DNA from: Gammaproteobacteria bacterium
GTDB taxonomy: Bacteria; Pseudomonadota; Gammaproteobacteria; S012-40
Assembly: GCA_919902765.1 (NCBI GenBank)
Contig: CAKKRP010000084.1
Coordinates: 1-37,014, forward strand
Direction of reading: 5' to 3'
DNA length: 37,014 nt
The translations under genes and the position numbers were made by a program. Positions 1 through 37,014 of this stretch are shown here, piece by piece. Below the pieces are notes generated by a model. The model saw only the letters and a program-made list of their open reading frames with translations. It searched no databases and was not told where the DNA came from. Position 1 is the first letter of the stretch, and every line of letters starts with the position of its first letter.

Positions 1-1118
1 CGGCGTAATCCGTCGCTGGATTCATTGGTGATGATAGACAATTCTTCCGCCGCGCTGGCCAGTTGCGTGGAATGAGAATGTAGCTCGCTAACCTGGGTGC
101 GCAGGCTGGTGACTAATGCGCCCAAGGCCAGCCCCAAGACGTGTAGTTCAGATAAACCTTTGCTTTCGACATGTATGGTCAGATCGCCGTCGGCGCAGCG
201 TTGCATATTAAGCATCAGGCTGCGTAAGGGGCTGAACACATAGCTATTAAAGATGACCAGCGCGACTATGATGCCGCCGACGATGACCGCTGCGTATATG
301 ACCAGCGCGACGATTTCGGTGCGCCGAAAATTTGCATTAAATTCTTCTACAGATTCAATGACATCAAGGTGAATTTCGCCTTTACCGTCGGGGGCTATTA
401 AATTGAATCCGACCACATGGTTGTGCGCTGCGCGCCCCTCATCCCAGTCCTTAGAACGGTGCAACTCCTTGTCGCCATGGCTAATGCGCAGGGGTGTTTT
501 AGTGATGTTGGCGACTTTAGGGAGGTTGTGTGCAGGGTCAACGACGGCCTCTATATACCCGATAATCCGTAACCCGCCAATGGCGGTGACGACGCTAAAA
601 TTTACTTGTCCATCGGGAGCGGTCCACAATTGAGCGTAGGGCTTAACGCGTTCCGCACCCGTACGGCTCTTTAGATTTTCGTACATGACTTCGTTTAATG
701 CCGCAGGCAGTGTGGTCACGCCTTGCGTACTCTGCGCGATCACATTTAATTCGGGGTCATATACGCGTAATTTAAGCAAATTTACCATGCCCGAGGTCAC
801 AAAACGTTGGGCAAATTGGTCATTCAACAGGGCGATGAGTTCGCTATCCCCAGCTTTTTCTGCGGCCTTGACAAAGGCCTCGCGAAAGGTGTCGGCTTTT
901 TGTGTGCTTAAGTCGAGATCGGTGACTTGCTCTTCTAACAGATTCATGACTTGCTCGACCGCCACGCCCAGGATGCGCGATAAGACGCGGGTTTCTTCCT
1001 CCAGCGCAGCTTTGTTATAAACTCTACCTACCACCACCGAGAGTATCAATACGGTGATCCCTATGGTACTCAGTAGTGCGACGGTAAAGCCTTTTATGGA
1101 TAGCTTATCGAGTTTCAT
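1..1118 (-). CDS. Methyl-accepting chemotaxis protein, partial (3' part outside window)
   Basis: This minus-strand frame is open from an ATG at 1118 to the window edge, so the C-terminal signalling tip is missing. The visible part has a first membrane segment (about residues 10-30), a periplasmic sensor region of about 200 residues, a second membrane segment, a HAMP-like stretch (SPLRSL then GDLTIHV) and the start of a coiled coil ending in SAAEELSIITNESS. That last stretch resembles the methylation helix of chemoreceptors. The protein would sense a periplasmic ligand and signal through CheA/CheW. An in-frame ATG at 1133 is possible, but an AGGA lies upstream of the 1118 start and overlaps the earlier one. 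The gene lies after a terminator, so it is probably transcribed separately. The family call is firm and the ligand unknown. Confidence 0.85.
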   Translation of the reverse strand, partial: MKLDKLSIKGFTVALLSTIGITVLILSVVVGRVYNKAALEEETRVLSRILGVAVEQVMNLLEEQVTDLDLSTQKADTFREAFVKAAEKAGDSELIALLNDQFAQRFVTSGMVNLLKLRVYDPELNVIAQSTQGVTTLPAALNEVMYENLKSRTGAERVKPYAQLWTAPDGQVNFSVVTAIGGLRIIGYIEAVVDPAHNLPKVANITKTPLRISHGDKELHRSKDWDEGRAAHNHVVGFNLIAPDGKGEIHLDVIESVEEFNANFRRTEIVALVIYAAVIVGGIIVALVIFNSYVFSPLRSLMLNMQRCADGDLTIHVESKGLSELHVLGLALGALVTSLRTQVSELHSHSTQLASAAEELSIITNESSDGLR

Positions 1119-1142
1119 GGAGTTTTCGAACATCCTATGAGC

Positions 1143-1181
1143 AATAAAAGGGGATCAATCCGCCCGTCCGTGGGCGGATTG
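1143..1181 (-). terminator. Rho-independent terminator after the rhodanese gene
   Basis: A perfect 10-base stem (1156-1165 pairing with 1172-1181, GC-rich) encloses a 6-base loop. On the minus strand it is followed by CCCCTTTTATT. It begins 8 bases after the rhodanese stop codon and lies before the chemoreceptor gene. Confidence 0.8.
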
Positions 1182-1189
1182 TTCGCCTC

Positions 1190-1624
1190 TTAATGTACCA
1201 ACGGTAGGCCTTTGTTTTCCCACTCTTCGATGCCGCCACGGAACCAGTAGACATTCTTATAGCCGGCCGCGAGGGCCACTTTGGAAGAGTCTACGCTACG
1301 GCCGCAACGCACACCGTTGCAATAGAACAAAATCGGGGTGGCTTTGCTCTTAACGACCTTGGCGAGGGCTGCCGGGGTCGTGTCGGTGTTGGGCATGCTG
1401 ACCGCGCCTTCAATAAAACCTTTTTTGAAGTCGCTGGCTTTGCGTGCGTCGATAATGACGAGGTTGGGAGTTTTTTCCACCAGGGCCACCACCTCTTCGG
1501 CGCTTACGCGCGTGGTGCCATCGACAAAGTCCGGTGTCAGCGGGTGTTCACTGCTCGCATTTACCCCCGTGGACATCAACAACGCTGAGGCAATCAAAGC
1601 TGCCGCCTTTACAGTCTTAAACAT
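1190..1624 (-). CDS. Secreted single-domain rhodanese-like protein
   Basis: 144 residues. An N-terminal signal peptide (residues 1 to about 23, ending VNA) is followed by one rhodanese domain. The active-site loop reads YCNGVRCGRS, with Cys102 as the likely sulfur-carrying residue and a second Cys at 107. IDARKASDF and the C-terminal GYKNVYWFRGG are typical rhodanese motifs. It would act in the periplasm as a sulfurtransferase or persulfide carrier; its substrate cannot be read from sequence. The start is supported by AGGAG just upstream. It is separated from mtnB by 158 bases and followed by a strong hairpin, so it is probably monocistronic. Confidence 0.88.
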   Translation of the reverse strand: MFKTVKAAALIASALLMSTGVNASSEHPLTPDFVDGTTRVSAEEVVALVEKTPNLVIIDARKASDFKKGFIEGAVSMPNTDTTPAALAKVVKSKATPILFYCNGVRCGRSVDSSKVALAAGYKNVYWFRGGIEEWENKGLPLVH

Positions 1625-1782
1625 GAGTGTTCTCCTATGGCTTAAAAAGAAATGGGGTAATGGCCGGTTCGGAGCGAACCACTAAACCCTGCCCGGTTAT
1701 CGACACTTTATGCAGCCTACTTTAGGCGGAGGGGGTGTAACCTATAGATTAGACGGCAATTAATACTGCTATGATAAAAAGG

Positions 1783-2415
1783 TTATAGCCGGGCGAGATA
1801 GTCGCAGAGGTAGTCCACTACTTCCAAGCGATCATAGGCTTGCTGCAAGGAGTCGCCCCACACCGTGACGCCGTGGCGACGTATCATCAGGGCGGTCAGC
1901 GCGGGCGGCTGCGCGCTAAAACGTTGGGCGATTTGTCGCGCAATCGCGGGCACATCTAGCCAATTTTCAAAGATAGCGAGGTGGATGAGCGGGTTTTCGT
2001 CCCCAATGCCCATGCCCTTGAGCATTTCCAGCGGGGGCAGGGCGAGCTCCGTCGCAGGTGACGGGGCGTGTCGCTCGACGGCGATGACGGCGGTGACGCT
2101 GTGTACATGCAAGGCCGCGCGGGCGCGTGGAAATTGCCGATAAATGACCTGGTGGATGCTGGTTTCCGCCGAGGGTTTGTTCTCGGGATTACAGGTTTCG
2201 ACGACCTGGCCATCGGCGATGGCGACGCGCACAAAATCATCCGTCGTCAGTTGTCCCTTGGGGTGGCCGCTGGCGGTGATCCAAAAACTTTCTGCGCCTT
2301 CCGGGCGTACGCTCAGATTGCCTGCGGTGCCGGGCATCCAGCCCCGCGCATGCAAGCGGCGGGCGATCTCGACCAAGGCCGCGCGTGGCGGTTGGTGATC
2401 CCAGAGGGTCGCCAT
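1783..2415 (-). CDS. mtnB: Methylthioribulose-1-phosphate dehydratase
   Basis: 210 residues, full length for this class II aldolase-fold family. MtnB dehydrates 5-methylthioribulose-1-phosphate in the methionine salvage pathway. Visible landmarks are GTAGNLS near residue 29, ITASGHPKG, the zinc histidines His103 and His105 in ALHVHS, and His181 in RRHGVTVWG. It begins 5 bases after the ptsH stop, so it sits at the end of the PTS-type cluster where ptsI is often found. No other methionine-salvage gene is nearby. An alternative is a related sugar-phosphate aldolase, but the motif set fits MtnB best. Confidence 0.87.
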   Translation of the reverse strand: MATLWDHQPPRAALVEIARRLHARGWMPGTAGNLSVRPEGAESFWITASGHPKGQLTTDDFVRVAIADGQVVETCNPENKPSAETSIHQVIYRQFPRARAALHVHSVTAVIAVERHAPSPATELALPPLEMLKGMGIGDENPLIHLAIFENWLDVPAIARQIAQRFSAQPPALTALMIRRHGVTVWGDSLQQAYDRLEVVDYLCDYLARL

Positions 2416-2420
2416 GGCGT

Positions 2421-2690
2421 CTATTGGGCCTCGCCGAACTTATTGGCGACCAAGCTGACCAGGGCGTGTATGGCCTCTTGTTCATCCTGACCATGGGTAG
2501 TGACGGCAATCGCCGAGCCCTTTGCAGCCGCCAGCATCATGACGCCCATGATGCTCTTGCCGTTGGCCTGGCGACCGTCTTTTTCCACCGTCACATCGCA
2601 ACTAAATTGGGTCGCCAAGGTGACAAATTTAGCGGCCGCGCGGGCGTGTAATCCCAGCATATTGACGATTTCAAGGCGCTCTGTGCGCAT
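2421..2690 (-). CDS. ptsH: Phosphocarrier protein HPr
   Basis: 89 residues, normal HPr length. His15 lies in the phosphotransfer motif GLHARAA, and Ser46 lies in GKSIMG, the regulatory site phosphorylated by HPr kinase. It accepts phosphate from enzyme I at His15 and passes it to EIIA-type proteins. It starts 6 bases after the manX stop. An upstream kinase-like gene in the same run suggests a regulatory rather than a sugar-uptake role. No enzyme I gene is present in the window. Confidence 0.95.
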   Translation of the reverse strand: MRTERLEIVNMLGLHARAAAKFVTLATQFSCDVTVEKDGRQANGKSIMGVMMLAAAKGSAIAVTTHGQDEQEAIHALVSLVANKFGEAQ

Positions 2691-2696
2691 CTGATG

Positions 2697-3086
2697 TTAC
2701 CCGCGAAAATGTACGATGCCGTCATGCCCGCCAGTGATCGCCTTATCGACGAGTTGGCTGAGGCTGAGCGTGTGATAATTCAATATCCGCACCAGCATGG
2801 GCAGGTTAAGGCCCGCAATGACCTCGATATGGTGGGCCTTTTTAAGCTTACATGCAATATTACTCGGTGTGGAACCGAAGATGTCGGTCAACACCAACAC
2901 GCCATCGCCTTCGTCAAGGCGCGCTAATTTTTCGTAGGCCTCGCGCAGTGTACGTTCGGGATTGCTGTGTTTATTGACCGGCAATATTTCGGTCATGATG
3001 GGGCACACGCCAATCACCGACACGGCGGTATCCAGCAAGGATTGGCCGACCGTATCGTGGGCGATAATTAAAACTCCGACAGTCAT
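2697..3086 (-). CDS. manX: PTS EIIA component, mannose (EIIA-Man) family
   Basis: 129 residues from the ATG at 3086. That ATG overlaps the rapZ stop as ATGA, which argues for this start although the frame is open further upstream. The N-terminus MTVGVLIIAHD places the phosphorylatable His at position 10. VLTDIFGSTPSNIA is the other family hallmark. The protein is a stand-alone EIIA-Man domain with no IIB, IIC or IID partner nearby, so it probably acts as a regulatory phosphoacceptor from HPr. The arrangement hprK-rapZ-manX-ptsH is known from several proteobacteria. Confidence 0.9.
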   Translation of the reverse strand: MTVGVLIIAHDTVGQSLLDTAVSVIGVCPIMTEILPVNKHSNPERTLREAYEKLARLDEGDGVLVLTDIFGSTPSNIACKLKKAHHIEVIAGLNLPMLVRILNYHTLSLSQLVDKAITGGHDGIVHFRG

Positions 3087-3940
3087 GGTAATTCTCGATG
3101 GCGAACAAGGGTATTCTGATAGGCGGTGCTGAAGTGTGCGACCAGTCGTTCGACCATGTAAACCGAACGATGGTAACCGCCGGTACACCCCACGGCCACG
3201 GTCAGATAACTGCGATTGGAGGCCGCAATGCGCGGCAGCCAGCGTTCTAAATAATCGCGTATATCTTTGAACATGGCGTGGACATCGGCGTGGGTTTCCA
3301 AAAATTCTATGACCGGAATTTCCTTGCCGGTATGTTGACGCAGTTGCGCATTCCAATGGGGATTGGGCAATGAGCGTAGATCAAATACGAAATCCGCGTC
3401 TTGTGGCAGGCCATGTTTATAGCCGAAAGATTCGAACAATAATGACATGCCGCCGCCGACCTTGCCGACCACGCGTAACGTGACCAGATCGCGCAATTCG
3501 TGCAAATTGCTGGTGCTGGTGTCGATATACAAATCGGCGCGCGCTGAAATGGGATCGAGCAATACGCGTTCTTGCCGGATGGCCTCCGACAAAGACACAT
3601 GATCGTTGGTCAGCGGGTGTTTGCGTCGCGTTTCGCTGAAGCGTTTAATCAAAATATCTTCAGCGGCGTCCAAAAAAATAACCTCGGTTTGGATCTCGCC
3701 GTTTTGCAAACCGTTGAGGATGGCCGGAAAATAGTGCAAATCTTCACTGCGATTGCGCGCGTCTATGCCGACTGCGACGCGCTCATAAAATTTCTGCGCG
3801 GTGCCGGACATGTAATCCGCAAATGAAGACAGCAACGCCAGCGGCAAATTGTCGATGCTGTAATAGCCCAAGTCTTCCAGGACATTGAGCGCCGTGCTCT
3901 TGCCGGAGCCGGACAGACCGCTGACGATGACGAGTTTCAT
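3083..3940 (-). CDS. rapZ: RNase adapter / nucleotide-binding protein RapZ
   Basis: 285 residues, full length. It opens with a Walker A motif GLSGSGKST (residues 8-16) followed by LGYYSIDNLP. The C-terminal half holds the conserved GCTGGYHRSVY signature. In E. coli RapZ delivers small RNA GlmZ to RNase E and so controls glucosamine-6-phosphate synthase; in other bacteria its RNA target is not established. Both ends overlap neighbours by four bases (ATGA), which couples it translationally to hprK upstream and manX downstream. Confidence 0.95.
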   Translation of the reverse strand: MKLVIVSGLSGSGKSTALNVLEDLGYYSIDNLPLALLSSFADYMSGTAQKFYERVAVGIDARNRSEDLHYFPAILNGLQNGEIQTEVIFLDAAEDILIKRFSETRRKHPLTNDHVSLSEAIRQERVLLDPISARADLYIDTSTSNLHELRDLVTLRVVGKVGGGMSLLFESFGYKHGLPQDADFVFDLRSLPNPHWNAQLRQHTGKEIPVIEFLETHADVHAMFKDIRDYLERWLPRIAASNRSYLTVAVGCTGGYHRSVYMVERLVAHFSTAYQNTLVRHRELP

Positions 3941-4416
3941 GGGTGCGCCTGCGGCGCGGCGACGCCGTGCCGATGCACCCAGTCAGCGACTGTCTGGGCC
4001 ATATGCGCGGGTGCGGCGCGTCGCAACACGCAGGTAGGGAGGGCATATTGTGCAGTATAGATCGGCGTCGGTTTGCCGGTGTACAAATAGACCGCTGCGC
4101 CGATGGGGGCGGCGCGTTGTGTCGCCTTTGCACCGTATAATTCGCCGACATCCAACAAGCCGTGTTCCGGGATCAGTAACTTGCCCTGCCAACCGGGGAC
4201 GCCGCTGCCTATTAAACGGGTACCGTCGCGGCTGAGCAATACCAAGTCGTCAATGACCAGGCGCTGGCCCTGGGCGACCAGGGCCAAGGCCAGCGAGCTC
4301 TTGCCCGCGCCAGGCGCGCCGCACAACAACACCCCGCAGCCCCACACGCTGACTAAGGTTGCGTGGAGGCTGACGTGGCGAGACGCAGTAAATGTAGCGG
4401 TTAAGGCGATGGGCAT
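3937..4416 (-). CDS. hprK: Short HPr kinase/phosphorylase-like protein
   Basis: 159 residues from the ATG at 4416; a GTG at 4437 is an alternative start. Classical HprK has over 300 residues; this protein lacks the N-terminal domain and resembles the short alphaproteobacterial type. Residues 18-50 carry LHAT, then Walker A GAPGAGKSS (33-41), then LVIDD (Asp56 and Asp57). The family loop normally reads close to EIRGLGIIDV, but here it reads LLIPEHGLLDV, so the usual Glu and Arg are not conserved. It would phosphorylate Ser46 of the HPr encoded three genes downstream. Activity is uncertain because of the changed loop. It overlaps rapZ by ATGA. Confidence 0.8.
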   Translation of the reverse strand: MPIALTATFTASRHVSLHATLVSVWGCGVLLCGAPGAGKSSLALALVAQGQRLVIDDLVLLSRDGTRLIGSGVPGWQGKLLIPEHGLLDVGELYGAKATQRAAPIGAAVYLYTGKPTPIYTAQYALPTCVLRRAAPAHMAQTVADWVHRHGVAAPQAHP

Positions 4417-4454
4417 GGATGATATCCCGTTGCGCACTTGCCAGGTTTATATTA

Positions 4455-4757
4455 TTAAACGCTATTGTTGCGGTGATCGCTGCTCTTTTCTTTGTGCTTG
4501 ACCAGTTGGCGGTCGAGCTTATCGACCAAGGCGTCGATCGCCGCGTACATATCGGCGTCTATCGCGTCGGCGAATAAATCATTGCCCGCCACATGCAAGT
4601 TGGCTTCGGCCTTTTGTTGTTGTTTTTCGACCGTCAAGACCACTTGGGCTTGCACAATACGCCCGAAATGGCGCGCCAAACGCTCGAACTTTTCTGATAC
4701 ATAACTACGCAACGCGGGCGTAATCTCGCAGTGGTGACCCGCAAGTTGAATATCCAT
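4455..4757 (-). CDS. hpf: Ribosome hibernation promoting factor, short form
   Basis: 100 residues, the size of the short HPF/YfiA family. It starts MDIQLAGHHCEITPALRSYV and contains AEANLHVAGNDLFADAIDADMYAAID, both typical of the family, with a basic lysine-rich C-terminus. It binds the 30S decoding centre of idle ribosomes and promotes 100S dimers. It lies 17 bases after the rpoN stop, the common position next to rpoN. Confidence 0.94.
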   Translation of the reverse strand: MDIQLAGHHCEITPALRSYVSEKFERLARHFGRIVQAQVVLTVEKQQQKAEANLHVAGNDLFADAIDADMYAAIDALVDKLDRQLVKHKEKSSDHRNNSV

Positions 4758-4774
4758 CGCAAACTCCAGAGATG

Positions 4775-6322
4775 TTAGGACAGGCGCTTGCGTTCGTTGG
4801 ACGGGGGTATGACCAAGACATCGCGGTATTTGGCCACCGTGCGACGCGCCACATTGATACCTTGTTCCGACAAGATTTTGGCAATCTTGCTATCGCTCAA
4901 GGGTTTGCGCGCGTCTTCGTTGGCCACCAGCTTCTTGATCAAGGCCCTAATCGCCGTCGAGGAACACTCGCCGCCGCTGTCGGTGCTGACATGGCTTGAA
5001 AAGAAGTATTTTAACTCAAAAATGCCTCTGGGAGTATGCATGTATTTTTTTGTGGTGATGCGCGAGATGGTCGATTCGTGCATGCCGACGGCCTCGGCGA
5101 TATCGTGGAGCACGAGGGCCTTCATGGCCTCCTCCCCGTGTTCGAGGAAGGCGCGTTGACGCTCGACGATGCAACTGGCGACCTTTAACAGGGTTTCGTT
5201 GCGGCTTTGTAAGCTTTTGATAAACCAGCGCGCCTCTTGCAACTGACCTTGCATATAGGTGTTGTCGGCGCTCTTGTTGGCGCGTTGCACCATGCCGGCA
5301 TACAGCGAGTTGATGCGTAATTTGGGGGTGGCGTCGCCGTTGAGCTCGACTTTCCAGCCAAATTTGGTTTTGGAGACCACCACGTCGGGCACCACATATT
5401 CGGTGCCGGCGGCGGCGACTTGACTGCCGGGTCGCGGGTCCAGGGTTTGGATCAGTTTGAGGATTTCGCGCAATTGCTCTTGCGTGAGCTTCATTTTGCG
5501 CTGCAATTGCGTGTAGTCGCGATTGGCCAGCAGCTCAAAATATTGGGCGATCAGCAACTTGGCTTGGTTCAGCCAGAGTGTCGAAGGGATCTTTTGCGCC
5601 AGTTGTATGGACAGACATTCACGCAGATCGCGTGCCGCGACGCCGGTGGGTTCGAAGTGTTGTATCGTATGCAATACCGTCACGACATCTTCGATGTCGA
5701 TATTCAGTTCGGACTTTAAATCCTTCCAGATTTCCTCGGCGGTGGTGCTGAGATAGCCGTCCTCGTTGACGGAATCGATGATGGCGGTGGCGATCATGAA
5801 ATCCGTAGGGGTGAAGGGCGTAAGACGCGCTTGCCACATCAGCAGGTCGCGCAATGATTCTGTCTCGGCATTGCGGTTTTCTAGCATTTTACCGGCGTCA
5901 TCATCCCCATTCGCGTTGGAGCTGCTGCTCCCTGGGCTGGTGATGGTGGTGACATCGTAGATGTCTTCCCAGGCGCTATCCACCGGCAAATCTTCCGGCA
6001 AGGCGTCGGATTTGAATTCGATGTCTTGGGAATCTTTGAACTCGGGGTCTTTGAATTCGATTTCGGGGCTGCCGCCCTCGCCCTCGTCGCCGCCGTTGCT
6101 ACCGCTTTCGCCATCGAAATTGGCGACCTCGGGGCCGGCCTCTTCGCTGGGTGCGGCGTCTTCGCCGTTTTCTGTGCTTTCCAGCATGGGGTTGCTTTCC
6201 AGGGCCTCTTGGATTTCTTGTTGTAATTCCAAGGTGGAAAGCTGCAACAGCCGGATGGCTTGTTGCAACTGGGGGGTCATGGTCAAATGCTGACCCAATC
6301 GGAGTTGGAGCGACTGTTTCAT
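4775..6322 (-). CDS. rpoN: RNA polymerase sigma-54 factor
   Basis: 515 residues, longer than the 477 of E. coli. Region I (1-50) is rich in Gln and Leu and starts [20 protein letters not shown]. Region II (about 50-145) is long and strongly acidic, with repeated EFKD blocks at 87-106. The core-binding and helix-turn-helix regions follow, and the RpoN box ARRTVAKYR lies at about 492-500. It directs RNA polymerase to -24/-12 promoters that need an enhancer-binding ATPase. A 17-base palindrome lies just upstream of the gene. Confidence 0.97.
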
Positions 6323-6346
6323 TGTGGCACCGCTTTAGGTTGGGTA

Positions 6347-6363
6347 ACGCTAACAGTTAGCGT
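6347..6363. promoter_or_regulatory. 17-base perfect palindrome between lptB and rpoN
   Basis: Two 8-base arms, ACGCTAAC and GTTAGCGT, flank a single central base. It lies in the 53-base gap after lptB and 25 bases before the rpoN start codon. The one-base spacer makes it a better protein-binding site than a hairpin, though a 7-bp stem with a 3-base loop is possible. Its function is unknown. Confidence 0.4.
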
Positions 6364-6375
6364 CCCTGGTTAACT

Positions 6376-7107
6376 CTATAGACGAAAATCCTTGCCTAAG
6401 TAAACTTCACGCACCGTCTCATTTTCTAATATAGCGGATGGAGTGCCTTCGGCCAGCACCTCACCATTACTAATAATATACGCCCGTTCACAAATTCCCA
6501 GGGTCTCGCGCACATTGTGGTCGGTAATCAAAACGCCTATCCCTTGCTCGCGTAACTGTTTGATTGTATTTTGAATATCGAGCACCGACAAGGGATCTAC
6601 GCCGGCGAACGGCTCATCAAGGAGAATATAACGCGGCGCTGCCGCAAGGGCTCGGGCGATTTCCACCCGACGCCTTTCGCCCCCCGAAAGGCTCATTCCC
6701 CATTGTTCGCGCAAATGGGCAACGCGGAATTCATGCAATAGTCGCTCCATTTCTTCTTTGCGGCCAGCGGTGTCCAAATCTTCACGTATTTCGAGCACCG
6801 CCATCAGGTTGTCGGCCACGCTCAGTTTACGAAAAACCGACGCCTCTTGCGGCAAATAGCCCAAACCCAGGGCCGCGCGCGCATGTAAAGGTTGGTGTGT
6901 AATATCTTGATTATCAAGGGAAATGCCTCCCTTATCGGCGGGGGTTAGGCCGACGATCATATAAAAACTGGTCGTCTTGCCTGCGCCATTGGGGCCTAAT
7001 AGGCCTACCACCTCGCCAGGGCGTACGTAGAGCGACACGTCTTGCACCACCCAACGCCGCCGGAACCGCTTAGCCAAGTGCTGGGCCACCAGTTGCCGGT
7101 CGCTCAT
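6376..7107 (-). CDS. lptB: LPS export ABC transporter ATP-binding protein LptB
   Basis: 243 residues, the usual LptB length. Walker A is GPNGAGKTT, the signature is [15 protein letters not shown], and Walker B with its glutamate is [13 protein letters not shown]. LptB powers LptFG to extract LPS from the inner membrane and pass it along LptC-LptA to the outer membrane. The start overlaps the lptA stop as ATGA. The neighbours kdsD, kdsC, lptC and lptA upstream and rpoN downstream match the conserved proteobacterial order. lptF and lptG are not in the window. Confidence 0.97.
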
Positions 7108-7616
7108 GGCTTGGCCCCCGGTTTGCGCGTGTTCACGGTGGCCGGGTCGATGGTCACTTGGACACGATTGCGCTCATTGCCGCCATTGGTGGCGCGCACC
7201 ACATTGGCGGTCATGTCGTAGTGGATGTGTTCGCCACGGAATACATTATTACCCTGGCTCATTTGCGCGGCGCCACGCAACGAGACGGTCGTATGTGTAA
7301 TATGGTAGACCACTTCATTGGCTTGCGCCTCTACATCGACTTGCGCGCCTTCCGGGCGTTGACGAAAATAGGCCGGTTGTCCGCGCGCGGTGATCTCTAT
7401 TACCTTATTGGCCTTGCCGGTGATGACGATGTGATCCGCTTGCACATGGACACTGCCTTGGATCATTTTGACATGCCCGGTATAGGTGCTGATTTGACGT
7501 TTTTCGTCCAGCTCAACTTGGTCGGCCTCGATAGAAATCGCTTGTCGCGCGTCGTCGTCTAAGGCGTGGACTAGGCCAGGCCAACACAGCAGCAGCGCGG
7601 GGGCGAGGCGACGCAT
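7104..7616 (-). CDS. lptA: LPS transport periplasmic bridge protein LptA
   Basis: 170 residues from the ATG at 7616. This start gives a clean signal peptide ([18 protein letters not shown]) and avoids overlapping lptC. The OstA/LptA domain follows, with [21 protein letters not shown] and FRGEHIHYD. The frame is open further upstream, but that extension has no signal-peptide character. LptA forms the periplasmic beta-jellyroll bridge for LPS. No strong ribosome binding site is visible, so translation may depend on the preceding gene. Confidence 0.9.
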
Positions 7617-7665
7617 AATAAATCGGCGCTGCTCTATAGTAGTGCGCCACCGCGTTATGGGTGTA

Positions 7666-8238
7666 TTAGGGTGCATAACGGGCGCGCACATTGTGCAGCA
7701 GTTGCAAGCGTTGTTCATTAAAAAAAACCCGCATACCCTTGGCATCCACAGTGGCCTGGTCGGTAAACACGGTGACGAGATCGGTCGAGTGGGCGACGCC
7801 TTGTTGCGCGTCTATCGTCATTTCCTTAGTGTAAGCCTGCAAAGGGCTGAGGTCGGCGATGGCTTCGCGCACCGTATTGACGCCCTCGTGGAGGTGGATT
7901 TCCTCATCGGCGGTGATAACGCCGCCGCCCGCCGTGACGCGCCAACGCGCCAGCCCCGGTACTTGGATGGCGAGATCGGGTTGTTGTAGCACCGTCACGT
8001 CGGCGACGTTATCGTGCGCCGTAAAGGTCGCGCGCAACAAGTACGGCGCGCTACCGTCGGGTTGAATGAATTGGGCGGTGAAATTTTCCATATAATAGTC
8101 GATGCGACTGGCGCTGCTAGAGGTGGTCGCAACACCCCGAGGTGCGCCGCCGATCCACCACCAGGCACCTAGGCTCAGGGCGGCAACCGCGATGGTCCAA
8201 CCGGGCCGTCGCCAAAAAAACGTGAGTTTGCGCGTCAC
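7666..8238 (-). CDS. lptC: LPS export protein LptC
   Basis: 190 residues starting at a GTG at 8238 that overlaps the kdsC stop as GTGA. One membrane segment (about residues 13-31, ending AWWWIGG) anchors it in the inner membrane. The rest is a periplasmic beta-jellyroll with YYMENFTAQFIQPDGSAPYLLRA and a late LLHNVRARY. LptC receives LPS from LptBFG and hands it to LptA. The sequence is divergent as in most LptC proteins, but position and topology support the call. Longer upstream starts would run deep into kdsC and are unlikely. Confidence 0.88.
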   Translation of the reverse strand: MTRKLTFFWRRPGWTIAVAALSLGAWWWIGGAPRGVATTSSSASRIDYYMENFTAQFIQPDGSAPYLLRATFTAHDNVADVTVLQQPDLAIQVPGLARWRVTAGGGVITADEEIHLHEGVNTVREAIADLSPLQAYTKEMTIDAQQGVAHSTDLVTVFTDQATVDAKGMRVFFNEQRLQLLHNVRARYAP

Positions 8239-8756
8239 AAGTAGGTTTCCAAGGCGCGTTGTAACTGGCCTTGTGCTTCCATGATCAATTCGCATACATC
8301 GCGCGCCGCGCCGCGCCCGCCGGGGTGCTGGGTTTGCCAATGGGCGTGTTTTTTTACAAAGTCGTGGGCGTCGGCCACGGCGATCGCCAAGCCCACGCGC
8401 CGCATCACCGGCAGGTCAACCACGTCATCGCCCACATAGGCTACGTGTTCCGGCGGGATGTTGAGGGTGCGCAATAATTCTATGAGCGCGGGTAGTTTAT
8501 CGCGCCGCCCTTGATAAACATGGTTTATCCCCAGACTTGCCATGCGGTGCGTCACCGTGGCCGAGGTGCGCCCGGTGATGATGGCCAATTCTACGCCGCT
8601 GGCATGCAACATCTTCATGCCGTGGCCGTCGCGTGAATAAAAGGCCTTAAATTCCATGCCATCATCGTTCAGGTAAAGGCTGCCGTCAGTGAGCACGCCA
8701 TCCACATCGAAGATGACCAGTTGGATTTGCGCGGCTTTTTTTAAGATGTCATCCAT
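8235..8756 (-). CDS. kdsC: KDO-8-phosphate phosphatase
   Basis: 173 residues, the size of tetrameric HAD-family KdsC. The nucleophile motif is FDVDGVLTDGSLY (Asp17, Asp19), with IITGR and YVGDDVVDLPVMRRVGLAIAVADAHD as later HAD motifs. It hydrolyses KDO-8-phosphate to KDO, a core sugar of LPS. It begins 2 bases after the kdsD stop and overlaps lptC by GTGA, so KDO formation and LPS export are read as one unit. Confidence 0.96.
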   Translation of the reverse strand: MDDILKKAAQIQLVIFDVDGVLTDGSLYLNDDGMEFKAFYSRDGHGMKMLHASGVELAIITGRTSATVTHRMASLGINHVYQGRRDKLPALIELLRTLNIPPEHVAYVGDDVVDLPVMRRVGLAIAVADAHDFVKKHAHWQTQHPGGRGAARDVCELIMEAQGQLQRALETYL

Positions 8757-8758
8757 CG

Positions 8759-9796
8759 CTATACGACCCCGGCCCTGAGCATGCTTTGCATATTAAACGC
8801 TCCGACTACGCGCAGTTCGGCATCCACCACCGGCAACGCGTTGACCTTATATTTTTGCATCACCTGTAAGGCCTCGGCAGCCAGCACGCCTTGGCGTATG
8901 GAGCGACAATTGGCCGTCATCACATCGACAATGCGCGCATTGCGGATATCGACTTGCGCCACCAAGACGCGGCGTAGATCGCCGTCCGTGAACACGCCGG
9001 CCAGCCGTCGTTGGGCATCGACGATGGTGGTGAATCCCAAGCCCTTTTTGTTCATTTCAATCAGCGCGTCGGCGAGTAGCGCGTCGCTGAGGACGCTGGG
9101 GACGGCGGCGTCGCTGAGCATCACATCATCGATCAGCAATAACAGGCGGCGGCCCAGCGAGCCACCGGGATGGGAGCGCGCGAAATCGATTTCAGTGAAA
9201 CCGCGCGCCTCCAGCATGGCAATCGCCAAGGCATCGCCCATCGCCAAGGTGGCGGTGGTGCTGGCGGTGGGGGCCAACCCCAACGGGCAAGCCTCTTTTT
9301 CGACGCTGACATCCAAGAACACGCTGGCCATACGTCCCAAGGTGGATTGTGGGTTGCCTGATAAGGCGATCAACGGCGCGCCCAGGCGTTTGATCAGCGG
9401 GAGGATGGTCAAGATTTCCGCCGTTTCGCCGGAGTTGGAAATGGCGACGACGACATCTTGCGCGGTGATCATGCCGAGGTCGCCATGGCTGGCCTCGCCG
9501 GGGTGGACGAAAAATGCTGGGCTGCCGGTGCTGGCGAGGGTGGCGGCGATCTTGCTGCCGATGTGTCCGGATTTGCCCATGCCCAGCACCACGATGCGCC
9601 CTAGGCAGGCCAGCATATGGCGGCACGCGAGGACAAAGGCGTCGTCGATGCGTGCGCGCAGGGCGGCGACCGCCTGGGCCTCTACGTCGATCACGGCCTG
9701 CCCCATCGTGCGCAAGGCCTGGTCGTTGACGCCCCGTCCGGTGCGCGTCGCGGTGCGCCGTTCTGGGGTGTTGGGGACAGGGGTGGTTGTGCTCAT
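8759..9796 (-). CDS. kdsD: Arabinose-5-phosphate isomerase
   Basis: 345 residues. An N-terminal sugar isomerase (SIS) domain contains GMGKSGHIGSKIAATLASTGSPAFF and AISNSGETAEIL. Two CBS domains follow (DVMLSDAAVPSV onwards and DVMTANCRSI onwards). KdsD converts ribulose-5-phosphate to arabinose-5-phosphate, the first step of KDO synthesis. It is adjacent to kdsC. Its start lies 1 base from the ubiA stop, which suggests cotranscription. KpsF/GutQ paralogues are similar, but this locus is the kdsD one. Confidence 0.95.
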   Translation of the reverse strand: MSTTTPVPNTPERRTATRTGRGVNDQALRTMGQAVIDVEAQAVAALRARIDDAFVLACRHMLACLGRIVVLGMGKSGHIGSKIAATLASTGSPAFFVHPGEASHGDLGMITAQDVVVAISNSGETAEILTILPLIKRLGAPLIALSGNPQSTLGRMASVFLDVSVEKEACPLGLAPTASTTATLAMGDALAIAMLEARGFTEIDFARSHPGGSLGRRLLLLIDDVMLSDAAVPSVLSDALLADALIEMNKKGLGFTTIVDAQRRLAGVFTDGDLRRVLVAQVDIRNARIVDVMTANCRSIRQGVLAAEALQVMQKYKVNALPVVDAELRVVGAFNMQSMLRAGVV

Positions 9797-9797
9797 A

Positions 9798-10706
9798 TTA
9801 ATGCGATGTTACCACAGTCGCCGGTAACCACAGATAATCGGCCGCCAAACCGACAAACACCGCCGCGCCAAACCACGCATTATTGATAAAGGCCTGGAAG
9901 CAGCGCGCCTCATTGCGGTCTTTGATCAAATATTGCTGGTACAGGCCTAAGCCCGTAGCGACCGCCAAGCCGGTTACATAGAACACGCCGCGCCCCGTTT
10001 GCATGCCCACCGCATACAAGCCCAAGATGACCATCAGTTGTAGTATGCCGATGATCATGCGATCCAGATCGCCGAACAAGATCGCGGTGGATTTTACCCC
10101 GATACGCAAATCTTCGCGGCGATCCACCATGGCGTATTGCGTGTCATAGACGGTCGCCCACAGCACGGTGACCACAAATAATAGCCATGCCGTGGGCGGT
10201 ACACTGCCAGTCTCGGCCGCGTAGGCCATGGGCACGGCCCACCCAAAGGCCGCTCCCAGGAATATTTGGGGTAGATAGGTATAACGTTTGGTGAACGGGT
10301 AGAGAGCCGCCAGGAGCGCACCCCCGACGGAGAGTTTTATCGTCGGCAGGTTGAGCAGCCAGACCAATCCAAAGGCGCACAGGGATAGAATCACGAAGAT
10401 CGCGATGGCCTCGCGCGGGCGGACCTTGCCAGCCGCCACCGGGCGTTCCTGGGTGCGCGTCACCTGGGGGTCGAAGTCGCGGTCGGCATAATCATTGATG
10501 GCGCAACCCGCCGAACGCATCAACACCACGCCGCCGGCGAAGACCGCTAAGTTGAGCCAGTGCGGCACGCCTTGGGCGGCGAACCACAGTGCCCAGAGGG
10601 TCGGCCACAACAATAAAAAGATGCCGACCGGCCGATGCAAGCGCACCAGCAGGGCATATTGATAGAAGCGGGTTTGCCAGGTCATGACGTGGCGTTTACT
10701 CCCCAT
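9798..10706 (-). CDS. ubiA: 4-hydroxybenzoate polyprenyltransferase
   Basis: 302 residues from the ATG at 10706, or 295 from the ATG at 10685. GGGGAG lies 13 bases before the second start, so the true start is uncertain. It is a polytopic membrane protein with the two aspartate-rich motifs of Ubi[10 protein letters not shown] in the first half and [12 protein letters not shown] in the second. It attaches the polyprenyl tail to 4-hydroxybenzoate in ubiquinone synthesis. The next gene upstream, ubiC, makes its aromatic substrate. Confidence 0.95.
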
Positions 10707-10716
10707 AGCGAAACCA

Positions 10717-11244
10717 TTATGGCGTGTCCAAAAAAAATTCCGACACCAACAAGGGCGCGTGGCCCAACGTGAATATCGAACGCCGTCCCCACGCCGGGAC
10801 CTGGTGGGTGGTCGAGGTCAACCAGGCCAAATGCCCTTGCGGCAGACGTGCCACACTGAGTGTACCCCGGCGTGTACTGCGATCCGCGAATAAAACATCG
10901 CCTAAGGCGCGGTTGCCGAGGCGCGTCAAATGACGCCGTGCCGCCACCGTCATGGGCGGCATCACGGTGCGCGCGAAGATCACCACGCGCCCGGCGCAGG
11001 CCAATTCAACTTGGCGCACATACGCCCGCGTGCGCTCGCCCAAGCCCAAGGCCGTGCGCTCGCTACGCGTCACCGGACCCCAGGTATGCGATAACACGCG
11101 TACGCCGACCCGTCCTGCGCAATGCGCGCGTAATTTGCGTGTGAGCGAACGGCGTTCAAATAACCATGCCCGTAGCGCCGCAGGTATCGCGCAGTGGTTC
11201 ACGCTCGCGCCACTGCGCCAAGGTTCGGCGATCCATTTGTTCAT
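10717..11244 (-). CDS. ubiC: Chorismate pyruvate-lyase
   Basis: 175 residues. UbiC splits chorismate into pyruvate and 4-hydroxybenzoate, the first committed step of ubiquinone synthesis. Family landmarks include [31 protein letters not shown] and, near the C-terminus, RRSIFTL. The overall sequence is divergent and rich in arginine, but length and the adjacent ubiA support the assignment. It lies 35 bases after the recG stop and ends 10 bases before the longer ubiA start. Confidence 0.9.
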
Positions 11245-11279
11245 TGTGTATACCTAAAGTTCACCAGCGACGCGTTATA

Positions 11280-13361
11280 TTAAACTTCACTATATTGCTG
11301 ACCTTGCCGCACCCAGCGTTGCAGTAACGGTGCGACGCATTCCGGATGGTGTTGTAACACGCTTTCCGCCGCTAGTGCGACCTTGGGCAGCAGCGCGGCG
11401 TCACGCGCTAAATCGGCGATATGGAATTGTACCAAACCCGTCTGACGCGTGCCTAACACCTCGCCGGGGCCGCGCAATTCCAAATCGCGGCGCGCGATTG
11501 CGAAACCGTCCTGCGTTTCGCGCAACGTGGAGAGGCGCGCGCGCGCCTGCTCGGAAAGCGGGCTGCGATATAATAATACACAAGTGCTCTTGATTTCCCC
11601 GCGTCCGACGCGTCCACGCAGTTGATGCAGTTGCGCCAACCCGAGGCGCTCGGCGTTTTCGATGATCATCAAGCTCGCGTTGGGCACATCCACCCCCACT
11701 TCGATGACGGTGGTGGCGACTAGCAATTGCAAGGCCCCCGCTTTGAAGCGCGCCATGGCGTCTTCTTTGTCCGCCGCCTTCATACGCCCATGGATCAGTC
11801 CGACGCGCAGGCCAGGCAAGGCCGCCGCCAATTGCGCGGCGGTATCTTCCGCCGCTTGGGCCAATAAGACCTCCGAGGCGTCGATCAAGGTGCATACCCA
11901 ATAGGCCTGACGGCCTTCGCGCAAGGCCGTGTGGATGCGCTGTATCACCTCGTCGCGCCGCCGCTCCGGGATGGCCACCGTGTCGATAGGCTGGCGACCG
12001 CGCGGTAACTCGTCGATGACGGAGACATCTAAATCCGCATAGGCGGTCATGGCCAGCGTGCGCGGGATGGGCGTGGCAGTCATCACCAGTTGATGGGGCG
12101 TCTGGTTGAGGCGGCCCTTGGCGCGCAACGCCAGGCGTTGATGCACGCCAAACCGGTGTTGTTCATCGATAATCATCAGGCCTAAATTGGCAAACACGAT
12201 GTCGTCTTGGAACAAGGCGTGCGTGCCCACGACGACGGTGGCCTGACCTTGTGCGATGCGTGCGAGCAGCGCCGCGCGTGTCTTGCCTTTCAGGCGTCCA
12301 CCCAACCACGCGACCTCGACCGCCAGCGGTGCAAACCAGCGCTGCAAGGTCTGAAAATGTTGTTCCGACAAGAGTTCGGTCGGGGCCATCAAGGCCGTTT
12401 GTACGCCGCTGGCCGCCGCCTGCAAGCTTGCCAGGGCCGCGACCACCGTCTTGCCCGAGCCCACGTCGCCTTGCACCAACCGTAACATCGGCGTGGCCAA
12501 GGCCAAATCGGCGCGCACCTCGGCGCTGACGCGTAGTTGCGCCGTCGTGAGCGTGAAGGGCAGGGTCTGGACAAAGCGTGTACACAACGCGTCATGCGCT
12601 GTTAGCGCGGGCGCACGATGTTGGCGTATGCGCTGGCGCAATTGTCGCAGGCCGAGCTGAAAGGCCAGCAGTTCTTCAAACGCCAGGCGGCGCAGCGCCG
12701 GATGAGCGCCGGATTCGAGCGTCGCCAACGCACTATCGGGCGGCGGCTGGTGGACCGCTTGGAGCGCCTCGATCAGTGGCAGCAAGTGCCATTGGGCCAA
12801 GATGGATTCCGGCAGTAACTCGGTGGGCGCATAGCGGGGGTCGTGGAGGCGCACCAGCGCTTGTTCGGCGAGCCGACGTAGCAATGGTTGGTTGAGGCCC
12901 TCAGTGGCGGGGTAGATGGGGGTCAGACGCTCGGCCACGGGGAGCGGTTGGCCAGGGTCGATCAGGCGATATTCCGGATGGGTGATTTCCAGGCCTTGCG
13001 GGCCGCGCCGCGCCTCCCCAAAGCCGCGTATATACGCCCCCGCGACCAGCGCTTGTTGTTGCACTTGGTTGAAATGAAAAAAGCGCAGTTGCACAAAACC
13101 GCTGCCATCGCTGACCCGCAACAGCAGCGAGCGGCGCTTCCCATAGATAATTTGCGCGGCGCGTATTTCGGCTTGAAACACCACCTCGTCCCCGGCGCGC
13201 AGATCGCCCAAGGGAGTGATATGTGTACGGTCTTGATAACGCAGCGGGAGGTGAAACAATAAATCCTGCAACACGCGTAAACCCAAGCGTTCAAGGTGTT
13301 CCGCCACCTTAGGGCCTACCCCTTTGAGGCGGTTCAGTGGCATGGTCGCGGTATCGGGCAT
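11280..13361 (-). CDS. recG: ATP-dependent DNA helicase RecG
   Basis: 693 residues, normal RecG length. It has an N-terminal helix-hairpin-helix start (LKGVGPKVAEHL), an OB-fold wedge region (about 50-135), then a superfamily 2 helicase. Walker A GDVGSGKT lies near 298-305, the DExH box is DEQH in MIIDEQHRFG near 397, and the QLRGRVGRG motif lies in the second helicase lobe. RecG remodels stalled forks and branches Holliday junctions. The start at 13361 follows GCAGG. The gene heads a long minus-strand run and diverges from the hydrolase gene at 13485. Confidence 0.97.
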   Translation of the reverse strand: MPDTATMPLNRLKGVGPKVAEHLERLGLRVLQDLLFHLPLRYQDRTHITPLGDLRAGDEVVFQAEIRAAQIIYGKRRSLLLRVSDGSGFVQLRFFHFNQVQQQALVAGAYIRGFGEARRGPQGLEITHPEYRLIDPGQPLPVAERLTPIYPATEGLNQPLLRRLAEQALVRLHDPRYAPTELLPESILAQWHLLPLIEALQAVHQPPPDSALATLESGAHPALRRLAFEELLAFQLGLRQLRQRIRQHRAPALTAHDALCTRFVQTLPFTLTTAQLRVSAEVRADLALATPMLRLVQGDVGSGKTVVAALASLQAAASGVQTALMAPTELLSEQHFQTLQRWFAPLAVEVAWLGGRLKGKTRAALLARIAQGQATVVVGTHALFQDDIVFANLGLMIIDEQHRFGVHQRLALRAKGRLNQTPHQLVMTATPIPRTLAMTAYADLDVSVIDELPRGRQPIDTVAIPERRRDEVIQRIHTALREGRQAYWVCTLIDASEVLLAQAAEDTAAQLAAALPGLRVGLIHGRMKAADKEDAMARFKAGALQLLVATTVIEVGVDVPNASLMIIENAERLGLAQLHQLRGRVGRGEIKSTCVLLYRSPLSEQARARLSTLRETQDGFAIARRDLELRGPGEVLGTRQTGLVQFHIADLARDAALLPKVALAAESVLQHHPECVAPLLQRWVRQGQQYSEV

Positions 13362-13394
13362 CCTGCGCTATCATCGGTGGAGTGGGTGCATGCT

Positions 13395-13400
13395 ATTGTA
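13395..13400 (-). promoter_or_regulatory. Candidate -10 element for recG and the following run
   Basis: The minus strand reads TACAAT here, one base from the sigma-70 consensus, 34 bases before the recG start. No good -35 hexamer is visible (TATTCC at 17-base spacing), so this is a moderate call. Confidence 0.35.
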
Positions 13401-13427
13401 TGCTAAGCGTGGAAGGCGGAATAGGTT

Positions 13428-13456
13428 TTGACAAACAGTCATCGCGCGGGTACCCT
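13428..13456 (+). promoter_or_regulatory. Sigma-70 type promoter for the alpha/beta hydrolase gene
   Basis: A consensus TTGACA at 13428-13433 is followed after 17 bases by TACCCT at 13451-13456, which keeps the critical T, A and final T of the -10 box. It ends 28 bases before the ATG at 13485. It argues that the in-frame TTG at 13428 is promoter rather than a start codon. Confidence 0.55.
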
Positions 13457-13484
13457 GCGTCGTCGGTTTAGGCGTGGAGTGGTT

Positions 13485-14168
13485 ATGAGCCCCCTGGCGT
13501 TAGATGCCCATACGTATGACCGCGACCAGCCGGTCGTGTGTATCAGCGAGACCTTGCTGATCCCCGGCCCAGTGGGGCCGCTAGAGGCATTATTGGCGTT
13601 GCCGGAGGCTGAAAGTGGTGAATATATCGCCATATTGTGCCATCCGCACCCGCTATATGGCGGCACCATGCACAACAAAGTCGTGCATCTGTTGGCGCGT
13701 ACGCTCAACGAATTAAACATTCCCACCGTGCGCTTTAATTTTCGCGGCGTAGGGGGGAGTGTGGGCGCGTATGGCAATGGCAGCGGCGAGACCGATGACC
13801 TGTTAGCGGTAATAGACTACGTGCAGGTGCATTTCCCTGGCCGGCATTTGCTGCTGACGGGGTTTTCGTTCGGGGCCTATGTCGCGCTGAACGCCGCGAC
13901 CAAACGCCATGTGCATCGCCTCATCACCGTCGCCCCGCCGGTAAATTTGTTTGATTTCAAACAGTTAACGTTGCCGCACTGCCCCTGGTTGGTGATCCAG
14001 GGCGAGCAAGACGAAATCGTGCCGCGCGCCGATGTGGCGGCCTGGCTGGCGTCGCTGCCCACGCCGCCGCGTGCCGAATTTTTGTCGGATACCGGGCATT
14101 TTTTTCATGGCAAACTCGGGGCCTTGCGCGCCATGTTGGTCGCGGCCTTGGCACCGCCGTCGGCCTAA
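13485..14168 (+). CDS. Alpha/beta hydrolase (COG2945 type)
   Basis: 227 residues from the ATG at 13485, preceded by GGAG at good spacing. CHPHPLYGGTMHNKVV at about 52-67 is the hallmark of this hydrolase family. The nucleophile elbow is GFSFG with Ser128. A late aspartate in EQDEIVP and a histidine in DTGHFFHG complete a probable Ser-Asp-His triad. It is a cytoplasmic esterase-like enzyme of unknown substrate. Its stop codon overlaps the stop of the convergent hinT gene by two bases. Confidence 0.88.
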   Translation: MSPLALDAHTYDRDQPVVCISETLLIPGPVGPLEALLALPEAESGEYIAILCHPHPLYGGTMHNKVVHLLARTLNELNIPTVRFNFRGVGGSVGAYGNGSGETDDLLAVIDYVQVHFPGRHLLLTGFSFGAYVALNAATKRHVHRLITVAPPVNLFDFKQLTLPHCPWLVIQGEQDEIVPRADVAAWLASLPTPPRAEFLSDTGHFFHGKLGALRAMLVAALAPPSA

Positions 14169-14506
14169 CCGGGCGGCCAGTTCAGCACGCGTCCGCCTAA
14201 TATATGTAAATGGATATGAAACACGGTTTGGCCGCCGTGGCCATTGCAATTCATTACCGTGCGATACCCGTCTGCGGCGATCCCCAGTTGCGCGGCCACC
14301 GTGCGCGCCGCGATCAGCATGCGCCCGCCAAGTTCTAAATCGGCAAGACTCAGATCGTTCAGCGTGGCGATATGACGCTTGGGAATAATCAACACATGTA
14401 CCGGAGCTTGGGGGTTGATGTCGTGGAAGGCCAGCACGAACTCATCTTCAAAAATCAGTTTGGTGGGGATTTGTTGGTTGACGATCCGACAAAACAGACA
14501 GTCCAT
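14165..14506 (-). CDS. hinT: HIT family purine nucleoside phosphoramidase
   Basis: 113 residues, typical HinT size. It starts MDCLFCRIVNQQIPTKLIFEDE and carries the histidine triad HIHLH followed by ILGGR near the C-terminus. HinT proteins hydrolyse adenosine phosphoramidates and acyl-adenylates. The gene is read towards the alpha/beta hydrolase, and the two stop codons share two bases. No terminator separates them. Confidence 0.94.
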   Translation of the reverse strand: MDCLFCRIVNQQIPTKLIFEDEFVLAFHDINPQAPVHVLIIPKRHIATLNDLSLADLELGGRMLIAARTVAAQLGIAADGYRTVMNCNGHGGQTVFHIHLHILGGRVLNWPPG

Positions 14507-14647
14507 AGCGACCTCGGTGGCATAGTGTTGGCGATGCGGTCATTCTATACTACTTCGTGGCGGCTCGAAATTATCCGGCGCGCTCAGGCGCGGCGCATTG
14601 GCTCTGTGTTTGCTTGTTTTTATTGTTAAATCAATTTAGGGATAACG

Positions 14648-15367
14648 ATGGATTTAAGTTTTTTGCAAGTGCATGGGGTAGATCCTTGGGTCATTATCAG
14701 CCGGATTTTTTTGGCCATGCTGGCGGGCGCATTGATCGGATTAGAGCGCACCTACAATGGGCGGCCGGCGGGATTTCGCACCCATACGCTGGTCAGCGTC
14801 GCATCGACCTTATTGATGTTATTAACGGCGTTTCAATGGGAATTGGTCGTGAGCACGGCGTATCTCGATACCGTGCGCTCCGACCCCACGCGCTTGGCCC
14901 AAGGCATCATGACCGGGATCGGTTTCTTGGGCGCAGGCGTGATTATGAAAGAAGACTTTCGTATTTCCGGTCTGACCACCGCCGCCTCGATTTGGATCAC
15001 CTCGGCGATCGGTATTTTGATAGGAATCGGGTTTTATTTGCCTGCGATTATCGGTGTGATCGTCACCTTGGGCACCTTGTCGCTGTTTCGGTGGCTGGAA
15101 CAATTATTACCCACGTTAGAATACGGCGTGGTGACCATACGCTTTTTACGTCGCGACATCTTGTCCGAAGAAGAAATCAAAAACATCGTGGCGAAACACG
15201 CGATCAGCGTGTCCGGGTCCAGCTACGAACTCGAAAGCGAAGGCAAGTTTTTTACCTACAAACTCACCATACGCACGCGCAAATTGGACAATTTGCGTCA
15301 TCTCGCGGAAACCTTGCATGGAATGGAAAAGGTGTGCGAGTTTTCGGTCACGCCGACCAGTTTATAG
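14648..15367 (+). CDS. MgtC/SapB family membrane protein
   Basis: 239 residues. The N-terminal two thirds hold four or more membrane segments with the family motifs AGALIGLERTYNGRPAGFRT and GIGFLGAGVIMK. The last 75 residues form a soluble domain (from IRFLRRDILSEEE) like the ACT-type C-terminus of MgtC. In pathogens MgtC acts on the F-ATPase and supports growth at low magnesium; in free-living bacteria the role is unclear. AGGGATAACG precedes the ATG. It stands alone, followed by a 120-base gap. Confidence 0.88.
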   Translation: MDLSFLQVHGVDPWVIISRIFLAMLAGALIGLERTYNGRPAGFRTHTLVSVASTLLMLLTAFQWELVVSTAYLDTVRSDPTRLAQGIMTGIGFLGAGVIMKEDFRISGLTTAASIWITSAIGILIGIGFYLPAIIGVIVTLGTLSLFRWLEQLLPTLEYGVVTIRFLRRDILSEEEIKNIVAKHAISVSGSSYELESEGKFFTYKLTIRTRKLDNLRHLAETLHGMEKVCEFSVTPTSL

Positions 15368-15391
15368 CGCAAAACCTTGTTTTTGCCGCGC

Positions 15392-15426
15392 TTGTACGAG
15401 GCTAAACTTAGGGTGTATTTTAGCCT
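15392..15426 (+). promoter_or_regulatory. Candidate promoter and inverted repeat before the outer-membrane pair
   Basis: A possible -35 TTGTAC (15392-15397) and -10 TATTTT (15416-15421) are separated by 18 bases. An inverted repeat AGGCTAAA / TTTAGCCT (15399-15406 and 15419-15426) lies over the spacer and -10, as an operator would. It could also be a weak hairpin after mgtC, but no T-run follows. Confidence 0.3.
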
Positions 15427-15487
15427 TACGGTAGTCTCTGAATAAAAATCAGTTAACCAATCAAACAGTATGTTATTGGAGGATAAA

Positions 15488-16069
15488 ATGAACACTCGCG
15501 TGATTCGTCATGGGTTAGCGCTCGCCTTTGTGTTGGGTAGCGGATTAACAGCGATTCCTGGCATCTATGCCGCCGAAAATATTCCCGCTCCCACGCCTCC
15601 CGCCGTTGCTGAAGCACGGCCCCCCGCGCCGGAGCAGGCGATAGGCTTGAGCTTGGGTTGGGTGGTCGCCAATGGTCTGAGTTATCGCCAATATTTTGGT
15701 CACAACTATTGGCAAGGCACCTTCGCAGGGTTGGTCGATAAAGAAGCGGGCAATAGCTATCTCGATCTGTCCGTAGGGTTTGGGCGGTATCTAAATCGAT
15801 TTGATTTGGAGCGTTTCGCCCCGATAGGTTTAAAAATGGGTGCGGGCATAGAAACAGAATATCGCAAAGGAACTCAATTCGGCGTCGGCGACGGGCTAGA
15901 TCGCAAAGAACTGCATCTCGGTGCGGGCTTTGGCGCGGATATCGGGAATCCTACGGCGCACGGCCTGATCTTATCGTTGGATGTGTTTTACACCGCAACC
16001 TTCAATAACATGAAAGAATTTACCAAATTGCGTTTATTGCCGTCGGTCAGCATCCACTACAACCTATGA
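15488..16069 (+). CDS. Small outer-membrane beta-barrel protein, unknown function
   Basis: 193 residues from the ATG at 15488, which follows GGAGG at ideal spacing. A signal peptide (about 1-30, ending IYAAE) is followed by a Pro/Ala-rich linker (APTPPAVAEARPPAP). The rest is alternating polar and apolar strands rich in Gly, Tyr and Phe, such as IGLSLGWVVANG, LDLSVGFGRYL, GLKMGAGIETEY, LHLGAGFGADIG and LILSLDVFYTATF. This suggests a barrel of about eight strands. I do not recognise a named family. It overlaps the next gene by ATGA, so the two are coupled and probably work together at the outer membrane. Confidence 0.75.
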   Translation: MNTRVIRHGLALAFVLGSGLTAIPGIYAAENIPAPTPPAVAEARPPAPEQAIGLSLGWVVANGLSYRQYFGHNYWQGTFAGLVDKEAGNSYLDLSVGFGRYLNRFDLERFAPIGLKMGAGIETEYRKGTQFGVGDGLDRKELHLGAGFGADIGNPTAHGLILSLDVFYTATFNNMKEFTKLRLLPSVSIHYNL

Positions 16070-17157
16070 ACGCCCAGCGCGCAATGCCCCGCTGGGGAGG
16101 CGTTGTCGCCGCCCTCATGTTTTGGGGCCTAGCGGGCTGCGCCACGCTGTTCAATCCGCAACCGCAAAAAGTATATATCAGCGCGCAAGACGACGGGCGC
16201 ACCGTGCCGGTGATCGCGGAGATAGACGGGCGCGAACACTATACCGTGCGTTTGCCGATGGATGTGCCGCTGACCCCGGCGTCCAGGGGCGACACTACCG
16301 TCACCATCAATGACCCGTGTTATGACGCGGTGAAGCAGGTGCTAGAAGAACACACCAACGCCATTTCCTTATTAAATTTTGCGAACTATTTTGTCGGTGC
16401 GTTGATTGATTACAATTCCGGCGCGATGTGGATGTTTGAAAACCCGGTGGTGATACCCGTGCGGCGGCGCTCGCCCGCGCCGTGCGCGAGCGAATCCGCG
16501 AATTCGGCCAAGCCTGCCCGCGTGTTGTCGCTGCCGCCACCACGCGTCAGGCATCACCGATTGCATGGCGGCTTCGCATCGGCGAGCGGTTATGGCAATG
16601 GCAAAGATTTCGCGCGCGGCAGTAGCGCCGGGGGTTTTGCGGCCGGCTATGAATACATGTTGTCCGACACGCTAGGCGTACAACTGCGCAGTAGCGGTAT
16701 GGGGAATTATACCGGCGGCGACTATACACAAGGACATATGCAAACGTCCTTATCTACTCAAACACTAACACTGCGCCACTATTTTCCGCGTATACGCGGT
16801 ATGTATGTCGGCGTTGGGTTAGGTAACAATACGGTTTCCACGGCATATTCGCGCGCCTATCCCAAGTCGAATCCGGCCTGGTTTGAGCCGCCTTACACTT
16901 ATAATGATGCGACCGTTAGCAGCAGCCAAAGTTACCTGGCGATAGATGTCGGCTGGCGTACGCACGGCGCGGTTTTCATCGGTGTGGATGTGCAACTCGC
17001 CGCACCTGCCTTGACGCTCGCGCGTGATCGGAATCCTCAGCAAGCGCATGATGCAGACACTATTACCGATCTACAGGATCGCAAAAAAGTCGTTGATATC
17101 AACGAGTCATTGCTCAAGGCCAGTCAATTTAATTTTTATTTAGGCCTCGCATTCTAA
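16066..17157 (+). CDS. Lipoprotein fused to a C-terminal outer-membrane barrel
   Basis: 363 residues. A lipoprotein signal peptide ends in LAGC (Cys25, next residue Ala, so outer-membrane sorting is expected). Residues 26-135 form a small domain starting ATLFNPQPQKVYI and ending near GAMWMFENPVVIPVRR, resembling PEGA-like lipoprotein domains. A Pro/Arg/Ser-rich linker (about 136-165) leads to strand-rich sequence that ends in FYLGLAF. That terminal Phe is the usual BAM recognition end of a beta-barrel. The gene is coupled to the preceding barrel gene by ATGA. The parts are clear but the function is unknown. Confidence 0.72.
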   Translation: MNAQRAMPRWGGVVAALMFWGLAGCATLFNPQPQKVYISAQDDGRTVPVIAEIDGREHYTVRLPMDVPLTPASRGDTTVTINDPCYDAVKQVLEEHTNAISLLNFANYFVGALIDYNSGAMWMFENPVVIPVRRRSPAPCASESANSAKPARVLSLPPPRVRHHRLHGGFASASGYGNGKDFARGSSAGGFAAGYEYMLSDTLGVQLRSSGMGNYTGGDYTQGHMQTSLSTQTLTLRHYFPRIRGMYVGVGLGNNTVSTAYSRAYPKSNPAWFEPPYTYNDATVSSSQSYLAIDVGWRTHGAVFIGVDVQLAAPALTLARDRNPQQAHDADTITDLQDRKKVVDINESLLKASQFNFYLGLAF

Positions 17158-17190
17158 GAATATGTTCTATAAAGTCGTCTGCGCGTCACA

Positions 17191-17218
17191 TTGACGTAGT
17201 GGCGCTAAGGGTTATACT
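17191..17218 (+). promoter_or_regulatory. Sigma-70 type promoter for the CPBP-family gene
   Basis: TTGACG at 17191-17196 and TATACT at 17213-17218 are separated by 16 bases, a close match to consensus. It lies 47 bases before the ATG at 17266. Confidence 0.6.
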
Positions 17219-17265
17219 GTATTCACTCGCGGCCTCGCCACACCCCGGATTCTCGGTAAAAGAGC

Positions 17266-17907
17266 ATGGAAATATTGTTTTTGCCGGTATTACTAGCGTT
17301 ATTGACCAGCAGTGTCGCTTACGGCATCGCCTACACGCGCACCCATGATCGCTATATCGCGGGCATGGCGGTGCAGCGCTACGCTATTTGGTATGCGCCG
17401 TTGATATTATTGATGTTGTGGCCGGTGTTTAGCCTGCGCGTCGGTCACAGCGGCACGCAATATATTCAATTCGATAATGTGCCGCACGATTTGTTTTTTG
17501 GTTTATGCGCAGGCGCGCTGCTGGGGCATGCAGGTTTGACGTTCGCCAATTGGGTCAGCCGTCGTTATCCGGGGTATGCGAACAATAATCAACGCAATAT
17601 TATCGATATGATCGGCTTGATATTGATTACGCCGGTGGTTGAAGAGGTGTTATTCCGAGGTTTCGGTTTTGAAATGTCCTCACCCTTGGGCCTCGCCTAC
17701 GGTGTGTTGATCCCGTCCTTGGCGTTTGCGTTGTGGCGTATGAACCCCTATCTCACGGCACCGGCGTTTTTGTTCGGGTTGGTCGCGTCGGGCTTGTATT
17801 TGTATACGCAGAGTTTATTTGCGCCCATCGTCGCGCACATGATCAGCAATTTTGCGTACTGGCGGTGGTCGACCGCGCATCTTAGCGTTGCGCGCAGCGA
17901 ACAATAG
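17266..17907 (+). CDS. CPBP-type intramembrane protein with an altered active site
   Basis: 213 residues with about six membrane segments. The first CPBP/CAAX-protease motif EEVLFR lies at 126-131, and the last motif HMISN at 191-195. The middle motif normally reads FxxxH, but here it is FALWR with Arg158 in place of His. Family members cleave prenylated or other membrane substrates, or act as immunity proteins. With one of the expected metal or catalytic residues changed, this one may be altered or inactive. It has its own promoter and meets the convergent gene at 17918. Confidence 0.8.
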   Translation: MEILFLPVLLALLTSSVAYGIAYTRTHDRYIAGMAVQRYAIWYAPLILLMLWPVFSLRVGHSGTQYIQFDNVPHDLFFGLCAGALLGHAGLTFANWVSRRYPGYANNNQRNIIDMIGLILITPVVEEVLFRGFGFEMSSPLGLAYGVLIPSLAFALWRMNPYLTAPAFLFGLVASGLYLYTQSLFAPIVAHMISNFAYWRWSTAHLSVARSEQ

Positions 17908-17917
17908 CCGTAGCGCG

Positions 17918-19024
17918 CTATTTCGCTTGCGCCGTTTTAATTAAATCCAATGCGTGCGCGAAGGCCTGAAATTGGACTGCGGAGTTTTCGAGCTGACGCA
18001 GTTTGTCGTGGCGGCGTGGCGTATCCAGACGACTGAGTTTAGCCGCTTGGCGATAAAATTCCGGCCAGCGATGTCCGGCGTGTGCGAATAACGAGGTGAA
18101 GGCGGGGATATGGTCTTCATAGGCGGCGGTGACGACAAAGCGCGCGTTATTGACCGGTTGTTTAAACCAGTCGGCGTAATGCGCGGGTAAACTGCCTTGT
18201 TGTTGCAATTCGTTAGAGTGTTCGCGCAAGTGGCGAAAAACCAATTGCTTGGCGGATTCAAGTTCTTCAGGCGTCAGCGGCAAGGCATAAAGGTCGCGCA
18301 AGGCCGTGCGCGTAAGATTGATGAGAGCCAAAAATTCTTCGCGTTTTTCTAGGTTGGTCAAATAATTTGCGATCGCGGTATCGGCGTCCGGGCGGCTGCG
18401 CAGCCAAAATAAAACGCCTATGCGTTCTACCGCCGTGGCGAAGGATTCGTTGAATTCGGTGTCGTCTTTGATGAACACCTTTTGGTGCGCGAGTTCATGA
18501 AAAATCCGCGACGCGATGTGCGTTTCGCTCCAGTCTATCATGGTGTTGAGCACGGGATCGGCCAGCCAGCCGAGTGTCGAGTAGGCGGGTACGCCGCCGA
18601 CATAGACATCGTTGCCGTCTTTTTCCAATTGCAGTGCAAATTCGCGCGCCTCGCTCTCTGAATAGTAGCCGCGATAGTTGACGCAACCCACCACCATGAA
18701 ACACCATTTCATCGGCGTCAACGAGTAGCGCGGCGTCGCAAACACATTCCATACGACGTATTGGCGTTTGATATCGGAATAGGTGCGATAACTATCGTTG
18801 TCGGGCAAGCCCAGCGCGCGGCTGGCGAATTCGCGTACCGCGACGACGCGCGTCAATTTTTGTTTCAGCACGGCGGGGGTACGGAGGTCTTGCAGCAAGT
18901 CGTCTATGGATTCCTGATGGCTTAATACGCCCAGGTGCCCCTCGACCGACTGTGCATAATAATTGGCAGGCGAGCACGCCGTGCATAGGGTCGCGACACC
19001 TATCCAATGCCATACGCTACGCAT
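17918..19024 (-). CDS. Predicted aminopeptidase lipoprotein (COG4324)
   Basis: 368 residues. A lipobox ending TAC with Cys17 suggests membrane anchoring, and the next residue (Ser) fits outer-membrane sorting. A gluzincin-like zinc motif HELAH lies at 176-180, followed by NESFATAVE at 192-200 that supplies the third zinc ligand. Conserved YCxx-like spacing is not seen, but GYYSESEAREFA and the whole length match the COG4324 predicted aminopeptidases. It would act on peptides in the periplasm. Substrate and role are not known. Confidence 0.88.
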   Translation of the reverse strand: MRSVWHWIGVATLCTACSPANYYAQSVEGHLGVLSHQESIDDLLQDLRTPAVLKQKLTRVVAVREFASRALGLPDNDSYRTYSDIKRQYVVWNVFATPRYSLTPMKWCFMVVGCVNYRGYYSESEAREFALQLEKDGNDVYVGGVPAYSTLGWLADPVLNTMIDWSETHIASRIFHELAHQKVFIKDDTEFNESFATAVERIGVLFWLRSRPDADTAIANYLTNLEKREEFLALINLTRTALRDLYALPLTPEELESAKQLVFRHLREHSNELQQQGSLPAHYADWFKQPVNNARFVVTAAYEDHIPAFTSLFAHAGHRWPEFYRQAAKLSRLDTPRRHDKLRQLENSAVQFQAFAHALDLIKTAQAK

Positions 19025-19149
19025 AGATCACTACCACCAATGGGATAAACACATCATACTCCTAAGTCTTAATCTATGTCGTCCAAGGGTTCTCTCCTCC
19101 GTAATAAATTGCAATAATAGGTAGCCGTCATTTGGACTGATCACCTTTT

Positions 19150-20400
19150 ATGAATGAAAACAAACCCTTACAAATCTACCTCGTGGGCGGCGCGGTGCGC
19201 GACCAACTCTTGGGCCTGCCGGTGCGCGAACGCGACTGGGTGGTAGTAGGGGCTGTCCCGGAAGATCTGTTAAATCAAGGCTTTAAGGCCGTAGGCCGCG
19301 ATTTTCCGGTGTTTTTGCACCCGCAAACGCACGAGGAATACGCGCTCGCCCGTACAGAACGTAAGACCGCGCCCGGCTATAAAGGGTTCGTCGTGCATGC
19401 CGCACCCGATGTCAGCTTGCAAGCGGATTTGGCGCGTCGTGACCTCACTATTAACGCGCTCGCGCAGACCCCGACCGGCACGCTCATCGACCCCTATGGC
19501 GGGCAGGCGGATATCCAGGCGCGCCAGTTACGTCATGTCTCGCCCGCCTTTGTTGAAGACCCGGTGCGTATCTTGCGCGTGGCGCGCTTTGCCGCGCGTT
19601 TCGCCCCATTGGGTTTCACCATCGCCACCGCGACCATGGATTTAATGCGCGGGATGGTGACCTCGGGCGAGGTGGATGCGCTGGTCCCGGAGCGCGTATG
19701 GGCCGAGACGTATAAGGCCCTGAGCGAGCACGCCCCATCGCAATATTTCAGCGTGTTGCGCGCCTGCGGGGCCTTGGCGCGGCTATTTCCGGAGCTCGAC
19801 GCCTTGTTCGGCGTGCCGCAACCGCCGCAATATCATCCCGAAATAGATACCGGTGTACATACCTTATTGGTGCTCGACCAAGCGGCCTTATTGAGCAACG
19901 ATAATGTCGTGCGTTTCGCCGCTTTGACGCATGATTTAGGCAAGGCCGCCACCCCGCCGGAACTCTGGCCCAAACACCATGGGCACGAACAACGCACGCC
20001 GCCGTTGGTGCGGCGCATGTGTAAGCGCTTGCGCGCGCCTAATCAATATATGGACGTGGCGGAAAAAGTGGGGCGTTGGCACGGCATTATCCACAAGGCC
20101 TTGGAGTTGCGCCCGGCCACGCTGTTGGGGATGTTTGATCGCTTGGACGTGTGGCGCAGGCCGGAACGCTTGGCGCAAATCTTACTCGCCTGTCGCGCCG
20201 ATGCGGCAGGTCGGCCCGGCTTCGAATCGACCCCCTATCCGCAAGCCGATTATGTCGCCGCAGCGTTTAGTGCATGCGCCCGATGCAGCGGTGCCGCGTG
20301 GGTGCAACAAGGCCTGCAAGGCCGGCAGATCGCGCAGGCATTACGTAAGCAGCGCTTGGAGGCGTTGCGCCAGTTTAAGGCGCAGTGGCAAGGCCGTTAG
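19150..20400 (+). CDS. cca: Multifunctional CCA tRNA nucleotidyltransferase
   Basis: 416 residues, the length of the gammaproteobacterial type with an HD domain. The N-terminus has LVGGAVRDQLLGLPVRERDWVVVG, holding the nucleotidyltransferase signature, followed by RRDLTINALAQ. The later HD region contains ALTHDLGKAATPPE. The enzyme adds or repairs the CCA end of tRNAs, and the HD domain gives phosphohydrolase activity in E. coli. No strong ribosome binding site is visible. The 125 bases upstream hold no clear promoter. Confidence 0.96.
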   Translation: MNENKPLQIYLVGGAVRDQLLGLPVRERDWVVVGAVPEDLLNQGFKAVGRDFPVFLHPQTHEEYALARTERKTAPGYKGFVVHAAPDVSLQADLARRDLTINALAQTPTGTLIDPYGGQADIQARQLRHVSPAFVEDPVRILRVARFAARFAPLGFTIATATMDLMRGMVTSGEVDALVPERVWAETYKALSEHAPSQYFSVLRACGALARLFPELDALFGVPQPPQYHPEIDTGVHTLLVLDQAALLSNDNVVRFAALTHDLGKAATPPELWPKHHGHEQRTPPLVRRMCKRLRAPNQYMDVAEKVGRWHGIIHKALELRPATLLGMFDRLDVWRRPERLAQILLACRADAAGRPGFESTPYPQADYVAAAFSACARCSGAAWVQQGLQGRQIAQALRKQRLEALRQFKAQWQGR

Positions 20401-20568
20401 GGGGTGGCTGGGTGGGTGTATGCTACCGTTCCTTGCGCGGTCCTGGGCCATTGCAAGCAGTGCTGGTTACTGGTAGATAAGCTAGGAATGCGGCGGTGCA
20501 GCGCTTGGATTGCATGCTCAAGGTGAAAACCGTACCATAGGCGGGTGGGTGAGTTACGGGGTAAAACT

Positions 20569-20934
20569 ATGTTGTCATTGGAAGATTTAAGCTTTCATAT
20601 ACAGAGAGATAGCTACGCGGGCAGTTCGGTATGTACCGTGTGGTATAGCTATGCGGTGAAATGCGATGGCAAAAACCTTAATGTTCCGCTGGAATTCTGG
20701 GTAGATTTATGGGGGGAAGGCATATTGCGTGAGCGTGCCTTGGGTGACTCGGTGTATGACGATCATCGCGCCACGGCCGCAGTGCGCATGACGCACGAGC
20801 GCCATTTTCAAGTGCCGTGTACGATCCTCAACGAAGAACTCGGTAAGGATGAGATATTTCTGCGCTTGCACGCGCGGTTCATCGACGGTCAGGAGTTTTT
20901 TTGGGATAGCGCTGTCGTGCAAGATCGCTTTTAA
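20569..20934 (+). CDS. Unknown 121-residue cytoplasmic protein
   Basis: 121 residues from the ATG at 20569 (GGGG just upstream); a GTG at 20545 is an alternative. No signal peptide or membrane segment is visible. The composition is ordinary, with many aromatic and acidic residues, and the pattern of short strands (CTVWYSYAVKC, NVPLEFWVDLW, FQVPCTIL, IFLRLHARFI) suggests a beta-rich domain. I do not recognise a family. It ends 29 bases before the proposed start of the GGDEF gene, so the two may be cotranscribed. Confidence 0.7.
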   Translation: MLSLEDLSFHIQRDSYAGSSVCTVWYSYAVKCDGKNLNVPLEFWVDLWGEGILRERALGDSVYDDHRATAAVRMTHERHFQVPCTILNEELGKDEIFLRLHARFIDGQEFFWDSAVVQDRF

Positions 20935-20951
20935 CCCAGCCGCGCCCTGCT

Positions 20952-20957
20952 AAGGAG
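20952..20957 (+). promoter_or_regulatory. Strong ribosome binding site that points to a CTG start
   Basis: AAGGAG lies six bases before an in-frame CTG at 20964 and far from the first standard start, a TTG at 20994 that has no Shine-Dalgarno sequence. Confidence 0.5.
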
Positions 20958-20963
20958 CATACT

Positions 20964-22250
20964 CTGCCCCAAGTTTCGTTAAAAACACGGTTTTTGGCTG
21001 CGGCCGGGATTACGCTCACGCCGTTGTTGGTGGTGGCGGGCATCGCGGCGTGGCGCTTGGATATTACCACCAGTGCCTATGAGATCGCCCATCAACAATA
21101 CATCGAGGGTGCCTTTGTCGCAAAGGAGATAGAGGCGCGCTTGCTCAAATTGCCGGTGGTCATTGATCCGTTTTTACGCAACGGCGACAACAGCGTGCTC
21201 GATTATTTTTTGCAGATCGAATTGGAAATCGACGCCTTATTCCGCCAGTTAAATTCCGGGCAGGCGTTGAGCGATGCGGACCGCGCGTTGTTAAATGAGG
21301 CGCGTAAAGGATGGGGCGATATCAATGCGCTCAATAGCGAACTAACCGGTCAACCGTTGCGCTGGAATGAAACGGATCGCCGGGGTGTGGTGGCCCAAAT
21401 GACGGCAAATATCGATAAAATCGGTATTTTATTAAATCGCTATGTCGAATCGACGCTGGCCAATACACAGGTCAACTGGAATATCGCCTACGCCAATAAG
21501 TTGAGCAGCGGATGGATACTGGCGCTGACCGTCGCGTTAGGCGTGATCGTGACCGTGTTGGCCAATGTATGGGCCGCACGCACGGTGTTATTGCCGTTGC
21601 AGCGGATTGAGCGCGGGCTACATCGCAAGCGTGTGTTGGACACCATGGCCTTGGATCATCGACCGGCCAACGAATTGGTGCAGTTGGGCTTGGTCGTTTC
21701 TACGCTGGTGGAGCGTGGCGAGCGCCTGCAACGAGAATTAGAATATTTGACCAGTCACGATTCGGTGACCGGTATGTATGATCGCGGTAAATTTCAGGAG
21801 CTGCTGTATCAAGAGTTGCAACGCGCGAAACGTTACAATCGGGCGTTTTCTTTGTTGTTGGTAAGCATCGATCAATTGGGCGATATCAATCACGACTACG
21901 GGCGTTTGGTCGGCGATTCGGTGTTAAGCACGGTGGGGGCGCAACTTGTCGGTGCCGTGCGGCCTACCGATATCGCGGCGCGTTATGGCGGCGAGGAGGT
22001 TGCGATTATATTGCCCGAGACTTCTAATGAAGGGGCGGCGGAGACTTCCGATCGGGTGCGCCAATTGGTCGCGCAAAGCGTTTATAACATCGGCGACGGC
22101 ATCAAACGCAGTATCACCGTGAGCCTGAGTATCACCACTTATCCGAACGATGTGAGCAATGAGATAGATTTATTTGCGCTCGCCGAACGCGCGCTGCACG
22201 TGGCAAAAAATCTGGGCGGTAATCGCGTCGTGTTGGCGCGTGAGGTTTAG
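20964..22250 (+). CDS. Membrane-anchored GGDEF diguanylate cyclase
   Basis: 428 residues if translation starts at the CTG at 20964, or 418 from the TTG at 20994. The CTG start gives the N-terminus PQVSLKTRFLAAAG, a natural basic lead into the first membrane segment. A periplasmic helical sensor of about 140 residues, a second membrane segment (near SGWILALTVALGVIVTVLA) and a HAMP-like linker follow. The catalytic motif is GGEEV rather than GGDEF or GGEEF. RPTD lies five residues upstream, as in the inhibitory product-binding site. It probably makes cyclic di-GMP in response to a periplasmic cue. Its stop overlaps the next start by one base. Confidence 0.85.
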   Translation: MPQVSLKTRFLAAAGITLTPLLVVAGIAAWRLDITTSAYEIAHQQYIEGAFVAKEIEARLLKLPVVIDPFLRNGDNSVLDYFLQIELEIDALFRQLNSGQALSDADRALLNEARKGWGDINALNSELTGQPLRWNETDRRGVVAQMTANIDKIGILLNRYVESTLANTQVNWNIAYANKLSSGWILALTVALGVIVTVLANVWAARTVLLPLQRIERGLHRKRVLDTMALDHRPANELVQLGLVVSTLVERGERLQRELEYLTSHDSVTGMYDRGKFQELLYQELQRAKRYNRAFSLLLVSIDQLGDINHDYGRLVGDSVLSTVGAQLVGAVRPTDIAARYGGEEVAIILPETSNEGAAETSDRVRQLVAQSVYNIGDGIKRSITVSLSITTYPNDVSNEIDLFALAERALHVAKNLGGNRVVLAREV

Positions 22251-22690
22251 TGAAGCGGGTATCGAGTCAGGCGAAAAAAAATCCGTTGCAGCCACGCGTG
22301 GCGGTTGCGGCGGTCGTGGTGCGTGACAGTCACGTATTGTTGATACAGCGGCGTCATGCGCCGAATGCCGGGTTATGGACGTTTCCGGGCGGCAAGGTGG
22401 GCTGGGGCGAGAGTTTGGCGCAGGCCGTGGCGCGCGAGGTGTTGGAAGAAACTCAAATACACATCGAAGTGGTGCAGCCGCTGTACGTATTCGATCTGAT
22501 CGAAACCCATAACGGGTTTCATTACGTAATCATCGACTATATCGCACGTTGGCGCGCAGGCGAACCGCGCGCCGCCGATGATGCGTCGGCAGTGCGTTGG
22601 TTTGATCGCGCGGCGTGGTTGAGCGCTGAGGTCGAGCCGCGCACCCGGCGATTACTGGAGCAGAGTTGGCGACACTTGGTTACCGCATAA
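22250..22690 (+). CDS. Nudix hydrolase
   Basis: 146 residues from a GTG at 22250 that shares a base with the preceding TAG stop. The Nudix box is complete: GGKVGWGESLAQAVAREV followed by LEETQIHI. It hydrolyses a nucleoside diphosphate linked to another group; RRHAPNAGLWTFPGG resembles ADP-ribose pyrophosphatase-like and MutT-like members, but the substrate cannot be assigned. It is translationally linked to the GGDEF gene and ends before a hairpin. Confidence 0.9.
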   Translation: MKRVSSQAKKNPLQPRVAVAAVVVRDSHVLLIQRRHAPNAGLWTFPGGKVGWGESLAQAVAREVLEETQIHIEVVQPLYVFDLIETHNGFHYVIIDYIARWRAGEPRAADDASAVRWFDRAAWLSAEVEPRTRRLLEQSWRHLVTA

Positions 22691-22691
22691 A

Positions 22692-22730
22692 ATATTGCGC
22701 GAGGTTGTGCATAGCGACCTCGCGCAATAT
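22692..22730. terminator. Terminator hairpin between convergent genes
   Basis: A perfect 14-base stem (22692-22705 with 22717-22730) encloses an 11-base loop. It sits between the Nudix stop and the stop of the minus-strand TraB/GumN gene. On the minus strand it runs into ATATTTTATG, so termination is best for the minus-strand gene; on the plus strand no T-run follows. Confidence 0.75.
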
Positions 22731-22732
22731 CG

Positions 22733-23671
22733 TCAATACACCAAGGTCAGTTGATATCCGCGTTGTTTGAGCAAGTTCAGTACCCCTTCATTGCCCGGCA
22801 AATGCATAGCGCCGATGGCCGCAAACGTAGTTTCCGTACGCATTAAACGCATGATACGCACCGCCATCTGGTGATTGCGATCAGTGATTAAATAACGCAT
22901 CAAGGTTTCGTTAATCAAGGGGTCGGAGAAGTTGAAGATCTCACTATTTAAACGCATCAGGCCCGATAAGTCGCGTTTTAAATAATAATCATGCGCGGAT
23001 TCCAATATTTTATCGGCGTTTCCGGCGTGTTCCAATACCGAGCTTAATAAAATGACTTGCTGCGATATATCGATCTCTTGAAACGGGCGCAATTGTTCGG
23101 CAATGGTTTCGAGGCCGTTGATGCTCAGATTGCGTTGCTGCGCATGTTTCATCAGGTGCAGGTCAAGAAAATCGCCGCTGCGGGTGCGTGGCAAGCTCAG
23201 GGTGGCGATTATCAGCCATACTTGCATGCGTGATGCGGCGGATTGCGGAATACCGCGCGCAACCAACGTGCTCACGGTGCGTTCGTACAGCGATTTGTCG
23301 AGCAGTGTCGCTAAGCGATCCGGCTCCGGGTAATACATAAATTTAGACATGGTTTCAGTGGCGCGATCATCCATCACTAATTCCATGGCGAAACTTTTAC
23401 TTTGATTGATGGCATCGGTCACGATCAGCGGTACATTCACGACGCGCGGGTCGTCGCTATGCATGGTGCCATAGACGTAACCGGTCTTGCTGCCGGCCTT
23501 CTCGACACGCCATAAAAGGCCATGGGTAAATGTGCGTTCAATGGGGGGGGCGGAGGCCCACTCATCTTCGCCCACGCCGGGATTGAAATCCGGGGGTAAG
23601 GCGGCGCAGCCACTCACACTCAACACCACGCCGCAGGCCCAAAATCGCCACTGTTGTATTTTCCGACTCAT
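22733..23671 (-). CDS. TraB/GumN family lipoprotein
   Basis: 312 residues. A lipobox ends VSGC with Cys22. The family motif GTMHSDDP follows KTGYVYG, and the second half of the signature, GAMHLPGNEGVLNLLKQRGY, lies at the C-terminus. TraB/GumN proteins are thought to be metalloproteases; some inhibit pheromones, but in most bacteria the role is unknown. The start codon lies 253 bases from the divergent thioredoxin-fold gene. A run of eight cytosines on the coding strand sits near codon 40 and could be prone to slippage. Confidence 0.87.
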   Translation of the reverse strand: MSRKIQQWRFWACGVVLSVSGCAALPPDFNPGVGEDEWASAPPIERTFTHGLLWRVEKAGSKTGYVYGTMHSDDPRVVNVPLIVTDAINQSKSFAMELVMDDRATETMSKFMYYPEPDRLATLLDKSLYERTVSTLVARGIPQSAASRMQVWLIIATLSLPRTRSGDFLDLHLMKHAQQRNLSINGLETIAEQLRPFQEIDISQQVILLSSVLEHAGNADKILESAHDYYLKRDLSGLMRLNSEIFNFSDPLINETLMRYLITDRNHQMAVRIMRLMRTETTFAAIGAMHLPGNEGVLNLLKQRGYQLTLVY

Positions 23672-23819
23672 TGATTCCCTCTCATTTTCACAGTCTATAC
23701 TATTGTTTTGACTCGCTTTCCAAACCTATTCGCGCAGGTCTGGTTGGCGGTCGTGGGCGTGTAAGCCACGTTTCCCACTCCTTTGCCCTGTGTTGTGCCG
23801 CACATTATTATGTTTGCCA

Positions 23820-23853
23820 ATAAGCTATAATTAATATATTCGAATATAAGCTA
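23820..23853. promoter_or_regulatory. AT-rich palindrome flanked by direct repeats
   Basis: Within the 253-base divergent gap (23672-23924), a 14-base perfect palindrome TATATTCGAATATA (23835-23848) overlaps the second of two copies of ATAAGCTA (23820-23827 and 23846-23853). A TATAAT lies at 23826-23831, but no matching -35 is seen, and another TATACT lies at 23893-23898. The layout suggests a regulator-binding site controlling one or both divergent genes. The rest of the gap shows nothing clear. Confidence 0.4.
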
Positions 23854-23924
23854 ATACTGTTAACCCGTTCCAGCGGGACTAGCGTTCTAGTGTATACTAA
23901 CTTTTAATGGCGATGGAGGGGTAG

Positions 23925-24419
23925 GTGATTAAAATGGTACAACTTACTCGATTTTTAGTATTGATTTATCTGGGATTGGGTGGATCCGCGTCGGCCTTGG
24001 ACGAAGGTACGGATTTACAATCCGCAGGCAAGCTTGCGCGCCAACGCGGGGTGCCGGTGATGGTGGTGTTTTCCGCTCGGCATTGTGAATATTGCGAGCG
24101 TTTGCAGAACGAACACGTAGACCCTATGTTGTTGCAAGCGGAATACCGCGAACATTTGGTCGTCCTCCGCGTCACCGTGGATCGGCCCGGTGACATACGC
24201 GATTTCGCGGGCGTCGCGGTGCCGCCGGACGAATTCGCCAATCGCTACGCAGTGCAGATTACGCCGACGGTGATATTTTTTGATGATCAAGGCCGTATGC
24301 TGACTAAAAAATTAGAGGGTTACACCAACCCGGCGTTTTATGGCTATTATCTCGACGACGCGATAGCCATTGCGCGGGGTAAATTGAACGCAAAAAGCCC
24401 GCCTGCGCAACGCCTATAG
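23925..24419 (+). CDS. Secreted thioredoxin-fold protein (SoxW-like)
   Basis: 164 residues from a GTG at 23925, which has GGAGG five bases upstream; an ATG at 23934 is the alternative. A signal peptide ends near SASA (residue 24). The redox motif is CEYC at Cys54-Cys57, preceded by FSARH rather than the usual tryptophan. The cis-proline loop ITPTVIFFD follows. It is likely a periplasmic thiol-disulfide protein that reduces or isomerises partner disulfides. Partners are not evident from the neighbours. Confidence 0.87.
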   Translation: MIKMVQLTRFLVLIYLGLGGSASALDEGTDLQSAGKLARQRGVPVMVVFSARHCEYCERLQNEHVDPMLLQAEYREHLVVLRVTVDRPGDIRDFAGVAVPPDEFANRYAVQITPTVIFFDDQGRMLTKKLEGYTNPAFYGYYLDDAIAIARGKLNAKSPPAQRL

Positions 24420-24456
24420 CCCGCGCGCGTAGTCTAACCACAGGCCTGTTGTCTAA

Positions 24457-24488
24457 GTGGCGCGGTGGGTGCCCCGCTCTTGCGCCAC
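24457..24488 (+). terminator. Possible hairpin after the thioredoxin-fold gene
   Basis: GTGGCGC (24457-24463) pairs with GCGCCAC (24482-24488), and the 18-base loop can form an inner GCGG/CCGC pairing. It is followed by ATTCTTCGCTTC, not a clean T-run, so termination is uncertain. Confidence 0.3.
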
Positions 24489-24520
24489 ATTCTTCGCTTC
24501 CCAATCCCAATGTGAGTGAT

Positions 24521-24529
24521 TGCTATCAT
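24521..24529 (+). promoter_or_regulatory. Candidate extended -10 promoter for the mla operon
   Basis: TGCTATCAT matches the extended -10 form (TGn followed by a TATAAT-like hexamer at 24524-24529). It is in the 298-base gap before mlaF (24420-24717). No -35 match is seen, as allowed for extended -10 promoters. The rest of this gap contains an AT-rich stretch with ATTGC/GCAAT arms (about 24565-24581) and no gene. Confidence 0.4.
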
Positions 24530-24717
24530 AAAATGTGCGTGTTTTAGCGGGTGAGGCATGTGAATTGCTTTATTTGCAATAATTTAGCGTGCGCGCAGGG
24601 TTGGCGGCATGGTAAAAGTCATTTAGAATCCAGCGTGACGCGGCTCTCCCTGCCCGCGCCGCGCCTAAATATCGGTGGAGTAAATTTTGAGGGACGCTAA
24701 ACGACAACGGTGCATAC

Positions 24718-25536
24718 GTGAATGGTAATGCGGACGATAGCTTGGTCAAAGTGCGCGGACTATCATTTCGCCGTAATGAGCGCGTTATTTTAGAAAATGT
24801 CGATTTAGATATCCCGCGCGGAAAAATCACCGCCATCATGGGGCCTAGCGGCACCGGCAAGACCACTTTATTACGCCTCATTGGCGGGCAGTTGCCGCCG
24901 CTGCAAGGCAGCATCGAAATCGACGGTCTGAATGTGCCGGCCTTGAAGTTGCCGGCCTTGTATGAATTGCGCAAACGCATGGGCATGTTATTTCAAACCG
25001 GCGCCTTGTTTTCCGATTTAACGGTGTTCGAGAATGTGGCCTTCCCATTGCGCGTACACACACGCTTGCCCGAAAATTTGATTCGCGACCTGGTGTTGAT
25101 GAAGTTGCAGGCGGTGGGCTTGCGCGGCGCGCGGCGTTTAATGCCCGCCGAATTGTCCGGTGGGATGGCGCGGCGCGTGGCCTTGGCGCGCGCGATTGCG
25201 CTAGACCCGATGATGATCATGTATGATGAGCCGTTTACCGGCCAAGACCCGATTACCGTGGGCATCATCATGAAATTGATACAACAATTGAACACCACCT
25301 TGGGATTGACCAGCATTATCGTGTCGCATGATGTGCTGGAGGTGTCGGCGATTGCGGATTACATCTATGTCATTGCGGATGGGCGCGTGATGGAGCATGG
25401 CACGCCGACGGCCCTCGGTCGCTCGCAATCGGCTTGGATGCAGCAGTTTTTACAAGGTCTGCCCGATGGGCCGGCCCCGTTCCATTACCCGGCCAGCGAT
25501 TATGCGACGGAGTTGTTAGAGGCCGACGACGCGTGA
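24718..25536 (+). CDS. mlaF: Phospholipid transport ABC ATPase MlaF
   Basis: 272 residues from a GTG at 24718. Walker A is GPSGTGKTT (42-50), the signature is LSGGMARRVALARA, and Walker B is MIMYDEPFTGQDP. The residues ETGALF-like QTGALFSDLTVFENVAFP are typical of MlaF/TGD3-type ATPases that drive MCE transporters. With MlaE, MlaD and MlaB it moves phospholipids between the inner membrane and the periplasmic carrier MlaC. Its stop overlaps the mlaE start as GTGA. Confidence 0.95.
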   Translation: MNGNADDSLVKVRGLSFRRNERVILENVDLDIPRGKITAIMGPSGTGKTTLLRLIGGQLPPLQGSIEIDGLNVPALKLPALYELRKRMGMLFQTGALFSDLTVFENVAFPLRVHTRLPENLIRDLVLMKLQAVGLRGARRLMPAELSGGMARRVALARAIALDPMMIMYDEPFTGQDPITVGIIMKLIQQLNTTLGLTSIIVSHDVLEVSAIADYIYVIADGRVMEHGTPTALGRSQSAWMQQFLQGLPDGPAPFHYPASDYATELLEADDA

Positions 25537-26312
25537 TCTGGTTAGACAGTTTACAAGAATTTGGTCAAATTACGCTCAAGGCCATTGCGCGTATGGGGCG
25601 CGGCAATTTGTTTTTTTTGAGTGTGTTGCGCGCGCTGCCGTCGTTGCGCGGCGGCACGGATTTGTTAGCGCAACAGATCTACTCGGTAGGCGTGTTGTCG
25701 CTACAGATTATAATGGTCTCGGGCCTAAGCGTCGGCATGGTGTTAGGTTTGCAAGGTTATAATATGCTAGTGGATTTCGGGGCCGAGCAATCGTTAGGTC
25801 AGGCCACGGCCTTGTCCTTGGTCAGGGAACTTGGGCCGGTGTTGACGGCCTTATTATTCGCCGGGCGCGCCGGTTCGGCGTTGACGGCCGAGATCGGGCT
25901 GATGAAGGTCACCGAGCAATTGTCGGCGATGGAAATGATGGCGGTAGACCCGATCAAGCGGGTCATCGTGCCGCGTTTTGTGGCGGCGCTGATATCCTTG
26001 CCGATGTTGGCGGCGATTTTTTCGGCCATCGGCGTACTGGGTGGGTTTTTCGTCGGCGCGGGTTTGCTGGGTGTGGATAGCGGCGCGTTTTGGTCGCAAA
26101 TGCAATCCAAGGTGAGTTTTGGCGAAGACGTGCTCAACGGGTTTATCAAGAGCGTAGTATTTGGCGTGGTGGCGGCGTGGATTGCGGTGTTCGAGGGGTA
26201 TGATGCCGTACCGACCACGGAGGGCGTAAGCCGCGCGACCACGCGCACGGTGGTGGAAACGGCATTTGCCGTGTTAGGGCTGGATTTTATCTTAACGGCC
26301 GTCATGTTCTGA
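25533..26312 (+). CDS. mlaE: Phospholipid transport permease MlaE
   Basis: 259 residues from the GTG at 25533 that overlaps the mlaF stop; the frame is open further upstream inside mlaF, but that part is not permease-like. It is a multi-span membrane protein with the conserved MlaE stretch RELGPVLTALLFAGRAGSALTAEIG (residues about 89-113) and AIGVLGGFFVG. It forms the dimeric core of the Mla complex. The C-terminus TAVMF is close to those of other MlaE proteins. Confidence 0.95.
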   Translation: MIWLDSLQEFGQITLKAIARMGRGNLFFLSVLRALPSLRGGTDLLAQQIYSVGVLSLQIIMVSGLSVGMVLGLQGYNMLVDFGAEQSLGQATALSLVRELGPVLTALLFAGRAGSALTAEIGLMKVTEQLSAMEMMAVDPIKRVIVPRFVAALISLPMLAAIFSAIGVLGGFFVGAGLLGVDSGAFWSQMQSKVSFGEDVLNGFIKSVVFGVVAAWIAVFEGYDAVPTTEGVSRATTRTVVETAFAVLGLDFILTAVMF

Positions 26313-26321
26313 GGCGTACTG

Positions 26322-26801
26322 ATGATAAATAAACGTTGGGTGGAAATAGCCGTAGGCGGCTTTGTCGTGATCAGCTTGGCTGCGATGGTCATGTTGGCGA
26401 TGAAAGTGAGTAATTTAAGCGCCTTTAGCGCGGAAGGCGCTTACGAGGTCGAGGCCCATTTTCAAAATGTCGGCGGACTAAAAGTGCGCGCGCCGGTCAC
26501 GATGGCCGGTGTGCATATCGGACGCGTGGCGGCGATCGAGTTGGATAGTCAACGTTTTGATGCGGTGGTTAAGCTGGCGATAGACGAAAAATTTAATCGT
26601 ATTCCGCTGGACACCTCGGCGGCGGTATTTACCGCCGGTTTACTCGGCGAGCAATATGTCGCGTTGGAACCTGGCGGGGAAGAAAAGACGTTAAAAAACG
26701 GTGATCGTATACGCATCGCGCAATCGGCGATGGTGATGGAACAAATCTTGGGACAATTCATCTTCAATGCAGCGGCCGGTGACAAAGACAAAAAGAATTA
26801 A
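26322..26801 (+). CDS. mlaD: MCE-domain phospholipid-binding protein MlaD
   Basis: 159 residues. One N-terminal membrane anchor (about 7-29) is followed by an MCE domain: YEVEAHFQNVGGLKVRAPVTMAGVHIGRV, then FTAGLLGEQYVALEPGG. The tail is short and ends in a lysine-rich DKDKKN. MlaD hexamers form a hydrophobic tunnel on the periplasmic side of MlaE. The 3' end overlaps the following TolC-family frame by up to 35 bases. Confidence 0.94.
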   Translation: MINKRWVEIAVGGFVVISLAAMVMLAMKVSNLSAFSAEGAYEVEAHFQNVGGLKVRAPVTMAGVHIGRVAAIELDSQRFDAVVKLAIDEKFNRIPLDTSAAVFTAGLLGEQYVALEPGGEEKTLKNGDRIRIAQSAMVMEQILGQFIFNAAAGDKDKKN

Positions 26802-28167
26802 GCGTGGGTGCCGCTGTCTGGCGAGCGCGATTTGCGCCACATTGATGTGGGCGGACGCAGGCGCGGAGACCTTAAATTACGCCCAAGCACTGAGTTTAAG
26901 CCTGCAGCGCGACCCACGCATCGCAGAAAAAAATCATTTGGTGGATGTCGCGCAGGCCCAAGAGCGCGAAGTCGATGGCAACGCCGGTTTGCGCGTAGAT
27001 TTTAATAGTTTTCTCGGGCTCGCGCCGGCCGTGCGCGGTGGCTTGTTCGCCAATGCGGATTGCGGTAACGGCGTCGTGTGTACCAATCGCACGGATCGGT
27101 ACAGTATCGCGCAAGGCGTATCGCCATGGACCTATGCGCAAATCAGCATCGTCAAACCGGTACTGACGTTCGGCAAAATCGCGCATTTTCGCGAGGCCGC
27201 ACGCGGGCAGACGCAGGTTAAACAAGGCGATGTGCGGCTGCAACGCGCTGAAATCGCCATGGACGTGGCCAAGGCCTATTATGGACATCTCGCGGCGCGC
27301 GACGCCCACGCATTTCTCGACGATGTGCGCAAGACCGTCGCCAACGCCGTGGATAAAGTCGATCGTTGGTTGAAAGAAGGCAGCGGCGATGTCGCGCAAT
27401 CCGATGTCTATGCCTTGCAAACCGGTTTGGCGTTGGTGGAAAAATATCTCGCACAAACCCGTGGCCTGGAGGCGATCGGCATGGAAGGCTTGCGCACCTT
27501 AACCGGCTTGTCCGCCCCGGCCGAACTGGCGCTGGCCGATGCGCGCCTGCAGCGGGTGGCGTTACCGGCCTTGGATATTTCGGCATTGCAAGCGCAGGCC
27601 ATGGATAAGCGCCCGGAATTCGGGCAATTGGATGCCGGGTTGCACGCGCGACGCGCCTTGGTGGCGGCCAATAAGGCCGGGCATTATCCAAACGTATATG
27701 TCGGCGTGGCGGGCATGTTTTCTTATTCGCTGCGCCGTGATCGCTTGGATAATCCGTATATTACCGACAGTTTCAACGACTACGGCGGGACGCCGTTGGT
27801 GGGTGTGCAATGGCAATGGCAGCCGGGCGTGGTATCGGCCAAGGTCGCCCAAGCCGAGGGGGAGTTAAACGCGCTGATTGATAAGGCCGCGTTGGCGCGT
27901 CAGGGGATTCCATTTCAAGTGGCGGAGGCTGCCCATCAGGTGCGCGCCGCCTATGAAGCGTCCGGCAAATCGGAAGAAGGCGCGCGCGCGGCACGGCGTT
28001 GGATGATCACCGCCTACGCGGATTTCGATGCGGGCTTAGACAAACCGGAAAAAGTGCTTACCGCCTTGCAAGGATATGTGTTGGCGCAGACCGATTATTT
28101 GCAATCCGTTTTTGAGTACAATATGGCTGTAGTAAAATTGCAGCAAAGCGTTGGAGACTACGAATGA
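26767..28167 (+). CDS. TolC-family outer-membrane channel protein inside the mla operon
   Basis: 466 residues from the ATG at 26767; a GTG at 26779 gives a shorter start with the same signal peptide. A basic n-region (KTKRIKRG) and a hydrophobic core end near AGA. The mature part starts LNYAQALSLSLQRDPRI and shows the two-fold TolC repeat, with long helices such as GSGDVAQSDVYALQTGLALV and the C-terminal LQSVFEYNMAVVKLQQSVG. Such proteins form trimeric outer-membrane and periplasm-spanning ducts. Here it lies between mlaD and mlaC, overlapping both, so it is probably expressed as part of the Mla system. Confidence 0.9.
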   Translation: MQRPVTKTKRIKRGCRCLASAICATLMWADAGAETLNYAQALSLSLQRDPRIAEKNHLVDVAQAQEREVDGNAGLRVDFNSFLGLAPAVRGGLFANADCGNGVVCTNRTDRYSIAQGVSPWTYAQISIVKPVLTFGKIAHFREAARGQTQVKQGDVRLQRAEIAMDVAKAYYGHLAARDAHAFLDDVRKTVANAVDKVDRWLKEGSGDVAQSDVYALQTGLALVEKYLAQTRGLEAIGMEGLRTLTGLSAPAELALADARLQRVALPALDISALQAQAMDKRPEFGQLDAGLHARRALVAANKAGHYPNVYVGVAGMFSYSLRRDRLDNPYITDSFNDYGGTPLVGVQWQWQPGVVSAKVAQAEGELNALIDKAALARQGIPFQVAEAAHQVRAAYEASGKSEEGARAARRWMITAYADFDAGLDKPEKVLTALQGYVLAQTDYLQSVFEYNMAVVKLQQSVGDYE

Positions 28168-28784
28168 ACGTAAAGCATCGATGGGCAATAAGTTTATGGC
28201 TGGTCAGCGCATGGCTGGGCGCGGCGGCGGTGATCGCCGCCCCCATGCCGCCCAAAGAATTGGTCGAGCAAACGGCCAATGATGTGATCGCGAAATTAAA
28301 AAAAGAGCGCGCACAAATCGACAAAAATCCGCAGATGTTATATCCATTCGTCGAAAAATACGTATTGCCGCACTTTGATTTCGAACGCATGGCGAAATGG
28401 GTGTTGGGACGCAGTTGGCGCGATGCCAGCGCTGCGCAACAACAGCGGTTTATCGGTGAATTTCGGCAATTGTTGGTGCGTACTTATGCGTCCTCGTTGA
28501 TGGAATATTCCGAACGCAATATCCGTTATTTGCCGTTTCGCGCCGCGCCCAATGCCGCTGAAGTCACGGTGCGCTCCGAGGTCGAGCAACCGGGAGGATT
28601 TCCGATCCCGATTTCTTACGAGTTGTATTTGAAAGATGATCGTTGGATGGTGTATGACGTGGCCATCGACAATCAAAGTTTGATCGGTAATTATCGCACC
28701 AGTTTTGCGCGCGAGATCAAACAAGGCAACATAGACCAATTGATTAATAAACTCGCCGATCGTAATAAGCAAGGGAAGTCATGA
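28164..28784 (+). CDS. mlaC: Periplasmic phospholipid carrier MlaC
   Basis: 206 residues. A signal peptide ends AAVIAAP at about residue 26. The MlaC/Ttg2D domain follows with YPFVEKYVLPHFDFERMAKWVLGRSWRDAS and later DDRWMVYDVAIDNQSLIGNYRTSF. MlaC shuttles phospholipids between the inner-membrane MlaFEDB complex and an outer-membrane partner. It overlaps the upstream TolC-family gene and the downstream mlaB by ATGA. Confidence 0.95.
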   Translation: MNVKHRWAISLWLVSAWLGAAAVIAAPMPPKELVEQTANDVIAKLKKERAQIDKNPQMLYPFVEKYVLPHFDFERMAKWVLGRSWRDASAAQQQRFIGEFRQLLVRTYASSLMEYSERNIRYLPFRAAPNAAEVTVRSEVEQPGGFPIPISYELYLKDDRWMVYDVAIDNQSLIGNYRTSFAREIKQGNIDQLINKLADRNKQGKS

Positions 28785-29077
28785 GCCAAGCGTCTCTACA
28801 AACGCTCGCCGCCGGCCAAGTCGCCGTGCGCGGGGAATTGACGTTTTATTCCGTTCCGGAGTTGTTGCGCGACAGCAAAGAAGTGTTCACTCGCGGGCAG
28901 TCTATAGTGATCGATCTGGCGGGGGTGACGCGTAGCGATAGCGCGGGAATCGCGTTGGTGTTGGAGTGGCTGCGTAGCGCGCGGCGGCAGCGGGCGGAAC
29001 TGCGTTTTGTCAACGTGCCGGAACAAATGCAGGCATTGGCGCGTGTCGGCGGTGTCGATGCGTTGTTGGCGTGGTGA
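28781..29077 (+). CDS. mlaB: STAS-domain protein MlaB
   Basis: 98 residues, the size of MlaB. The STAS core reads IVIDLAGVTRSDSAGIALVLEWLRSAR. MlaB binds MlaF and is needed for assembly and activity of the transporter. The start overlaps the mlaC stop as ATGA. Its own stop lies one base before the yadG start, so the next transporter is probably translated from the same message. Confidence 0.93.
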   Translation: MSQASLQTLAAGQVAVRGELTFYSVPELLRDSKEVFTRGQSIVIDLAGVTRSDSAGIALVLEWLRSARRQRAELRFVNVPEQMQALARVGGVDALLAW

Positions 29078-29078
29078 T

Positions 29079-29993
29079 ATGGACGCCGTTACCATCGCGC
29101 ACCTACACAAGTATTTTGGGACCGTGCATGCCCTCAAGGGCATCGACTTTACGATACACGCCGGTGAATTTTTCGGCTTGCTAGGCCCCAATGGCGCGGG
29201 CAAATCCACGCTGATCAATATCATGGCCGGATTGGCGCGCGCCGCCGGCGGCAGCATCCAGGTGCATGGCCATGATGTCGTAAAACACTATCGAAAATCG
29301 CGTATGTTGTTGGGCGTGGTGCCGCAAGAATTGGTGTACGATCCGTTTTTCAGCGTGCGCGAGATGTTGCGCTTGCAATCCGGATATTTCGGTTTTGGGC
29401 GCGAAAATTACCCGTGGATAGACGAGTTGCTGACGGTGTTGAATCTGCAAGACAAGGCCACCGCCAATCTCTCTCAGTTATCGGGCGGTATGAAACGCCG
29501 CGTGTTGATCGCGCAGGCCTTGGTGCATAAACCCAAGGTGCTGGTGTTGGATGAGCCGACGGCGGGCGTGGATGTCGAATTGCGTCAAGCGCTATGGGAA
29601 TTCTCGTCGCGTTTGCATAAGCAGGGGACGACCATCGTGTTGACGACACACTATTTGGAAGAGGCCGAGGCCTTGTGCGGACGCATAGCGATCCTCGATC
29701 AAGGTGCGGTGGTCGCACTGGATAAGACCTCCGTTTTATTGGATCGCCATCCCTATCGTTTGCTGTGTTTGACCACGCAATCGGCAACAGTGACGGTGCC
29801 GGCGGCGCTTGCGCCATTGGTGCTGTCGCAACATGGGCGCGCACTTATATTGCGCCTACATCGCAGCCAAGATCCGGTCAGCGACGTGTTGGACAGTTTG
29901 CGCAATGCGGGTGTACAGATCCAAGATATCCAATTGCGCGAGCCCAAATTGGAAGATGTATTTTTACATATCACCGGGCGGGGACACGCATGA
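29079..29993 (+). CDS. yadG: ABC transporter ATP-binding protein, YadG-like
   Basis: 304 residues from the ATG at 29079. Walker A is GPNGAGKST, the signature LSGGMKRRVLIAQAL, and Walker B VLVLDEPTAGVD followed by TTHYLEEAE. It resembles E. coli YadG throughout, including GVVPQE and the C-terminal LRNAGVQIQDIQLREPKLEDVFL. It pairs with the following permease as an ABC-2 exporter of unknown substrate. The tight placement after mlaB suggests a cell-envelope role. Confidence 0.88.
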   Translation: MDAVTIAHLHKYFGTVHALKGIDFTIHAGEFFGLLGPNGAGKSTLINIMAGLARAAGGSIQVHGHDVVKHYRKSRMLLGVVPQELVYDPFFSVREMLRLQSGYFGFGRENYPWIDELLTVLNLQDKATANLSQLSGGMKRRVLIAQALVHKPKVLVLDEPTAGVDVELRQALWEFSSRLHKQGTTIVLTTHYLEEAEALCGRIAILDQGAVVALDKTSVLLDRHPYRLLCLTTQSATVTVPAALAPLVLSQHGRALILRLHRSQDPVSDVLDSLRNAGVQIQDIQLREPKLEDVFLHITGRGHA

Positions 29994-30751
29994 ATTGGCG
30001 CGGGTTTTACACCTTATTCGCCAAAGAAGTGTGGCGGTTTATGAAGGTCGCGGTGCAAACGGTGTTGACCCCGGTGGTGACGGCGGTGTTGTATTTGGTG
30101 GTGTTTGCGCATGTGTTGGAAGAGCATGTGCAAGTCTATCCGGGCGTCACCTATACGGCTTTTTTGATTCCCGGCTTGATTATGATGAGTGTAATTCAAA
30201 ACGCCTTCGCGAATAGTTCATCCAGCCTCATCCAATCCAAAATGAACGGCAATATCGTATTCGTATTATTGGCGCCGATTTCCAGTTTGGAATTTTATTT
30301 GGCGTTTGTGCTGGCGGCGATTGCGCGCGGCGTGATGGTGGGCGTGGTGTTGTATGCGGTCGCCTTGGGCTTTGCCGATTTACCGGTGCCGCATTTGGGC
30401 ATGTTGTTGGCGTTTGGCGTATTGGGCAGCGGCTTGCTGGGTGCCTTAGGCTTGATAGGTGGCATTTGGGCCGATAAATACGACCAATTGGCGGCGTTCC
30501 AGAACTTCTTGATCTTGCCGTTGTCTTTTTTGAGTGGGGTGTTTTATTCGCTATATTCCCTCTCGCCGTTTTGGCAAACGGTCTCGCGCTTTAATCCGTT
30601 TTTCTACATGATCGACGGGGTGCGGTATGGATTTTTGGGGGTGTCGGATGTCTCGCCGTATCAGAGTCTCTGGATCATCTCTTTGTTTTTTATAGCTATT
30701 TCCGTTGTTGCGTGGTTTATGATAGAACGCGGTTATAAACTCCGTCGGTAG
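29990..30751 (+). CDS. yadH: ABC-2 type permease, YadH-like
   Basis: 253 residues with six membrane segments. The stretches FLIPGLIMMSVIQNAFAN, LSFLSGVFYSLYSLSPFWQ and MIDGVRYGFLG match the ABC-2 permease pattern of YadH. It overlaps yadG by ATGA. The half-transporter pair would export a substrate from the cytoplasm or inner membrane; the substrate is unknown. Confidence 0.9.
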   Translation: MNWRGFYTLFAKEVWRFMKVAVQTVLTPVVTAVLYLVVFAHVLEEHVQVYPGVTYTAFLIPGLIMMSVIQNAFANSSSSLIQSKMNGNIVFVLLAPISSLEFYLAFVLAAIARGVMVGVVLYAVALGFADLPVPHLGMLLAFGVLGSGLLGALGLIGGIWADKYDQLAAFQNFLILPLSFLSGVFYSLYSLSPFWQTVSRFNPFFYMIDGVRYGFLGVSDVSPYQSLWIISLFFIAISVVAWFMIERGYKLRR

Positions 30752-30764
30752 GCGGGATTTGTTG

Positions 30765-30770
30765 TATAAT
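30765..30770 (+). promoter_or_regulatory. Candidate -10 element before ibaG
   Basis: A perfect TATAAT lies 28 bases before the ibaG ATG in the short gap after yadH. No -35 match is visible at 16-18 bases upstream, so the call is tentative. It could give the ibaG-murA-his block its own transcript. Confidence 0.3.
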
Positions 30771-30798
30771 CAAAAGCTCTTACGGCGATAGATGCGTT

Positions 30799-32324
<1,526 letters not shown>

Positions 32325-32334
32325 TTGATTATTT

Positions 32335-32985
32335 ATGAGCGACACCTTAACCATAGCCTTATCCAAAGGGCGCATATTTAAAGATACCGTGCCGTTGTTG
32401 GCGCACGCCGGTATCGTAGCGGCGGAAAATCCGGAAACCAGCCGTAAATTAATCCTCGATACCAATTTGGCGCATGTGAAATTGATTATCGTACGCGCCA
32501 GCGATGTGCCCACCTATGTCGAATATGGCGCGGCCGATGTCGGTGTCGCGGGTAAAGATGTGTTGATGGAGCACGGCGGCGACGGCGTATACGAGCCGCT
32601 GGATTTGTGCATTGCGCGCTGCCGCTTAATGGTGGCGGGTAAGCCCGGGGCCGTGGCGGGTAATCGCCGTTTGCGTATCGCGACCAAATATATCAATTCG
32701 ACGCGGCGCTATTATGCCGATAAAGGCGAACAAGTCGAGATCGTTAAATTGTACGGCTCTATGGAACTGGCGCCGTTAGTCGGGTTGGCCGACGCGATCG
32801 TCGATTTGGTGGATACCGGAAATACCTTGCGCGCGAACGGATTGATGCCGCTGGAGCATATCGCCGATATCAGCTCGCGTTTGATTGTGAACAAGGCCGC
32901 ATTGAAGATCAAATCGGCCTTGGTGAAGGCGTTTATCGGGCAAATGACCCATGCCGTTGAACGTCATACCGCAGCGACTTTGTGA
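32335..32985 (+). CDS. hisG: ATP phosphoribosyltransferase, short form
   Basis: 216 residues. This is the short HisG that lacks the C-terminal regulatory domain and needs HisZ for activity. It starts [22 protein letters not shown] and holds [10 protein letters not shown] and the phosphoribosyl-binding stretch [18 protein letters not shown]. It begins histidine synthesis by joining PRPP to ATP. No hisZ gene is in the window, so it must lie elsewhere. Confidence 0.96.
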
Positions 32986-33000
32986 CGGGAAAATTTCGCT

Positions 33001-34308
33001 ATGGAGATGCGTACACTCGATAGTCGCGATGCCGATTTTTGGCAGGTCTTGAAAGACCTCCACGAAACCGGCAATAGCGGCGCCGACGCGCAAACGATGG
33101 CGACGGTGCAGGATATTATCACGCAAGTGCGCAAGCGGGGCGACGCCGCCTTGCTCGAATATACCGCACGCTTTGATCGTATGCAGCTCACCTCGGCGGC
33201 GGAATTGGAAATTCCGCAGGCGCGTTTGGATGAGGCCTTGCAGCGCATTTCCAAAGAGCGGCGCGCCACTTTGGAATTCGCAGCAGAGCGTATTCGTCAT
33301 TATCACACGCAACAAAAACTCGAATCTTGGGCCTATCTCGAAGATGACGGTACTGTTTTAGGGCAGAAGATCACGCCTTTAGATCGCGTCGGTCTGTATG
33401 TGCCGGGAGGCAAGGCCGCTTATCCTTCGTCGGTATTGATGAACGCGGTGCCGGCCAAAGTCGCGGGCGTTGCCGAATTGATCATGACAGTGCCTACACC
33501 CGGCGGCGAGGTCAATGAATTGGTGTTGGCCGCCGCCGCCATCGCGCAGGTAAATCGCGTGTTCGCCATCGGCGGCGCGCAGGCGATTGCGGCGCTCGCT
33601 TACGGCACGCCGACGGTGCCGGCGGTAGCCAAGATCGTAGGCCCGGGCAATATTTATGTCGCCACGGCCAAACGTTTGGTATTTGGCGTCGTCGGTATCG
33701 ACATGATCGCGGGGCCGTCGGAAATATTAATTATCTGCGATGGACGCACCGATCCCGACTGGATTGCCATGGATATGTTCTCACAGGCGGAACACGACGA
33801 GGACGCGCAGGCCATTTTGGTCAGTCCGAATGAAAATTTTTTGGACAGCGTACGCGCCAGCATCGCCAAATTATTACCGCAAATGGAACGTGCCGACATC
33901 ATACGCAAGTCCTTAAGCGCGCGTGGTTTGCTGATTCATGTGCGTGATTTGACCGAGGCCGCCGCAGTGGCCGACTTTATCGCGCCCGAGCATTTGGAAT
34001 TATCGGTGGAAGACGCCGAGGGTTTGGCGGCCAAAATTAGTCATGCCGGCGCGATGTTCATGGGTCGCTATACGGCGGAGGCGCTGGGCGATTATTGCGC
34101 GGGTCCCAATCACGTCTTGCCTACGGCGCGCACCGCGCGTTTCAGTTCTCCGTTAGGCGTATATGATTTCCAAAAACGCACCAGTTTAATCATGTGTTCG
34201 CCGCAGGGCGCTTCCGATTTGGGTAAGCACGCCTCGACCTTGGCGCGCGGCGAGGGCTTGACGGCGCACGCGCGGTCGGCCGAATATCGCATTAAACCCT
34301 CGTCATGA
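33001..34308 (+). CDS. hisD: Histidinol dehydrogenase
   Basis: 435 residues, full length. Visible motifs are [54 protein letters not shown] and the zinc/catalytic stretch [12 protein letters not shown]. HisD oxidises histidinol to histidine in the last two steps of the pathway. It starts 15 bases after hisG and overlaps hisC by ATGA. Confidence 0.97.
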
Positions 34309-35393
34309 ACCCGCTGCAGGCACGCGTTGCACAGTGGGTGCGCGAGGATGTACGCGCGCTGACCGCATATCATGTGCCGCCTGCCGCAGGCTTGATCAAG
34401 CTCGATGCGATGGAAAATCCTTATGGCCTGCCGGACGCATTGCGTGCGGAGTGGGCACGCGTGTTGTGCGACGCGCCGCTGAATCGTTATCCCGACGCCG
34501 ACGCGCCGCGCGTAAAACATCAATTACGCGCAACGCAAGGCGTACCCGATGGATGTGACATCTTGCTGGGCAATGGTTCGGATGAGATCATACAAATGAT
34601 CGTCTTGGCGGTGGCGCAAACCGGGCGCGCGATACTCGCGCCGGAGCCGACCTTCGTGATGTACCGGATGATCGCATTGTATGCGGGTTTGCGCTTTGCC
34701 GGTGTGCCGCTACGCGAAGATTTTGCGTTGGATGTCACCGCGATGTTGGAGGCGCTAGAGCGTGAGGAGCCCGCCGTGGTGTTCCTCGCCTATCCCAATA
34801 ATCCGACCGGCAACCTGTTTGACGAACGGGATATCGCGCAAATTATCGAGGCCGCGCCGGGATTGGTGGTGATTGATGAGGCCTATGCGCCGTTTGCCGA
34901 GGCCTCGTATCTGTCGCGTGTGTTGCAGTACGATAATGTGGTAGTGATGCGCACCTTATCGAAAATGGGCTTGGCGGGCTTGCGTTTGGGTTATTTGGCG
35001 GGCGCCGCCGCGTGGTTACAGGAATTCGACAAACTACGTCTGCCCTATAATATTAACGTGTTGACGCAATTCAGCACCGATTTTTTGTTGCAGCATCAAG
35101 CGATGTTCGATGCGCAGACCGCCGAGTTGCGTCGCGCGCGCGATGAGTTATGCTTAGAGTTGGCGGCGCTGCCGAATTTTCAGGTGTACCCTAGTCGCGC
35201 CAATTTTATTTTATTGCGTGTACCCACGGGGCAGGGCACGCCCATTTTCGATCATTTGCGGCGACATGGGGTGTTAATAAAAAACTTACATGGGCAAGGC
35301 GGGCAATTGCTGGATTGTTTACGGGTGACGGTGGGCACGGCCCAAGAAAATCGCACATTTTTGGATATTTTAGGACACTATGTCGCGGCCTGA
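34305..35393 (+). CDS. hisC: Histidinol-phosphate aminotransferase
   Basis: 362 residues, fold type I PLP enzyme. [27 protein letters not shown] and the PLP-lysine region [14 protein letters not shown] are present in the usual order. It transaminates imidazole acetol phosphate. The start overlaps the hisD stop as ATGA. Confidence 0.96.
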
Positions 35394-35438
35394 CGTGGCG
35401 GCCGGTTAGTCACGATTTTGAATTATTGAGATGCCACT

Positions 35439-36032
35439 ATGCATGAACGTAAAGCCACTATCAAACGCGATACCCTGGAAACCCAGATCGAGGTCAGTGT
35501 CAATCTCGATGGTAGCGGCAACGGAAAATTCGCAACCGGCGTGCCTTTTTTAGAGCACATGTTAGATCAGGTGGCGCGTCACGGCATGCTGGATATCGCG
35601 GCACACGCCACCGGCGACACCCATATTGACGATCATCATACCGTAGAGGATATCGGCATTGCGTTAGGACAGGCGTTTTTCCAGGCCGTGGGCGATAAAA
35701 AAGGCATACGTCGCTACGGGCACGCCTATGTGCCGTTGGACGAGGCCTTGGCGCGCGTAGTGATTGATTTTTCCGGGCGTCCGGGGTTGATTTATCAAGT
35801 GGATATGCCGCGTGCGCGCATCGGTGCGTTTGACGTAGACCTGTTCAATGAATTCTTTCAGGGCTTCGTCAATCACGCCAAGGTGACGTTGCACATCGAC
35901 AGTTTGCGCGGCAAAAACGCGCATCACGTGGCCGAGACAATCTTTAAAGCGTTCGGCCGCGCCGTGCGCATGGCGGCGGAACGCGACGAGCGCGCCGCAG
36001 GTGTCTTACCATCGACCAAGGGCGCACTATGA
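35439..36032 (+). CDS. hisB: Imidazoleglycerol-phosphate dehydratase
   Basis: 197 residues, so it is the monofunctional dehydratase without the histidinol-phosphatase domain seen in enterobacteria. The metal-binding motifs [42 protein letters not shown] and the C-terminal GVLPSTKG are all present. A separate histidinol-phosphatase must be encoded elsewhere. It lies 45 bases after hisC. Confidence 0.97.
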
Positions 36033-36070
36033 ATAGCGCCCGTGATTGCGCATACGCAGGTTGAATAGAT

Positions 36071-36706
36071 ATGAGTGTGGTCGCGATCATAGACTATGGC
36101 ATGGGCAATCTGCATTCGGTGGCCAAGGCGCTGGAGCGTGTAGGCGACGGCGTGCGTGTGCGCGTAACGAGCAAAGCACAAGAGTTGCGCGCCGCTGATC
36201 GTATTGTGTTGCCCGGTGTGGGCGCGATACGCGATTGCATGCACGCGCTACAAGAACGCGAATTAGTGCCGGTGGTACACGAGTTGGCCTGCGCCAAACC
36301 GTTCTTGGGCATTTGTTTGGGTATGCATGCCTTGATGGATTTTTCGGAAGAGAACGACGGTGTCGAGTGCTTAGGAATATTGCCTGGACACGTGCGCCGC
36401 TTCAAAGACGATATGCAAGAACACGGCGTTCGTTTGAAGGTTCCGCATATGGGATGGAACGAAGTGCAGCCTACCGGGCACGCGATGTGGCGCAATATCG
36501 ACCCTGGCAGTCGTTTTTATTTTGTGCATAGTTATTACGTGGTACCCGCGCATGTCTCGTTGATCGGCGCGACGACGCGTTACGGCATTGAATTTTGCGC
36601 GGCTGTGGCGCGCGAAAATGTGTTTGCAGTGCAGTTTCATCCGGAAAAAAGTCAACCTGCGGGGTTGGCGTTGTTGGCGAATTTTTTACGTTGGGAAGGA
36701 CGTTAG
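36071..36706 (+). CDS. hisH: Imidazole glycerol phosphate synthase glutaminase subunit
   Basis: 211 residues, class I glutamine amidotransferase. The nucleophile is Cys82 in GICLGMH, and the triad is completed by His and Glu in VQFHPEKSQ. The residue after LGM is His86, where HisH proteins nearly always have Gln. HisH supplies ammonia to HisF. It begins 38 bases after hisB; hisF is expected beyond the window. Confidence 0.95.
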   Translation: MSVVAIIDYGMGNLHSVAKALERVGDGVRVRVTSKAQELRAADRIVLPGVGAIRDCMHALQERELVPVVHELACAKPFLGICLGMHALMDFSEENDGVECLGILPGHVRRFKDDMQEHGVRLKVPHMGWNEVQPTGHAMWRNIDPGSRFYFVHSYYVVPAHVSLIGATTRYGIEFCAAVARENVFAVQFHPEKSQPAGLALLANFLRWEGR

Positions 36707-36732
36707 GATAGGCTTGGGCGCGAGGTGACAAT

Positions 36733-37014
36733 ATGTTATTAATCCCTGCAATCGATATCAAGGGCGGCAAATGTGTGCGTCTGCGTCAAGGCAACATGGA
36801 CGACAGCACCACCTATTCCGATTCCCCGTTGGATATGGCGCGCGCGTGGATGGGGTCCGGCGCGCGTCGCCTGCACTTGATCGATCTGGATGGTGCGGTC
36901 GCGGGCAAACCGGTGAACAAAACCGTGATTAAGGAGATCGTCGCGGAGTTTCCCGATATCCCGGTGCAAGTCGGTGGCGGGATACGCGACGAGGCTACGG
37001 TCGCGGCCTATCTC
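36733..37014 (+). CDS. hisA: ProFAR isomerase HisA, partial (cut by window end)
   Basis: 94 codons are visible before the window ends, with no stop. It starts [20 protein letters not shown], in which the early Asp is the catalytic acid/base of HisA, and continues [16 protein letters not shown] and VQVGGGIRD, typical of the (beta/alpha)8 fold of HisA. GAGGTGAC precedes the ATG. HisA isomerises ProFAR before the HisFH step. Confidence 0.95.

Follow-up and report, generated by a model that had tools for sequence, protein, structure and literature searches.

A TolC-family protein in the mlaD-mlaC slot as the probable replacement of MlaA in a variant Mla system

Organisation of the mla operon

The window, i.e. 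the whole stretch of 37,014 nucleotides that was analysed, carries an mla operon in the order mlaF-mlaE-mlaD-tolCm-mlaC-mlaB, a single tightly coupled run with overlapping coding ends. The name TolCm is used here for the TolC-family protein of the mla operon encoded in the mlaD-mlaC slot. The genes are as follows:

24718-25536, forward strand: mlaF, ATPase of the inner-membrane MCE transporter (PF00005; best NCBIfam match PRK11831 MlaF, 405 bits)
25533-26312, forward strand: mlaE, permease, with a GTG start overlapping the mlaF stop (PF02405, E 1.3e-73; NF033619 above cut-off)
26322-26801, forward strand: mlaD, short single-domain MCE protein of 159 aa (TIGR04430 OM_asym_MlaD, 181.7 bits against a cut-off of 135)
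26767-28167, forward strand: tolCm, TolC-family outer-membrane protein of 466 aa (PF02321, E 5.6e-21), in the slot held by mlaA in some relatives
28164-28784, forward strand: mlaC, periplasmic lipid carrier (PF05494, E 4.8e-55), matching solved MlaC/Ttg2D proteins
28781-29077, forward strand: mlaB, STAS-domain subunit (PF13466, E 7.2e-19)

The ATG of tolCm sits 35 nt inside mlaD, and an alternative GTG start at 26779 overlaps mlaD too; the 3' end of tolCm overlaps the mlaC start as ATGA, and that of mlaC overlaps the mlaB start in the same way. A first-pass annotation had described a TolC-family gene between mlaD and mlaC, overlapping the former and coupled by ATGA to the latter, and this description is exact. 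The MlaF-MlaE-MlaD transporter, MlaB and the MlaC carrier of an Mla system are all present in the window. The solved MlaD nearest to the window protein is 7ch8; lack of the 4-residue beta6-beta7 insertion of E. coli was dropped as an MlaD marker, 7ch8 being also without it. Downstream of the mla genes lie bolA/ibaG and murA, with an ABC-2 transporter pair (29079-30751) between mlaB and bolA. ABC-2 genes were found downstream at 17 of the 52 TolCm loci with room and at several MlaA loci, so that the pair is regarded as an optional neighbour and a functional tie to TolCm was rejected.

Predicted fold and conserved loop of TolCm

TolCm scored 75.6 bits against PF02321 (curated cut-off 22), the C-terminal repeat alone giving the match. 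The AlphaFold2 model (68 sequences; pLDDT 91.1, pTM 0.81) has an unambiguous, full-length TolC fold with four outer-membrane strands per protomer (residues 76-87, 118-133, 309-321 and 338-348) and two long helices of 68-69 residues (137-204 and 353-421). A Foldseek search with this model returned TolC, OprM, CusC and similar proteins at a probability of 1.00. Identity to solved structures of this type is 14-17%, and of the proteins returned by Foldseek CusC alone is reached by sequence (5e-4). Three connecting segments of the model are of interest:

27376-27399, forward strand: predicted periplasmic tip turn 1 (residues 204-211), joining helices 137-204 and 211-246; G207 is invariant in alignment A2
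27730-27777, forward strand: predicted extracellular loop 2 (residues 322-337), joining strands 309-321 and 338-348; motif RxxxxNPxxxDxFN
28027-28047, forward strand: predicted periplasmic tip turn 2 (residues 421-427), joining helices 353-421 and 427-462; A422 and G423 are invariant in A2

The most conserved segment of the protein is predicted extracellular loop 2 (2.70 bits, the mean being 2.07), as measured on loci that came from whole-protein or profile searches, none having been picked by the loop motif. The extracellular loops of efflux outer-membrane proteins are usually variable. Conservation of a predicted surface loop would point to a role at the outer leaflet, where it may act as a plug, as a lipid-capture site or as a contact with another outer-membrane protein. 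A long C-terminal tail of the kind used by MlaA for MlaC binding is absent from TolCm. In a sample of 370 class genomes, all with a completeness of 90% or more, TolCm is a sharply separate family with one copy per genome; several other TolC-family candidates were found in genomes of the source family.

Distribution of TolCm at mla loci

A search with the window protein found TolCm in 11 of the 13 source-family genomes; the two others were treated as uninformative, mlaE being cut by a contig end in one (G004) and giving a truncated match in the other (G009). A GTDB contig scan returned 80 loci, the hosts being many gammaproteobacterial MAGs together with sulfur-oxidising betaproteobacteria (Sulfuriferula, Sulfuricella, Sulfurimicrobium, Thiobacillus and Hydrogenophilaceae). 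Across 99 non-redundant loci, mlaC lies at most 150 bp downstream of tolCm at 90 of the 94 with room, the other four having mlaC elsewhere in the cluster, and mlaD is immediately upstream at 68 of the 87 with enough upstream sequence. The mlaD-tolCm-mlaC arrangement is far from a chance one, and the survey of mla operons proposed in the first-pass annotation shows it to be conserved rather than sporadic. At the level of the phylum TolCm is rare (5/397 genomes); the matches beyond the window number four, and the three loci fetched, of which two belong to genomes outside the class, all read mlaE-mlaD-TolCm-mlaC.

Absence of MlaA and mutual exclusion with TolCm

The MlaA model PF04333 gave no match in the source genome (95.3% complete, 157 contigs), nor in the 13 source-family genomes, which are all the sampled genomes of the order and include nine that are at least 90% complete. 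The model works on relatives, since it detects MlaA in 298 of the 370 class genomes with E < 1e-48. Intact mlaA elsewhere in the genome combined with a sporadic TolC-family gene, the outcome that the first-pass annotation had set against its own proposal, was thus not what was found.

Among the 370 class genomes, TolCm occurs in 44 and the outer-membrane-asymmetry MlaD in 303; the latter divide into 250 with MlaA only, 37 with TolCm only, 5 with both and 11 with neither, an anti-correlation with a Fisher p of 3e-32 when relatedness is ignored. TolCm is spread over 19 families, in 15 of which no sampled TolCm genome has MlaA, and two families (f61 and f65) combine genomes that have TolCm with one that has MlaA without it. 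As the first-pass annotation had stated, mlaA can fill the mlaD-mlaC slot, and it does so at L173, L195, L198 and L236. At none of 56 mla loci fetched from genomes with MlaA does the slot hold TolCm; it is either vacant or filled by mlaA. One genome (G083) has two mla operons, with TolCm in one (L178) and MlaA in the identical slot of the other (L173), which runs mlaB-E-D-A-C and has its mlaF encoded on the other strand; in the other four genomes with both proteins mlaA is stand-alone. A quick tree of MlaFED, many branches of which are weak, needs 14 changes of label, at least five of them forced by well-supported branches. Because of these changes of state, exchange between TolCm and MlaA seems to have happened repeatedly, and they speak against a single origin of the TolCm operon; gain, loss or transfer may each underlie them.

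Other arrangements were observed alongside. At ten loci (L191, L192, L197, L200, L222, L226, L227, L240, L242 and L247) mlaB comes straight after mlaD, mlaC being missing from the slot, and most such genomes have MlaA. Two genomes with a TolCm-type mla operon (G122 and G274) also carry an extra MCE cluster (L180 and L182, respectively) that resembles the Mpc/Pqi type, with MlaE, MlaF, a longer MlaD and then a small protein with a lipoprotein-like N-terminus.

Association of TolCm with MlaC

TolCm is linked more closely to MlaC than to MlaD by four lines of observation. First, some 20 loci without mlaFED, and usually without mlaB, keep tolCm-mlaC before murA (among them L009, L053, L060, L063-L066, L068, L069, L074, L078-L080, L089, L090 and L154), and three genomes that keep the pair (G007, G245 and G322) have no MlaE and no MCE protein of any kind. 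Second, at L179 of G186 the operon is interrupted behind mlaD by a pair of unrelated genes, and tolCm remains with mlaC. Third, a second MlaC and TolC pair was found in an MMPL-MlaC-TolC operon on contig 12 of G008 (L155:7219-11575), a single example. MMPL transporters are a family known for lipid export. The MMPL-linked TolC is 27% identical overall to the window TolCm but keeps the loop motif, the loop 2 region reading RDDTDNPYHFDEYND in the former and RDRLDNPYITDSFND in the latter; used as a query at E<=1e-35 it matched 30 of the 370 genomes, and among the matches listed all are TolCm from the mla slot. Fourth, a mirror-tree comparison corrected by MurA gave a TolCm-MlaC correlation of 0.70, which is the highest of those computed and constitutes weak evidence.

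The MlaC sequences bear on the same question. In E. coli MlaC, Y82K abolished MlaD binding (PMC10245069). The equivalent position is W in 91% of MlaA systems and TolCm systems with MlaD, and K in 86% of TolCm loci without MlaD. By this residue, MlaC retains the face for MlaD in systems that have MlaD, and binding to TolCm, by whichever surface, probably needs no aromatic at this position.

Proposed role of TolCm

From the pattern of gene content and order, TolCm is probably the outer-membrane part of a variant Mla, in which it would take over from MlaA in docking MlaC and exchanging lipid with it, the docking partner being argued from gene order. A non-orthologous, non-homologous replacement is the most economical reading of the swap; the four genomes combining TolCm with a stand-alone MlaA are a counter-point to it. 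TolCm would form a TolC-like trimer, at the barrel of which outer-leaflet phospholipids would be taken up with the help of the conserved loop and passed to MlaC at the periplasmic end; MlaC would then ferry them, as it does in E. coli, to MlaFEB and the hexamer of MlaD. In the genomes without an MCE transporter, the TolCm-MlaC pair must do something else or use another partner. More tentatively, the trimer may itself work inward, its extracellular loops capturing outer-leaflet phospholipids that pass through or along the barrel to MlaC. TolC proteins are, to our knowledge, otherwise known for export, and we know of no precedent for a lipid path through a TolC barrel. If true, TolCm would be a TolC channel for lipid uptake, and MlaC-TolC a transferable module that joins up with MMPL transporters as well.

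Transport in the opposite direction is possible and ranks second, although it is rather unlikely: MlaFEDB would load MlaC, which would give a lipid or other amphiphile to TolCm for placement in the outer leaflet or release. TolC-family proteins are outward conduits, the MMPL-linked cousin adjoins a member of a lipid-export transporter family and, according to PMC10212509, the direction of Mla transport was for long under debate. However, MlaFEDB and MlaC are of the ordinary retrieval types, the component that TolCm excludes, MlaA, is itself a retrieval component, and genomes without MCE proteins have no pump left at the locus to power export.

The first-pass annotation had proposed a trans-envelope duct for phospholipids replacing MlaA, and the part of this that holds concerns MlaA, which is absent and anti-correlated with TolCm. 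The duct itself, in which the TolCm tunnel would dock on the MlaD hexamer to make one unbroken channel, MlaC being accessory, is improbable. It would draw on the full-length helical tunnel of the AlphaFold2 model, on the overlap of tolCm with mlaD and on the MCE proteins that bridge the envelope in other systems, as described in the excerpted text of PMC10665443; it is disfavoured because MlaD has the short form that partners MlaC in E. coli, because no locus with room lacks mlaC, and because TolCm is kept even where MlaD is missing and stays beside mlaC in the split operon. An MlaC shuttle is preferred over such a duct.

It is very unlikely that TolCm is an ordinary efflux outer-membrane factor standing in the operon by chance with no Mla role. 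Its TolC fold would fit, and the several other TolC-family candidates in these genomes belong to a class of proteins that can serve several pumps, but TolCm loci have no adaptor or pump gene, the ABC-2 genes are too irregular in occurrence to fill that place, and both the separateness of this single-copy family and its mutual exclusion with MlaA argue otherwise. That MlaA is present yet was missed through divergence or the incomplete assembly of the source genome is hardly credible in view of its absence from all 13 family genomes, and loss to poor assembly was rejected.

The replacement of MlaA by TolCm, if correct, bears on a system of which MlaA with a porin is regarded as an invariable component in Proteobacteria. 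About one in seven of the sampled Mla-bearing genomes of the class (42/303) has a TolC-type protein in the operon, 37 of the 42 being without MlaA, and a second, so far uncharacterised form of Mla appears to exist in many gamma- and betaproteobacteria. As a natural swap at the outer membrane in which carrier and pump are ordinary, it would offer a handle on lipid exchange by MlaC at the outer membrane and on the direction of lipid flow, and would give the TolC family a job outside pump-driven export.

Comparison with known systems

No description of a TolCm-type Mla variant was found in the open-access full-text literature that was searched, and its novelty is provisional; the nearest published precedent is the Veillonella mlaEFD-tolC-tamB cluster, and Brucella Mpc is also close. 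Compared with the Mla system of E. coli (MlaA-OmpC/F, MlaC and MlaFEDB), the window operon encodes MlaF, MlaE, MlaD, MlaC and MlaB in an unchanged gene order and shares its bolA/ibaG and murA neighbours with strain K-12, whereas MlaA is missing and a TolC-family protein lies inside the operon. TolC/OprM/CusC efflux and type I secretion factors share fold and length with TolCm, which differs from them in its low sequence identity, in its conserved extracellular loop and in the lack of the adaptor and pump genes of a tripartite efflux system at its loci, although it may share a pump encoded at another place in the genome. In the minimal Mla of Veillonella parvula (mlaEFD, then tolC and tamB), as described in the excerpted text of PMC10665443, MCE genes likewise stand directly before a tolC homologue without MlaA; there, however, a long MlaD carries a beta-barrel of its own and no MlaC is present, whereas the window operon has a short MlaD together with MlaC and MlaB. 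The same excerpted text uses V. parvula TolC as an outer-membrane marker and gives it no Mla role. The chimeric Mla-Pqi system Mpc of Brucella abortus (PMC12436622) is alike in joining an MCE transporter to an outer-membrane component other than MlaA, and differs in that the replacement is a PqiC-like lipoprotein, the MCE protein is needle-like and MlaC is absent.
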